From Opitutus sp. GAS368 (GTDB lineage Bacteria > Verrucomicrobiota > Verrucomicrobiia > Opitutales > UBA953): a DNA stretch of 64,000 bases. Under the pieces are notes generated by a model. That model made no database searches. It saw only the letters and a list, made by a program, of their open reading frames with translations, and was not told where the DNA came from. A program made the translations under genes and the position numbers. The stretch is taken from contig CAMBGQ010000005.1 in the NCBI GenBank assembly GCA_945866215.1, positions 1-64,000 of the forward strand, given 5' to 3'. The number at the start of each line of letters is the position of its first letter. Positions within the stretch are counted from its first letter, which is position 1. Positions 1-64,000 of the stretch are shown here, one piece after another.

Positions 1-824
1 GTCGCCGCGCTCGAAGCCGGCTGCCATGTCTTTGTCGAGAAGCCCCTGGCCGTTACCGTCGCCGAAGCCGAGCAGATCGTCGCCAAGGCCAAGGAAGTGA
101 AGCGCAAGGTCGTCATCGGCTACATCCTCCGTCACCACCCGGCCTGGACTCAGTTCATCAAGACTGTGCAGACGCTCGGCAAGCCGCTCGTCATGCGCAT
201 GAACCTTAACCAGCAGAGTTACGGTGACATGTGGAAGACGCATATGTCGCTCCTGCAGACTTGCAGCCCGGTCGTCGACTGCGGCGTCCATATGTCGACG
301 TGATGTGCCTCATGACCGGCAGCCGCCCCGTGCGCGTCTCCGGTATCGGCGCCCGCCTCACCGAAGATATGCCGGCGGGCCAAATTAACTACGGCCATCT
401 CCAGGTGACCTTCGCTGATGGCTCCGTCGGTTGGTATGAGGCTGGCTGGGGCCCGATGATGTCCGAAGAAGCCTTCTTTGTGAAGGACGTGATTGGACCG
501 AAGGGATGCGTCTCCATCGTCGCCGGCAAGGCCTCGCAGGCTGGTAATTCCGCCGACGTCGATTCGCACTCCGCCGCGCAGGCGCTCAAGGTGCACTCGT
601 CGCAACTCGGTGCCGACGGTAAGTTCACCAAGCCTGACGAGATTGTCCCGACCGACGCCGATCCCGGCCACGACGGTTTGTGCGAACGCGAGCAGGCCTA
701 CTTCGAGAAAGCCATCCGCGAAGACCTCGACCTCACCGCGCACATGGATGACGCCGTGAATTCGATGCGCATCGTCGCTGCCGCGGACCAGTCGTTCCGC
801 GAAGGACGCACGATTAACCTCTGA
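1..824 (+). pseudogene. Gfo/Idh/MocA family oxidoreductase, 5'-truncated by window edge and frameshifted near position 291
   Basis: Frame 1 reads VAALEAGCHVFVEKPLAVTVAEAEQI...VVDCGVHMST*; the homologous continuation (YVDVMCLMTGSRPVRVSGIGARLTEDMP...) is in another frame to 824. The EKPL motif is typical of the family. Confidence 0.75.
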
Positions 825-830
825 ACAGTA

Positions 831-1343
831 ATGGCGCACCCGAATCTCGTCTTCATGGGCGTCTGCGGTTGCGGCAAGAGCACCGTGGCGGAGATGTATG
901 CGGCGCGCACTGGCGGTACGCTCATCGAGGCCGATGGTTTTCACCCGCCGGCCAACATCGCGAAGATGAGCGCCGGCACACCGCTGAACGACGAGGACCG
1001 GGCGGGCTGGCTCACCGCCATGGCGGCCCGGCTGGCCGCGGGCATGGCGCGCGGCGAGGTGATGGTCATGACGTGCTCCGCCTTGAAGAAGGCCTACCGC
1101 GATCGCCTTCGCGAGGGTGACCCGGATGTCTTCTTTATCTTCCTCGATGGCAGTCAGGAGCTCCTACAGTCGCGGCTCGATGCACGCAAAGGGCACTTCA
1201 TGCCGCCCGGTCTCCTGGGCAGTCAGCTCGCCACGCTGGAGCGTCCGAACCTCGCCAGCGAGAAGTGCCTGCACGTCAGCATCAGCCTTTCGCCCGAGCA
1301 GATCTGCGCGACCGTCGGCGTGGCCATGCGTCGCTTCGCTTGA
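831..1343 (+). CDS. gntK: Gluconokinase-like carbohydrate kinase
   Basis: P-loop MGVCGCGKST and EADGFHPPANIAKMSAGTPLNDEDRAGWL motif typical of gluconokinases. Confidence 0.85.
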   Translation: MAHPNLVFMGVCGCGKSTVAEMYAARTGGTLIEADGFHPPANIAKMSAGTPLNDEDRAGWLTAMAARLAAGMARGEVMVMTCSALKKAYRDRLREGDPDVFFIFLDGSQELLQSRLDARKGHFMPPGLLGSQLATLERPNLASEKCLHVSISLSPEQICATVGVAMRRFA

Positions 1344-1350
1344 AAAGCAG

Positions 1351-1372
1351 AAGGCCCGCTTACGCGGGCCTT
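1351..1372 (+). terminator. Intrinsic terminator-like hairpin after gntK
   Basis: AAGGCCCGC-TTAC-GCGGGCCTT perfect inverted repeat 8 nt after the stop codon. Confidence 0.6.
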
Positions 1373-1391
1373 CGTCGGTCTGGTAGGTGGC

Positions 1392-2441
1392 TTACTTCTT
1401 CCAGATGACCTTGGACGGCTCGATGACGCTCGTCTTGTCGAGGGTCGGGAAGCCTTCCGGGATGGGCAGGGTGACCTTACCCGTCGCGGCCCATTCGGTG
1501 GAGCGAGCGAGAATGGCCTGGAAGCCCACGCAATGCAGGGCGTCGTAGCTGGTGTCGGCGGCCATGATGTGGCCCATCGAGGTGGTCACGACGCGACCCT
1601 TGCCGAACGGCGCGAACCAGACCATCGGCTCATGCATGTCGGTGCCGCCAAACTCCGGCTTGGAGAAGGAGCTCGCAAGCACGTGCATGTGGTCGGCGGT
1701 GCCGCGCATACGGTGGTAGAGTTCATCGGTGGCGTGGAGCCATTCGACGGGTATCCCTTGCATGACGGGGTGGGCGGCGTCGCGCGACTTGAGCGTGAAG
1801 ACATGCTTGGGGCCGTGGCCGGAGCCGAAGCCCTTGTCCTGAATCTTCTCGGCGGCGTCGTCAAGCGCGACGGCCTGGCCAGTCTTGTCGTCGACCGCGA
1901 TGCGTTTGGCGAAGGTGGCGCCGCGCCAGCCGCAGCAGATCATCTCGTTGAAGTTATCCCAGCCAGTGAAGGCGTTATTGGCGGCGTGGACGTTGACGAG
2001 GCCGCCACCGTTCATCACGAACTCGGTGAAGGAATCTTTCATGTCGGCGCCCCATTCTGGGCCGTTATAGTTGTTCACGATGACCTGATGGTCGGCGAAC
2101 TTCGGGGCCCATTTTTCCCACGCGGCCGCGTTGGCCTGGTTGAAGGCGGCTTCGGCGGCGTTCCACTGCTTCATCGCGGCATCGAAATCTTTCTTCGCGG
2201 CGGGGTCGCCGGCCTTCGGGCGCGCCGGCCTCGGCTGGGCGAAACCCGCGGGAGCGGTGGCGACCGTCACGGTGAAGCGACCGGTGGCTTCGAGGGTGGC
2301 TTTGGTGGACTCGGTCGTGCGGATCCAGTCGTGGTTATTACGTCCGTCGAGCATCAGGACGCGGATTTTCTCGGCGGCTCCGAGCGGCAGGGCCAGGAGG
2401 GCGAGCAGGCAGACGAGCCCGAGCTTGTGCAGGGTTTTCAT
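1392..2441 (-). CDS. ThuA-like domain secreted protein
   Basis: Signal peptide MKTLHKLGLVCLLALLALPLGAA; KIRVLMLDGRNNHDW and GGGLVNVHAANNAF motifs. Confidence 0.8.
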   Translation of the reverse strand: MKTLHKLGLVCLLALLALPLGAAEKIRVLMLDGRNNHDWIRTTESTKATLEATGRFTVTVATAPAGFAQPRPARPKAGDPAAKKDFDAAMKQWNAAEAAFNQANAAAWEKWAPKFADHQVIVNNYNGPEWGADMKDSFTEFVMNGGGLVNVHAANNAFTGWDNFNEMICCGWRGATFAKRIAVDDKTGQAVALDDAAEKIQDKGFGSGHGPKHVFTLKSRDAAHPVMQGIPVEWLHATDELYHRMRGTADHMHVLASSFSKPEFGGTDMHEPMVWFAPFGKGRVVTTSMGHIMAADTSYDALHCVGFQAILARSTEWAATGKVTLPIPEGFPTLDKTSVIEPSKVIWKK

Positions 2442-2488
2442 GGGGAGGTGCCTATTGGAGATATTTCCTGAGGATGTGCGAGCGTTTT

Positions 2489-4012
2489 TCAGTGGCGGTC
2501 CAGCGAGCGATAATGAATGGCCTCCAATAGGTGAGTGGTGGCGATCCGTTCGGCCTCGGCGAGGTCGGCGATTGTGCGGGCAACCCGCAAGATGCGGTCA
2601 TAAGCGCGGGCGGACAGACCCAGCTTTTCCATCGCCTGCTGGAGGAGATCGCCTTGGGCTTTCTCCAGGGCGCAATATTCACGGAGTTCACGCCCGCCGA
2701 GGAGAGCGTTGCACCCGCCTATCCGGCTGCCGAAGCGTTGGCGCTGCCTGGCTCGCGCCGCTTCGACGCGACCGCGGATGGCGGCGGAGGCTTCACCGGG
2801 TGCCGCATCGCGGAGTTCGTCGAGCGTGAGGGCTGGCGCCTCGACCTGGATGTCGATGCGATCGAGGAGCGGTCCGGAGATCTTGCCGCGGTATTTACGC
2901 ACCTGCATGGGCGAGCAGCGGCACTCACGTCGCCGGTCGCCGAGATGCCCGCAGGGGCAGGGGTTCATCGCGGCTACGAACATCAGGCGCGCGGGGAGGG
3001 TGACCTTGGCCGCGGCGCGCGAGACCGTGACCTGGCCGTCTTCGAGCGGCTGGCGGAGCACTTCCAGCGCCGAGCGGCGAAATTCCGGGAGCTCGTCGAG
3101 GAAGAGCACGCCGAGGTGGGCAAGCGAGACCTCGCCGGGTCCTGGGATGCTGCCGCCGCCGATGAGCCCGATGTCGCTGATCGTGTGGTGTGGTGAGCGG
3201 AACGGCCGTTGCCAACCGCGGCGGGGGTCGGCGAGTCCCATACCGGCCGCCGAATGCACGCCGAGAATCTCGAGGAATTCCTCCGCGTCAGGCGCCGGTA
3301 GGATCGTCGGAATCCGTTTTGCGATGAGCGATTTCCCGGAACCGGGCGGCCCGATCATCAGTAGGTTGTGTCCGCCGGCGGCGGCGACTTCGACCGCCCG
3401 GCGGATTGCCAGTTGTCCTTTGACCTCCGCAAAATCGGGCAGGCCCTCGGCCGACGTGACCTCCGGCGCACGCTTTGGCGTCAGCGGTGCGATCTTCGCT
3501 TCGCCCGTGAGGAAACGCAGGGCGCCGTCAAGCGTGTCGGCCGGGATGGCCTCGATGCCGCCGACGAGCGCGGCCTCCTCGGCCGATGCCCGGGGCAGGA
3601 TGACGCCGCGGAGGCCCGACTTGCGGGCCAGGATGGCCATGGCGACACCACCACGGACAGGTCGGGTCGCGCCGCTCAGGCCGAGCTCGCCGGCGATGAG
3701 GTAGTGCTGCAGGAAAGTCCGGTCCAGTTGACCCGTCGATGCGGCGATACCGAGTGCGATGGGCAGATCGTAGATTGCGCCCTCCTTTTTCAGGTCGCCG
3801 GGTGCCAGATTGATGGTCGTACGCGTCTCCGGCAGACGGAGGCCGCTGTTCTGGAGCGCCGACTGCACGCGCTCTTCGGACTCCTTCACCGCCGCATCGG
3901 GCAGGCCGACGAGCCAGAGGCCGAATTCACCCATCTCGCCGGAATTGACCTCGATCTCGACCGGCACGGCTTCGACACCGACCAAAGCGGCGGAACGGAT
4001 GACAGAGAGCAT
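2489..4012 (-). CDS. comM: YifB/ComM family Mg-chelatase-like AAA ATPase
   Basis: [49 protein letters not shown] and full-length YifB layout. Confidence 0.93.
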
Positions 4013-4147
4013 GCCGCAGGGCAGGGGTTAAAGGGGGATGCCACAATCCCCGACGCTTGGGGCCTAAATCTCAGCATTACCCCCCATTGCTGGGGGTTTT
4101 GTCTTGGCAACTCTTTGGCAGTTTGGCTGTCATAATATCTCCTTTTC

Positions 4148-6712
4148 ATGTTTCCCCGTCTCGCCCTCCTTAGCCTGCTCCTATCGCCCCTGGTCTCCTC
4201 CGGCGCTGTCTCCCCGTTCCTCGAGAAGAACTGCGTCGAGTGCCATGACGCCGATGCCAAGAAGGGCGGCCTCGACCTGACTGCCTTGAAGTCCGACCTG
4301 ACCGACCCGAAGTCCTTCGAGACCTGGGTGAAGATCTTCGACCGAACCACCAATGGAGAGATGCCACCCAAGAAGAAGCCGCGTCCCGACGCCTCCCAGA
4401 AGGCCGCTTATCTCGGTGACCTTTCCACGCTCCTCCTCCGTCAGGATACTGCTCGTATCGCCGCCGAAGGTCGCACCGTCGAACGGCGCATGAATCGGCA
4501 TGAGTACGAGAATGCCGTGCGCGACCTCCTGCAGGCTCCCTGGCTCGACCTGAAGGAGATCCTGCCGGAGGACACCGAGGCGTTCCGCTTCAATAAGACC
4601 GGACAGGCCCTCGACGTCTCGCACGTCCAGTTGCAACGCTACCTTACCGCCGCGGAAGAAGGATTGCGCTCCGCCTTCATCTCTTCGGTCGAGAAGCCGG
4701 ACGGCTCAACGATGCGACACTATGCGCGTCAGCAGGGTAGCTACACTGGCAAGATGAAGTTCTCGGAATTCAACCAGTCGCCTGAGCGCGCCACCTTCCC
4801 GACGCTCGGCTTTGCGGGCCAGCCGGATGTGCGCCGTGGTGACGCTAAATTAACCGTTGGAAAGTCGGATCCTAAGCTTCGCGACGAGGAAGGCGTGGGG
4901 GTCGTCCATGGCGCCTATGAACCGGTGGAACCGAGCTTCAGTACGTTCCAAGCTCCGGCCGACGGGAGATATAAGCTGAAGCTCTGCGGCCACTCCGTTT
5001 GGGTTGGCCCAGGCAAGCCGACGGGTAAGGGGCCGACGCGTTGGTATATCCCGGACCTCGATGATATCTCCAAAGGCCGTCGACCCGAGCCCGTGACGGT
5101 CTATGCGCTTAAGCATCAGCGCGTCCTGCGACGTATCGGCAACGTCGACTTCAATCCTGACCCTACGGTCAATGAACTCGATGTCGTCCTCGAGGCTGGT
5201 GAGACCATCCGGATCGACGCCGTCCGTTTCTATCGTTCCCGTCCGGGTGCCAGCCGCGCGCAGAATCCTTTGGCAACGCCGGAAGGCCAGCCTGGCCTAG
5301 TGATGCGCTGGATTGAGGTGGAAGGCCCCATTGCGCCCAAGTGGCCTGCTGCGCCTTACGCTGTATTGTTCGACAATCTGCCGGCGAAGCCTGCCGTGGG
5401 CTCGCTCCTCCGTTATGATGTCGAGACGAAGGATGCGCCCAAGGACGCCGAGCGCCTGCTTCGCCGTTTCGTGAAGCTGGCCTATCGCACCCCGGTATCG
5501 GCTCAGGAAGAAGTCCGGTTCCTGCCCCTCATCCTTGGAGCCATGAAGTCGGGCAGCACCTTCGCCGAGGCCATGTTGACCGGCTATACCGCCGTGCTCT
5601 GCTCGCCTTCCTATCTCTACCTCCAAGAGAAGCCCGGCCGACTGGATGATTATGCTTTAGCCGCCCGCTTGGCTTATTTCCTCTGGAACTCCCCGCCCGA
5701 CGCGCAGCTTCGCTCTCTGGCCGCCGCCGGCACGCTGCATGACCCGAAAACCCTGCGAGCGCAGACGGAACGTCTCCTCGCCGATCCTCGCTCGGCCCGC
5801 TTCGTCGAGACGTTCACCGACTACTGGCTCGATCTGCGTAAGGCCGGCGCCAACGACCCGGATAATCTGCTGTATCCGGACTATTACCTCGACGACCACC
5901 TCGTCGAGTCAGCGCGCGACGAGAGCCATGCCACCTTCGCTGAGATGATTCGCGGCAATCTGCCGGCCCGTAATATCGTCGACGCGGATTTCGTCTTCGT
6001 GAATGAACGCCTCGCGGCACTTTATGAGCTGCCTCCGGTGGCTGGTGCGAAGTTGCAGAAGGTCACTCTCCCTAAGGATAGCGTCCGTGGTGGCTTCATG
6101 ACCCAGGCTGCGGTCCTCAAGGTCACCGCCAATGGTACGACGACCTCGCCGGTTATTCGCGGCGCCTGGATCATGGAACGTGTCCTTGGCCGTAAGCCCC
6201 CGCCCCCTCCTCCCAGCGTACCGGCCGTCGAGCCAGACACCCGTGGCGCCGTGACGATCCGTCAGCAGCTGGATAAACACCGCACGCTGGAGTCTTGTTC
6301 TTCTTGCCACACCCAGATTGATCCGCCCGGCTTCGCGCTCGAGAATTTCGACGTCATGGGCGGCTTCCGGGAGCGCTATCGTGCGCTCGACGGCAAGACT
6401 CCGGAGATCGGCATCGGCAAGAACGGCCAGAAGTATGCCTTCCATAATGCCTTGGCGATCGAGACCTACGGCGACCTCGACGGGAAGAAGTTCAAGGACA
6501 TCCGCGAATTCAAGAAGATCGTCGCCGCCGACGAGCGTCAGCTCGCACGTAATATTATCGGTCAGTTGACGGTCTATGCCACCGGTGCGCCGGTCGGTTT
6601 CGCCGACCGCCCGAAGGTCGAGACCATCCTCGATCAGGCCAAGGAAGGCCATTATGGGGTCCGAAATCTCATTCACGGGCTTGTTTCCAGTGAACTATTC
6701 CTTAACAAATAA
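4148..6712 (+). CDS. Planctomycete-type cytochrome c protein (DUF1587/DUF1592/DUF1588/DUF1585-like)
   Basis: Two CxxCH haem motifs (CVECH near the N-terminus, CSSCH near the C-terminus), [14 protein letters not shown] and [29 protein letters not shown]. Confidence 0.9.
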
Positions 6713-6722
6713 TAATACCCCC

Positions 6723-8060
6723 ATGGCTTCTCCCCTAAACTCGGCCAACACGCCTTACGTCGCCTTCAAGCGTGCCGTCTCCCGTCGTCGCTTCTTGGCT
6801 GGAACTGGTGTGCTGCTCGCGCTGCCGATGCTTGACGCCATGACGCCGGCCTTCGCCGCCGCGCCGGCCCCCTCGGCCAAGCCGCGTCGCATGCTGGGCA
6901 TCTGCAACAATCTTGGCCTGGTGCCCGACTACTTCTTCCCGACCGGCAAGGGTAAGGACTACAAGGCGTCGCCGTACCTCGAGCTCCTGCAGGTGCACCG
7001 TAATGATTTCAGCGTCTTTTCTGGCGTCTCGCACCCGGACGTCGACGGCGGCCACCCGGCCGACAACTGCTTCCTGACCGCGGCTCCGCATCCGAGTAGC
7101 GGCGGTTTCCGCAATACCATTTCGCTGGATCAATTCATGGCGGAGCGTGTCGGCCACTTGACGCGTTTCCCTTCGATGACCCTCGGCGTCAACTGCGCCC
7201 GCGGTTCGCGCAGCCTTTCCTGGACGGCCGGCGGCGTGATGATCCCGACTGAAGAGAAGGCCTCCGAGGTCTTCCGCAAGATGTTCATGGGTGGATCCGC
7301 CTCCGAGGTGCAGGCCCAGGAGCGCCGCCTCCACCTCGGCCAGAGCATCCTCGATGCCGTTGGCGGTCAGGCGGGCGAGCTTCGCCGCTCGATGGGCGGT
7401 CAGGATCGCAATCGTCTCGACCAGTATTTCACCAGCGTCCGCGAACTCGAACAGCGTATGCAGATGTCCAAGGAGTGGGAGCGGAAGCCCCGTCCGGTGG
7501 CCAAGACCTCCGCGCCGCTCGACCCCGGTAGCCCCAAGGAGTACATGGATAAGGTCAGCCTAATGTATGACATGGCCCGTCTCTGCTTTGAGACCGACTC
7601 TTCCCGTGCCGTGACCCTCATGCTGGATAGCGTGAACACGCCAGCCCTCGACATTGACCATGTCCATACCACGACGGACGGCTATCACAGCCTGTCGCAC
7701 CACGGCAAGTCGGCCAAGAAACTTTCGCAGCTCAAGGATATCGACAGCATGCACATGCGTCTGCTCGCGAAACTCATGGCGGACCTCAAGACCTCGAAGG
7801 AAGACGGCGCGCCGCTCCTCGACCGCACGATGATTCTTTACGGCAGCAACCTTGGTAACGCCAGCGCCCACACCACGCACAATCTGCCGACGCTCTTCAT
7901 GGGCGGAGGTTTTAATCATGGTCAGCACCATGTGTTCGACACCGAGCACAATTACCCGCTGCCGAACCTCTTTGTTTCGATGCTTCAGCGCATGGGTATC
8001 GATGCGGACAAGTTCGCTTCGTCGACCGGGTCGATGCGCGGCTTGAACCTGGTCGGCTAA
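6723..8060 (+). CDS. DUF1552 domain protein with N-terminal Tat-like signal
   Basis: [19 protein letters not shown] signal; follows the PSD1-type cytochrome gene as is usual in PVC genomes. Start chosen at ATG 6723 rather than the ORF-track start 6576. Confidence 0.88.
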
Positions 8061-8142
8061 TCGGAGGTTTCCTGCCGAATAGGACGGGGATAGGCACTTG
8101 CCCACAGTTGCGCTTCGGGCAGTGTCGGGTGACCCCTTTCCC

Positions 8143-8883
8143 ATGAGAATTCAGAAATCTACTGATGCCGTCGCCATGGGCCAGGCCGCATCCGCGCAAG
8201 GTGCGAAGGTGCTGCGCGATGTCTTGGCTAGGAAGGGCCGGGCAAACATCATCGTGGCCACCGGAGCCAGCCAGTTCGAGACGTTGAAGTGCCTGGTGAA
8301 GGAGTCCGGCATCGATTGGTCCAAGGTCACCGTCTTCCATCTCGACGAATATGTCGGCCTCCCGGAGTCGCATGGCGCGAGCTTCCGCAAGTACCTGCGC
8401 GAACGATTCATCAGCCAGCTTCCCGCCCAGCCTGAGTTCGTCCCGGTCGACGGCGACGCCAAGGATTTGAATGCCGAACTCAAGCGCCTGAATGACCGCA
8501 TCACCGCCTGTCCCATCGATCTCTGCTTCGCCGGTATCGGAGAGAACTCCCACCTCGCCTTCAACGATCCGCCCGCCGACTTTGCCACCGAAGTCCCTTA
8601 CATCGTGGTGAACCTGGATAACGCCTGCCGGGCCCAGCAATTCGGCGAGGGATGGTTCTCCGCCATGTCCGACGTCCCCAAGCAGGCCATCTCGATGTCT
8701 ATCCGTCAGATCATGAAGAGTAGCTGCCTTATCCTGTCGGTGCCGGACAAGCGCAAGGCCGCCGCCGTCAAGGGCACGGTCGAAGGTCCGGTGACGCCGA
8801 CCTGTCCCGCTTCGATCGCCCAGCAGCACGCCGACTGCACGCTGTATGTCGACGCGGCCGCCGCTTCAGAACTTACCCGCTGA
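8143..8883 (+). CDS. nagB: Glucosamine-6-phosphate deaminase
   Basis: FHLDEYVGLPESHGASFRKYLRERF and GIGENSHLAFNDPPADF motifs. Confidence 0.92.
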   Translation: MRIQKSTDAVAMGQAASAQGAKVLRDVLARKGRANIIVATGASQFETLKCLVKESGIDWSKVTVFHLDEYVGLPESHGASFRKYLRERFISQLPAQPEFVPVDGDAKDLNAELKRLNDRITACPIDLCFAGIGENSHLAFNDPPADFATEVPYIVVNLDNACRAQQFGEGWFSAMSDVPKQAISMSIRQIMKSSCLILSVPDKRKAAAVKGTVEGPVTPTCPASIAQQHADCTLYVDAAAASELTR

Positions 8884-8886
8884 CCC

Positions 8887-10044
8887 GTGTCCGCCGCCTC
8901 GTCCCAGCGCATCCTCGGCCGCGATCCCTCGACGGGCAGGGGCGTTGTCGTCACGACCGATGGTGGCCTGATTGCGGCGATTGAATTCCAGGAGCACGGC
9001 GAGAAGCAGTGGTTGAGCGCAGGCTTCATTGACCTGCAGGTTAATGGCTATGCTGGACATGATCTTAACGGGCTCACGCTCGACATCGCGACCGTGCAGG
9101 CTCTTTGCCAAGCGATGCTCAAGGTGGGTGTCACGACTTTCCTGCCCACGATTATTACCGCGCCGGAAGCCCGTATCTGCGCGGCCTTGAAGGCTATCCG
9201 TGAGGCGTGTGGGCAGTATCCTGAAGTCGCCGCGATGGTCGCCGGCATCCATGTCGAAGGACCGCACATCGCTCCCGAGGATGGCCCGCGCGGTGCACAC
9301 CCTGCGGCCGATGTGCGCCCGCCTTCGATCGCCGAATTCGATCGCTGGCAGGTGGCCGCCGGTGGGCTCGTGAAGCTCGCCACGCTTTCCCCGCACTGGT
9401 CGGAGGCGCCCGCTTACATTCGCCATCTCGTGAAGGCCGGCGTGACGGTCTCGCTTGGGCATACTTCCGCCGACTCCGCGCAGATCGCCGCGGCCGTCGA
9501 CGCGGGCGCGACGCTTTCGACGCACCTCGGCAACGGCTCACATGCGATGCTGAACCGTCGTCATAACCATCTCTGGCCTCAGTTGGCGGACGATCGCCTC
9601 ACCGCCATGTTCATCGCCGATGGGCATCACCTGACGCCCGCACAACTCAAGACCATGCTTCGAGCCAAAGGCCTCGAGCGATCTTTGGTCGTCTCTGATA
9701 CGGTCGCCCTGGGCGGACTGCCCGCGGGCAAGTACCATACCCCCATCGGCGGCAAGGTGGAGCTTAAGGCGGATGGCTTCCTCGCCATCGACGACGGTAC
9801 GGGCAATTACCTCGCTGGAGCGTCTTTGCCCATGACCGCCGCTATTCCCGTGCTGGTGAACCAAGTCGGGCTGACCTTAGGTGAAGCCATCACTTTACTA
9901 ACGGCCGCCCCGGGCCGAGTTGTCGGGGGTAGGGGAGTCTTGGCGGTCGGCCAGCCGGCGGACCTTATGGCTTTCCATTGGGATGGTTCCTCGGTCCGGC
10001 CGGAGGTGGGCGGCGTCTGGCTGCGGGGCCGCTCCGTCGCCTGA
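8887..10044 (+). CDS. nagA: N-acetylglucosamine-6-phosphate deacetylase (GTG start)
   Basis: FIDLQVNGYAGHDLN, GIHVEGPHIAPEDGPRGAH, SLGHTSAD, STHLGNGSHA; directly follows nagB. Confidence 0.92.
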   Translation: MSAASSQRILGRDPSTGRGVVVTTDGGLIAAIEFQEHGEKQWLSAGFIDLQVNGYAGHDLNGLTLDIATVQALCQAMLKVGVTTFLPTIITAPEARICAALKAIREACGQYPEVAAMVAGIHVEGPHIAPEDGPRGAHPAADVRPPSIAEFDRWQVAAGGLVKLATLSPHWSEAPAYIRHLVKAGVTVSLGHTSADSAQIAAAVDAGATLSTHLGNGSHAMLNRRHNHLWPQLADDRLTAMFIADGHHLTPAQLKTMLRAKGLERSLVVSDTVALGGLPAGKYHTPIGGKVELKADGFLAIDDGTGNYLAGASLPMTAAIPVLVNQVGLTLGEAITLLTAAPGRVVGGRGVLAVGQPADLMAFHWDGSSVRPEVGGVWLRGRSVA

Positions 10045-10129
10045 GGGCCGAATGGGGTTATCGAAAAATTCGATATAAGGTTGGGAAGCTAAACCTCGCC
10101 TCTTCGGAGTGGGGGCCTAGTTTGAGGAC

Positions 10130-12628
10130 ATGGAACCGTTCGCAGTCTTACTAAGCTTTGCCTGCCTTGGACTCGGACTCTTCCTACCAATCCGTTTTTT
10201 CATGCTCATCGGAGAAGTGAAATCGCTGGAGCAGCGTTTAGCGGTTTTGGATAAAAGAATCAGGGTGCCTCTGGCTAATCCAGTCGCAGTGCCTTCGGTG
10301 GCGGCTCCGGTTCCCTCCGTCGCCTCGGCGGTCGTCGCCTCGGCGGTCGTCGCCCCTGCGGTCGTCGCCGAGCCGCCGGCACTGCCAGTATGGTCTCCGC
10401 CGGCACAGGTCGCGCCTGCTCCTTCAGCGCGGGTCGTCGCCCAGCCCGAACCGCTGTTCGAGCGTCTACGTGACCTGAGCCTCCTGCCTCCGGCCGACCT
10501 CAAGGGCGAGTATTCCCTCGGCGCTTGGTGGGCGGTCCGGGTCGGCGGTGTCTTAGCCGTTGCGGCCGTCGTCTTCCTGGGTTTCTGGCTGAATCTAAAT
10601 TGGGACATCCCGGCGATCGTCCGCGTGCTGGAAGTCGCCTTGGTCGGCGCCGGTCTTTTCTGGGGTGGTATCCGTCTTTCGGCGAAGCGTAAGGATCTTG
10701 GGGAAGTGCTGGCCGCCTCCGGTCTCGCCGTCTGGCAGTTCGCCGCCTGGGCGACCTATGGACTCGATAAGATGCGGGTCTGCGACAGTCCGGCACAGGC
10801 TGCGTTGGTCCAGTTCCTCGTGGCGGTGTCGATTGCCGCCATCGCCCTTTGGCGGAACACCAAACTTTTCGGCCAGCTCGCCGTCATCTTCGCTGTTGTC
10901 GCGGTGTGTTTCTCCATTGGTTCAGGGTCTGCGCCTGCCTCTACGGCGACGGGCGCTGGCCTGATCGCCTTGCTGGGCGTCATCCTGATGGTACGTGGTC
11001 CGTGGGGCACCGCTGGCGTGATCGGGTTAATCGGCTCCCAGGTCTGCCTGCTTTTCCTTTATGACGCCATGCCGACGAACGGCGCGAATTATCTGCCGCT
11101 GCAACTCGCTGCGCTGGGTTCGTTTCTCGTACTCTGGCTGGGCGAACGTCTGGTGAAGGACGACGCCGTTCTGCTTGGCCGTGACGCCCGTTCGGCTTTC
11201 CAACTCGCGAGCTTCTTCGCTCCAGCCTGCATTTCGCTCCTTCTTGCGACCGGCGGTGAAAACGACCGCGCGACAGTTTCCTTGCTCATCGCCGCCGTGG
11301 CGAGCATCGCGGGTTATCTGGAACTCCGTCGCAACACCCTCGTCAGCCAAGTGCTCCTCCTGGGCGCCGTCGGCTTCACCGGTGCTGGCTTCGCGTGGTT
11401 GGCGGACCCGCACCTCGTCTGGCTCATCTGGGCGCTCGCCGCCGCGGCTACCTTGGTCGTCGGCACGCGCACGCGCTCGGAACTCGTCCGCTGGTCCTCG
11501 GAAATCCTCGCGGCGGTCTCGGCCTACTCCTTCCTCAACTATCCCTCGGACAATCGTTGGTTTGGTCTTGTAGGCATCGCCGCATTGGGCGTCCTGCTGG
11601 CTTTCCGCGAGGACTGGGAGCGTCCGTCTGACCCCCAGAGGTTCCGGCGCGTCATCGGCATCCTCGGTCTGGCGATTGCCGCGTTGGTCGTCCAAGACAG
11701 GTTAGGGAAAGTGGACGGTGGCTGGACATGGATTACGCTGTTGCTCCTTGCGGCCTTCCGTTTCCGTCCGGCCCTTCTGTGGGCTGCTGTTCCCGGTTAT
11801 CTCCTATCCGCTGGCTGGGTGGTTTTGGCCCCGCTCTCAGGAGGCAATTCCTGGGTGGCCTTCTGGGCTGCGGTGGTGGCCAGCTTGAGCGCCTTCGCTC
11901 TGTGGCCACTCATCGGCCGCGTGGACTCCGGTGCCAAAGCCTTGCGTTATGCGTTGGGTTTCCTGACCGCCCTGGTCGGTATGGCTTTTGTCGCTGAGGT
12001 ATTGCGGGTGTTCTTCTCGATCGCGAACGGGGACTCGTCGCTGTCGGCTTGGCGCATCGCCCTCACGTGGGGCGGTGGCACTGCGTTGCTCGTCGGCGTG
12101 ACTGCGGCCTGGCGGCGACTCGGCGCAGAGGCCTCCGACCTATGCTTGGTGGCTTGGGGCGCGCTCGGCGGCTTCTTTATCAATAGCATGGCCGAAATAA
12201 CTGGAATGCGACAGCTTGGTCTCGCCCACACCCCCGTCATCCTGCTCGGCCTTGCCTGCTTACTCTACGTCCTGGTGATCCATACCCGCGAGCAGGGCTC
12301 CCGGGGCACCCTACAGCGTGCCCTGCTCGGCGCCGTAACGCTGTTCTTCACCGCGTTCCCCATGCTGGCCAACCTCCCTGGCGCCGGCGTCTCGCTCTTC
12401 TGGGCCTTGGCCTCCGTGGTGACGTTCGTCATCGGCCACCTGTTGGCCACGCGTTCGCTGCGCATGGTTGGCCTCGTCGGCCTCGCCATCGCGACGATTC
12501 GGGTGCTTTCATACGATATCACCGACATGCTTGGGCGCATTCTCGCCTGTGCCGCCGTGGCGGTCGCCTTCTTCGGCGTTGCCTGGCTCTATGGCCGGAT
12601 CACCGCCGACAAGAAGGTCGCTTCTTAG
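10130..12628 (+). CDS. DUF2339-like polytopic membrane protein
   Basis: 832 aa with many TM segments; GEYSLGAWWAVRVGGVLAVAAVVFLGFWL is typical of the family. Confidence 0.75.
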   Translation: MEPFAVLLSFACLGLGLFLPIRFFMLIGEVKSLEQRLAVLDKRIRVPLANPVAVPSVAAPVPSVASAVVASAVVAPAVVAEPPALPVWSPPAQVAPAPSARVVAQPEPLFERLRDLSLLPPADLKGEYSLGAWWAVRVGGVLAVAAVVFLGFWLNLNWDIPAIVRVLEVALVGAGLFWGGIRLSAKRKDLGEVLAASGLAVWQFAAWATYGLDKMRVCDSPAQAALVQFLVAVSIAAIALWRNTKLFGQLAVIFAVVAVCFSIGSGSAPASTATGAGLIALLGVILMVRGPWGTAGVIGLIGSQVCLLFLYDAMPTNGANYLPLQLAALGSFLVLWLGERLVKDDAVLLGRDARSAFQLASFFAPACISLLLATGGENDRATVSLLIAAVASIAGYLELRRNTLVSQVLLLGAVGFTGAGFAWLADPHLVWLIWALAAAATLVVGTRTRSELVRWSSEILAAVSAYSFLNYPSDNRWFGLVGIAALGVLLAFREDWERPSDPQRFRRVIGILGLAIAALVVQDRLGKVDGGWTWITLLLLAAFRFRPALLWAAVPGYLLSAGWVVLAPLSGGNSWVAFWAAVVASLSAFALWPLIGRVDSGAKALRYALGFLTALVGMAFVAEVLRVFFSIANGDSSLSAWRIALTWGGGTALLVGVTAAWRRLGAEASDLCLVAWGALGGFFINSMAEITGMRQLGLAHTPVILLGLACLLYVLVIHTREQGSRGTLQRALLGAVTLFFTAFPMLANLPGAGVSLFWALASVVTFVIGHLLATRSLRMVGLVGLAIATIRVLSYDITDMLGRILACAAVAVAFFGVAWLYGRITADKKVAS
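10319..10363 (+). repeat. Three tandem 15-bp units in the DUF2339-like gene
   Basis: GTCGCCTCGGCGGTC x2 then GTCGCCCCTGCGGTC, encoding VASAV VASAV VAPAV. Confidence 0.85.
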
Positions 12629-12652
12629 GACGGACTCCCCTTTCATACCCCC

Positions 12653-13627
12653 ATGACGACCCCCCTGCGTTACGATTGCCACGTCCACCTCGCTGGTAAT
12701 GGCAAAGACGGGAGCGGCTGCTGGTTGCGCGTCGAAGGACTTTGGTTGAAGGCGCTCAGCGAGGTCATGCGCCGGGCGGTCGGGATGCCGCTACCGCTGA
12801 CGCACAAGGACTTCGACGTGAAGTACGTCGAATCCTTAAGCGAAATGATTCGGAGCTCGTATGTCGACAAGGCCTTGTTGCTCGCGCAGGACGAGGTTTA
12901 CGACGACGAGGGTAAGAAAATGGACTTCGGGTCGTTCCACGTGCCGAACGACTACTTATTCAAGGTCTGCCGCGAGAATCCGGAGTTCGTGCCCGCGGTG
13001 TCGATTCATCCTGGACGCAAGGACGCTTTGGAGGAGCTGGACCGATGCCTGGCGGCCGGCGCGCGCGCGCTCAAGCTCCTGCCTAACTGTCAGAACGTGG
13101 ATTGTTCGCTCCCCCGGTATGAAGCGTTTTGGCGCCGCATGGCGGCCGCGGGTCTCCCGTTCCTCTGCCATACCGGCGGCGAGATGACCGTGCCCGTGAT
13201 CAACCGTTCCTACCAGGATCCCCGCATCCTCCGTCGCCCGCTGGAGCTGGGCGTCAAGGTCATCGCGGCGCACTCCTCGGGCAACAGCCACTTCTTCGAC
13301 CAGAACTACTTCGGCGAGCTCATGAAGCTCATGGACGAATTTCCGAAGTTGTATGCGGACACCAGCGCCCTCAACAGCCCAATCCGCAGCGGCGTCCTGA
13401 AGCAGGTCAAGGAGTCGGGCCGTCTGGAGCGCTTCTTGCACGGCAGCGATTACCCCGTGCCGGTGGGCGCCTTATGGGTGCGCCTGAGGGGTCTCATCAC
13501 CACGGCCCAATGGCGCGCGGCGGGGAAGATTCCTAATCTCATTGAGCGGGACGCCTTCCTCAAGCGGGCGATGGGCTTCGATGAGGCTCACTTCACCCGC
13601 CTCGGCGAGGTTCTCCGTCCGCTCTGA
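12653..13627 (+). CDS. Amidohydrolase-family (TIM-barrel) metal-dependent hydrolase
   Basis: YDCHVHLAG start motif, ALLLAQDEVYDD, VPAVSIHPGRKDALEELDR, HGSDYPVP. Confidence 0.8.
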   Translation: MTTPLRYDCHVHLAGNGKDGSGCWLRVEGLWLKALSEVMRRAVGMPLPLTHKDFDVKYVESLSEMIRSSYVDKALLLAQDEVYDDEGKKMDFGSFHVPNDYLFKVCRENPEFVPAVSIHPGRKDALEELDRCLAAGARALKLLPNCQNVDCSLPRYEAFWRRMAAAGLPFLCHTGGEMTVPVINRSYQDPRILRRPLELGVKVIAAHSSGNSHFFDQNYFGELMKLMDEFPKLYADTSALNSPIRSGVLKQVKESGRLERFLHGSDYPVPVGALWVRLRGLITTAQWRAAGKIPNLIERDAFLKRAMGFDEAHFTRLGEVLRPL

Positions 13628-13630
13628 GGC

Positions 13631-14776
13631 TTAGAGCGACTTAAGCAGGGTGGGGATGTCGACCGATTCCGAGATCATCTTCTGGATGACGGGAATCTTG
13701 TCGGCGTCCTGCTGCATCGTCTTCACCGACATATTATTGATGCGCGCCGTGACCGCGAAGGACTCTGCTTCGACGGCGGCGATCGGGATGCCGGCTTCCT
13801 TCATGCGGCGGACGAGATCGTCGTTGGGCAGCAGGCCGTTGGAGAAGATGACGCCCGTGAGCGGCTTTGCATCCGCAGCGGCGAGGAAGGCTTCGAGGAG
13901 GTCTTCGCGGTCGCCGGGGACGATCACGAGCGTGCCGGGTATGCGGAGGTATTCGGCGGAGCGGCGGGCGGACATCGCCCCGATGACCACGCGACGGACG
14001 CGGCGGAGTCCGGCGGGCTGGTGGATCCAGCGGGCCTTGGTCTCGTCGGCCACTTGGTCGAGGTTCGGGTAGACGAGCATTTCCTGCAAGGGGACGACGC
14101 CGAGGAGCGGTACGCCGAGCTTGCGCAGACCGCGACCGGCGAAGTCGCGGATGAACTCAATCTTGTCGGGCATCACCTTGTTCAGAATCACGCCGACCAC
14201 TTCCACCCCTGCCTTGTCGAAGAGGGCCTTGTTGAGAGCGACTTCGTCGATCGGCTTCCCGATGCCGCCAGCGGCGACGATGATGGCCTTCGAGCCGAGC
14301 ACCTTGGCGTTGTCGGCGTTGGAGGCGCCGAAGACCGAGCCCACGCCCGCGTGGCCCGAGCCTTCGACGACCACGATGTCCTTGCCGTAGGCCGTTCGGT
14401 CGAAGGCGCGGCAGATGCGGTCTTTGAGCTGCGGGCCGATTTCATCGGGGTTCTCGAGGTATTGCTTCGTGAAGTCGGGGCCGATGGCGACTGGCGACAT
14501 CGCTGCGATCGGGATATCGAGGTCGAAGAGTCCGTCGATGAGGAGCGTGTCCTCGTCGACCTGGTCTTCGCCGGACATCACCACGCGCTGGGCGATTGGC
14601 TTGATGTAGCCGACATGCAGGCCCATCGCCTGCAGGGCGGCCGTGAGACCGAGGCAGGTGGTCGTCTTGCCGTCGTTCATGCGCGTCGCCGCGACGAAGA
14701 TCCGTCGCGTATCGAGGTTCATCGGGCGCGCGAGCAGCCCCGGAACGTTATCGGCGAAACGTTTGCGGACGGGCAT
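13631..14776 (-). CDS. AAA/DRTGG-domain protein resembling the N-terminal regulatory region of long phosphate acetyltransferases
   Basis: RRIFVAATRMNDGKTTTCLGLTAALQ (BioD-like NTPase), VVVEGSGHAGVGSV; adjacent to pta. Confidence 0.8.
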   Translation of the reverse strand: MPVRKRFADNVPGLLARPMNLDTRRIFVAATRMNDGKTTTCLGLTAALQAMGLHVGYIKPIAQRVVMSGEDQVDEDTLLIDGLFDLDIPIAAMSPVAIGPDFTKQYLENPDEIGPQLKDRICRAFDRTAYGKDIVVVEGSGHAGVGSVFGASNADNAKVLGSKAIIVAAGGIGKPIDEVALNKALFDKAGVEVVGVILNKVMPDKIEFIRDFAGRGLRKLGVPLLGVVPLQEMLVYPNLDQVADETKARWIHQPAGLRRVRRVVIGAMSARRSAEYLRIPGTLVIVPGDREDLLEAFLAAADAKPLTGVIFSNGLLPNDDLVRRMKEAGIPIAAVEAESFAVTARINNMSVKTMQQDADKIPVIQKMISESVDIPTLLKSL

Positions 14777-14778
14777 GG

Positions 14779-15834
14779 TCAGGCAGCGGGACCGTCCTTG
14801 AGCTTCGGGAAGAGGTAGGACTTGTCGACCGCTTGGGCGGCGACAATGACGGCCGTGCCGAAGATATCGTGGGCGCTGGCGCCGCGGGAGATTTCGGCGG
14901 CGGGGCGATCGAGACCCGTGAGGATTTGCCCATAGGCTGGGATATCGGCGATGTGTTGGGCCAGCTTCGAGGCGATGTTGCCCGAGTTGAGGTCGGGGAA
15001 GATCAGCACGCTGGCGCGGCCGGCGACGGCGCCGGCGACTTCCTTGGACTGGGCCGCGAAGGGATTGATGGCCGCGTCGGCCTGCATCTCGCCGTCGATG
15101 TCGCAGGGGATGCCCAGGGCGCGCGCTTTCCGGCGGGCGAGGTCGGTGGCGACCTGGACTTTCTTCACCGCGGCCAGGCGCGGGTTGGCGGCGTGGGTCG
15201 AGTAGGCGAGCAACGCGACCTTCGGGGTCGTGTTGGTCAGGTGGCCGGCGAGACCCGCGGTGGTCACTGCGATGTCGGCGAGCTGTTCGGCGGTCGGTTC
15301 CGGGATGACGCCGCAATCCGCCAGGAAGAGCACGCCATCGATGCCGAACTTACCTTCTTCGGATTCGAGGATCTGCATCGACGAGACCGTCTCGACGCCC
15401 GCTTGGCGGGGCATCACCTGGAGGATGGCGCGCAGGCCAGAGGCGGCGTGCGTGGTGGCCCCCGAAATCAGGGCGTCGGCACCGCCGGTGGCGACCATCA
15501 GGCAGGCGAAGTAATTGGGCACGAGGGCCAGTTCGGTCGGATTGCCCTGCAGGTTCGTCTTGCCGTAGCGCTGGATGGATTCGAGCTTCTCGGCGAAGCC
15601 CTTCAGCTCATCGCTGCGTTCTGGTTCGACGATGCGGATGCCATCGAGGCTGATGTTGAGCCGCGCGGCGTTGACCTTGATGCGCTGGCGGTCGCCGACG
15701 AGGATCGGTACGCCGAGTTTCTTGACGACGAACTGGCGGGCGGCCTGGATGACGCGGGCATCGGCGCCTTCGGGGAAGACGATGCGCTTGGGGTGGTTCT
15801 GGAGGCGGGCGGAAAGGCGGGAAATGAGGGACAT
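14779..15834 (-). CDS. pta: Phosphate acetyltransferase (catalytic domain only)
   Basis: RIVFPEGADARVIQAAR, LISGATTHAASGLRAILQV, LIFPDLNSGNIASKLAQ, INDLSRG-like EISRGASAHD. Confidence 0.92.
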   Translation of the reverse strand: MSLISRLSARLQNHPKRIVFPEGADARVIQAARQFVVKKLGVPILVGDRQRIKVNAARLNISLDGIRIVEPERSDELKGFAEKLESIQRYGKTNLQGNPTELALVPNYFACLMVATGGADALISGATTHAASGLRAILQVMPRQAGVETVSSMQILESEEGKFGIDGVLFLADCGVIPEPTAEQLADIAVTTAGLAGHLTNTTPKVALLAYSTHAANPRLAAVKKVQVATDLARRKARALGIPCDIDGEMQADAAINPFAAQSKEVAGAVAGRASVLIFPDLNSGNIASKLAQHIADIPAYGQILTGLDRPAAEISRGASAHDIFGTAVIVAAQAVDKSYLFPKLKDGPAA

Positions 15835-15889
15835 GGTCGGTGGACGTCGGTGAGGGCCGACGGGGGCGTATTAAGTTTAAATCGTCCCT

Positions 15890-15916
15890 CAGGGCGAGGC
15901 AGAAGGCTTCGCCCTG
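15890..15916 (-). terminator. Hairpin between the M60-like gene and pta
   Basis: CAGGGCGA...TCGCCCTG 8-bp arms just after the stop of the upstream - strand gene. Confidence 0.4.
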
Positions 15917-15934
15917 CGAACCGTTGCCGCAGCG

Positions 15935-17368
15935 TTACTTAGCGGGCGTGGGCAGGGTCGGCTTGAAGGCGGGGAAGTCCTCCAGGGAGGCTTTGGCGGT
16001 CGCTTCGACGTGGTAGCCCATCTTTTCGAAATACGCGCTCACGTCGGCCTTGGCGGCCTTGCCGTAGCGTTCAGCAAAGAGGCTCTGCAGCTGCTCCTTG
16101 GTCGCACCCTTCTGGGTGGGGTCGGTGGCGTAGGAGCGCAGCGTCGCGCGGAGGGGTTCCCAGCCATGGGCGCGGATCAGGACGACGAAAGTTGCGAGCT
16201 GTTCAAACGGACCCTTGTTGGGTTCGGCGGCGAAGCGCTTCGCCAGCAGCTCATCAATTTTCTCCATCGCCGGGTGGCCGCGGCCCTGGGGCTTGCCAAC
16301 GAGTTTTTCCATGACGTAGAGGGAGAAGAAATTGCAGGTCACTTCCGTCTGGCCTTCGAAGGTCCAATCGCGGCGCTGGTGGTTGTGGCCGAGTTCATGG
16401 AAGAAGCCCCAGTTGCCTTCCTTGGTCAGCTTCGGGAGATCGATGCTGTCCTTCTGTGACGGCTCAATCCAACACATGAACGGGTATCCCGAGTGCATGA
16501 AGCCGGCGGAGATCTGGCGGTCCGGCACGACACGCTCCGGGGCGAGGCGGTTTAGCGCGACGAGGTCGGCTTCGAGGGCCATCGCCTTGTCCCACCATTC
16601 CAGGAGCGCCTGGGGGTCGGCGAGTTTTTTTACCTCAGCGGCTTGGACGTGCAGAATCACATACTTGCCGACGAGCGTGACCCAGGGGGCGGGGTTCTGC
16701 TTGGCCTTCATCCAGGTATCGGGAGTGTCCTTGCCGAGGACGTAGGTGGGCATCGCGACGGCGTTGCTGAATTGCAGCGGAGTGGAAGGCGAGGCCTTCA
16801 CCGGCTTACGCCAGTCCTTGTGCGAGCTCTGGATGAAGAGCTGACCGCCGAACGGATTGGCGATCTTGTTGTCGCCGACCTTCAGTTCGAACGTGCGCGC
16901 GATCACCGGGAAGCGATTCCACTTCTCGAGCTTGAGTAGGCTATCGCGGTGGCAGCCGATGATAACTTTGATCACGCGGTTCTCGGGGAGCGAGGCGACC
17001 TCCACGATGACGACTTCGCCGGGCGCGGCGTAGAGACCGGTCTCCTGCCAGGCGTCCGGGCCGGTGGCGAGGTTGGGGGCGTTGCCGGCGTTGGTGTCCC
17101 AGCGATGGACGAGATTAGAATCATAGGTGACCGTGCGGGCGACGCGCTCCTTAGACTCGACGCTTCCGGGGAAGTCCTGGGCCGCGGCGTGGGCGCCGAA
17201 GGTGCCTGGTTCCTTGGCCATGTAGGTTTTAATCGATTCGTGTAGTTCGCCGCGGTCAGCTTCAGCGGGCTGCTTGAAGGGTGTCTTCTTCGTCGGAGTG
17301 ATCTCTTCCGGAGTAAGGGCGGCGAAAGCGACGGAGCTCGCAAAGAGGAAGGCACAAAGAGGACGCAT
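15935..17368 (-). CDS. M60-like (enhancin-type) metallopeptidase, secreted
   Basis: Signal peptide MRPLCAFLFASSVAFA; zinc motif FFHELGHNHQRRDWTFEGQTEVTCN. Confidence 0.78.
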   Translation of the reverse strand: MRPLCAFLFASSVAFAALTPEEITPTKKTPFKQPAEADRGELHESIKTYMAKEPGTFGAHAAAQDFPGSVESKERVARTVTYDSNLVHRWDTNAGNAPNLATGPDAWQETGLYAAPGEVVIVEVASLPENRVIKVIIGCHRDSLLKLEKWNRFPVIARTFELKVGDNKIANPFGGQLFIQSSHKDWRKPVKASPSTPLQFSNAVAMPTYVLGKDTPDTWMKAKQNPAPWVTLVGKYVILHVQAAEVKKLADPQALLEWWDKAMALEADLVALNRLAPERVVPDRQISAGFMHSGYPFMCWIEPSQKDSIDLPKLTKEGNWGFFHELGHNHQRRDWTFEGQTEVTCNFFSLYVMEKLVGKPQGRGHPAMEKIDELLAKRFAAEPNKGPFEQLATFVVLIRAHGWEPLRATLRSYATDPTQKGATKEQLQSLFAERYGKAAKADVSAYFEKMGYHVEATAKASLEDFPAFKPTLPTPAK

Positions 17369-17440
17369 GGGGAGGGGTATGCTCACCATGTATTTATCGC
17401 TCAACCTCGCCAACGCCAAACCCCTCCAGGGAGCCGGTTT

Positions 17441-18295
17441 TTAACGGAAGATAACGGTCTTATTACCAGCGAGGAGAACGCGGTCCTCGACGACGGCACG
17501 CAGGCCGCGGGCGAGCACGACCTTCTCGATATCCTTACCCAGGTGGGCCATGTCTTCCGGCGTGTCCGAATGGTCGATGCGGATTACGTCCTGCTCCACG
17601 ATGGGTCCTTCGTCCAGTTCCGGCGTGACGAAGTGGCAAGTCGCACCGATGAGCTTCACGCCACGGCGATGCGCCTGATGGTAGGGCTTGGCCCCGGCGA
17701 ACGAAGGCAGGAACGAATGGTGGATGTTGATGATTTTGCCGGCGAAGTTACGGCAGAGTTCTTCATCAAGCACCTGCATGTAGCGCGCGAGGACAATGAG
17801 GTCAGCTTTCTCCTGGTGGAAGAGCTGCTCCATCTTGCGGTAAGCCGCATGCTTGGTCTCCGGCGTCACCGGGACGAAGTGGAAAGGAATGCCGTGGGCT
17901 TCGACAATTTTGCGGTGGTCTTCGTGATTGGAGATCACGCAAGGAACTACGAACGGAAAATCCTGGGCGACGTGGCGGGCGAGCAGGTCGTAGAGGCAGT
18001 GCTCCTGCTTCGAGCAGAGGAGGATGACGCGCCGGGGCTTGGTTGAATCGGAGAGGGTCCACTCCATGCCGAACTTTTTTGCGACCGGAGCGAAAAGTTC
18101 GCTGAATTTATCCGCCGGGAAGTCGAGGGAGTCGCCGTTGATTTCGACCCGCATAAAGAATCGTTTTAGTTCGTGTTCGGTATGCTGGCTGGCTTCTGTG
18201 ATCCAGCCCTTGTGGCCGGCGACGAACGCGGACACCTCGGCCACGATGCCGCTGGTGTCAGGGCAGGAGAAGCTAAGGGTGAGGGTGCGGGCCAT
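17441..18295 (-). CDS. purU: Formyltetrahydrofolate deformylase
   Basis: N-terminal ACT-like region; IINIHHSFLPSFAGAKPYHQAHRRGVKLIGATCHFVTPELDEGPIVEQDV. Confidence 0.95.
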   Translation of the reverse strand: MARTLTLSFSCPDTSGIVAEVSAFVAGHKGWITEASQHTEHELKRFFMRVEINGDSLDFPADKFSELFAPVAKKFGMEWTLSDSTKPRRVILLCSKQEHCLYDLLARHVAQDFPFVVPCVISNHEDHRKIVEAHGIPFHFVPVTPETKHAAYRKMEQLFHQEKADLIVLARYMQVLDEELCRNFAGKIINIHHSFLPSFAGAKPYHQAHRRGVKLIGATCHFVTPELDEGPIVEQDVIRIDHSDTPEDMAHLGKDIEKVVLARGLRAVVEDRVLLAGNKTVIFR

Positions 18296-18453
18296 GACGG
18301 AGGATGGAAGGGGAGGGGCGCAGGGGTCAAGACACGGTGGCGGTGAAGGCTCACGGCGCCCAGTTTTCGATGAAAAACACGCTGCGACCGTCCCGCCTGC
18401 AGGATTGACCAGCCCTCGCCCCTTCCTACGTTCACTCTTCACCTTTTACACAG

Positions 18454-19860
18454 ATGGCCAAGACCCTGTTCCAGAAAGTTTGGGAAGCGCACGCGGTGCG
18501 CAAGCTGCCTAACGGCCAGACCCAATTGTTCATCGGCACGCACCTCATCCATGAGGTGACGAGTCCCCAGGCCTTCGGCATGCTCCGGGACCTAGGCCTC
18601 CAGGTGAAGTTCCCCCAGCGGACCTTCGCCACGGTCGACCACATCGTCCCGACCAACGAGATCAAGGAGCCCTATTCCGACCCGATCGCCCAGGAGATGA
18701 TCGAGGCCCTCCGTAAGAACACTAAGGACTACGGCATCCGCTTCTTCGACACCACGACCGGTAACCAGGGCATCGTCCACATGGTCGGTCCGGAGCAGGG
18801 TATCACCCAGCCCGGCACCACGATTGCTTGCGGTGACTCCCATACCGCGACCCACGGCGCGTTCGGCGCGATCGCTTTCGGCATCGGCACCACGCAGGTT
18901 CGCGACGTCCTCGCGACCCAGACTCTCGCCCTCAGCCCACTCAAGGTCCGTCGCATCGAGGTCAACGGCAAGCTCGCCCCTGGCGTCTACGCCAAGGATG
19001 TCATCCTGCACATCATCCGCGTCCTCGGCGTCAACGGTGGCATCGGTTACGCTTACGAATACGCCGGCACGACCTTCGACGGCTTCTCCCTCGAGGAGCG
19101 CATGACGGTCTGTAATATGTCCATCGAAGGCGGCGCCCGTTGCGGTTACGTCAACCCAGACCAGAAGACTTTCGACTACATCAAGGGTAAGCCGTTCGCG
19201 CCGAAGGCCGCCGATTGGGACTCTGCCGTCGTTCGCTGGGCTTCCTTCGCTTCCGACGCCGGTTGCCAGTATGACGACATCAAGCCCTTCAGGGCTGAGG
19301 AGATTCGTCCGACTGTCACCTGGGGCATCACCCCGGGTCAGGCTATCTTCATCGACGAGAAGATGCCGGCGCTCGAGACCCTCAACGCCGCCGACCGCCA
19401 GACCGCGGAAGACGCGTACGCTCACATGAAGCTCGCGCCGAACACCCCGATCAAGGGCACGAAGGTCGATGTCTGTTTCCTCGGTTCCTGCACCAACGGC
19501 CGTATCTCCGACCTCCGCGAGGTCGCCAAGTATCTTAAGGGCCGCAAGGTCAGCCCGAGCGTCAAGGCAATCGTCGTCCCTGGCTCGCAGCTCACCGCTA
19601 TCCAGGCCGTCCACGAAGGCCTCGATAAGATTTATATCGAAGCTGGCTTCGAATGGCGCGGCGCGGGTTGCTCCATGTGCCTCGCGATGAATCCCGACAA
19701 GCTGGTCGGCGACCAGCTCTGCGCCAGCTCCTCGAACCGTAACTTCAAGGGCCGTCAGGGTTCGCAGACCGGACGCACGGTGCTCATGAGTCCACTCATG
19801 GTCGCCGCCGCTGCCATCACTGGCCAGGTCTCCGACGCTCGCGAAGTCTTTAAGGTCTGA
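18454..19860 (+). CDS. leuC: 3-isopropylmalate dehydratase large subunit
   Basis: [62 protein letters not shown]. Confidence 0.97.
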
Positions 19861-20150
19861 TGTCCGCCTCCGCACCAGTCACCCGCGTGCTCGCCCGTCT
19901 TGCCCAGGGTGATGATCTCGCCGTGGCCTGCTCGGCCGAAGGCCTCGCTTGCCAGCGCGATGTGCGCGTCGACGCCCATTACGACGGCAAGCCCGTGTGT
20001 ACCGTGACCCTCCCTTGGGTCGTGGACGGCCACGCAATCTTGCAGCCCGACGGGACCGTTGCCGCCGCCGTCGCCGAAGAGCGGCTCGCCTCCTTGGCCT
20101 CCGCCCTCGCGATGCCGGTCTGCGTCGTACGCCGTCCCGTCACTGCCTAA
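19860..20150 (+). CDS. Small conserved-context protein of unknown function between leuC and leuD
   Basis: 96-aa ORF, start overlaps the leuC stop (TGATG), ends 16 nt before leuD. Confidence 0.65.
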   Translation: MSASAPVTRVLARLAQGDDLAVACSAEGLACQRDVRVDAHYDGKPVCTVTLPWVVDGHAILQPDGTVAAAVAEERLASLASALAMPVCVVRRPVTA

Positions 20151-20165
20151 ACCCTTCAATCCGCC

Positions 20166-20786
20166 ATGTCCCTCGCCAAAATCACTCAGGTCAAAGCCCT
20201 CGCCCTCGCCGTCCCCGGCGACGACATCGACACCGACCGCATCATTCCCGCGCGCTTTCTCCGCTGCGTGACCTTCGATGGTCTCGGCGAGCACGCCTTC
20301 CGCGATGAGCGCACCGGCCCAGACGGCAAGGAGCGCCCGCATCCGATGAACTCGGCCCAGGCCGCTCGTATCGCCGCCGCCAAGCAGGGCGTCATGGTCG
20401 TTGGTTTTAACTTCGGTTGCGGCAGCTCCCGCGAGCACGCGCCCCAGTCGCTCTGGCGCTTCGGCTTCACCGCGTTCGTCGGGGGCAGCTTTGCGGAGAT
20501 CTTCTTCGGCAACTCCACCACCCTCGGCGTGCCTTGCCTGACCCTCTCCAAGGAAGACCTCGCTGAGTGCGACGCCTTTGTCCGCGCTAATCCGGAGGTC
20601 GAAGTCACCGTCGACGTCGAAAAGCAGACCGTCTCCGCCGGTGCCAAGACCTGGCAGGCCGGCATCGCCGCTTCCGCCCGCGACGGCCTTATTAAAGGCA
20701 AGTGGGACCCCATCGCCGACCTCCTCGAAGGTGCCGACTCCGTGGCCAAGACCGCGGGTGGTCTTGCCTACGTCGAAGGCAAGTAA
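20166..20786 (+). CDS. leuD: 3-isopropylmalate dehydratase small subunit
   Basis: GDDIDTDRIIPARFL, GFNFGCGSSREHAPQSL, FAEIFFGNSTTLGVP. Confidence 0.95.
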   Translation: MSLAKITQVKALALAVPGDDIDTDRIIPARFLRCVTFDGLGEHAFRDERTGPDGKERPHPMNSAQAARIAAAKQGVMVVGFNFGCGSSREHAPQSLWRFGFTAFVGGSFAEIFFGNSTTLGVPCLTLSKEDLAECDAFVRANPEVEVTVDVEKQTVSAGAKTWQAGIAASARDGLIKGKWDPIADLLEGADSVAKTAGGLAYVEGK

Positions 20787-20808
20787 GCAGACCATTCAGC
20801 CAAGCAAA

Positions 20809-20833
20809 AGGCCGCCCGATGGGCGGCCTTTTT
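20809..20833 (+). terminator. Intrinsic terminator after leuD
   Basis: AAGGCCGCCC-GAT-GGGCGGCCTT followed by TTT. Confidence 0.8.
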
Positions 20834-20853
20834 GTTAGCACATAAACTGCGGC

Positions 20854-21300
20854 TTACTTAAAGCGGACGCCATTGGCGTCCTGCGTGACCGTGCAGGCTT
20901 CGATGATGGCCCAGATCCACATGAAGAACCAGAGGATGCCGCAGCTCAGGATGGAAACGAGAAGCTGGATAAGGCCGCGGGTCGTGTACCCGGCGTAGAA
21001 GTTGTGGATGCCGATACCCAGTAGGACCGCTAGTAGCACATAAGGCACGCGGTCCTTGGCGTCGGGGTGATGGTTGACTGTAGTCTGGTGGTAATGAGGG
21101 GTGGCCGGAGCCGAGTGGGTCATGGGCGGCGGGACCGGCAGGCCGGCGGCGAGCTGGGTCTGCTGGAGCGGCGTCCAGTTGGCCATGCCGTTCGTCCAGA
21201 CCAGCGTATCGATGGAGATAGTCCGATTGGCGATGAGGCCGAGCATGGTGGCTTCGTCGACCGGTCCAATGCGATTGCCGTTCTGTTCGTAATACCACAT
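20854..21300 (-). CDS. GYF_2-domain plus TM2-domain membrane protein
   Basis: WYYEQNGNRIGPVDEATMLGLIANRTI...W (GYF_2), then AVLLGIGIHNFYAGYTTRGLIQLLVSILSCGILWFFMWIWAIIEA (TM2). Confidence 0.82.
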   Translation of the reverse strand: MWYYEQNGNRIGPVDEATMLGLIANRTISIDTLVWTNGMANWTPLQQTQLAAGLPVPPPMTHSAPATPHYHQTTVNHHPDAKDRVPYVLLAVLLGIGIHNFYAGYTTRGLIQLLVSILSCGILWFFMWIWAIIEACTVTQDANGVRFK

Positions 21301-21340
21301 GCGATGGTTATGAGGGGTGGTTGATCTGCTGTAAAAACAA

Positions 21341-21364
21341 AAGAGGCCCGTCGCCGGGCCTCTT
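21341..21364 (-). terminator. Intrinsic terminator downstream of sucD
   Basis: AAGAGGCCCG-TCGC-CGGGCCTCTT with T-rich tract on the - strand. Confidence 0.7.
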
Positions 21365-21387
21365 CGTTATAATCTGGAGGCCCCTTT

Positions 21388-22293
21388 TCAGCCCTTCCAG
21401 ATGCGGAGGAGGGCGTCGGCCATGTCGGACGGCGTGGCTGCGACGGAGATGCCGCACTCCTCGAAGATCTTGATCTTCGCGGCGGCGGTATCTTCGGCGC
21501 CGCCGATGACGGCGCCAGCGTGGCCCATACGACGTCCGGCCGGAGCGGTGGCACCGGCGATGAAGCCCGCGACGGGCTTCTTGCAGTGCTCCTTGATCCA
21601 GCGGGCGGCTTCGACTTCGGCGTTACCGCCGATTTCGCCAATCATGATGATCGCGTCGGTTTCTGGGTCATCGTTGAAGAGCTTGATGACGTCGAGGTGC
21701 GAGGTCCCGTTGACGGGGTCGCCGCCGATGCCGACGCAGGTCGACTGGCCCTTGCCGCGGCAGGTGAGCTGCCAGACGGCCTCATAGGTGAGAGTGCCGG
21801 AGCGGGAGACCACGCCGACGTTACCACGCATGTGGATGTAGCCCGGAGCGATACCGATGCGGCAGCCGCCGGAGGACTTGTCGCCGCGACCAGGGGTCAC
21901 GATGCCGGGGCAGTTCGGGCCGATGAGGCGGGTGCGACGACCAGCCATAGCGCGCTTAGCGCGGACCATGTCACGGACCGGGATGCCTTCCGTGATGGCC
22001 ACGGCGAGATCGAGATCAGCGTCGAAGCATTCCAGGATGGCGTCGGCCGCGAAGGGCGGAGGGACGAAGATCGCGGAGACCGTGGCGCCGGTCTGCTTAG
22101 CGGCTTCGGCGACGGTGTTGAAGATCGGGACCTTCTTGCCGGCGTGTTCGAAGACCTGGCCGCCCTTGCCCGGGGTGACGCCGGCGACGACTTGTGAGCC
22201 GTAGTCGAGCGAGAGGCGGGCGTGGCGCGCGCCGAAATCGCCCGTGATGCCCTGGACGAGGATACGCGTATCTTCTTTAACGAGAATAGACAT
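21388..22293 (-). CDS. sucD: Succinyl-CoA synthetase alpha subunit
   Basis: [48 protein letters not shown]. Confidence 0.93.
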
Positions 22294-22312
22294 GAGAGTG
22301 TGCTGCGAGGGG

Positions 22313-23524
22313 TTACTTGGCGTTGACCAGCTTCACGATCTTCTGGGCCGCGTCGGCCATCGAATCGCCCGACACAATCGTCAGGCCCGAAGCGGAGAGG
22401 GTGGCCTTGCCGGCTTCGACGTTGTTGCCTTCGAGGCGGACCACGAGGGGCAGTTTGAGGCCGGTTTCCTTGACCGCTTCGATGATGCCCGTGGCGATCA
22501 CGTTGCAGTCCATGATGCCGCCGAAGATGTTCACCAAGATGCCCTTCACGTTGGCGTCGCCGAGGATGATCTTAAAGGCTGCCGTCACTTGGTCCTTCGT
22601 CGCGCCGCCGCCGACGTCGAGGAAGTTGGCTGGGCTGCCGCCGAAGTGCTGGATGATGTCCATTGTGGACATCGCGAGGCCGGCGCCGTTGACGAGGCAG
22701 GCGATATTGCCGTCGAGGGCGATGTAAGAGAGGCCGAACTTGGAGGCTTCGATTTCCTTGGCGTCTTCTTCGTTGAGGTCGCGGAGGGCGACCACATCAG
22801 GGTGGCGGAAGAGGGCGTTGTCGTCGAACGACACCTTGGCGTCGAGGGCGAGAAGCTTGCCTTCCTTTGTGACCAGGAGCGGGTTCACTTCGACCATTGC
22901 GCAATCCTTCTCCCAGTAGAAGTGGTAGAGCTTCGTCACGAGCGTGACGCACTGTTTGAAGAGGTCGCCGGAGAAACCGAGCGAGAAGGCGATCTGGCGG
23001 GCCTGGAAGGCCTGGAGGCCGACGGCCGGGTCGACCTGCACCTTGAAGATTTTCTCCGGGGTGTGGTGGGCGACGTGTTCGATTTCCATACCGCCTTCAG
23101 TCGAGGCGACGATGACCGGGAAGGACGTCGCGCGGTCGAGGAGGATGGCGAGGTAGTATTCGTCGTCGCGGCCGTCGGGGCGCTTGCCCAGGTTCGCGGC
23201 TTCGGTGAAGTAGATGGTCTGGACCTTGCGGCCGGCTTCGCCCGTCTGGGCGGTCACGAGGGTGTTGCCGAGCATCGCCTGAGCGTTCTCGAGGGCTTTC
23301 TCTTTGGTCGGCGAAAACTTCACGCCGCCCTTGAAGCCGTCGGTGAAAGTGCCTTTGCCGCGGCCACCGGCGTGGATTTGGGACTTCACCATGATGCCAC
23401 CGGAGGTGTCGATCTTGGCGAGCGCGCCTTCGAATTCGGCGGCAGAGGTGACCGCCACGCCCTTGGGCACGGCGACGCCAAACTGTGCGAACAGTTCTTT
23501 GGCTTGGTATTCGTGAATGTTCAT
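22313..23524 (-). CDS. sucC: Succinyl-CoA synthetase beta subunit
   Basis: [52 protein letters not shown]. Confidence 0.95.
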
Positions 23525-23595
23525 GAAAATGAAAGGTCGGCGGCGGTGGGCGGCGTCCCGAGGCGGGGCGTCGTCGGCGGTCGCCGCAGGAGGTC

Positions 23596-24162
23596 TCAGT
23601 TGCCGGTCAGGTCGGTTTCCTTCGCCTTGAGATGCTTCTCGATATCCTTCGTGCAATTGTCCGTGTGGGTCTGGATTTCCTTCTCGGCGCGCTTCAGTTC
23701 GTCGTCGGTGACGGTCTTCTCCTTGTTGCCTTTCTTCAGGAGTTCGAGGGCATCGCGGCGGGCGTTGCGGACGCGGACCTTGCCCTCTTCGGCCATCTGG
23801 GTGGCGCGCTTGGCGAGCTCGAGGCGGCGTTCACCGGAGAGGGAGGGGACTGGGCAGCGCATGAAGTTACCCTGCGGGACCGGGTTGATGCCGACGTTGG
23901 CGGCCATGATGGCCTTGCGGATATCGTCCATCACGCCCTTGTCGAAGGGCTGGACCACGATTGTCTGTGCGTCCGGGGTGGTGATGGCGGCCATGTCCTT
24001 CAGGCGTTGCGTCATGCCGTAGGCTTCGACGTGGACCTGAATATTCTCGATCATGCTGGGCGAGGCCTTGCCAGTGTGGAGCGTAGCGAATTCGTGCGAG
24101 GTGTGGTCGACCGCCTTCTTCATGGCGTTGGCGCCGTCGGCGATGACTTTCTTGAGGTCCAT
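23596..24162 (-). CDS. frr: Ribosome recycling factor
   Basis: [54 protein letters not shown]. Confidence 0.95.
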
Positions 24163-24193
24163 AGGAGCGAGTGGGGTGGGTGGGTTGGGAAAA

Positions 24194-24928
24194 TCAGCCG
24201 ACGAGGGTACCGATGCGCTGGCCGAGGACGGCTTTCTTCACGGCGCCTTTCTCGGACATCGAGAGCACGATGATCGGGAGTTTGTTGGCCTCGCAGAGCG
24301 AGAACGCTTCGGCGTCCATCACGCCGAGGCGTTTCTGGAGGGCTTCGGCGTGCGAGAGGCGGACGAAGCGCTTGGCGTCCTTGTGCTTCATCGGATCCTT
24401 GTCGTAGACCCCGTCGACCTTGGTGGCCTTGAGGATGGCGTCGGCGCCGATCTCGTTGGCGCGGAGGGCGGCGGCGTAGTCGGTCGTGCAATACGGGTTA
24501 CCCGTGCCGGCGACGAAGATGACGATGCGGCCGCGCTCGAGGTGGCGGGTGGCGCGGCGCTGGATGAACGGTTCGGCGATACGGTCCATCGGGATGGCGG
24601 TCATCACGCGGCATTCGAGGCCGGCTTTCTCGAGCCGGTCCATGAGGGCGAGCCCGTTGATGACCGTGGCGAGCATGCCCATGTTGTCGCCCGTGGTGCG
24701 GTCGGTGCCGTTGAGGCGGGCGCCGGCGAGCCCGCGGAAGATGTTGCCGCCGCCGACGACGACCGCGACCTGGGTGCCGACTTTCTGGATCGAACGGAGC
24801 TCTTCGGCGAGGCGGTCGAGGACGGCGCTATCGATGGATTCGCCGGTGACGTCGTTGCGCAAGGCCTCACCACTGATCTTCAGCACGATTCGACGATACT
24901 TCGGCTTGGGGGAGGCGGTGGCAGGCAT
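24194..24928 (-). CDS. pyrH: UMP kinase
   Basis: YRRIVLKISGEAL, VAVVVGGGNIFRG, GADAILKATKVDGVYDKDP. Confidence 0.95.
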   Translation of the reverse strand: MPATASPKPKYRRIVLKISGEALRNDVTGESIDSAVLDRLAEELRSIQKVGTQVAVVVGGGNIFRGLAGARLNGTDRTTGDNMGMLATVINGLALMDRLEKAGLECRVMTAIPMDRIAEPFIQRRATRHLERGRIVIFVAGTGNPYCTTDYAAALRANEIGADAILKATKVDGVYDKDPMKHKDAKRFVRLSHAEALQKRLGVMDAEAFSLCEANKLPIIVLSMSEKGAVKKAVLGQRIGTLVG

Positions 24929-25020
24929 ACAGGGGAAATGAGCCGAAGGAACCCCAGCGTCAACCCCGCCTTGGTCTCGCTTGACTCCGACCCATGAGTC
25001 GCTGTTCAGTCGGGGTGCGC

Positions 25021-25091
25021 AGACCCGTGGTGTAACGGTAGCACAAGTGATTTTGGTTCACTTTGTCGGGGTTCGAATCCCTGCGGGTCTA
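25021..25091 (+). tRNA. tRNA-Gln (anticodon TTG)
   Basis: AGACCCG...CGGGTCT acceptor, D-arm GGTGTAACGGTAGCAC, anticodon arm AGTGA-TTTTGGT-TCACT, T-loop GGGTTCGAATCCC. Confidence 0.95.
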
Positions 25092-25126
25092 CGCTCTTCG
25101 GGGGAGGTCCTTTCGCCCCAAACAAG

Positions 25127-25146
25127 AACCCCGGCGGGCCGGGGTT
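25127..25146 (-). terminator. Intrinsic terminator downstream of efp
   Basis: AACCCCGGC-GG-GCCGGGGTT hairpin; - strand continues CTTGTTTG. Confidence 0.65.
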
Positions 25147-25169
25147 CAGGGCGTCGCTGGAAGGGCGGC

Positions 25170-25733
25170 TTAGGCGCGACCGAGGTATTCCTTGTTCTCG
25201 GTGCTGACCTTGATCTTCTCGCCCTGCTTGATGAAGAGTGGGACGTTGACCTGGAGGCCGTTCTCGCAGGTGACCGTCTTCTGGACGTTGCCGGCGGTGT
25301 CGCCCTTGACGGCGGGCGGGGCTTCCAGGACTTCGACGATGACGGAGGGGGGGAGGTCGACGGTGATGGGCTTTTCCTCGACGAAGAGGACCATGTAGGA
25401 GGTGCCCGAGATCAGGAACTCCCGGGAATCCGCGAGGGAGGCGGTCGAGATGTAGTATTCCTCGTTGGTGTTGGTGTCGACGAAGACGTAGCTACCGTCG
25501 GCCTCATAGGAGAGTTCGAGGGATTTGGTGCTGTTATCGAAGACGTCGAAGCTGACCCCGATGCCGCAGCGGACGGGGATCTTGGCGCCGGTCTTGATGG
25601 AGCGGAGCTCCATCTGGACGTAGGAGGCGTTGTTCGGGGGGGTGCGCACGAGGCATTCAAGGACAATGCAGAGCTCTCCGTTGTAGCTCATGATGTTCTT
25701 CTTCTTGATGCGATTGACGGGGAGGGAGGCCAT
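25170..25733 (-). CDS. efp: Elongation factor P (noncanonical tip loop)
   Basis: KKKNIMSYNGELCIVLECLVRTPPNNASYVQMELRSIKTGAKI; C-terminal GDTAGNVQKTVTCENGLQVNVPLFIKQGEKIKVSTENKEYLGR. Confidence 0.9.
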   Translation of the reverse strand: MASLPVNRIKKKNIMSYNGELCIVLECLVRTPPNNASYVQMELRSIKTGAKIPVRCGIGVSFDVFDNSTKSLELSYEADGSYVFVDTNTNEEYYISTASLADSREFLISGTSYMVLFVEEKPITVDLPPSVIVEVLEAPPAVKGDTAGNVQKTVTCENGLQVNVPLFIKQGEKIKVSTENKEYLGRA

Positions 25734-25849
25734 GGGAGTAAGGGCGGACACAAGCGGACGCCCTTGATACGGTCAAGCCGGACTTGCCCGAAAGGAGGGC
25801 AGGGGGCGCTTCGCCCCACAAAACGGCGTCGAGGGGGTTGCCTCGCGAC

Positions 25850-26530
25850 TTACTCGAGCGTGAACAGGACCCCGCCGATTTGGGTAATCTTCATCTTGGG
25901 GGCGGTGCCGCCCGCGGCGGTCGCTGCGGCGGCTGCGCCGTTCGACCCTTCGACCGAAGCGCCGTCAACGGCTTCCACTTCGATGCCGGTGTAGAGGGAA
26001 ATCATCTTCGAGTAGAGTTGCTGCAATTCGGCCTTGGTCGTCACGACCATCTCCACCGTCTTGGCGTGGGTGGTGGTCGGGTAGGTCTTCACGACGATGT
26101 CGCTGGTGCTATTGCTCAGGATGTTGTTGGCCTTGGATTCGATGATCGCGAGCGGGCCGGGGATGGGAAGTTTGCTGGCGGCGCTGGGGTCGAGGCCGCG
26201 GTTTTCGGAGTTGGCGGCGCTGGCGCGGTTGGCGCGGTTGGCGACGTCGGCCGTGCCCGGCGGGCGGGCGTTGTAGATACGAAGCTGCTGGGTCGAATCC
26301 TTCATATCGATGACGACTTCGGCGACAATGAAGGATCCGGTGGTGTATTCCTGGAAGGAAATCGAAAGGATGGCGTCCGCGCGGCCGTAGAAGGCCATGT
26401 CGGTATTGGCGACCTTGATGCCGAAGATGCCTTGGTTGCGGATAGCCTTCTTGGTCATCTGGAACGCTTCGGCGTGTGTGGCGAGGGCGGCGGTCACAAG
26501 CAGGGCGGCGGCGAGGGCTTTGGGGCTCAT
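25850..26530 (-). CDS. Secreted protein of unknown function
   Basis: Signal peptide MSPKALAAALLVTAALATHAEA; no recognised domain. Confidence 0.6.
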   Translation of the reverse strand: MSPKALAAALLVTAALATHAEAFQMTKKAIRNQGIFGIKVANTDMAFYGRADAILSISFQEYTTGSFIVAEVVIDMKDSTQQLRIYNARPPGTADVANRANRASAANSENRGLDPSAASKLPIPGPLAIIESKANNILSNSTSDIVVKTYPTTTHAKTVEMVVTTKAELQQLYSKMISLYTGIEVEAVDGASVEGSNGAAAAATAAGGTAPKMKITQIGGVLFTLE

Positions 26531-26577
26531 GGCGTTAATCCTTTACCCACGCAGGTGCCGAAGCAAGATTACATCCG

Positions 26578-28275
26578 ATGCTGAGCTGCCAGAACCTCAC
26601 CGTGCAGGCGGGTAATGACGGCCCCGTCATCCTCGACGGCGCCAACGCCCGCTTCCTTCCCCGCGGCCTCAATGCCGTTATCGGGCCCTCGGGCTGCGGC
26701 AAGACGACCTTGATGAAGGCGATCCTGGGCATCTTGCCTTCGAGCGGCGAAGCCTACCTCGCCGATCAACGCATCACCTGCACCGAGGACCTCGTCGGGA
26801 AGGTCGGTTTCGCTCCGCAGTTCACCGCCGCTCAGGCGCAGCTGACCGTCGGCGAGTCCTTGGGGTATGCCCTCGAACTGGCCGTGCCGGATGCCGCCGA
26901 GCGCGCCCGTCGCCTGGAGTCCGTCTTGGGTGTCACCGGCTTAGCGCCGCATCGCGACAAGCGCGTCTCAGCCCTCTCGGGCGGCCAGCTTCGCCGTCTT
27001 TCGCTCGGACTGGAGCTGACCTTGGACCCGCCTTGCATGGTCTGCGACGAGGTCACGTCCGGCCTCGATCCTCAATCCGAGGACCAGATCCTCGCGCTGC
27101 TGCGCAATCTCGCCGAGACGAACCACAAGAGTTTCGTCTGCATCATCCATAATCTCGGCAAGCTCAAGCAATTCGATTGGGTCACGGTCGTCTACCAGGG
27201 GGACGTCGTCTTCCAGGGTTCGCCCGCCGCGCTACTCGGCTACTTCGGCATTCCCGACGGCTTGCGTCTTTATGAAGTGTTGAACGGCGCGGACCTTGCC
27301 ACGTGGCGCGACCGCTGGGCCATCCATCAGGCCGAGTACCCGGATTCCTTCGAGGTCGCCGTCGCCCAGGTCGGTGCGCCCGCCGTGATCGAACCGCTCC
27401 CCGAACCCGACGTCCCTGGCGGCGTCTCGCAGTTCACGACGCTGCTTTCCCGTCGGCTCAAGCTCTTCTTCCGCGACACTGGCTACCTCGGCCTGACGCT
27501 CGCGATCACGTTCGGCTTCCCGCTCCTCGTGATCATCTTCAACCTCGATGGGGTCTGGGATGTCCTGAAAATCCCGATGGACCGTAATACCTCGTCGATG
27601 GCGGAGGTGCAGCAGGCGCTGAAGGTGCAGATGTCGAACGCCCAGCTGGCCGGCCTCGCTGCCGGCTTGGTGATGTTCCAAGTCATCTTGCTGACGCTCA
27701 TGGGCGCCAACAATGGCGGCCGCGAGATTTCCGCCGAGCGCATCCTTTACGAGAAGGAGCGCATGACCGGCCTGCGGCCGTGGGCCTATGCGTTCTCCAA
27801 GATCGTCTTCGTTTCCCTCGTCGCAATTTTCCAGGGGGTTTGGATGTGCTTCTTCGTGAAACTCATCTGCAACTTCCCCGGACCATGGGCCGAGCAGCTC
27901 GCCATCCTCGCCGCCAGCTGCGTCTCGATGTCGATCGTCTGCCTCGGCTTCTCGGCCATGCTGACTTCTCCGGAGAAATCCTCGCTGCTCTCCATCTACC
28001 TCGTCGGTTTCCAGTTGCCGCTCTCTGGGGTGGTGCTCGCCTTGCCCGCCGCGCTGACCTGGGTCTGCCGCCCGTTCATCAATTCCTATTGGGGTTGGTC
28101 CGGCTACATGAAGTCGATGATGGGGCACCCGCTTTACGACGCCTACACGGCGAGCATGCCCAATCAGACGGCCACGGTGGCCAGCACCACCGAAGGGCTG
28201 GCCGTGCTGCTGGTGCAGGGGCTGTTCGGCTTCTGTCTCGTGGTGTATGGTTGTCAGCAAAAGCGCTGGAATTAA
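26578..28275 (+). CDS. ABCG-type half-transporter (ATPase fused to ABC-2 permease)
   Basis: GPSGCGKTTLMKAILG, LSGGQLRRLSLGLELTLDPPCMVCDEVTSGLD; C-terminal TM domain with YEKERMTGL. Confidence 0.88.
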   Translation: MLSCQNLTVQAGNDGPVILDGANARFLPRGLNAVIGPSGCGKTTLMKAILGILPSSGEAYLADQRITCTEDLVGKVGFAPQFTAAQAQLTVGESLGYALELAVPDAAERARRLESVLGVTGLAPHRDKRVSALSGGQLRRLSLGLELTLDPPCMVCDEVTSGLDPQSEDQILALLRNLAETNHKSFVCIIHNLGKLKQFDWVTVVYQGDVVFQGSPAALLGYFGIPDGLRLYEVLNGADLATWRDRWAIHQAEYPDSFEVAVAQVGAPAVIEPLPEPDVPGGVSQFTTLLSRRLKLFFRDTGYLGLTLAITFGFPLLVIIFNLDGVWDVLKIPMDRNTSSMAEVQQALKVQMSNAQLAGLAAGLVMFQVILLTLMGANNGGREISAERILYEKERMTGLRPWAYAFSKIVFVSLVAIFQGVWMCFFVKLICNFPGPWAEQLAILAASCVSMSIVCLGFSAMLTSPEKSSLLSIYLVGFQLPLSGVVLALPAALTWVCRPFINSYWGWSGYMKSMMGHPLYDAYTASMPNQTATVASTTEGLAVLLVQGLFGFCLVVYGCQQKRWN

Positions 28276-28395
28276 AGGGGCTGGGCGTAATCCCCTAGGC
28301 CCCGAGCGGCCGACTTATTTCAATTATCAAGGAAATCGCTGGAACTAATCTCCCGCCGGGTTAGGCTTTGGGGAGATCGCCCCCGCCCCTTTTTC

Positions 28396-28791
28396 ATGTC
28401 CAAAATCAACCCCCTCTACTTCGCCCTCGGCATTCCGGTCGTCGTGATCGTCATCCTCGTTGCGCTTGTCGCCCCGCGCATGGGCGGCGGCGGCAAGTTC
28501 GCCGACCTCACGCCGTTCTCGGCCGAGACCTATCGGAAGGACTGGGCCACGCTCCAAGGGAACTCGTATCGGCTCGAGTGCCAGGTCGATCGGCAGCTTT
28601 CGTACGTCGAAGGACGTGGCCGCGTGCTCGCCGTGAAGCCCATCGACAAGGACCCGAGCCGGGCCACCGTCCGCATCCCGATTTTCATCCCCGCCGGCAC
28701 GAGCGACTCGTTTGAAGTTGGCCAGCGCTTCAAGTGCAAGCTGCGCGTCACCCGCGACCTCCTCGTCGTCGAAGCCCTCGAACGTTTCTGA
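28396..28791 (+). CDS. Small single-TM protein of unknown function
   Basis: 131 aa, N-terminal TM segment FALGIPVVVIVILVALVAP, followed immediately by the next CDS. Confidence 0.6.
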   Translation: MSKINPLYFALGIPVVVIVILVALVAPRMGGGGKFADLTPFSAETYRKDWATLQGNSYRLECQVDRQLSYVEGRGRVLAVKPIDKDPSRATVRIPIFIPAGTSDSFEVGQRFKCKLRVTRDLLVVEALERF

Positions 28792-28802
28792 ACCTTTCCC
28801 CC

Positions 28803-30728
28803 ATGCGTCACATTTTCCTCAGTTGTCTCGGTTGGTGCGCGTTGACCGTGCTCGGCTTCGCCCAGGCGCCACCCCCGGCATCCGCCCAGGGAGGCACGGC
28901 CGGCGATTACAAGAGCTCGACCGCCGAAGGCGGCGCCGACCGTGTCTTCAACGTCAACAGCGACTCCGTGGACATGGAGAATGGCACGATGCAGTGGAAG
29001 GGCACGACGATGAACCTTGGTAACTCGCGCGCTGTCCGCGCCCGCTTCGAACGCTACCTGGCCGCGCCGACCGACAGCGGCGACATGAAGCGCTACGTGG
29101 CCGTTCTGGATCAAATCCAGTTCCTGCTTTCGGCCCAGTCCATCAACCAGGAAAACTATTATCGTAATCAGCAGGAGGCCTTCAATTTGCTCTTCAAGGC
29201 CGCGGAATTCGACATCGACGCCAACAACTCGCTGACCATCGCCTCGCAGGTGCAGAAGGTTTGGGTGATGAAGCAGGAGTTTAAGCAGATTGAGGTCACC
29301 AAGGCGCAGTTGGAGACCCTGCGCAAGGTGCAGGAAGGCATTATCATCAACCGCGCGGACGTGATCGAGGAAGCCAATGCGGCGAATGAGCAGGCGCCGA
29401 AGGGAGCAACAAAGTTAGGTAAGGCCTCCACCGGCGCCACCGAACTCGGCTACAAGGTGAAGGATGAAGCCCGGACGCAGGCGCAGATCTTAGCCAAGGA
29501 TGCGGAGCTGCTCGCGCTCGGACTCAAAGCGAAGATCGAGTTCCAGTCCCAGATGGTCTCCTTCCTGATGGCTCGCCGCTATCGCCATTCCCTGATCACG
29601 AGTTCTTTCTACCGCGTGCTCTTCAAGGGCGGCAGCCAGAATATCGTCGTCGGCGCTAAAGAAGTGAAGGAGTTCTTCCCGATCTCCGACTTCGTCCCGA
29701 CGCTCGAGTCCTTCGACATGCTCTCCCGCGAGGCGATCAAGGATGTCTCGAAGGGGATGCAGACGGTCGACGATCTGGTGAAGCAGGGCGAGCTCTATGC
29801 CGCGTTCGAGCGCCTGCAGGAGACTTATTTCCTCGGTGAGTTCGAACCCGTCGTGATGGCCTACCCGCAGGAGAAGAAACGCGAGATGCTCGCCCTCTGG
29901 CGGGACCTCCGCGAGCTCCAGCGTCTCGGCGACGAGCGCGACCTCGGTAATGTCGAAGGCTACGTGAACAAGATCCGTGGCCGTGCCCGCGACTTTCCCG
30001 GAGCCCCAATCCTCTCGAAGGTCAGCAACGCGATGAACGCCTCGAACATGTCGTTGCTCTCCGCCAAGGGCGCCGTGCTTTCCGGTGATAACGCCAAGGC
30101 CGAGGCCGCCCTCGAGCGCGCGGCCAAGATCTGGCCCCAGAATCCCGGCGTGAAGGATTTTGCGACTCAGGTCGTGAGCCGCCAGGATACGCTCGCCCAG
30201 AAGATCCCCGAGTTCGACCGCCTACTGGCCGAGTCGAAGTGGCGCGATATCTTCAACAAGAAGCTCGAATACGCTTTGGCGCTTGCGCAGGACAAGGAGC
30301 GTTCCGAGAAGCTCCGCAAGGTCGTGAACCGCGTCGGCGAGCTCGACGCCAATATCCAGAAAGCCTCCGTGCTGGCCACGCAGAATAATCCTTACCTCGC
30401 CTGGGACGTGATCGTCGAGGTCTACAAGACCGAGTCCGACGACCTGGTCCTGGCCAAGACCCGTTCCGACATCGCCCCGCTCGTAGCCAATTACGCGCAG
30501 CTGATCGGTCAGGCGGAGAAGCTGGAGAGGGACGGCGCCGAGGCCGCTGCGCTCACGGCCTGGCTGGCCGCGCAGGACCTGAATCCGGCCTCGCTCACCT
30601 GCGACGCCTCGGTCAAACGCCTGGCCAAGTCGGTCGCCGAAAGTGCTGTGATTCGCGCGACGGGCGCCGTGCCCGCCCCGCCTGCGGCCGCCGACGCCGA
30701 GGAAGTGCCGGTCCCGCCGAGCAAGTAA
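28803..30728 (+). CDS. Large secreted protein of unknown function, helical/repeat-rich
   Basis: Signal peptide MRHIFLSCLGWCALTVLGFAQ; long Ala/Glu/Lys-rich helical regions. Confidence 0.65.
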   Translation: MRHIFLSCLGWCALTVLGFAQAPPPASAQGGTAGDYKSSTAEGGADRVFNVNSDSVDMENGTMQWKGTTMNLGNSRAVRARFERYLAAPTDSGDMKRYVAVLDQIQFLLSAQSINQENYYRNQQEAFNLLFKAAEFDIDANNSLTIASQVQKVWVMKQEFKQIEVTKAQLETLRKVQEGIIINRADVIEEANAANEQAPKGATKLGKASTGATELGYKVKDEARTQAQILAKDAELLALGLKAKIEFQSQMVSFLMARRYRHSLITSSFYRVLFKGGSQNIVVGAKEVKEFFPISDFVPTLESFDMLSREAIKDVSKGMQTVDDLVKQGELYAAFERLQETYFLGEFEPVVMAYPQEKKREMLALWRDLRELQRLGDERDLGNVEGYVNKIRGRARDFPGAPILSKVSNAMNASNMSLLSAKGAVLSGDNAKAEAALERAAKIWPQNPGVKDFATQVVSRQDTLAQKIPEFDRLLAESKWRDIFNKKLEYALALAQDKERSEKLRKVVNRVGELDANIQKASVLATQNNPYLAWDVIVEVYKTESDDLVLAKTRSDIAPLVANYAQLIGQAEKLERDGAEAAALTAWLAAQDLNPASLTCDASVKRLAKSVAESAVIRATGAVPAPPAAADAEEVPVPPSK

Positions 30729-30731
30729 GCC

Positions 30732-31526
30732 TTACCAGAGGCTGACCGGATTGTCTTCGAGGGGATCGACCACCGTGATGCGGAGGTCGGTCTTCCGTTC
30801 GCGGACCTCGTTCATCAAGGCGTCGACGATGATGGTGCGGTTGCACTCCTTGCTGAGGTGGCCGAGGTAGAGCTGCGTCGCCTGCCAATCACGGAGCCCG
30901 AGCAGGAGTTCCTTGGTTTGCACGTTGGAGAGATGGCCGAAGTTACCGCGGATACGTTGCTTGAGCGACGTCGGCCGCTTGGACAGGTCCAGCATCTCGT
31001 CGTCATAGTTCGCCTCCAGCACGAGGATATCGGCGAGCGCGACGTGGTGCTTCACGACCGCCGTGGCGTGCCCGAGGTCGGTCAGCCAGGTCAGGCGTTT
31101 GGCGGGCCGGGCGTCCTCGGCGGGGAGGTCGAAGGCGAACCCGACCGGGTCGGCGGCGTCGTGTGGAATCGGGATTGCGGTGACCTGTAGCCCCTTGAAC
31201 TCGAAGGTCGTACCGGTCTCGAACAGCTGCCAGTCGGGCTGCGACTTCAGGGTATCCTTGATTCGCCGGGCCGTCTCGCGGTTGGCGAAGACCTTGAGCA
31301 GGGGATTCTGACGCAGCAGGGCGGGCAGGCCGACGCAATGGTCCGCGTGCTCGTGGGTCAGGAAGACCGCATCAAGGGCGCGCGCTTCGAGGCCGAGCTT
31401 CTGGAGCGAGGCTTCGAGCCGGGGTCCTTGGAAACCCGCGTCAAGCATCACGCGCACACCGCCCGCCTCGAGCAAGGAGCAGTTGCCGGAACTGCTGGTG
31501 CCAAGGATGTGGAAGGCGAAGGCCAT
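30732..31526 (-). CDS. MBL-fold metallo-hydrolase (YycJ/WalJ-like)
   Basis: ILGTSSSGNCSLLEAGGVRVMLDAGF, LTHEHADHCVGLP, GHLSKECN. Confidence 0.85.
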   Translation of the reverse strand: MAFAFHILGTSSSGNCSLLEAGGVRVMLDAGFQGPRLEASLQKLGLEARALDAVFLTHEHADHCVGLPALLRQNPLLKVFANRETARRIKDTLKSQPDWQLFETGTTFEFKGLQVTAIPIPHDAADPVGFAFDLPAEDARPAKRLTWLTDLGHATAVVKHHVALADILVLEANYDDEMLDLSKRPTSLKQRIRGNFGHLSNVQTKELLLGLRDWQATQLYLGHLSKECNRTIIVDALMNEVRERKTDLRITVVDPLEDNPVSLW

Positions 31527-31629
31527 GCGTCAGGCGATGCAACCTCGTCACGGGGCCGCCTTCAAGCCGCCATTCGCCCTTTTCCGCTTGAGGGCGAGGG
31601 GGACCGGAGGGATGGTAGGTCATCCCGCC

Positions 31630-32925
31630 ATGCCCTCCCTTCCTCGTGTCATCAGCATCATCATGGGGGGCGGTCGTGGCTCTCGTCTCTATCCCTTGAC
31701 CAAGGATCGCTGCAAGCCGGCCGTCCCGCTGGCCAGCAACTACCGCCTGGTCGACATCCCGATCAGCAATTGCCTGAACTCCGGTTTCAACCAGATCTTC
31801 GTTCTGACGCAGTTCAACACCGCCTCGCTGCATAAGCATATCCAGCAGACGTATAAGTTTGACGGTTTCGGCCGCGGCTTTGTCGACATCCTCGCCGCCG
31901 AGCAAACGGGCGACAAGGAAGCTTGGTATCAAGGTACGGCCGATGCGGTCCGCCAGAACCTCCATCACTACAACCTCAAGGACGAGGACTTGGTGCTCAT
32001 CCTTTCCGGTGACCAGCTTTACCGTCTCGATTTCGACGAGCTCGCCCGCCAGCACATTGAGAACGCCGCCGACGTCACCATCGCCGCCAAGGCCATGCCC
32101 TCCGACCAGGTCAGCGCCCTCGGCGTGATGCGCGTCAACGCCGACCTGCGCATCGTGGAGTTTGTCGAGAAGCCGAAAGATCCGGCGGTCATCTCCTCCC
32201 TCGTCCTCGGCGGTAACGCTCGCACCCGCCTGTCCGACAAGTCCGCTACGCCTTACTGCCTGGCCTCGATGGGGATCTACCTTTTCTCTGGCAAGGTCAT
32301 GCGCGAGGCTCTGGCTGACCCCGACCAGACCGATTTCGGCAAAGAAGTCATCCCTGGCCTGCTCGCCTCGAAGCGCATGATGGCCTACGTCTTCGACGGC
32401 TACTGGGAAGATATCGGTACCGTTGGGTCCTTCTGGGAGTGCAACCTGACCCTCACCGACCCGGTGCCGCCGTTCGATTTCTTCGATGGCCAGAACCCGG
32501 TCTATACCCATGCCCGCTACCTGCCTCCGGCCAAGCTGAACAGCGCCCGCGTGCAGCGCGTTCTGATGGCCGACGGCGCGATTGTCGATGACTCTGAGCT
32601 CCACCGCTGCGTGGTCGGAGTGCGTTCCGTCATCCGTGGCGGCTCCCGGCTCGAGAACGTCGTCATGATGGGCGCCGACGCCTTTGAACGCCCGCACGAC
32701 CTCGCCCGGAACCACGCGCTCGGCCGCCCCGATATCGGCGTCGGCCCGAACTGCCTTATCCGTAACGCCATCATCGATAAGAACGCGCGCATCGGCGCCG
32801 GCTGTCGTCTCGCCCCCACTGGCCTGCCGGAAAAGTGGGAGACCGAAGCCCTGTTCGTCCGTGACGGCGTGATTGTCGTCAAGAAGGGCGCGATTGTGCC
32901 TCCGGGCACTATCGTCGGGGAATGA
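31630..32925 (+). CDS. glgC: Glucose-1-phosphate adenylyltransferase
   Basis: ISIIMGGGRGSRLYPLTKDRCKPAVPLASNYRLVDIPISNCLNSG, GTADAVRQN, LSGDQLYRLDF. Confidence 0.95.
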   Translation: MPSLPRVISIIMGGGRGSRLYPLTKDRCKPAVPLASNYRLVDIPISNCLNSGFNQIFVLTQFNTASLHKHIQQTYKFDGFGRGFVDILAAEQTGDKEAWYQGTADAVRQNLHHYNLKDEDLVLILSGDQLYRLDFDELARQHIENAADVTIAAKAMPSDQVSALGVMRVNADLRIVEFVEKPKDPAVISSLVLGGNARTRLSDKSATPYCLASMGIYLFSGKVMREALADPDQTDFGKEVIPGLLASKRMMAYVFDGYWEDIGTVGSFWECNLTLTDPVPPFDFFDGQNPVYTHARYLPPAKLNSARVQRVLMADGAIVDDSELHRCVVGVRSVIRGGSRLENVVMMGADAFERPHDLARNHALGRPDIGVGPNCLIRNAIIDKNARIGAGCRLAPTGLPEKWETEALFVRDGVIVVKKGAIVPPGTIVGE

Positions 32926-33983
32926 AGACCTACGCCCGGACTTACTGGTTCACTTGGGCCTTTCTGGTGGTCGCCGCCGCCCTCACCGGCGTGGCGTCAC
33001 TGAAGGACGCTTTCTTCGGCGGGCTTTTCGCGGCCTTGCTTTCGGCCTTACTCACCAAGGCGTATGAGCGAAGCGGGCCCCGTTATGCCGCGTTGATCGG
33101 CGCCGCCGCGGGCTCGCTGTGGGTCGTCGCGATGTTCTTTCGCATCCGTTGGTTCGGCGAACCCGAAAAAATCCAGCAGGCCGAGTGGACGCTCGGGACG
33201 GATATCTCGGTCCATGCGGCCGGTTTCGCCGGCGCGGCCTTGTTGACTGCCTTGCTGACCCGGCACGCCTTTCCGAAGGCGCTCGGCGGCGGCTTGCTAC
33301 TGGCCGCCGCGATGACTGTCGTGCCCTACGGTGTCATCGCTTGGGTCGACCATCGCGTCGCTGGTCCGGTGGAGTTGGTCCTCCTCGTCTCTGCGGAGGT
33401 CGCGCCCGATGAAGGACCGGTCCGTCGCGTGGGCGCGGTGCAGGCCGTCCTCACGGCGGCGGAAATCGGTTTCCTAAAGGAGCATGCGCTCGTCGTGGAA
33501 GGTCCGGGCGGTCCTGAGGTCGTCGACGGAGAAGGGCGCCGCTACTGGCCACTGCTGCGGCGGCGGCTGGTCTATCCCGGCAACCCTGGCGGCCCCGTGC
33601 GCACGGTCTTGCTCCTCCTCCCGCCCGGCCTCCTCACGGACGAGACCTGGGAAATCCCTGTCCACCAAGACCCGCACGGTCTGGCCCTCGTCACGCTGGA
33701 TGCCCAGCAGTCCGCTCGGTTCGCCGGCGGACCTGCCAGCCAAGCGGTGAGGCTCGCGCTCTCCTTGGCGGTCAAGACCTCGGCCGGCGCTTCCGCTTAC
33801 CAGTCGCTGCGGGTCACGACGTTCCGCCAGTCGCCGGTCGGGAACATGTATGCCCCCATCCCGACGCTGGGCCTCTCCGCCGCTTTCCCCACGACGTTGG
33901 TCGATCCCGCGCCGTCGGCGAAGCCGGACGAAAAGATCCGCCCAAGCCGGCCGAGCTTCGGCGACGCCCCGCCGGCCAGATAA
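32922..33983 (+). CDS. Membrane protein of unknown function, start overlaps glgC stop
   Basis: ATGA overlap with glgC; N-terminal TM helices. Confidence 0.65.
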   Translation: MKTYARTYWFTWAFLVVAAALTGVASLKDAFFGGLFAALLSALLTKAYERSGPRYAALIGAAAGSLWVVAMFFRIRWFGEPEKIQQAEWTLGTDISVHAAGFAGAALLTALLTRHAFPKALGGGLLLAAAMTVVPYGVIAWVDHRVAGPVELVLLVSAEVAPDEGPVRRVGAVQAVLTAAEIGFLKEHALVVEGPGGPEVVDGEGRRYWPLLRRRLVYPGNPGGPVRTVLLLLPPGLLTDETWEIPVHQDPHGLALVTLDAQQSARFAGGPASQAVRLALSLAVKTSAGASAYQSLRVTTFRQSPVGNMYAPIPTLGLSAAFPTTLVDPAPSAKPDEKIRPSRPSFGDAPPAR

Positions 33984-33989
33984 GCGCTG

Positions 33990-35798
33990 TCAGGTCGTCG
34001 CGCTTAGGAAATCGCGATGCAGGCCAGCGTAAGCTCCTTGCAGGGCGAGCAGTTCCGCGTGCGTGCCGCGTTCGACGACACGTCCGTCCGCGAGGACGAT
34101 TACGCAATCCGCCCGCCGGATGGTGCTGAGGCGGTGGGCGACGACGAAACAGGTGCGGCCCTTCATCAGTTGGGCGAGCGCGACTTGCAGGCGGGCTTCG
34201 GTGAGGGTATCGACCGCGCTCGTGGCTTCATCGAGCACCAGGATGCGCGGATCGGCCATGAGCGCGCGGGCGAAGGCCACGAGCTGCTGCTGGCCCATCG
34301 AGAGCCCGCGGCCTTTTTCGGAGCAGGGCGTGTGGATGCCGGCCGGCAGGTCTTCGATCAGGTCGAGGCACCCCAGGTCGCGGAAGGTCTGGCGAATCTC
34401 CTCATCGGTCGCCTCCGGTCGGGCCGACTTCACGTTCTCGGCGATCGTACCGGCGAAGAGGAAGTTTTGCTGGAAGACGAAGCCCATCTGGCGGCGGAGC
34501 GTTTCCTGACGGAGGTCGGCGAGGTCGTGGCCATCGACGAGGACCTGGCCGGTGAGGGGCAGGTGGAACTTCGCCAGGAGGCCGACGAGGGTGGATTTCC
34601 CTGAGCCCGTGTGGCCGACGAGTGCGATGACTTGGCCGGGGCGGGCCACGAAGGAGATGCCGTGCAGGACCGGGCGGCCGGCCACGTAGGCGAAGCGGAC
34701 ATCGCGGAACTCGACCTCTCCCTTGAGCGGTGGGCAGGGAACGGCCGTGGGCCGGTCCGCCCAGGACGGCGCGGTGTCCAGCAGTCGGAAATAACGCTCC
34801 GCGCCGGCCATCGCGAGGGTCGCTTCGGAGAGCTGCGTGCCGATGATCGTGATCGGCGAGAAGAAAAGGTCGGCCAGGAAGAAGAACGTCACGAGGTCGC
34901 CAAGCCCCGTGCCCGTGCCGGAGAGTGCGGCCCAGCCGCCGACGCCAATCAGCGCGGCCATGAAACCCTGAGCGTTGAGTTCGAGCAGCGGCAGGTAGAG
35001 CGACGTCAGGCTCGCGGTCTTGACGACGTTGTTCGCCAGGCTCTGGACCAGGCGGGTGAAGATACCGGCGTTCGTGTCCTCCCGGGCGAAGCCCTGCGTC
35101 ACGCGAATACCTTGGACGGTCTCGGCGAGCGCCGAGGTCACCCGGGAGAAGGTCTCCTGCTGCACGCGTGAAGCGTGGAGGATCTTGTTGCGGAAGAACG
35201 CGTGGACAAGCAGGAGGCAGGGTACAATGGCCAGCAGCACCAGGAAGAGCTGCGGATTGGCCAGCAGCATGAGGGCGGCCGCGCAGCCCATCTGACCCAC
35301 GGAGACGAAGGTGATGAAGAAGTTATTCTGGATGCCGTTGCGCATCGCCTCGATGTCCGAGATCATGCGGCTGATCAGGCTCCCGTGGCGCCGGGCGTGG
35401 AAAAAGGAGAGCGGCTGCGTGAGCAAGTGGGCCATCAGCCGGTCGCGGAGGTCGCGGAGGACGCTTTCGCCAATCTGGTGGGCGAGGCGGATCCGCCAGT
35501 AGAGGGCGACGTCGGCGATCAGGAAGCAGGCTGTGAATAGCGCGAGGTCGCGGAGGGCCGCGGCGCCGTCGCCGGCGGCCACGGGCCCTCTGATGATGTG
35601 GCCGACGAGCCAGGCGAGGCCGGGCAGGGCCATCGCGCGGAAGACGCAGAGGCCGAGGAGCGCGTTGCGTTGGAACCGGTGAGGACTGGTGAAGGCGAGC
35701 AGACGGGCAATGGTCGACCAGCGCAGCGGGAGCCGGTCCGGTTCCTCCTCGTCGGGGCGGAGGCGGCGGACCGCGATTTCCAGTCGATCTTTGTTCAT
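33990..35798 (-). CDS. ABC exporter, fused TM and ATPase domains
   Basis: VALVGHTGSGKSTLVGLLAKF, SMGQQQLVAFARALMADPRILVLDEATSAVD. Confidence 0.92.
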   Translation of the reverse strand: MNKDRLEIAVRRLRPDEEEPDRLPLRWSTIARLLAFTSPHRFQRNALLGLCVFRAMALPGLAWLVGHIIRGPVAAGDGAAALRDLALFTACFLIADVALYWRIRLAHQIGESVLRDLRDRLMAHLLTQPLSFFHARRHGSLISRMISDIEAMRNGIQNNFFITFVSVGQMGCAAALMLLANPQLFLVLLAIVPCLLLVHAFFRNKILHASRVQQETFSRVTSALAETVQGIRVTQGFAREDTNAGIFTRLVQSLANNVVKTASLTSLYLPLLELNAQGFMAALIGVGGWAALSGTGTGLGDLVTFFFLADLFFSPITIIGTQLSEATLAMAGAERYFRLLDTAPSWADRPTAVPCPPLKGEVEFRDVRFAYVAGRPVLHGISFVARPGQVIALVGHTGSGKSTLVGLLAKFHLPLTGQVLVDGHDLADLRQETLRRQMGFVFQQNFLFAGTIAENVKSARPEATDEEIRQTFRDLGCLDLIEDLPAGIHTPCSEKGRGLSMGQQQLVAFARALMADPRILVLDEATSAVDTLTEARLQVALAQLMKGRTCFVVAHRLSTIRRADCVIVLADGRVVERGTHAELLALQGAYAGLHRDFLSATT

Positions 35799-37627
35799 GC
35801 GACGGCTTCCTCCGATTGGACGAGGATGGCGCGGCGGTAATGTCCATCCTGAGCCATCAGTTGGGCATGGGTCCCGGTCTGGACGAGCTTGCCGTGGTCG
35901 AGCACGAGGATCTGGTCGGCGCGGCGGAGGGTGCTTAGGCGGTGGGCGACGATGAAGGTCGTGCGCCCGACCATCGCCGCTTCCATCGCCTCCATGATCT
36001 CCTTCTCGGTCTCCGGATCGATGGCCGAGGTGGGGTCGTCGAGCAACAGCACCGTCGGTTCGAGCAGCAAGGCACGGGCGATGGCGATGCGTTGGCGCTG
36101 GCCACCGGAGAGGTTGACCCCGCCTTCGCCGAGGAAGGTCTCGTAGCCCTCGGCCAGCGCCATGATGAACGTATGGGCGCCGGCGATGCGGGCTGCCCGC
36201 TCGATGCGTTCTTGCGTGGCGTCGGGGTGGCCGAAGGCGATGTTGGCCGCGATGGTGTTCGAGAAGAGGAAGTTCTCCTGAAAGACGATGCCCACCTGGC
36301 GGCGGAGTTCGGGCAAGGGGAGGGTGCGGATGTCGTGGCCGTCGAGCGTCACGCGGCCGGAGCGCGGGTCATAAAAGCGGGGGATCAGCGACAGCAGGGC
36401 GGACTTGCCGGCGCCCGTCGCCCCGGCGATGGCGATGCGCTGGCCGGGTTCTGCGGCGAAGGAAAGCTGGCGCAGCACCGTGGCGTTTTCCTGGTATTCG
36501 AAGCTCACGTCCTCGAAGGCGACGCGCCCGAGGAACCGCCCCGGGGAGGTCGCGCCGGCCTCGGTCGCCACGCCTGGGTCGGTATCCAGAATTTCGAAGA
36601 TGCGCTTCGCCCCAGCCAGGGAGACCTGCGCGTTGTCGACGACGGCCGCAAGGGTCGTCACCTGCGCCGAGAACTGCTGCAGCAGGCCGGCGAAGACGAC
36701 GAGGCCAGTCCCGAGGGCGATTTCCTGCCGGGCGACCATCCAGCCGCCGTAGCCAATGAGGACGGCCATGGATAGGCGGTTCAGTCCGTCGATGACGGGC
36801 CAGAAGAGGGCGACCTCGCCGAAGACTTTGCGCTTCTGGAGGCGGATGGCCTCGCTCCAACCGGCGAAGCGGGCCTGCACCCGCGACTCCAGCGCGAAGC
36901 CTTTCACGACCTGGATGCCCTGCACGTTCTCGGAGAAGCCCAGCACCATGCCGTCCATCAGCTCGCGGTTCTCCTCGTAGGCCGGCCGTACCTTGCGCGA
37001 GAAGCGGATCGCGAACCAGATCTGGATAGGCAGGACCGAGAGGCAGGCGAGCGTCAGCCGCCAATCGGCGCTCAGCATGTAGGCCGCGCAGGCGGCGAGC
37101 GTGATCGCGATGATTGCCAGCTGAAGGATGACGCCTTCGATGAAGAGCCGGATTGCGTGGGCGTCGGAGGTGACTCGGTTGATGATTGAGCCGCTCGCGT
37201 TGGAGTCGAAGAAGCGGAAACTTAGCTGTTGGAGCTTGGCGAAGACTTGGGAGCGGAGGTTGACGACGATGCGGCCATGCAGGAAGCGGACGGAGACGAG
37301 GCCGAAGACGAAAGCGATGAGCGCGCGTAAGATGGCGGCGCCGAGGATGCCCAGGCCGAGCCAGACCAGCACGGCCTTGTCCGTCGCTCCATCCGGGACG
37401 AAGAAGGGGAGGGCCGGAGCGGGGACGGTCCGGTCGGCGCAGTGGCGGACGAAGTCGATACCCACGCCGGCCAGCACGATGGCGGCGACGGTCAGGAACA
37501 CCACCGCCAGCTGGAGGCCGAGGAGTTGGAGGCAATCCGCGCGATACGACCAGGTGATGCGCAGCAGCCGCCGCAGCGTGGCCTCGCGGGGGTCGGCGGT
37601 CGGCGGGGCGGAGTCGGCGGCGGGCAT
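35795..37627 (-). CDS. ABC exporter, fused TM and ATPase domains; 4-bp overlap with downstream partner
   Basis: IAIAGATGAGKSALLSLIPRFYDP, NLSGGQRQRIAIARALLLEPTVLLLDDPTSAID. Confidence 0.92.
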   Translation of the reverse strand: MPAADSAPPTADPREATLRRLLRITWSYRADCLQLLGLQLAVVFLTVAAIVLAGVGIDFVRHCADRTVPAPALPFFVPDGATDKAVLVWLGLGILGAAILRALIAFVFGLVSVRFLHGRIVVNLRSQVFAKLQQLSFRFFDSNASGSIINRVTSDAHAIRLFIEGVILQLAIIAITLAACAAYMLSADWRLTLACLSVLPIQIWFAIRFSRKVRPAYEENRELMDGMVLGFSENVQGIQVVKGFALESRVQARFAGWSEAIRLQKRKVFGEVALFWPVIDGLNRLSMAVLIGYGGWMVARQEIALGTGLVVFAGLLQQFSAQVTTLAAVVDNAQVSLAGAKRIFEILDTDPGVATEAGATSPGRFLGRVAFEDVSFEYQENATVLRQLSFAAEPGQRIAIAGATGAGKSALLSLIPRFYDPRSGRVTLDGHDIRTLPLPELRRQVGIVFQENFLFSNTIAANIAFGHPDATQERIERAARIAGAHTFIMALAEGYETFLGEGGVNLSGGQRQRIAIARALLLEPTVLLLDDPTSAIDPETEKEIMEAMEAAMVGRTTFIVAHRLSTLRRADQILVLDHGKLVQTGTHAQLMAQDGHYRRAILVQSEEAVA

Positions 37628-37649
37628 GCGCGTCAGGGCGCAGGCGGTC

Positions 37650-38519
37650 TCAGCGGATCATCTGGCCTTCGCGCGACGCCTTCTTGCGGAATTCCGCGAG
37701 GATACGGGCGGTGAGGGGACCAGGCTTGCCCGTGCCGATCTTGCGGGCGTCGACTTCGATGACGGGGATGACTTCCGCGGCGGTGCCGGTCAGGAAGCAT
37801 TCGTCGGCGTTCCAGACGTCATAGCGCGTGATGTTCGTCTCGACGGTGGGGATCCCAAGCGCGGCGGCGATCTCGAGGGAGACCTGGCGGGTGATGCCCA
37901 CCAAGGCGCCAGCGTGGGAGGCCGGGGTGATGAGGCGCCCTTTGTGGATCAGGAAGACGTTATCGCCAGTGCACTCGGAGACGTAACCCTGTTCGTTGAG
38001 CATGAGGCATTCGTGGAAGCCATGCTGCTGGGCTTCCATCTTCGCCATGATGTTGTTCAGGTAGTTGAGGGATTTGATCATCGGCGGCAGGGCGGCCGGG
38101 CTGATGCGGCGCGTCGGCGCGGTGATGATGCGCATGCCCGTGGTGTAAAGTTCCTCGGGGTAGAGCTTGATGGTGTCGGCGATGCAGACGATCGACGGGG
38201 TCGGGCAATTCTTCGGCGACAGGCCGAGGTCGCCGTAGCCGCGGGAGACGACGAGCCGGATGTAGCCGTCGGTGAGGTTATTACGGCGACAGGAGGCGCA
38301 GACGATTTCGGCGATCTCCTGGCGCGTCCAGGGCATCTCGAGGCAGAGAGCCTTGGCGGACATCTCGAGACGCTCGAGGTGCTCGTCGAGACGGAAGACG
38401 CAGCCTTGGTAGAGGCGGATACCCTCGAAGATGCCGTCACCATAGAGGAAGCCGTGGTCGAAGACCGAGATTTTGGCCTCGGCCTTGGGATAGAACTTTC
38501 CGTCGATGTAGACTTCCAT
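37650..38519 (-). CDS. ilvE: Branched-chain amino acid aminotransferase-like (class IV)
   Basis: AKISVFDHGFLYGDGIFEGIRLY, MIKSLNYLNNIMAKMEA, ECTGDNVFLI. Confidence 0.88.
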   Translation of the reverse strand: MEVYIDGKFYPKAEAKISVFDHGFLYGDGIFEGIRLYQGCVFRLDEHLERLEMSAKALCLEMPWTRQEIAEIVCASCRRNNLTDGYIRLVVSRGYGDLGLSPKNCPTPSIVCIADTIKLYPEELYTTGMRIITAPTRRISPAALPPMIKSLNYLNNIMAKMEAQQHGFHECLMLNEQGYVSECTGDNVFLIHKGRLITPASHAGALVGITRQVSLEIAAALGIPTVETNITRYDVWNADECFLTGTAAEVIPVIEVDARKIGTGKPGPLTARILAEFRKKASREGQMIR

Positions 38520-38526
38520 GGTGATG

Positions 38527-38548
38527 AAAAACCCACCTTGGCGGTGGG
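38527..38548 (-). terminator. Intrinsic-terminator-like hairpin immediately 5' of ilvE ATG
   Basis: - strand CCCACC-GCCAA-GGTGGG-TTTTT, 7 nt before ATG. Confidence 0.65.
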
Positions 38549-38600
38549 AGAGGGGTTTTTCCAGCCCGAAAGCCCCCTCCAGGGCGGTAATCTTGGGTGA

Positions 38601-39833
38601 TTAGCTCGGCTCGCGGAGGGTCAGGCGGAATTTCCCTGAATCTTCGGGGGCAATCAGCGCGTCGACCGAGGCCGTGACCACGGCGCCAAGCAGGTCGCCG
38701 AGTCGCTGGATTAGCGCGATCCGAGTCGAGGCCAAGGAGTCGCTGGCGGCCGCGGCCAGGAGGGAGAGATGGGCCGAGCCATCGGGCTTCTGTCGGAGCT
38801 GGTAATGCGCGAGGTCGCCGGTCGCGGCGAAGGCTTGGTCGACCTGGCGGGTGGTGACGAGGCGACCCGCGACGTCGCGGAGAGCGTCACGTTTGCGTCC
38901 ATGGACGTGATAGCCTCCCGCGGTGGGCTCGACGTAATCGCCGATCTCATAGCGCAGCAGCGGCAAGTATGGGTTGGTGAGGGTGGTGACCAGAAGCTCG
39001 CCGATCTCGTCGGCGCCGCTGGCCTCGACGATCGCTGTCTCCGGGCTGGGGAGCATCACGCCATCGTGCTCGACGAGCAGGTGTCCGGTCTCGCTCGAAC
39101 CGTAGAGGTTGATGACTGGCACGCCGAAGACGCGCTCCATGATCGCACGATGGACGACGCTGGTATATTCGTAACTTGTCAGGATGAAACGCAGGGAGGG
39201 GAACCGGATCCGGTGGCGTTCGCAGTGCAAGGCGAACCAGGCCCCATGCACCGGGTCGACGTCGAGGAAGGCCGGTGCCCAGTCGGTGACTTCTTGGACC
39301 ATGCCAGCGAGCTTATCCTCGCCAAGCGTGAACGGGATGCGGGATTGGTTGACGAAAAGGCAATCGCCGAGGGTGCGTTGCTCGAGGCTGAGCCAACGAT
39401 GATAGCAACTGACACCGCTGCAGCCGGGGGTCGTGAGCACGGCGCGCCGCAGGCTGGTCCGACCGCCGAAGAGGTCGGCGAGGAACGGGTTGCGCACTAA
39501 GGCGCGGCGTTCCTGTTCGTACCACCAGGTCTTGCCGAAGACCACGCGCACGCTGGCTCCCGAAGTGCCGGAGGTACTCTCTTCCTCGATCAGCCCACGC
39601 TCGAGCAAAGTCGGGAGCGCCATCCCGACCGGGAGAAAGCCCTCCGGCGAATGCTCGCGCAGCTGGCTTTTGGAGATCCGCGGCAAGTCGGAGAGTTGGG
39701 GTGAAGGCAAAGCAAACGCGGCCTGCCATTCGGGTGCGTCGTAGAAAGCCGCTCCCTTGGTCTGTTCGATGAGGCTCCGCCAGTTCACCGAGCCGTCCGG
39801 AGAGAGGGCGGAAGTCAGGGAAGTTGACGGCAT
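38601..39833 (-). CDS. Phenylacetate-CoA ligase/PaaK-like adenylate-forming enzyme
   Basis: EESTSGTSGASVRVVFGKTWWYEQ, NLYGSSETGHLLVEHDG, YEIGDYVEP. True start placed at 39833, not the ORF-track start 41420. Confidence 0.82.
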   Translation of the reverse strand: MPSTSLTSALSPDGSVNWRSLIEQTKGAAFYDAPEWQAAFALPSPQLSDLPRISKSQLREHSPEGFLPVGMALPTLLERGLIEEESTSGTSGASVRVVFGKTWWYEQERRALVRNPFLADLFGGRTSLRRAVLTTPGCSGVSCYHRWLSLEQRTLGDCLFVNQSRIPFTLGEDKLAGMVQEVTDWAPAFLDVDPVHGAWFALHCERHRIRFPSLRFILTSYEYTSVVHRAIMERVFGVPVINLYGSSETGHLLVEHDGVMLPSPETAIVEASGADEIGELLVTTLTNPYLPLLRYEIGDYVEPTAGGYHVHGRKRDALRDVAGRLVTTRQVDQAFAATGDLAHYQLRQKPDGSAHLSLLAAAASDSLASTRIALIQRLGDLLGAVVTASVDALIAPEDSGKFRLTLREPS

Positions 39834-39876
39834 TATCCGAGGGAGGCGGGTTTCCCCGAGATTGCAAAATCTCCCG

Positions 39877-39912
39877 GCCATAAAACGGCGGATTAATGCC
39901 ATAAAACGGCGG
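39877..39912. promoter_or_regulatory. Perfect 15-bp direct repeat in divergent promoter region
   Basis: GCCATAAAACGGCGG at 39877-39891 and 39898-39912, 21-bp period. Confidence 0.6.
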
Positions 39913-39974
39913 CTTCGAACTGTGGGCGGAACTATCTGGATTGAACGAGGTCTTTTCTCTGCATAACACCCCTT

Positions 39975-41255
39975 ATGCGATACCCCCGTCGTTCTTTCCT
40001 GCGTAAGGCCGCGATCGCCGCCCTCGGCTTCACGATCATCCCGCGCCATGTCCTCGGCCGCGGCTTCGTCCCGCCCAGCGAAACCCTGAACCATGTGATT
40101 GTCGGGTGCGGCGGCATCTCCGCGATGCACATCGAACCGCGCATGACGGGCAAGAACCGGATTATCGGCCTCTGCGACGTTGATGCCCAGCGCATGCAGG
40201 CCAAGTTGGAACGGATCAAGACGGCCGGCGGCGGTACGCCGATGCTGGCCGGAGATTTCCGCGAGGTCATCGCGCTCCCTGATGCCGACGTCGTGCACGT
40301 CTGCACGCCGCCTCACTGGCATGGCGTCATCGCGGCAATGGCCGCCCGCCGTGGCAAGGCGGTCTGGTGCGAGAAGCCGCTGACTCGTACGATCGGCGAG
40401 GGCATCGCCCTGAGCCGCGTCGTGCAGCAGACCGGCGTACCTTTCCGCGTGAACACCTGGTTCCGCCTCAATCGCACCAACTACTACGGCGTGGGCCCGG
40501 CCCGCGAAATCAAGCGGGTCGTCGCGAGCGGCGTCTTGGGCGGTCCGCTGACCGTGCGCCTCGCGCCCGTCGGGGGCATCCAGTGGAAGGTCAATCTTTG
40601 GACCGGTAAGCCGGACCTCAAGCCTGAGCCCGTCCCCGCTCACCTCAACTGGGACATGTATTGCGGCCCGTCGCCGTTGATTCCTTATCACCCGCACCGC
40701 TGCCACGGTTCCTTCCGTGGCTACTGGAACTTCGACCAAGGCGGCCTCGGCGACATGGGCCAGCACTTCCTGGACCCGGTGCAATATTTCCTCGGCAAGG
40801 ACAACGAATCCCCCGTTACCGTCGAATGCGATGCGCCCCCGCAGGACGCCATGGCTTGCGGCGTCTGGAAGACCGTCACGATGACCTACAAGGACGGCAC
40901 GCGCATCATCCTGGAATCCGAACTCGCCGAGCGTAACCCCGAGAGTCCTTTCCTCGAAGGCCCGAACGGCAAGCTGTTCGCGGGTATGCGCTGCAACCGT
41001 CCCGAACTGTTGGCCAAAGCCGCCGAATACCCGCTCCCGGAATATCAGGAAGACGATTTCGATCTCTGTGCTCGGGAGAAGCGGCCATTCGGCTACGGCG
41101 TGAGCGAGGCTTTCCGCAGCTCGACGCTCGTGAACCTCGCCGCCCTGAGTGTCCGCCTCGGACGCCAACTCACGTTTAAGTCCGACACTTTCGTCGGCGA
41201 CGACCAAGCCAACCAGCTCGCATCCCCGGCCCTGCGCGGCAACTGGGCTCTCTGA
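39975..41255 (+). CDS. Gfo/Idh/MocA family oxidoreductase with N-terminal signal
   Basis: YPRRSFLRKAAIAALGFTIIP signal; HVIVGCGGISAMH, VHVCTPPHWH, WCEKPLTRT. Confidence 0.9.
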   Translation: MRYPRRSFLRKAAIAALGFTIIPRHVLGRGFVPPSETLNHVIVGCGGISAMHIEPRMTGKNRIIGLCDVDAQRMQAKLERIKTAGGGTPMLAGDFREVIALPDADVVHVCTPPHWHGVIAAMAARRGKAVWCEKPLTRTIGEGIALSRVVQQTGVPFRVNTWFRLNRTNYYGVGPAREIKRVVASGVLGGPLTVRLAPVGGIQWKVNLWTGKPDLKPEPVPAHLNWDMYCGPSPLIPYHPHRCHGSFRGYWNFDQGGLGDMGQHFLDPVQYFLGKDNESPVTVECDAPPQDAMACGVWKTVTMTYKDGTRIILESELAERNPESPFLEGPNGKLFAGMRCNRPELLAKAAEYPLPEYQEDDFDLCAREKRPFGYGVSEAFRSSTLVNLAALSVRLGRQLTFKSDTFVGDDQANQLASPALRGNWAL

Positions 41256-41282
41256 GCGAACTTCGCCGAATCCGCCCCGACC

Positions 41283-42170
41283 ATGAAATCCTTCCCGCTT
41301 TTCTTCGCCTGCCTCGCCGGTCTCGTCGGCATGGCCGCCGAAGCCCCGTCCGCCGCCACCTTCGCCGAACTTGCTGTCGCCGAGAAGCGCCTCGCCGCCC
41401 AGCAGGCGATCTTCGACCATGCGCGGACCTTCGTGAAAGCCTCGCCGGAGGCCAAGAGTTGGTTTGCGCGCGTCCGCGATGCGGCGAAGGCCGCTGCGGA
41501 TCCGGAAGTCCAGGCGGCCCTGCAGCAGATCCTGCTGCTGGATCCCAATCGCAAGCCCCTCCTGCCGCTTAATCCGAAGCTACCGAACACCTACGACGAC
41601 CCGGAAGGCACGACACCGGAGACCAAGCTCGCGCACCTCGAGCGCGTGCTCGATCAACGCCGTTCCGGAAAGGAATATCCGTTGACGACCGAAGAACTTG
41701 TCGCCCTCACGAGCCACGCGGACTTTGCGACCGCCCAGCGCGCGAACCGCCTGCTTCGTCGAGTCAAAGCCTCCGTCGCTGCGCCTCTGCTCTGGGATCG
41801 TCTGGCGAAATTGACGCAACGTTCGCAGGTGCAGGAGGTCGAGGATGAGATCCTCCGACTGCCGGTCGGCTTGGCGACGAAGTATTTGCCGACGATGCCG
41901 GCGGGCGAAGCGCTCGCCTCCAAGGCCGCGTGGGCCCGCCTCGTCGCCGTCCGTGCCAGCCGGTCTGGCAAGACGGGCGTCGCCCTCCGGGAAACCCTGC
42001 TGCCCATGCTCAAGGGACCGGCCAACGAGCTGACCGAAGCTGCTTGGGCTGCCGTGCCCCGGTTCTTCGATGAAGCGGACCGCGCCGCCCTGACCGAGGT
42101 CGCGCAAGGTCTTTCCGAACGCTTGGCGCCGAAGGCCAAGGCCGCGCTCGACGCCTTACCTGCCAAGTAA
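41283..42170 (+). CDS. Secreted protein of unknown function
   Basis: Signal peptide MKSFPLFFACLAGLVGMAAEA; Ala-rich helical protein. Confidence 0.65.
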   Translation: MKSFPLFFACLAGLVGMAAEAPSAATFAELAVAEKRLAAQQAIFDHARTFVKASPEAKSWFARVRDAAKAAADPEVQAALQQILLLDPNRKPLLPLNPKLPNTYDDPEGTTPETKLAHLERVLDQRRSGKEYPLTTEELVALTSHADFATAQRANRLLRRVKASVAAPLLWDRLAKLTQRSQVQEVEDEILRLPVGLATKYLPTMPAGEALASKAAWARLVAVRASRSGKTGVALRETLLPMLKGPANELTEAAWAAVPRFFDEADRAALTEVAQGLSERLAPKAKAALDALPAK

Positions 42171-42223
42171 GCGCCGATTGCTTGTCGCTTGCCGAGAGGC
42201 GGGCAAGGGCTTGCTATGGTCGC

Positions 42224-42793
42224 ATGTCGCCCGCGGCCAACAAAGAGAACTCCCCGAACCTGCTTCTGGCTGGTTTCATGGGCACGGGTAAATCCGCGCT
42301 GGGGCGGAATCTGGCCATGCGTTGGCGCCGGCGTTTTTACGATACCGATGAACTGGTCGAGAAACTGGCGGGTACCTCGGTCGCGGACATCTTCGCTGAA
42401 CATGGCGAGGAGCACTTCCGTGCGCTCGAGCGCCAAGTCGTGGAGAGCCTGCTGCCGGAGCATGGCGCCGTCATCGCCTGCGGCGGCGGCCTGGTCGTCC
42501 CGCCGGGCATGGGAGCGCTCGTCCGCTCGAAGGGCATCATCGTCACGCTGTTCGCCTCGGTGGATACCATCTTACGGCGGACCGCCGGTAATTCGCGTCG
42601 TCCGCTGCTCAAGGGTGACGACCCCGAGGCCACGATTCGTGACCTCATGAAGAAACGCGAGCAGGCTTACCTGAAGGCCGGCATCGCCGTCTACACCGAT
42701 GGCCGCTCGTTGCAGCAGCTCTGCGTGATTGTCGAACGCGTCTACGAACGCGAGGTCCGGGCGTTGCTCAAGTCGCGTTCGAAGTCGGAATAG
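42224..42793 (+). CDS. aroK: Shikimate kinase
   Basis: LLAGFMGTGKSALGRNLA, FYDTDELVEKLAGTSVADIFAEHGEEHFRALE, IACGGGLV, NSRRPLL. Confidence 0.92.
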   Translation: MSPAANKENSPNLLLAGFMGTGKSALGRNLAMRWRRRFYDTDELVEKLAGTSVADIFAEHGEEHFRALERQVVESLLPEHGAVIACGGGLVVPPGMGALVRSKGIIVTLFASVDTILRRTAGNSRRPLLKGDDPEATIRDLMKKREQAYLKAGIAVYTDGRSLQQLCVIVERVYEREVRALLKSRSKSE

Positions 42794-43487
42794 GCGCGAA
42801 AGCGTCGCCCGTGGGCGGTTGATCGCGGAACCGCTTCACCGCTTCGAGGAATTCGGTGCGCTCGACCGCGAAGGCGCCGAGGCTGGCGAGGTGCGGTGTC
42901 GGCATTTGGCAGTCGATGAGGACGTAGCCGCAGGCGGCTAACCGGGCGACTATGGTCGCGTAGCCGACTTTCGAGGCGTCGGTCCGGAGTTGGAACATCG
43001 ATTCGCCATGGAAGAGGCGGCCGAGGGCGACGCCGTAGAGGCCGCCGACGAGTTCGCCTCCCCAGCTGACTTCGACGCTATGGGCGATGCCGAGGCGGTG
43101 CAGTTCGCAATAGGCCGTGATCATCTCCTCGGTGATCCAGGTGCCGTGCTGCCCTCGGCGGGGGACTTCGGAGCAGCGACGCATCACCGTCTCGAACTGT
43201 TGGTCGAACGTGATCGACCAGCCCTTCTTGCGCATCGTCTTCTTCAGGCTATCCGTCAGGCGAAAATCCGAGGGCCGCATCACGAAGCGCGGATCTGGGC
43301 AGTACCATTTCACCGGCTCGCCCGCGGAATACCAAGGGAAGATACCGGCCCGATAGGCGACGATTAGGCTGGCGGCATCCAGCTTACCGCCGCGGGCCAA
43401 GGGCGCGCGAGCGGGGGCTTTTGACGGATCGCCTCGAGTCCATTCCTGCATCGCCGATACCTTCGGCGAGGGGGGAATGGCGGGCAA
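42768..43487 (-). CDS. aat: Leucyl/phenylalanyl-tRNA-protein transferase
   Basis: [53 protein letters not shown]-like, [25 protein letters not shown]. Confidence 0.95.
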   Translation of the reverse strand: [239 protein letters not shown]

Positions 43488-43489
43488 GA

Positions 43490-43825
43490 TTAGTCCTTGG
43501 TGATATTGTAGACCGACGGAATCGAGATACCGAGCTCAGCGGCGATCTCGCGGACCGGGGCGCCTTTCTTGCGCATGTTCTGGGCCTTGGAGCGCATGCT
43601 GTCCGAGATCTGGGCGCGGGCGCGGTTCGGGCGAGAGAGGAGCTTGATGAGGCGCTTGGCCAACTCGGGCTTCGACAGACCGGCGACCTCGCGCACGATC
43701 TGGGTTTGTCGTTCGCTGTGCAGGTCTACCCAAGTTTGCACCGCGAGGTCGCGAGCCTTAGCGAGGGCGGCGCGGACGTAGGCGTCTTTGGAGGTGAACA
43801 CTGCGGGATTGAGGTCGATTTTCAT
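43490..43825 (-). CDS. Small protein with C-terminal helix-turn-helix (resolvase/Hin-like HTH)
   Basis: MRKKGAPVREIAAELGISIPSVYNITKD resembles a Hin-type HTH; basic N-terminal region. Confidence 0.65.
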   Translation of the reverse strand: MKIDLNPAVFTSKDAYVRAALAKARDLAVQTWVDLHSERQTQIVREVAGLSKPELAKRLIKLLSRPNRARAQISDSMRSKAQNMRKKGAPVREIAAELGISIPSVYNITKD

Positions 43826-43830
43826 GAAGG

Positions 43831-43947
43831 GTTGAGGGTTCTTGTTTCTAGCTAAAGAGTGAATACACGATAGGTAGGTGTGTATATTCGAGAGACCTCA
43901 ACATTTTATAACAAACCGAGTTGTCAAACTTTAGTAAAAGTTTTTTT
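43831..43947 (+). ncRNA. Candidate structured transcript in AT-rich intergenic island (unverified)
   Basis: Nested complementary arms GTTGAGG/CCTCAAC and GAATACAC/GTGTATATTC, then AAACTTT-AGTA-AAAGTTT-TTTT. Confidence 0.35.
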
Positions 43948-43985
43948 GTCACCCTCCATCATTACTAAGTAACGTCGCTTTCGCC

Positions 43986-44963
43986 CTACTTGCTCCACTC
44001 GAGCATGCGGCGGAGTGGAATCTCGGCGGCGACGCGCACGTTTTCGTCCATCAGGATTTCCGGCGAGCCATCGCGTAGGCAATCACGCACTTTTGCTAGG
44101 GTATTCATCTTCATGAACTTGCAATCGTTGCATGAACAACGGTCGGTCGGTGCGGACACGAAGGTCTTTCCGGGCACTTCTTTGCGCAGGCGGTGGATCA
44201 TCCCTGATTCCGTAGTAATGATGATGGTATCGGCCGTCTGCTGCTTGCTCCAGCCGATCATCATTTCGGTCGAGCAAACCATGTCGGCCATGTCGCGCAC
44301 GGCTTCGGTGCATTCAGGGTGGGCCACAATGGGGGCTCCAGGATGCGCGGCCTTGGTGCGGAGCAGGGCTCCCGGCGTGAACTGTACGTGGGCGTAGCAA
44401 TTGCCCGGCCAGAGTTGCATCGAGCGACCGGTCTTGCCGGAGACCCAGCGGCCGAGGTTCTGGTCGGGGACGAACAGGATGTTCCGATCAGCGGGCACGC
44501 GGCTGACGATTTTCGAGGCATTGCCGCTGGTGACGATGACATCGCTGAGCGCTTTCACTGCCGCGCTACAATTGATGTATGCGACGACGTAAAGCGAAGG
44601 GTCCGCGGCTTTCGCGGCGGCGAGCTTCGAGGCGGGGCAGGAGTCGGCCAGCGAGCAACCTGCCGCCATGTCTGGCAAGAGCACGCGCCGCGTTGGGTTC
44701 ACGATCTTGGCCGTCTCGGCCATGAAATGCACGCCGCAGAAGACGATTGTCGACTGTTTCGCCTCGGCGGCCTTGTAGGCGAGGCCGAGCGAGTCGCCGA
44801 CGAAATCGGCGACGTTCTGGATGTCCTCGCACTGGTAGTTGTGCGCAAGGATGATGGCGTCCTTGGTCTTTTTGAGGGCGAGGACTTCTTTCTGCAGGTC
44901 GGACAGCGGCGTACCGCCCAAGGGCAGGGGAGGGAAGACGGCGGCGGCGGGAAACGGATTCAC
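43986..44963 (-). CDS. nadA: Quinolinate synthase (GTG start)
   Basis: AIILAHNYQCEDIQNVADFVGDSLGLA, FCGVHFMAETAKI, LLPDMAAGCSLADSCP, VAYINCSAAVKALSD, HPEC. Confidence 0.95.
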   Translation of the reverse strand: MNPFPAAAVFPPLPLGGTPLSDLQKEVLALKKTKDAIILAHNYQCEDIQNVADFVGDSLGLAYKAAEAKQSTIVFCGVHFMAETAKIVNPTRRVLLPDMAAGCSLADSCPASKLAAAKAADPSLYVVAYINCSAAVKALSDVIVTSGNASKIVSRVPADRNILFVPDQNLGRWVSGKTGRSMQLWPGNCYAHVQFTPGALLRTKAAHPGAPIVAHPECTEAVRDMADMVCSTEMMIGWSKQQTADTIIITTESGMIHRLRKEVPGKTFVSAPTDRCSCNDCKFMKMNTLAKVRDCLRDGSPEILMDENVRVAAEIPLRRMLEWSK

Positions 44964-45439
44964 GGGCGGGCGGCCCCGCGGCGGGGGCAGCGGTCGTTGA
45001 GGCAGGCGGCGGTGACTTGGAGTTTCTGCGAGATGGGACGCATGCCGTGCTTGGCGGCGACGGCCTTGCCGTACCATTCCATGAACGGGGCGTCGACTTC
45101 GACGATGGTCTCGCAGCTTTCGCAAATCAGCTGGGCGCGGAAGTTGGCGCCACCGGCTTCCGCGAGGTAATATTTCTGGTCGCGGCCGACATCGACTTCG
45201 CGGATCACGCTGCTGCCGATAAGCAGGGGGATGGCGCGGTAGATTGTGGCGCGGGAGACGCTGCGGTCCAAGGAGCGGGCTTTCTTGAGAAGGTCTTCCG
45301 CGGTGTAGTGCCCGGAGACGGTCCGGGCGGCCTCGAAGACCGCCATGCGTTGCCGCGTGGCGCGGAGGCCTTTCTGGGCGATGAACGCTCGGAAGGCTCC
45401 GGATTGCTCCGATGATTCGCTGGCGGTTGGCTTGGGCAT
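44960..45439 (-). CDS. Fur-family transcriptional regulator
   Basis: LRATRQRMAVFEAARTVSGHYTAEDLLKKARSLDRSVSRATIYRAIPLLIGSSVIREVDVG. Confidence 0.9.
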   Translation of the reverse strand: MPKPTASESSEQSGAFRAFIAQKGLRATRQRMAVFEAARTVSGHYTAEDLLKKARSLDRSVSRATIYRAIPLLIGSSVIREVDVGRDQKYYLAEAGGANFRAQLICESCETIVEVDAPFMEWYGKAVAAKHGMRPISQKLQVTAACLNDRCPRRGAARP

Positions 45440-45559
45440 CCTCGAATTGAGACACTTTTGATACTTAAACCGTTCGCGTCAATACGGGACGCGTCATTGA
45501 CACCCCCCGCTTTAACCCCTTCATTTGCCCTCTTTTCCTTCAAGAAAGCCCATCTCCCG

Positions 45560-46630
45560 ATGACTCATAACACGGACGACCTTCGCATCCGCAGCCAGCT
45601 CCCCCTGCTGGCTCCTTCCCGCGTGCTCCAGGAGCTGCCCGTCTCAGAAAAGGCCGCCGAGGTCGTTGCGACAGCCCGCCGAGACGCCGCTAAGGTGATT
45701 TCCGGCCAGGATGACCGCCTGTTGGTCATCGTAGGCCCCTGCTCGGTGCATGACCCCAAGGCCGCCTTGGAGTATGCCGCGCTTCTGCAGGCCGAGGCCC
45801 GGAAGCATGCCGCCGACCTCCTCATCATCATGCGCGTCTATTTCGAGAAGCCGCGCACCACCGTCGGGTGGAAGGGCCTGATCAACGACCCGCAGGTCGA
45901 TGGCTCCTTCCATATTAACGACGGCCTTCGCCTCGCCCGTGGCCTGCTCGCGCAGATCGCCGAGATGGGCCTGCCGGCCGCGACCGAGTTCCTCGACCCC
46001 ATCACGCCCCAATACTTGGCCGACCTCGTCGGCTATGGCGCCATCGGCGCGCGCACGACCGAAAGCCAGATTCACCGCGAGCTCGCTTCAGGCTTATCGA
46101 TGCCCGTCGGTTTCAAGAACGGTACCGATGGCTCGGTCCAGGTCGCCGTCGACGCCTGCCTCTCGGCCCGCGCCTCCCATTGGTTCCCGTCCGTCACCAA
46201 GGAGGGCAGCGTCGCGATCTTCCAGACCGCCGGTAATCCGGATGCGCATGTCATCCTGCGCGGCGGTTCGCGGACTGGTCCGAACTACGGCGCCGAGTTC
46301 GTCACCGACGCCGCCGCCCGCATCCAGAAGGCTGGCCTGAATACCCGCCTCGTTGTCGATTGCTCGCATGGCAACAGCTCCAAGGACCATCGCCGTCAGC
46401 CGCTCGTGGCGGCCGACATCGCTGCCCAGGTGGGCGCCGGCACGCGCGTGATCGCCGGCGTGATGATCGAAAGCCACCTCGTCGAAGGCCGGCAGGATTG
46501 GAAAGGCCAAGAGGCCTCCGCCTACGGGTGCAGCATCACCGACGCCTGTATTTCCTTCCCGGAGACCGTTCCCGTCCTCGCCGGGCTCGCCGCCGCCGTC
46601 CGCGCCCGGCGCGTCCTCACTCCCGCCTGA
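45560..46630 (+). CDS. 3-deoxy-7-phosphoheptulonate synthase (class I, AroFGH type)
   Basis: LVIVGPCSVHDPKAALEYA, MRVYFEKPRTTVGWKGLINDP, GARTTESQIHRELASGLSMPVGFKNGTDG. Confidence 0.95.
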   Translation: MTHNTDDLRIRSQLPLLAPSRVLQELPVSEKAAEVVATARRDAAKVISGQDDRLLVIVGPCSVHDPKAALEYAALLQAEARKHAADLLIIMRVYFEKPRTTVGWKGLINDPQVDGSFHINDGLRLARGLLAQIAEMGLPAATEFLDPITPQYLADLVGYGAIGARTTESQIHRELASGLSMPVGFKNGTDGSVQVAVDACLSARASHWFPSVTKEGSVAIFQTAGNPDAHVILRGGSRTGPNYGAEFVTDAAARIQKAGLNTRLVVDCSHGNSSKDHRRQPLVAADIAAQVGAGTRVIAGVMIESHLVEGRQDWKGQEASAYGCSITDACISFPETVPVLAGLAAAVRARRVLTPA

Positions 46631-46638
46631 TTTCCGCC

Positions 46639-47121
46639 ATGAACTCCGTACTCAAGCTCATCCTCGACGGGGAAGCCCTCGATACCCACCAGATTGGCCA
46701 GATCCTCGGACTCGGCGCCGAAGCCGTCGAGCGAGAGCTCACGGCCCTGCGCAAGCAAGGCGTCCTGCTGGGCATGCGTCCGGTACTCAACCCGAGCTAC
46801 GAGTCCGAACACCGCGTCCGCGCCGTCATCGAGATTAAGATTCGTACGGAGGGCGTCGGCGGCTTCGACGGCATCGCCGAACGCATCTCCAGTTTCGAAC
46901 AGGTAGAGAGCTGCTACTTGATGTCCGGCGGCTACGATCTCCTCGTCGTCGTCGCGGCCGACAACCTTTACAAAGTGGCCGGCTTCGTCCACGAACGCCT
47001 CGCTCGCATCGACGGCGTGCAGGGCACCTCGACGCACTTCTTCCTCCGTGCTTACAAGAAAGACGGTTTCATCGTGACCGCCGAGGGCTCCCGTCGCGAC
47101 CAGCCCTCGGTCAGCCCCTGA
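46639..47121 (+). CDS. Lrp/AsnC-family regulator
   Basis: Winged-HTH ALDTHQIGQILGLGAEAVERELTALRKQGVL plus RAM-like FEQVESCYLMSGGYDLLVVVAAD. Confidence 0.85.
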   Translation: MNSVLKLILDGEALDTHQIGQILGLGAEAVERELTALRKQGVLLGMRPVLNPSYESEHRVRAVIEIKIRTEGVGGFDGIAERISSFEQVESCYLMSGGYDLLVVVAADNLYKVAGFVHERLARIDGVQGTSTHFFLRAYKKDGFIVTAEGSRRDQPSVSP

Positions 47122-47134
47122 GCCCTGCCTGACC

Positions 47135-48310
47135 ATGGATGCTTCCGGCCGTTTCGTGGCGCGACATGTCGCGACCTTGCCCAAATCGGGCATCCGTGAC
47201 TTCTTCGCCATCGTGTCCCAGATGAAGGACGCCGTGACCTTGGGTATCGGGGAGCCGGATTTCGTCACGCCCTACCATATCCGCGAGGCCGCGATCGCCT
47301 CCCTCGAAAAGGGTCGCACCTCCTATACGGATAACCGCGGCACCCAGCAGTTCCGCGAGGAGATTTCCCGTTACGTCGCCAAGAACTACGGCCCCGAATA
47401 TAATCCCGACACCGAGATCCTCGGCACCATCGGCGTTTCCGAGGCCCTCGATATCCTCCTGCGCGCGACCCTGAACCCCGGCGACAAAGTCCTCTACCAC
47501 GAGCCCTGCTATGTGAGCTACGCCCCCAGCGTCACGCTTTGCCACGCCGAGGCCATCCCGGTGCGCACCATCGCTGCCGACCAGTTCGCGCTTGATCCGG
47601 CCGCGCTCCGCGCCGCCTGGCAGCCGGGCTGCAAGATGCTCATCTTAAACTTCCCGACGAACCCCACCGGTGGGACCGCTGAGCGGGCCAAGCTCGAGGC
47701 CATCGCCAAGTTCGCCATCGAGAAGGACTTGCTGGTCGCGTCCGACGAAATCTACTCCGAGCTCACCTTCGAAGGAGACCACGTCTCAATCGCTTCGCTG
47801 CCGGGCATGCGCGAGCGCACGGTCTTCCTCCACGGCTTCTCCAAGGGTTTCGCCATGACTGGCTTCCGTATCGGCTACGCCTGCGGTCCCGCCGCCGTCA
47901 TCGACGGCATGCTCAAGGTGCACCAATACGCGATCATGTGCGCCCCGATCATGAGCCAGGAAGCCGCCGTCGAGGCGCTTCGTAATGGCCGCGACTCGAT
48001 GCTGCACATGCGCGACAAGTATCGCGAACGCCGCGACTTCATCGTCCGGCGCTTCAACGAGCTCGGCCTGAACTGCCATCTCCCCCGCGGCGCCTTCTAC
48101 GCCTTCCCGGACATCACGTCCACGGGCTTGGATTCCATGACTTTTGCCCGGAAGCTGCTCGAAGAGCAGAAAGTGGCCGTGGTCCCGGGGACGGCCTTCG
48201 GCTCGGCCGGCGCGGGTTTCTGCCGCGCGTCCTTCTCGACCAGTTACGAACGCATCCACGAGGCTGGTGAGCGGATTGCCCGCTTCCTGGAAGCCCTCCC
48301 GCGTCGCTGA
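47135..48310 (+). CDS. Class I/II pyridoxal-phosphate aminotransferase (aspartate aminotransferase-like)
   Basis: TLGIGEPDFVTP, NFPTNPTGGT, SDEIYSELTFEGDHVSIASLPGMRERTVFLHGFSKGFAMTGFRIGY. Confidence 0.93.
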   Translation: MDASGRFVARHVATLPKSGIRDFFAIVSQMKDAVTLGIGEPDFVTPYHIREAAIASLEKGRTSYTDNRGTQQFREEISRYVAKNYGPEYNPDTEILGTIGVSEALDILLRATLNPGDKVLYHEPCYVSYAPSVTLCHAEAIPVRTIAADQFALDPAALRAAWQPGCKMLILNFPTNPTGGTAERAKLEAIAKFAIEKDLLVASDEIYSELTFEGDHVSIASLPGMRERTVFLHGFSKGFAMTGFRIGYACGPAAVIDGMLKVHQYAIMCAPIMSQEAAVEALRNGRDSMLHMRDKYRERRDFIVRRFNELGLNCHLPRGAFYAFPDITSTGLDSMTFARKLLEEQKVAVVPGTAFGSAGAGFCRASFSTSYERIHEAGERIARFLEALPRR

Positions 48311-48355
48311 GCATCCTTGCTTGCTAGGCGGGCGGGTAGCCCCGACTGTCCGCCC

Positions 48356-50011
48356 ATGGAACGGAATACCGAAATCTCCCGCGCAGTCGCTATCGTGGGC
48401 CGTCCCAACGTCGGGAAAAGCCGCCTTTTCAACCGCCTCGTGGGCCGCCGTATCTCGATTGTACACGATCAGCCGGGGGTCACGCGCGACCTCATCACGT
48501 CCGACATCTTCGAAGGTCGCTACACCCTGATGGATACCGGTGGCATCGGCCTTTATCGTGCCGAGCTGACGCCTAAGCTCATTGCTGACGCCGTGGAAGA
48601 GCAGGTCGACTTCGCCCTCGCCGCCGCCGCGCTCGTACTTCTCGTCGTTGACGCTTTTGAGGGCTGTACCGCCCTTGACCTCGAAGTCGCCGCCATGCTG
48701 CGTCAGGCCGGCAAGAAGGTCGTCGTCGTCGCCAACAAGGCAGACACCGAAGAACGCGACGGCCTGATGTCCGAATTTTTTGCTCTTGGTTTCGGCGAGC
48801 CTCTCCTCATCTCCGCCGAACACGGCCGCGGCATCCCGCAGCTCCAGACGCTGATCATCAAGTTGCTCGGGCCAGAGCCTGCGACCCCACGCGAGGAGGG
48901 CCCGCGTCCGATCCGCCTCGCCCTCGCCGGCCGCCCGAACGTCGGCAAGAGCTCGCTCGGCAACCGCCTGCTCGGCGCCTCTCGCCTGATTGTCAGCGAA
49001 GTCGCCGGTACGACGCGCGACCCCGTCCGCGCCGGACTTTCCCGCACCAAAGCCGACGGCTCCCAGGCGAAGTTCTCGCTCGTCGACACCGCTGGTCGGC
49101 GCACCGCCAACAAGCGCGACACCCTTGATTTCTTCTCGCAGGTCCGTTCCGACGAGATTCTCGCCGAGACGGACGTGGTCTTCCTCGTGCTCGATGCCGG
49201 CCAAGGTGTGACGCGTATCGATAAGCAGCTGGCGGGCGAACTCGCCTTGCTGGGCTGCGGCCTCGTCCTCGTGGTCAACAAGTGGGACCTCGCAAAGAAA
49301 GCCTTCCGCGACAAGAATATCGACGGTTTCGAGGACGAAGAGGAATTCCGCGCCAAGTTCCGCTCCGCCATCCGCCGCGAACTTTTCTTCCTCCCCGAGC
49401 CTCCGATTCTGTTCGTCTCCGCCCAGACCGGCCTCCGTGCTGAAGACATGCTCGATGCGGCCGAAGGCGTCTTCGTCCGCGCCGGCACTGCTATCTCCAC
49501 CGGCCGCCTCAACCGCGTCGTGCAGGACCTGATGATCAAGCGCCCTCCGCGCATGGTCTCCGGTAAGCGCTTCAAGTGCTATTACGTGACGCAGGTTTCG
49601 AAGCGCCCCATCCGTTTCCGCCTTTTCTGTAATTCCGAGGAACGCCTCGAGGACGCCTACCAGCGCTTCCTCGTGAAAGGGGTGCATGAGAGCTTCGATC
49701 TGGCCGGCGTCCCGCTGTTCCTGGACATCGTCGGCAAGCCGAAGCAGACTGGTCGGCGGGCCGGCGGCCCCGGTTCGGCTGCCGGTGCCCTGCCGCCCGA
49801 GGAGGGTGAAGTTCGGCGGCCGCTGACGAAGGTGCCTAGCCAAGCCGCCGACAAGACCGCGCCCAAGAAGGCCCTGGGCCCGTCGGGTCCTCGCCTCGGT
49901 AAATCCAAGAACCCGCGCAGCAAGGTCGGCCCCGTTCGCAAGAAATCCTACACCCGCTGGGATAAGCCGCGCTCGCTGAAAGGTCGCGCCGCGCGTCAGG
50001 CCCGCAAGTAA
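48356..50011 (+). CDS. der: Ribosome biogenesis GTPase Der with long basic C-terminal tail
   Basis: Two G domains (AIVGRPNVGKSRLFNRLVG and ALAGRPNVGKSSLGNRLLG) plus KH-like domain. Confidence 0.95.
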   Translation: MERNTEISRAVAIVGRPNVGKSRLFNRLVGRRISIVHDQPGVTRDLITSDIFEGRYTLMDTGGIGLYRAELTPKLIADAVEEQVDFALAAAALVLLVVDAFEGCTALDLEVAAMLRQAGKKVVVVANKADTEERDGLMSEFFALGFGEPLLISAEHGRGIPQLQTLIIKLLGPEPATPREEGPRPIRLALAGRPNVGKSSLGNRLLGASRLIVSEVAGTTRDPVRAGLSRTKADGSQAKFSLVDTAGRRTANKRDTLDFFSQVRSDEILAETDVVFLVLDAGQGVTRIDKQLAGELALLGCGLVLVVNKWDLAKKAFRDKNIDGFEDEEEFRAKFRSAIRRELFFLPEPPILFVSAQTGLRAEDMLDAAEGVFVRAGTAISTGRLNRVVQDLMIKRPPRMVSGKRFKCYYVTQVSKRPIRFRLFCNSEERLEDAYQRFLVKGVHESFDLAGVPLFLDIVGKPKQTGRRAGGPGSAAGALPPEEGEVRRPLTKVPSQAADKTAPKKALGPSGPRLGKSKNPRSKVGPVRKKSYTRWDKPRSLKGRAARQARK

Positions 50012-50014
50012 AGC

Positions 50015-51007
50015 ATGCCCCGGAGACTGGTCCTGCTCGGTTCGGATGAAATCGCGCTCCCGGCCTTCGCCGCGGCCCGCGCCTTACCTGACACCGAGGT
50101 GGTGGCCGTGTATTCGCAGCCAGACCGTCCCGCCGGGCGCGGTCAGGAGGTCCGGTCGAACCCCGTCGCCGCCTGGGCGCGCGTGGAGGGCCTCAACCTG
50201 CTCCAGCCCGAGAAACTGGAGGCCGCCGACGCGGCGCAACTCGTCGCGCTCCGGGCTGATCTCGGCGTGGTGATGGCCTACGGTCAGCTTCTGAAAGAAG
50301 ATTTCCTCGCGGCCCCGCGCCTCGGCTTCGTCAATTTCCATGGCTCGCTGCTGCCGGCCTTGCGCGGCGCCACGCCCGTCGAGGGCGCCCTCGCGCTCGG
50401 ACTCGTCGAGACGGGCGTCTCCTTGCAGCAGATTGTTCGCAAGCTCGACGCTGGTCCGATCCATGCCGCTGTGCGGACCGTAGTCCGACCTGGTGAGGGC
50501 CGGGTGGCCTTGCGCGCGCGCTTGGGCGTCCTCGCTGGCGAGCTCGCCGCCGGCGCGTTGCCAGCGGTGCTGGCCGGGACTTCGCCCGCCATCCCGCAGG
50601 ATGAGACCCAGGCCACCTTCGCGCGGCGCCTCGCGCGCGAGGACGCTCCTTTAGACTTTCGTCAGCCAGCCTCCACCCTGAGTCGGCGGATCCTTGCCGT
50701 CGCAGGCTGGCCTGGTTCCACCTTTGGCCATTGCGGCGTGTCGCTCAAAATTGGTGCCGCCTACGCGGAGGACATCGCGGCGCCCGCCTCACCTGGCACG
50801 CTCGTCGCCGCCGATCGCACTGGCGTGCGCATCGCGTGCGGCCAGGGCGTGCTCGTCGTCACGCAGCTGCAGCGGCCGGGCGGCAAGATGCTGTCGGCAG
50901 GAGAATTCCTGGCCGGCTATCCGCTCGCCTTGGGCGAGTCGCTGGACTCCGCCGAGATGCCTGCCTTCGTCTCCGACCAGCCGTTTCCGCGGGTACCCAA
51001 GGCATAA
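50015..51007 (+). CDS. fmt: Methionyl-tRNA formyltransferase
   Basis: LLGSDEIALPAFAAAR, LGFVNFHGSLLPALRGATPVEGALALG. Confidence 0.92.
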   Translation: MPRRLVLLGSDEIALPAFAAARALPDTEVVAVYSQPDRPAGRGQEVRSNPVAAWARVEGLNLLQPEKLEAADAAQLVALRADLGVVMAYGQLLKEDFLAAPRLGFVNFHGSLLPALRGATPVEGALALGLVETGVSLQQIVRKLDAGPIHAAVRTVVRPGEGRVALRARLGVLAGELAAGALPAVLAGTSPAIPQDETQATFARRLAREDAPLDFRQPASTLSRRILAVAGWPGSTFGHCGVSLKIGAAYAEDIAAPASPGTLVAADRTGVRIACGQGVLVVTQLQRPGGKMLSAGEFLAGYPLALGESLDSAEMPAFVSDQPFPRVPKA

Positions 51008-51045
51008 TCGCTTGATTAGCCCCCGCCGCTGGTTGTCATAAAGGC

Positions 51046-53118
51046 ATGCGAGCCGTCCTTCTCTGCCTCTGCTTGGCCGTGGGTGCTGTGGCGCAGCAGA
51101 AAGACCTCACGTTCCGGCAGGTCGTGGGCGGTTCTTTTTCAGGTTTCTCCGAAGATGCGAAGGCCGAGAAGGTCTTCGAGGCGACGGCTAAGCTCATGAG
51201 TCCGACCGCCGAAGCGGGCGTCTGGGACATGGAAGCGATTCAAGTTCAGTCGTTCCGTGACGGCAAACCTTGGGCGGTGTTCACGAGTCCCCGCGGCATG
51301 ATGGTGCCCGCTAAGCGGGCGGCGCAGGGTGCGGACGTGGTCCGCTCCTCGTCGCCGTCGTTCAATGTCGCCGGCAAGGGCTGGAGCTGGCGTTCGACGC
51401 CCCAAGGCGACAGCTTCGCAATCCTCGCCGACGTCGTGGCCGAACTTGATCTCGCCAAGCCGCCTTCCCGCCGTCTCCGCTTGCGCGCCCCCCGCATGGA
51501 CGCCTCTCCCGTCGAGGGCGGCACGCTCATGATCTTCCAAGGCGGTGTGGTCGCCGAACGTCTCGGCGAGCGCATCACCTGTGAGCGCCTGGAATGTTTG
51601 GTCAGCGACGGCCCCGGCGGTGACGCCGGCTGCCGCTCACTTGTCGCCTCGGGTCGCGTGGTCCGAGTGCTCGAACGGCAGACCTTGCGCGGCGATAGCG
51701 CGACGTTCGACCCTAAGGACGAATCCGCCGAATTATTCGGTCGGGTCGAGCTCGAGGAACCGGAACTCAAGGCCTCTGCACAACGCTTGCGTCATGAGCC
51801 CAAGCTCGGTCTGACGCAGCTCTTCGCCGGCGACGGCCAGCCGGTGAAGATGCAGCTCAAGCGCAAAAAGCAGGAGCCGGCTGATCTCGCCGGCGAACGC
51901 GTCACGGTCCGCCGCGACGCCGCCACGGGGCGTTCGCAGGTGGAAGTGCAGGACAACGCCTCATACCTTTCGGGCCCGTCCCGCCTCACCGCCCGGCGGC
52001 TCATCGCCTCCGAAGCCCGGGACGGAGCGAGCGAACTGTTCGCCGAGGGCGGCGTGAAGGGCCGACTCGAGGGCAATGATTTCGAAGCCGGTAAAGCCCG
52101 CTGGGATCGCGATAAGCGCGTCTTGGACTTACAGGACCTGCCTCGTATGCGCGAAGCCCGCGGGCTCGAGGCGGCGGGCTTTTCGATTCGCACCGACGCG
52201 CTCAAGGACCGTGTCGAGATCCGTTCCGGTCCCGGCATCCGCGCCGCCGTCCGCTTGCCCGCGGCCGAAGCCGGGGCGGCTCCCGGATTGGCGGAAGCCG
52301 ACCAGATTGTGATCGTCACCGAAGAGGGCGCGATGCAGGTCGAACTATCAGGCAACGTACGCTACGTCACCGGAGCAGTCACTACGGAGTCGGACCAGAT
52401 GGTGGCGTTCGCGACGCCCGTCCCGCAGAAGAAGTCCGAATATGAACTCAACAAGGCAATCTTGTCCGGGCGTGTCCGTTACGCCCAGCCGGGGCTGCGC
52501 TGCGCCGCGGAGCGCATCGACCTGACGCCGGCGGTGCAGATCGAGGAGATCCTCGTCCGGGACGCTCTCGTAGGGCGGCCGCGCTTGCTGACCTTATCCG
52601 GCGGCGCTGGTCCCACGCGCCCATACCTTTCCCTCACCTCGACCGGCGGCAAGAACACCGAATTCGTGGCGGATGCGCACGAGGTGCTCACGACGCCTGC
52701 GCTTACGAAATTCTTCCTGCGCGGCGCGGTGGCCATGAAGACCGATGGTACGGACGCGACCTGTGATCTGCTCGAGGGGATGGCTTCACCGGACAAAGCT
52801 GGCAACCTCGTGGCCCGTCAGATTGTCGGCCGCGGCAACGTGGTCGTCGTCGCGGATGGGACGAGGGCGAAGGGTCGCACGCTTGAGATGCTGCCGGAGA
52901 AAGGCACGGCACGGCTGAACGGTGACGCCCGCATCGTCGACAACCAGGGTAACGAGGGCGTGCCGGCGAAGGAGGTCACCTATGATCAAAAGACCAAGTC
53001 CTGGCGCATGGAGTCCGCGCCGGATGATATCAACCCCGGACAAGTGGTGCGTCCGAAAATCTTCCTCGGTCGCGACTTCACCTTGCCGGCGGTCAAAAAT
53101 CTCGACAACGGACGCTGA
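51046..53118 (+). CDS. Large LptC/LptA(OstA)-like multi-domain periplasmic protein
   Basis: Signal peptide; N-terminal LptC-like and C-terminal OstA-like segments (VVVVADGTRAKGRTLEMLPEKGTARLNGDARIVD); directly upstream of lptB. Confidence 0.75.
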   Translation: MRAVLLCLCLAVGAVAQQKDLTFRQVVGGSFSGFSEDAKAEKVFEATAKLMSPTAEAGVWDMEAIQVQSFRDGKPWAVFTSPRGMMVPAKRAAQGADVVRSSSPSFNVAGKGWSWRSTPQGDSFAILADVVAELDLAKPPSRRLRLRAPRMDASPVEGGTLMIFQGGVVAERLGERITCERLECLVSDGPGGDAGCRSLVASGRVVRVLERQTLRGDSATFDPKDESAELFGRVELEEPELKASAQRLRHEPKLGLTQLFAGDGQPVKMQLKRKKQEPADLAGERVTVRRDAATGRSQVEVQDNASYLSGPSRLTARRLIASEARDGASELFAEGGVKGRLEGNDFEAGKARWDRDKRVLDLQDLPRMREARGLEAAGFSIRTDALKDRVEIRSGPGIRAAVRLPAAEAGAAPGLAEADQIVIVTEEGAMQVELSGNVRYVTGAVTTESDQMVAFATPVPQKKSEYELNKAILSGRVRYAQPGLRCAAERIDLTPAVQIEEILVRDALVGRPRLLTLSGGAGPTRPYLSLTSTGGKNTEFVADAHEVLTTPALTKFFLRGAVAMKTDGTDATCDLLEGMASPDKAGNLVARQIVGRGNVVVVADGTRAKGRTLEMLPEKGTARLNGDARIVDNQGNEGVPAKEVTYDQKTKSWRMESAPDDINPGQVVRPKIFLGRDFTLPAVKNLDNGR

Positions 53119-53136
53119 CCGCCTCCTCCTACCCGC

Positions 53137-53877
53137 ATGGCCGAAACGAGCGAGAAGGGCGTCATCCGCGCGCAAGCTTTGGCCAAGCATTATGACGCCA
53201 AGGTCGCCGTCCAGGACGTCAGCCTGACGCTGCACGCGGGGGAAATCGTCGGCCTGCTCGGTCCCAATGGTGCGGGCAAGACGACGACCTTCTACATGGT
53301 CGTCGGGCTCATCCCGGCCTCGCACGGCCGCGTCTTCCTCGATGGCCGTAACGTGAGCGGCCTACCCATGTGGCAACGGGCGCGCCAGGGCGTCGGCTAC
53401 CTTCCGCAAGAGGCGTCCATCTTCCGCAAGCTTACCGTCTGGGAGAACGTCATGGCCGTGGTGGAGACCCTCGGTCTCGACGCTGCCACGAGCCGGGACC
53501 GCGCCGCTCAGCAGCTCACGGATCTCGGGCTCGAGAAGCTCGCCCGCCAGCCCGCCTTCACGCTTTCCGGCGGCGAACGGCGGCGGCTGGAAATCGCCCG
53601 CGCTCTCGCGACCCAGCCCCGCTTCCTGCTCATGGACGAGCCCTTTAGCGGCGTGGACCCCATCTCGGTCGCCGAGGTCCAGGCGATCATCCGGAAGCTC
53701 AAGGCCCGCGGCATCGGCATCCTGATCACCGACCATAACGTCCGGGAGACCCTCGCGATTGTGGACCGGGCCTATCTGATTCACCAAGGACGCGTGCTTG
53801 TGTCTGGCACTCCCTCCGAAATTATCAATAATCCTGAAAGTCGCCGGCATTACCTCGGCGAAAGTTTTAAACTCTGA
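53137..53877 (+). CDS. lptB: LPS export ABC transporter ATP-binding protein
   Basis: [72 protein letters not shown]. Confidence 0.95.
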
Positions 53878-53881
53878 CGCC

Positions 53882-54856
53882 ATGTCCGACCCCTCCCCCG
53901 AAACCCGCCCGGAATCCGTCTCGGTGCGCGAGTTCTTCGACTCCTTCAAGGACATGCTCCAGATGGAGCTCCTCGCCGGCGAGGAGGGGCTCGACAACAT
54001 GGTCTCCGAGAAATCGCTTAACCGTCCCGCCCTCGCCGTGACGGGCTATTTCAAGGAATTCGCCTTCAAGCGCTTGCAGCTCTTCGGCGCGGGCGAGATG
54101 GCCTATCTCTCCGACCAGACCGCACCCTTGCGCGAGAAGCTGCTGGACGACGTCTTTTCGCGGAAGATCCCGGCCGTGGTCGTCTCGCGCGGGCTGCCGG
54201 TCGATGACCTCCTGCTGCGCATCGCCAACCGCCATCGCGTACCGTTGATCCGCACCCAGCTCAAATCCAAGGATTTCTCGGCCGAGGCGACCGTGCTCCT
54301 GGAGGAGAAGTTCGCCCCACGGACCAACCTGCACGCCACCTTGGTCGACATCAAGGGCGTCGGCGTGATGCTCCGCGGCGCCTCCGGTGTCGGGAAGAGC
54401 GAATGCGCTTTGGCGCTCATCGAACGCGGCCACTCCCTCGTGGCGGATGATTTCGTCATCGTGACGCTCATCGCCGACCGTGAGCTGCAGGGCACCTCCA
54501 AGGAACTTAACCGCGGCTACATGGAATGCCGGGGCATCGGCATCATCAACGTCGCCTCGATTTTCGGCATCCGTTCCGTGCGTCGCGAAAAGCGCGTGGA
54601 CCTCGTGGTCACCTTCGTGCTCTGGCAGCCGGGTATGGACGAAGAACGCTCCGGCCTCGAAGTGGAAACCTTTGAGATTCTCGGCCGCAAGGTGCCGCAC
54701 ATGACGATCCCGGTCCGCCCGGGTCGCGACATGGCGCGCCTCGTCGAGGTCGCCGCAATGGTGCAGGCCTTACGCGGCATGGGCCATGATTCCGCCAAGG
54801 AATTCAGCGAACGCCTCATCGATTTCATGGCCAAGGAGAAGCGGGGCGAGGTCTGA
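53882..54856 (+). CDS. hprK: HPr kinase/phosphorylase
   Basis: [61 protein letters not shown]. Confidence 0.95.
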
Positions 54857-54860
54857 GGCC

Positions 54861-55520
54861 TTACTTCTTCTTCCCGTCCCACCGGCAATCCGCCATCACG
54901 CGGAGGCAGACTTCGCGCAAGTCGAACAGCGTCGCTTCGATATCCTGGGCAGCTTCGGCGGAGGAGAGGCGCACACCGCTCGAGATGCTTGCGGTGAGCC
55001 CGATCGAATAGTTGATCGCGGCGAGGGCCCGCTTCATGTGCACGAGCGCGAGCGGCAGGTCGCCGGTGTCGGTGGCGTTGATCGCCATGACCATCTGATG
55101 CTGCGCATCCCAGAAGGAGAGCATGATATTGGCCGAGTCGACCGCGGTGAGCTGCGTGCCGGCGCCCACGCAAAGCCGGTGAAACGAGTGCGTCAGCTGC
55201 AGGCAGAGGGCTCGCGCCACCACGTAGACGGGGTGCTGGTGGATGCAATAGGGCAGGTCCGGCCCGTCCTCGTCTGCGTCGTTGACTTCTTCCGGCCCGT
55301 CGCCCGGCGCCCAGTCGGCGTTTTCCCAACCCATGCGCCGGGCGCTAATATCCAGCCGGTCGGGCAGGTGCTTGACTTCGGTGTAGTAGGAAAGAAAACG
55401 GCCGACTTCGAGGTCGTTGCGCTGGAGGTAGGTGGCCCAGTCCGCCTCGCCCCACGAGGCGTTGCCGGATCCGTCGAAGTCGCCCTGGGGTTGGTCGCCA
55501 TCGTCCATGGGGCTTATCAT
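54861..55520 (-). CDS. Hypothetical protein
   Basis: 219-aa ORF filling the gap between hprK and trpD; acidic N-terminus, no recognised domain. Confidence 0.55.
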   Translation of the reverse strand: MISPMDDGDQPQGDFDGSGNASWGEADWATYLQRNDLEVGRFLSYYTEVKHLPDRLDISARRMGWENADWAPGDGPEEVNDADEDGPDLPYCIHQHPVYVVARALCLQLTHSFHRLCVGAGTQLTAVDSANIMLSFWDAQHQMVMAINATDTGDLPLALVHMKRALAAINYSIGLTASISSGVRLSSAEAAQDIEATLFDLREVCLRVMADCRWDGKKK

Positions 55521-55599
55521 TAGGTGTTTTCACCCCGTTGCAAACCCCTTGTGGCAAAAAAGCCCTTGTCCCCGTCGCCCTGAGCGTGGCTAATCCGGC

Positions 55600-56646
55600 A
55601 TGGCTTCAGACCTCTCTGCCCTGACCGCCGCGCTGACGGCCGGCCGCGACCTCGCGCCAGACGAAGCCGTGGTGGCGGCCGCCGCGATGGCGGATGCGCA
55701 GGTGGCCGACGCTGCCAAGGAGGCTTTCCTGCTGGCGCTCGCCCGCAAAGGCGAGACCGCCGCCGAAGTCACCGGGTTCGCTCAGACCTACCGGGCGCTG
55801 GCGCGTACGGTCGACTTCGGCGACTGGCCCGCGCGGGGCATCGACATCGTGGGCACGGGCGGCGATCGTTCAGGTAGCTTCAACATCTCCTCGGCGAGCG
55901 CGCTCATCGTGGCCGCCGCCGGGGTGCCGGTGCTCAAGCACGGCAACCGCTCGATCACCTCGAAGTCGGGCAGCGCGGATTTTCTCGCCGGCCTGGGCGT
56001 GGTCCTTGAGGCCACGGACGCCCAGTTGCGCCACGCCCTGACGCAGGCGAATTTCTGCTACCTCTTCGCGCCCGCTTTCCATCCGGCCTTCAAGTCCGTC
56101 TTGGGCGTGCGTAAGAAGATCGCCGAGGGCGGCCAGAAGACTGTCTTCAACGTCCTTGGTCCGTTGATCAATCCCGCCCGTCCGGCGCACATGGTGGTCG
56201 GCGTCTACGACGAACGTTGGGTCGAACCCATCGCGGCCACGCTCGGCGATCTCGGCGTGAAGCGCGGCTTGGTGACGCACTCCCGGGCCGGCGGCGGTAT
56301 GGATGAAATCACCACGGCCGGCGAGGTGCGCGTGCGCGGGTGCGGCGAGCTGGCCGGGGTCGATGCCGTCTGGCTACCTGGAGATTTCGGCTTCAAGACC
56401 TGCACGGTCACGGACCTGCGCGGCGGGACGCCCGAAGAGAATATCGCGATGTTCAGCGACTTGCTGGTCGGCGGAGTTTCCGACGGCCTGCTGGACACGC
56501 TTTGCCTCAGCGCCGGCGCTTCCTTATGGGTCGCGGGCAAGGTGGCGGATCCGGCGGCGGGCGCCCGGCGGGCGCGCGAGATCATCCTCGGGGGCGAACT
56601 GCGCGAGCAAGCGCGCCGTCTGCGCGAAGCCTATCGGGCCGACTGA
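55600..56646 (+). CDS. trpD: Anthranilate phosphoribosyltransferase
   Basis: DIVGTGGDRSGSFNISSASALIVAAAGVPVLKHGNRSITSKSGSADFLAGLG, NVLGPLINPARP, EITTAGEV. Confidence 0.95.
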   Translation: MASDLSALTAALTAGRDLAPDEAVVAAAAMADAQVADAAKEAFLLALARKGETAAEVTGFAQTYRALARTVDFGDWPARGIDIVGTGGDRSGSFNISSASALIVAAAGVPVLKHGNRSITSKSGSADFLAGLGVVLEATDAQLRHALTQANFCYLFAPAFHPAFKSVLGVRKKIAEGGQKTVFNVLGPLINPARPAHMVVGVYDERWVEPIAATLGDLGVKRGLVTHSRAGGGMDEITTAGEVRVRGCGELAGVDAVWLPGDFGFKTCTVTDLRGGTPEENIAMFSDLLVGGVSDGLLDTLCLSAGASLWVAGKVADPAAGARRAREIILGGELREQARRLREAYRAD

Positions 56647-57959
56647 TTGTCCTGCAGCCAGGCCAACGTCCGCTCGGTAGCGCCGCGGTTACTCTGATGC
56701 CAAGCTGCGCCGTGGCGGCCCATCGCAGTCCGGGCCGGCTCGTCCTCGGTCAGCCGGGAGAGCAGGGTGGAGAGCTCGGCGGCGTCCCTGGCGCGGAGCG
56801 CGGCGTTCGCTTGCTCCAGGCCGCGGCAGATGTCGCGGAAGTTAGACATGCGCGGTCCGTACACGATGGCCACACCGGCGGCGGCGCCTTCGACGGGCGT
56901 TTGGCCGCCTTCGTGCGGCGCGAGGCTCTTACCGCAGAAGATCAGGTCCGCCGCGCGGGTGAGGCGGCGCAATTCGCCCGTGGTATCGGCGAGGTGGATG
57001 ATTGTGCCGGCTGGTGCACCGGAGCCGCCGGTGGAGCGTTGGTGCCACGATAGCCTGCTGGCGCTGGCCTCGGCGGCGACTTCGGTGCGGCGTTCGGAAT
57101 GGCGGGGCGCCAGTAGCAGGCGGACGTCGCGGCCGGCGGCGCGCAGCTCGCGCACGCACCGGATGAGTAGGGTCTCCTCGCCGGGCCAGGTCGAGGAGCC
57201 GAGCAGGACCACCGTGCGCGGGTCGGCGTCGAAGCCGAGCTCGAGCCGGAGACGCGCGCGTTCATCGGCGGCCATCGGCGCGTCGCCGGCGACGTCGAAC
57301 TTGAGGTTACCCATCGACGTCGCGACGAAGCCGAGTTCACGGAAGCGCCGGACGTCTTCCTCGCTGCCGGCGGCGATCCGGCGGAAATGGCCGAGCACGT
57401 AGGCGGAGAAATTACGGAAGCGGAGATGGCGCGCGAACGACTTGTCCGAGATGCGGCCGTTGATGAGGTCGGCGGGCACACCACGGGCGCGCGCCTGGGC
57501 GAGGTGTTCGGGCCAGAGCTCGCCTTCGACGAGGATGACGCCATCCGGGCAGATGCGATTCCAAGCGAGGGCGCTGCAGGGCCAGAGGTCGGTCGGGAAG
57601 ATCCCGATGCGATCGGCGACGTCAGCGTAGCGTTCTTGGGCCAGCTGGTATCCGGTGCTGGTGGTGGTCGTCAGGATAATTTCGGCCGCCCCGGAGGCCT
57701 GGAGGCGGCGGAGCAGGGGGCCGATGGCCTCCAATTCGCCGACCGAGACCGCCTGAATCCATAAACGGCGCTTGCCCGGGGTCTTGGGGCCAAGTTTGGG
57801 GAAAAAGCCTAGCCTTTGGCTGAAACCCGGGCCGTACCCCCCACGTCGGAGCATCCGCCAAAGATAGTAGGGCAAGGCCGGAATCAGCAGCAATGGGAAG
57901 AGGATCCGGTAGGCCCAGGACATCGTGATACGCCGACCCTGCGGAGGGGCGGGAGTCAT
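56631..57959 (-). CDS. kdtA: 3-deoxy-D-manno-octulosonic acid transferase
   Basis: LWIQAVSVGELEAIGPLLRRLQ, ILTTTTSTGYQLA, DGVILVEGELWPEHL, VVLLGSSTWPGEE, FCGKSLAPHEGGQTPVEGAAAGVAIVYGP. Confidence 0.93.
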   Translation of the reverse strand: MTPAPPQGRRITMSWAYRILFPLLLIPALPYYLWRMLRRGGYGPGFSQRLGFFPKLGPKTPGKRRLWIQAVSVGELEAIGPLLRRLQASGAAEIILTTTTSTGYQLAQERYADVADRIGIFPTDLWPCSALAWNRICPDGVILVEGELWPEHLAQARARGVPADLINGRISDKSFARHLRFRNFSAYVLGHFRRIAAGSEEDVRRFRELGFVATSMGNLKFDVAGDAPMAADERARLRLELGFDADPRTVVLLGSSTWPGEETLLIRCVRELRAAGRDVRLLLAPRHSERRTEVAAEASASRLSWHQRSTGGSGAPAGTIIHLADTTGELRRLTRAADLIFCGKSLAPHEGGQTPVEGAAAGVAIVYGPRMSNFRDICRGLEQANAALRARDAAELSTLLSRLTEDEPARTAMGRHGAAWHQSNRGATERTLAWLQDNQSAR

Positions 57960-58147
57960 GTCAGTTCCAAAGCAGGCGGTTTGGGCTGATTTTCCCGCTT
58001 GCACCAGAGGGGCAGGGATGTTTGAACCCACTTTCCACCGTTTGAAGCGACCGCCGATTGCTTCGGACATAAAACCCAAACCCAGTCAGTCCTACCAGAT
58101 CCAATGTCCCCTCCTTCGGCAGGAAACGGGATACGGAGCCAAACACC

Positions 58148-59002
58148 ATGAACATCACAGTCAAAGACCTCCTCGACGCCGGCGTCCACTTCGGACACCA
58201 GACCCGTCGCTGGAATCCCCGCAGCCGTCCGTTTATTTTCGACCACCGCAACGGCGTGTCGATCATCGACCTCGAGAAGACGCACGCTTGCCTCGTTGAG
58301 GCCGTCGCCTTCGTCGAGGAAACCGCCGCTAAGGGCAAGGAAGTGCTCTTCGTCGCCACCAAACCGCAGGCCCAGGAAGTTGTGCGTCAAGCCGCCAAGT
58401 CGACCGGCATGCCCTTCGCCGTGAACCGCTGGCTCGGCGGTACGCTGACCAACTTCGCCACCATCAAGCGCTCCCTCGACAAATACCGCACCTACCTCCG
58501 CATGGAGCAGGACGGCTCCCTCGCCAAGATGCATAAGAAGGAAGCCGCCGCCGTGAAACGCGAGATGTCGCGCATGTCACGCAACTTCGAAGGCCTCCTC
58601 GAATACCGCGAGCTCCCGGCCGCGATGATCGTCGTCGACACCAAGCTCGAGGAAATCGCCGTCAATGAGGCCGCCCGCCTCGGGATCCCCGTGATCGGCC
58701 TCTGCGATTCAAACTCCGATCCGACCCTCCTGAAGTACCCCGTCCCGGGTAACGACGATGCTGCGAAGTCCATCCGCCTCGTGGTCGAAGTCCTCACCCA
58801 AGCCGTCCAAGCCGGTCTTTCCCGTCGCAAGGCGGTGACCCAAGATCGCAAGACCGTGACCCCGGTCGCCCGCCAGAACGATGGTGAGTCCGTCCAGCCC
58901 GAAGTCCAGATTTCCGAGGAACTGCTCAAGGCCAACGAAGGCGTCGAAGTCGTCGAAGGCGGCGCACCGGCGAAGCGTCCCAGCCCGCGCAAGTCCAAAT
59001 AA
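58148..59002 (+). CDS. rpsB: 30S ribosomal protein S2
   Basis: VKDLLDAGVHFGHQTRRWNPRSRPFIFDHRNGVSIIDLEKT. Confidence 0.97.
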   Translation: MNITVKDLLDAGVHFGHQTRRWNPRSRPFIFDHRNGVSIIDLEKTHACLVEAVAFVEETAAKGKEVLFVATKPQAQEVVRQAAKSTGMPFAVNRWLGGTLTNFATIKRSLDKYRTYLRMEQDGSLAKMHKKEAAAVKREMSRMSRNFEGLLEYRELPAAMIVVDTKLEEIAVNEAARLGIPVIGLCDSNSDPTLLKYPVPGNDDAAKSIRLVVEVLTQAVQAGLSRRKAVTQDRKTVTPVARQNDGESVQPEVQISEELLKANEGVEVVEGGAPAKRPSPRKSK

Positions 59003-59009
59003 TCCGGCC

Positions 59010-60050
59010 ATGTCCGCTATCACCGCTCAGACGGTCAACGATCTGCGCCAGCGTACCGGCGCCGGGCTGATGGACTGCAAGAAGGCCCTCGTCGAAGCCA
59101 ACGGCGACACCGAAAAAGCCGTCGAGATTCTGCGCATTAAGGGTGTCGCTACGCGCAACAAGAAGGCCGACCGCAAGGCCAGCGAAGGAATCCTCACGGT
59201 ACAGGTCTCCGCCGACGGCCGCACCTCGACGCTCCTCGAGCTGAACTGCGAGACGGATTTCGTGGCCAAGAACGAGGCCTTCATCGCCCTCGCTAAGGAA
59301 CTCGTGGCTCAGGCCGCCGCCCACGGCGTCGAGGGTTTCCTCGAGCAGCCTTACCACGCCGACAAGGCCCGCAAGGTGAACGACTATCTGAATGACCAGG
59401 TGCTCAAAATCGGCGAGAACCTCAAGGTCTCGCGCGTCCTGAAGTTTGAAGCCACCGGCGTGGGACGCGTCTCCGCCTACGTTCACACCGGCGCCAAGAT
59501 TGCCGTCCTCCTCGAACTGGGTCTGAAGACCCAGGCCGCCGCCGCCAACCCGGACGTCGCTGAACTGGCTCGCCAGCTCGCGATGCAGGTCGTCGCCAAC
59601 AATGCCCGTTTCGTCCGTCGCGAAGATGTCTCCCCCGACGTCGTTGCCAAGGAGCGTGAAATCGCTGCCGAGTTCACGAAGTCCGAAGCCGACAAGGCCA
59701 TCGACGAGGCCAAGCGCATCGTCGAAGACTACAAGGGTCAGCTCGTCGAGCAGAAGGCCGCCAACGACGCGGAAGCCGTCGCCGAACTCGAAAAGCGTAT
59801 CGGCGTAGGTGAGAAGCAGGTCATCGCCGCCGAAGGCCGCAAGAAGGGCCAGCTCTCCAACATGGAAAAGATTATCTCTGGCCGCGTGGATAAGTTCTTC
59901 GCTGAATCTTGTCTGCTCGAGCAGGCCTATTTCCGCGATCCGGAGCAGAAGATCCAAGCCTTGCTCGCTGCCGCCAAGACCAAGGTCGGCGAAGATGTCT
60001 CGATTGTGCGTTTCACCCGCTTCCAAGTGGGCGAGACCGCCGCCGAGTAA
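59010..60050 (+). CDS. tsf: Elongation factor Ts
   Basis: AQTVNDLRQRTGAGLMDCKKALVEANGDTEKAVEILRIKG, ELNCETDFVAKNEAF. Confidence 0.97.
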   Translation: MSAITAQTVNDLRQRTGAGLMDCKKALVEANGDTEKAVEILRIKGVATRNKKADRKASEGILTVQVSADGRTSTLLELNCETDFVAKNEAFIALAKELVAQAAAHGVEGFLEQPYHADKARKVNDYLNDQVLKIGENLKVSRVLKFEATGVGRVSAYVHTGAKIAVLLELGLKTQAAAANPDVAELARQLAMQVVANNARFVRREDVSPDVVAKEREIAAEFTKSEADKAIDEAKRIVEDYKGQLVEQKAANDAEAVAELEKRIGVGEKQVIAAEGRKKGQLSNMEKIISGRVDKFFAESCLLEQAYFRDPEQKIQALLAAAKTKVGEDVSIVRFTRFQVGETAAE

Positions 60051-60073
60051 GCTCTCCTCAGGGCAGCCTCATC

Positions 60074-60104
60074 AAGGCCGGACGCCGCGAGGTGGCCGGC
60101 CTTT
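60074..60104 (+). terminator. Intrinsic terminator after tsf
   Basis: AAGGCCGG...CCGGCCTTTT. Confidence 0.7.
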
Positions 60105-60146
60105 TGCTTGGCTTGCCAACGCGGGCGTCAGGATTAGGCTGAGTTC

Positions 60147-60551
60147 ATGCAGTTCCGGTCGGATATATTTTGGAAATCGAGCTGCGGCCGCTGTCCCGAC
60201 TGCGGTGCGAAGGTGCGTGGCTCGGCCGATCGTCTGGGCTGGTTCGCGCGGCTGTGGGATACCCCGGCTCACTGTTCCGGCTGCGGCATGACGCTGCGTC
60301 GTAAGGAAGGCTTCTTCCTCGGCGCCATCGTCTGGAACTACGGACTCACCGCCTTCGGCGTGCTTCCTTTGGTGCTGCTGGCCCAGTGGTTCGGATGGGT
60401 CGGCTCAGTCTGGGCGATTCGTCTCGCGATCGGCACGATCTTCTTGGTGCCGCCGCTCATCCATGCCTTCGCCTGGCGCCTTTGGATCGGCACCTACTAC
60501 GCCTTCCTGCCCGATCAGTTGCCGTCGGGTGGTCGTCGCCTCGACGACTAA
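60147..60551 (+). CDS. DUF983-like zinc-ribbon membrane protein
   Basis: CGRCPDCGAKV and HCSGCGMTL zinc-ribbon-like cysteine pairs followed by two TM helices. Confidence 0.78.
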   Translation: MQFRSDIFWKSSCGRCPDCGAKVRGSADRLGWFARLWDTPAHCSGCGMTLRRKEGFFLGAIVWNYGLTAFGVLPLVLLAQWFGWVGSVWAIRLAIGTIFLVPPLIHAFAWRLWIGTYYAFLPDQLPSGGRRLDD

Positions 60552-61433
60552 TCAGCGGCGGCGCGCCGCCATCTGGCGCACCAGTTCGACGAGGAAGACC
60601 GTGTCGCCTGCGGTCGCCCGGAGGTGACCGACGGTCTCGACGGTCAAAGCCTCGATGCGCTGTCTCGTCGCACCGACGCCGTGCAGGTCGGCGTAGGTGG
60701 ATTTTCCATTCTCGGCATCGGCCCCGACGGGCTTACCCAGCGCGGACGCATCGGCGGTGAGGTCGAGTAGGTCGTCGGCAAGCTGGAAGGCGATGCCCGC
60801 GGCCCGTCCCGCTCGGCGGAAATGTTCGACGTCGATCGCGGAGGCCCCGCCGACCATCGCGCCCATCGCGAACGAGGCGCTGAGCATCGCGGCAGTCTTG
60901 CCGAGCAGGATGAATTCGACCCGCTCCGGATCCCCCTGCTGCCCGTCCATGTCTTCGGTCTGTCCGCCGACGAGCAGGGTCGAGCCCGCGGTCACGGCGA
61001 GTTCGCGGACGAGCGCGGTGGCGAGGGTCGGCTTGGCGGCGTAGCCGATGGCAAGGAGTTCGAAGGCCAGCGGAAGCAGGGCGTCGCCGGCGAGCAGGGC
61101 GGTGGCCTCGTCGAAGGAAACGTGGCACGAGGGGCGGCCGCGACGCAGGTCGGAATCATCCATGCACGGCAGGTCGTCATGGATCAACGAGTAGGTGTGG
61201 ATGCACTCGAGCGCTGTCGCCGCGTGGGAGGCGTCGGCCTTCGGCGCAAAGGCCTCGGCGGAGGCGAGGCAGAGGACCGGCCGTAGGCGCTTGCCACCGG
61301 CTTCGAGCGAGTAGCGCATCGCTTCGTGCAGCCGGGTTGGGCGCACGGTAGCGTCGGGCGTCAGTTCACGCAGCGCGGTTTCTGCCTGAAGAACGAATGC
61401 CTCGTGCCGTGACTGAAACAGCGAGGCGTCCAT
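60552..61433 (-). CDS. Polyprenyl (farnesyl/geranylgeranyl) diphosphate synthase
   Basis: YSLEAGGKRLRPVLCLASAEAF, SLIHDDLPCMDDSDLRRGRPSCH, QLADDLLDLT. Confidence 0.93.
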   Translation of the reverse strand: MDASLFQSRHEAFVLQAETALRELTPDATVRPTRLHEAMRYSLEAGGKRLRPVLCLASAEAFAPKADASHAATALECIHTYSLIHDDLPCMDDSDLRRGRPSCHVSFDEATALLAGDALLPLAFELLAIGYAAKPTLATALVRELAVTAGSTLLVGGQTEDMDGQQGDPERVEFILLGKTAAMLSASFAMGAMVGGASAIDVEHFRRAGRAAGIAFQLADDLLDLTADASALGKPVGADAENGKSTYADLHGVGATRQRIEALTVETVGHLRATAGDTVFLVELVRQMAARRR

Positions 61434-61436
61434 CGT

Positions 61437-61736
61437 TCATTCGGCGTCGGCGCCGAGCTTGAAGAACGTCGCCGTGCGACCGACGCGGCCAATCACTTCG
61501 CTTTCGGTGAGCTGGGCTAGTTCCAGGGCCTGCTTATCCATTGCCTCGCGTTCGGCCGTGAAGCGGACCTTGACCAAGTCGGCGTTACGGAAGGCTTCCT
61601 CGAGCAGGTGGGCGATGCCGGCGTTCACGCCGGCCTTGCCGACGAACACCTTGGGGTCGAGCGTCTGGGCGAGGCTGCGCAGCTTGCCGCGTTCGGCGCC
61701 AGTGAGGCGGGGCTGGTCTTCAGAGCCTGATTCCAT
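61437..61736 (-). CDS. YhbY-family (CRM domain) RNA-binding protein
   Basis: LTGAERGKLRSLAQTLDPKVFVGKAGVNAGIAHLLEEAFRNADLVKVRF. Confidence 0.85.
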   Translation of the reverse strand: MESGSEDQPRLTGAERGKLRSLAQTLDPKVFVGKAGVNAGIAHLLEEAFRNADLVKVRFTAEREAMDKQALELAQLTESEVIGRVGRTATFFKLGADAE

Positions 61737-61817
61737 GCCCGCTATGACGCTCTGGCGGGGCAGGGGAGTCAACGGACTAATCGGCCGCGCCTTGCCGTCC
61801 TTGCTCCGCTGGGTATC

Positions 61818-62219
61818 ATGATACCATCGATGAGCCCGACCTCCCCTTCGCCTGCGCCCATCGTGCTTCCTGTCGTGGAAATCGCCGCGGAAGTCCGTCC
61901 CTTGGACCCCGTCGTCGTGCACGTGCGCTGCGCTCCGAATTACGGCCACTCCCTGCGGATCTGGCAGAGCACGTTCCTGCTGGACCGTGATTCCGCCCAC
62001 ACGAGTTCGATGATCGGTTTCGAGAACATCTCCCTCTACCCTCATTGGATGTCCATCCCGCACGGACGGGCCCATCAGTTCACCCTGTTTTTCGAGCCCC
62101 TGCCCAAAATGGTCCGGGTCTTTGATCTGTCGGAAATCATCCCCGAGCCGCGTGGCTGGCACTTTCCGGCCATCCGGAGGAACCAGGAAGACGTCTACTG
62201 GCTGGACCTGCCTAACTGA
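61818..62219 (+). CDS. Hypothetical protein
   Basis: 133-aa ORF (or start at downstream ATG 61830); no recognised domain. Confidence 0.55.
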   Translation: MIPSMSPTSPSPAPIVLPVVEIAAEVRPLDPVVVHVRCAPNYGHSLRIWQSTFLLDRDSAHTSSMIGFENISLYPHWMSIPHGRAHQFTLFFEPLPKMVRVFDLSEIIPEPRGWHFPAIRRNQEDVYWLDLPN

Positions 62220-62256
62220 CGGAAAACGCCCCTATATTTCCCTTTGCCGGGGCATG

Positions 62257-62289
62257 GTCGGGGTAGTTCCTTCTTGCTAAGCCCCCGAC
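62257..62289 (+). terminator. Strong hairpin between the hypothetical gene and the rpsO leader; terminator or leader element
   Basis: GTCGGGG-TAG...CTA-AGC-CCCCGAC; no clean U-tract. Confidence 0.4.
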
Positions 62290-62320
62290 GGTTCTTCATT
62301 TCCATGGGTCATCTTCGTTA

Positions 62321-62418
62321 GGGAGAGGGGCGGAGTCCTTCTCACGCTGGTCGGTAGGCGAAAGCCTATTCCAGACGGAGAGTCCGGCTAAACGGCGGGG
62401 CTCTCGGGAATTTCTCCC
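62321..62418 (+). promoter_or_regulatory. Candidate structured 5' leader of rpsO (four helices)
   Basis: Closing arms GGGAGA/TCTCCC enclosing hairpins GCGGAG/CTC(A)CGC, CTGG..TAGGC-GAAA-GCCTA..CCAG and GAGAGTCC/GGGCTCTC. Confidence 0.65.
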
Positions 62419-62454
62419 AAGTCGGCCATCATCAACCCAAAACTAACCCCCACC

Positions 62455-62715
62455 ATGTCGGTCAATAAGTCGGAAGTCATCAAGAAGCACCAGCAGGACG
62501 CCAAGGACACCGGATCACCTGAAGTCCAAGTCGCCCTCATCTCCGCCCGCGTCACCCACCTGACCGAGCACTTGCGCACCCACCGCAAGGATTTCCACTC
62601 TCGTCGCGGCCTGATCATGCTGACGAACCGTCGTCGCAAGCTTCTGGCGTACCTGAAGTCGACGGATCTGGATCGCTACAACGCGCTCCTGGCCAAGCTC
62701 AACCTTCGCAAGTGA
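62455..62715 (+). CDS. rpsO: 30S ribosomal protein S15
   Basis: [51 protein letters not shown]. Confidence 0.97.
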
Positions 62716-62746
62716 ACGGCGCCTCCGGGCGACCTCGTTCACCGAG

Positions 62747-62777
62747 CGTCCCAGCCTAGGCTGGGACGTCCGTTTTT
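62747..62777 (+). terminator. Hairpin with T-tract between rpsO and pnp
   Basis: Perfect palindrome CGTCCCAGCCTAGGCTGGGACG followed by TCCGTTTTT. Confidence 0.75.
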
Positions 62778-62840
62778 CACCCACCCAACCACAACCCGCC
62801 GAGCACTCCCGCCCGGCACCAAGCCACACCGCAAAACACC

Positions 62841-64000
62841 ATGAAACAGAAACACTCCGTGACCATCGAAGAACTCGGTATCACGATCAACACGGGCTCC
62901 ATCGCCCGCCTCGCCAACGGCGCGGTCACCATCAGCAAGGGCGAAACCACGCTCTTCGTGTCGGCTACCGCCGCCGAAGACCTGCGCTCCCCCGACCAGG
63001 ACTTCTTCCCCCTGACCGTCGACTACCGCGAGAAGTTCGCGGCAGCCGGCCGTTTCCCGGGCGGTTACTTCCGTCGCGAAGGTAAGCCTTCCGACAAGGA
63101 AATCCTGACCTCGCGCCTCTGCGACCGTCCCCTCCGCCCGCTCTTCCCCGAAGGCTTCCTCAACGAAGTCCAGGTGATCGGCCTCCTCCTCTCGGCTGAC
63201 CAGATCAACGACTCCGACGTGCTCATGGTGAACGGCGCTTCCGCCGCTCTCCTTTGCTCCGACATTCCTTGGAACGGACCGATCGCCGGTATCCGCCTCG
63301 GTCGCGTCGCCGGCCAGTTCGTCGTCAACCCGACCCACGAACAGCAGTATGAGTCCGACCTGGACCTCATCTACGTCGGCAACGAGAGCGACATGATGAT
63401 GATCGAAGGTTCGGCTGACCAGCTGCCTGAAGCCGATTTCATCGCCGCCCTCGAATACGCCCAGAAGGCCATCCAGCCGATCATCGCCGCTCAGCGTAAG
63501 CTCGCCGCGATGTACTCCAAGACCAAGCGCGTCTTCCCGCTCGTTGTCTGCGAACCGAAGGCTCTCGCCATCTGCGAACGCGTGGCCGCCGAAGGCGACC
63601 AGCTCAAGAAGGCAATCTTCCTCGCTTCCAAGAAGGAACGTGGCGACGCCGTCAAGGCCGTGGTCGAGAAGTCCAAGGCCGCCTGTAAGGCTGAGCTCGG
63701 CGACGTCTTCGACTCCCGTCAGATCAAGATGGCCTTCGAAAAGCTCCAGGAAAAGGTCTACCGCAACGCCATCATTCAGAACGGCGAACGTGCCGACGGC
63801 CGCAAGCCGCTGGATCTCCGGGCAATCTCCTGCGAAGTCGACGTGCTTCCTCGCGTCCATGGGTCCTCGCTCTTCCAGCGCGGTGAAACCCAGGGTCTCG
63901 TCCTCGCGACTCTCGGTACCTCCAAAGATGCCCAGGAAGTCGACGCCATCACCGGCGGCCCGAGCAAGCGCTCGTTCCTCCTGCACTACAACTTCCCGCC
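62841..64000 (+). CDS. pnp: Polynucleotide phosphorylase, 3'-truncated by window edge
   Basis: GEELGI-like [83 protein letters not shown]. Confidence 0.96.

Follow-up and report, generated by a model that had tools for sequence, protein, structure and literature searches.

An RNA leader with a conserved, pseudoknotted fold precedes rpsO, the gene for ribosomal protein S15, in the window (the whole 64,000-nucleotide stretch of DNA that was analysed) and across the bacterial order to which this DNA belongs. The leader is associated exclusively with rpsO, and one of its hairpins bears a motif of the kind that S15 reads in 16S rRNA. We regard it as highly likely that this is an S15 autoregulatory leader of a new structural class, carried by an mRNA that lacks a Shine-Dalgarno (SD) sequence, and we propose that S15 binds it and represses rpsO. 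A distinct, putatively S15-responsive leader had been suggested in a preliminary description of positions 62321-62418, whose letters and coordinates are correct. This suggestion is supported by the order-wide occurrence as a single copy at rpsO only, covariation, the lack of an Rfam match, the GU/GC or G.G element and the pseudoknot. S15 is the textbook case of a single protein regulated via many unrelated RNA folds.

Occurrence of the leader

The leader spans approximately positions 62313-62428, ahead of the rpsO start at 62455. It folds far better than shuffled sequence (-54.2 kcal/mol, z = -4.2; 0 of 200 shuffles equally stable). Among 56 relatives searched, 29 congeners bear the same leader upstream of rpsO, making 30 sequences with the window genome. 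Every congener with intact upstream DNA has the leader ahead of rpsO; in those without it, either rpsO was not found or the contig ends inside rpsO.

The survey of rpsO upstream DNA was extended to sister genera and, outside the family, to 40 genomes of the order. Homologues that have diverged in sequence precede rpsO in at least 17 families, and the order of elements in sister genera and other families is kept although sequence identity is low: CGUUAG, H1, the 5' strand of P0*, H2, an ACG linker, H3, H4, the 3' strand of P0*, a spacer and ATG. A search with a descriptor of this topology matched nearly all rpsO upstream regions of sister genera and other families, with a P0* of 4-9 bp in almost all members (strand pairs across the order: CAUGAUUUU/AAAAUCAUG, CGCGGCUUG/CAAGCCGUG, CGAUUGA/UCAAUCG and CCUAGG/CCUAGG); because the descriptor demands the topology, such matches alone are not evidence, and covariation is. 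A covariance model was built from an 18-member MAFFT alignment, which was not fitted to a structure model and contained no member of the window genus. It matches 66 of 75 leaders, in 17 families, and its sole significant match in the 64-kb window is at 62313-62439 (35 bits, E = 4.7e-6).

Where both positions were compared, there is one match per genome of the order, ending 13-46 nt from the rpsO match, with the exception of two genomes of genus g72 (family f14), in which the distance is about 90-110 nt. A few members or lineages of the order (L118, L123, L126 and L141) gave no match. Outside the order, class- and phylum-wide searches found no significant match beside rpsO, and none was found in the rpsO-containing loci examined from other orders. 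The best matches beyond the order are marginal (E = 0.02-0.07; f35, f36 and G675). Those in f35 and f36 were dismissed as leaders because they are not near rpsO; the one in G675 has E = 0.02. A second weak match of the genus model, in G011 (L056), was also dismissed, its sequence appearing unrelated by eye. Two congeners carry elsewhere a 22-nt copy (95%) of the leader 3' end CCAAGTCGGCCATCATCAACCC (G011:C15:98151-98172 and G028:C18:6671-6692).

The 16S sequence ACACCTACGGGTGGCAGC, present in members of the order, is taken here to be the target of probe EUB338-III (Verrucomicrobia and relatives). This signature places the order hosting the leader in Verrucomicrobiota, and it is probably Opitutales.

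Revised fold and its covariation

The features of the leader and the rpsO locus are as follows.

62274..62301, + strand: likely promoter, TTGCTA (62274-62279) and TCATTT (62296-62301) with a 16-nt spacer, proposed from conservation
62316..62319, + strand: 5' strand of the pseudoknot helix (PK), CGUU within the conserved CGUUAG, pairing with 62374-62377
62323..62343, + strand: H1 hairpin, GAGAGGGGC - GGA - GUCCUUCUC, 62323-62331 pairing with 62335-62343 (covariation)
62348..62353, + strand: 5' strand of the long-range helix P0*, UGGUCG, with its partner at 62423-62428 (covariation)
62354..62369, + strand: H2 hairpin, GUAGGC - GAAA - GCCUAU, with a GNRA loop (strong covariation in genus and order)
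62374..62377, + strand: 3' strand of PK, GACG, immediately 5' of H3 (covariation)
62378..62405, + strand: H3 hairpin, 8 bp, then G62386.G62397 over G62387-C62396 (covariation)
62406..62418, + strand: H4 hairpin, GGGA - AUUUC - UCCC (covariation)
62423..62428, + strand: 3' strand of P0*, CGGCCA, ending 26 nt ahead of the rpsO ATG (covariation)
62429..62454, + strand: spacer, A/C-rich and unstructured, without an SD sequence
62455..62715, + strand: rpsO, ribosomal protein S15, 86 aa (open reading frame; a protein search finds rpsO in relatives)

The preliminary description had suggested looking for compensatory changes in homologous leaders, and they are present. In the 18-member alignment, two-sided changes occur at 34 of the 40 pairs, and 84% of cells are paired, compared with 34-52% when the partner strand is slid. 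In the alignment of the 66 leaders, which was fitted to the covariance model and is thus biased towards the structure, compensatory changes are found at 38 of the 40 pairs and support H1, P0*, H2, H3 and H4; 89.0% of cells are paired against 39-51% after sliding, and 0 of 500 shuffles reach the observed values. Within the genus, RNAalifold on 25 distinct leaders gives the local hairpins H1, H2, H3 and H4, with two-sided changes at six pairs, and differs from the fold first drawn.

The individual helices are supported at both levels. Eight of the nine H1 pairs are intact in 30 of 30 congeners (the innermost pair is intact in 25 and broken in 5), and both H1 stems show compensatory changes at every counted pair, with 90-95% paired, among the 66 leaders. 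The P0* pair 62351/62425 is U-G in 15, C-G in 11 and U-A in 4 members of the genus; order-wide, all eight P0* pairs show compensatory changes (88.7% paired). Moreover, P0* strands of the same leader pair at 7.1 of 8 positions compared with 5.3 for strands swapped between families, and all eight positions pair in 38% of own but 2.6% of swapped strand sets. Compensatory changes are seen at 10 of the 12 H3 pairs in the order alignment. H4 is paired in 30 of 30 sequences of the genus, with A-U replaced by G-C in one congener, and its pairs covary order-wide. In family f14 (L114, L117, L121, L131, L134 and L137), H3 bears an extra apical helix above the G.G/G-C step. A closing pair CUU/AAG in the window genus was dropped, being kept only in genera g1 and g23.

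The PK strands are fully complementary (4 pairs) in 63 of the 66 leaders, whereas shuffling gives a mean of 49.9 and no value as high in 5000 shuffles. The strand combinations are CGUU/AACG (29), CGUU/GACG (14), CGUC/GACG (12), CGCU/AGCG (3), CGUU/AGCG (3) and CGUG/CACG (2). Because this helix crosses P0*, the fold is a pseudoknot, and since the 3' strand of PK is continuous with H3, the two are probably stacked.

It is highly improbable, given this fold, that the leader is a domain of three hairpins closed by GGGAGA and TCTCCC, as the preliminary description had it. The two arms are complementary, and five of their six pairs are kept by 29 or more of the 30 congeners, yet the genus shows six A.C mismatch cells and no compensatory change. 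In all other genera the closing pairing is absent, and the arms sit in other helices that covary (the 5' arm in H1 and the 3' arm in H4). Forcing the arms together with the H1 of that fold costs about 8 kcal/mol, and this H1, drawn as GCGGAG/CTCACGC, clashes with the covarying H1 at 62323-62331/62335-62343. The upper part of H2, GAAA loop included, was drawn correctly and covaries, but the basal CTGG/CCAG part competes with the order-wide P0*; H3 at 62378-62405 was correct as drawn and is supported by covariation. P0*, H4 and the pseudoknot had been omitted.

The basal extension of H2 (CUGG/CCAG) occurs in this genus only and is nearly invariant there. When the window leader is folded without constraints, the extended H2 is favoured over P0* by 2 kcal/mol, a figure in which the pseudoknot energy is uncounted; the small difference between the two forms leaves room for a switch. 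In most congeners, GUUAG (62317-62321) is also complementary to CTAAC at about 62442-62446 (ACUAACC in the spacer before ATG). This pairing appears in the best fold of the window leader and would compete with the pseudoknot; it is lost in several congeners, for which reason it was not adopted, and none was seen elsewhere in the order.

The rpsO locus and the putative S15 recognition element

The TTGC and TCA parts of the likely promoter are kept throughout the genus with a variable spacer between them, and the TTGC box recurs order-wide upstream of CGUUAG; a strict sigma-70 scan gave no match to the proposed promoter at 62274-62301. This conservation suggests that transcription likely starts just before the leader and its CGUUAG. 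The gene pnp lies downstream of rpsO, at 62841, and a terminator-like hairpin (GCGTCCCAGCCTAGGCTGGGACGT, with a T run after it) stands between the two at 62746-62769, so that rpsO is probably transcribed mostly alone. An A/C-rich sequence ending in ACCATG precedes both genes. A tiny upstream open reading frame (ATGGGTCATCTTCGTTAG) was dismissed because of its unconserved ATG.

An SD-like motif precedes rpsO in only 1 of 69 leaders of the order. Within the 64-kb window such motifs precede 9 of 47 long open reading frames, some of whose starts are uncertain. Translation in this lineage thus seems to be largely SD-independent, and the near absence of SD-like motifs before rpsO argues that SD sequestration is not the mechanism. 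The fold ends a median of 18 nt before the ATG in the order, measured from P0*, and 26 nt in the window.

The S15 site in 16S rRNA consists of a three-way junction and, on helix 22 about one turn away, a GU/GC step; this step recurs in rpsO leaders, and the Thermus leader has a G-G mismatch instead (PMC4684408). In the leader described here, G.U/G-C or G.G/G-C stands in H3, eight pairs from the junction, in 57 of the 66 leaders. Pair 9 of H3 is G.G in 33 leaders (the window included), G.U in 24, G-C in 8 and A-U in 1; the window genus has G.G at this pair, and one sister genus has G-C. By eye, against a 16S sequence from the order, the strand order of the step equals that of G666.U740/G667-C739. 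The junction has an invariant ACG beside H3 and a GG opening H4, and no clear counterpart of the GGC base triple of the rRNA was recognised in it. G.U and G.G are the two states on record for the S15 site in 16S rRNA and rpsO leaders, and the H3 step corresponds to the GU/GC element of that site or its G.G variant, mimicking the rRNA. The S15 of the window has, by inspection, residues aligned with His42, Asp49 and Ser52 of E. coli, which read the GU motif there (PMC8470358). The rpsO leaders of E. coli and mycobacteria require a pseudoknot that has a U-G/C-G motif (PMC10931766, PMC8470358), and the mycobacterial pseudoknot is located upstream of the start codon (PMC8470358).

Proposed regulation and comparison with known S15 leaders

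An rpsO-linked, pseudoknotted RNA that copies part of the ribosomal S15 site suggests that S15 very probably shuts off its own production. The 5' UTR of rpsO would fold into a compact domain of PK, H1 and a P0* that closes the junction of H2, H3 and H4, with H3 probably stacked on PK. Free S15 that 16S rRNA has not taken up would bind the junction and the G.U/G-C step of H3 (G.G/G-C in the window) one helical turn up, a contact modelled on S15 at 16S helices 20-22. Once bound, S15 would make P0* and the pseudoknot more stable a short distance ahead of the start codon; the stabilised fold could then block the 30S subunit, compete with it or trap it on this mRNA without SD, with feedback repression of rpsO as the outcome. 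We infer the binding of S15, repression as the direction and initiation as the step from the fold, its linkage and its motif.

Genomic linkage alone does not distinguish S15 from another ligand or a stability element. The leader might be a structured 5' UTR element with a role in mRNA stability or constitutive initiation, as a stabilising 5' fold or a standby site, with no sensing of S15. A stable 5' fold followed by an open A/C-rich spacer fits such a role in a lineage whose translation is largely SD-independent; however, it would need no long-range covarying helices, pseudoknot, invariant ACG junction or G.U/G.G over G-C, all of which are kept order-wide, nor an exclusive association with rpsO, and we consider it unlikely. 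Sensing of another ligand, such as another ribosomal protein, PNPase or a small molecule, appears less probable still: leaders of ribosomal protein genes occasionally bind a protein encoded elsewhere, and pnp is the next gene, but the immediate neighbour encodes S15, the terminator-like hairpin parts rpsO from pnp, and H3 bears the element that S15 reads in rRNA.

Autoregulation by S15 is thus the preferred reading, and a more specific form of it can be put forward tentatively, as somewhat doubtful: in the window genus, the RNA may switch between the extended-H2 form and the form with P0* and PK, S15 picking the second and closing an A/C-rich ribosome landing site, which would make it a new structural class of S15 operator for initiation independent of SD. 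If so, it would be the first described ribosomal-protein feedback switch in Verrucomicrobiota. S15 autoregulation here would add a separate, pseudoknotted solution to the S15 leaders, across an order and in a phylum without one in the literature searched, and would offer a case of ribosomal-protein feedback on mRNAs without SD. Because members of the order alternate between G.U and G.G at the recognition step, one RNA family could be used to test which rRNA features S15 needs.

The window leader matches no Rfam 15 family, whether the gathering cut-off or a looser one is applied. At the looser threshold, 20 members gave chance-level matches only (sX11 in 1 of 20, E = 0.2, with 25.4 bits where the cut-off is 70), and an Antizyme match on the opposite strand (E = 5) is likewise at chance level. 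Published bacterial S15 leaders are from Gammaproteobacteria, Firmicutes, Thermus, Alphaproteobacteria and mycobacteria, with candidates in other groups (PMC4137082, PMC7247131, PMC10931766). No S15 leader from Verrucomicrobiota is reported in the open-licence literature searched, and the leader is for this reason termed a new structural class; the earlier suspicion that the class was undescribed agrees with both searches.

The mycobacterial rpsO 5' UTR resembles the window leader in having a pseudoknot upstream of the start codon and a U-G/C-G type motif (here G.U/G-C in 24 members and G.G in the window), and in that it can switch between a hairpin and the pseudoknot (PMC8470358). It is, however, a two-stem pseudoknot with an SD sequence (PMC8470358), whereas the window leader combines PK and an extra H1 with a junction at which P0* closes off H2, H3 and H4, without SD; no sequence similarity was noted. 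The E. coli operator also has a pseudoknot and a U-G/C-G motif, but its pseudoknot takes in the SD sequence and the start codon and traps the ribosome (PMC10931766), in contrast to the folds of the order, which end upstream of the ATG at the distances given above and almost all lack SD. As described in PMC4684408, the Thermus thermophilus leader shares a multi-helix junction and a G-G at the GU/GC position with the window genus, but it is a three-way junction mimicking the GGC triple, and no pseudoknot is described for it there; the Geobacillus leader likewise has a multi-stem junction and, at a distance of about one helical turn, a GU/GC like that of the G.U members of the order, but it has another topology and belongs to another phylum, with no homology detected. 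Helices 20-22 of 16S rRNA share with the leader a junction and a G.U/G-C step one turn along an arm, with the strand and the sequence of the two pairs identical; they differ in forming a three-way junction that is not pseudoknotted and in placing the step about 10 bp from the junction, compared with 8 bp in the leader.
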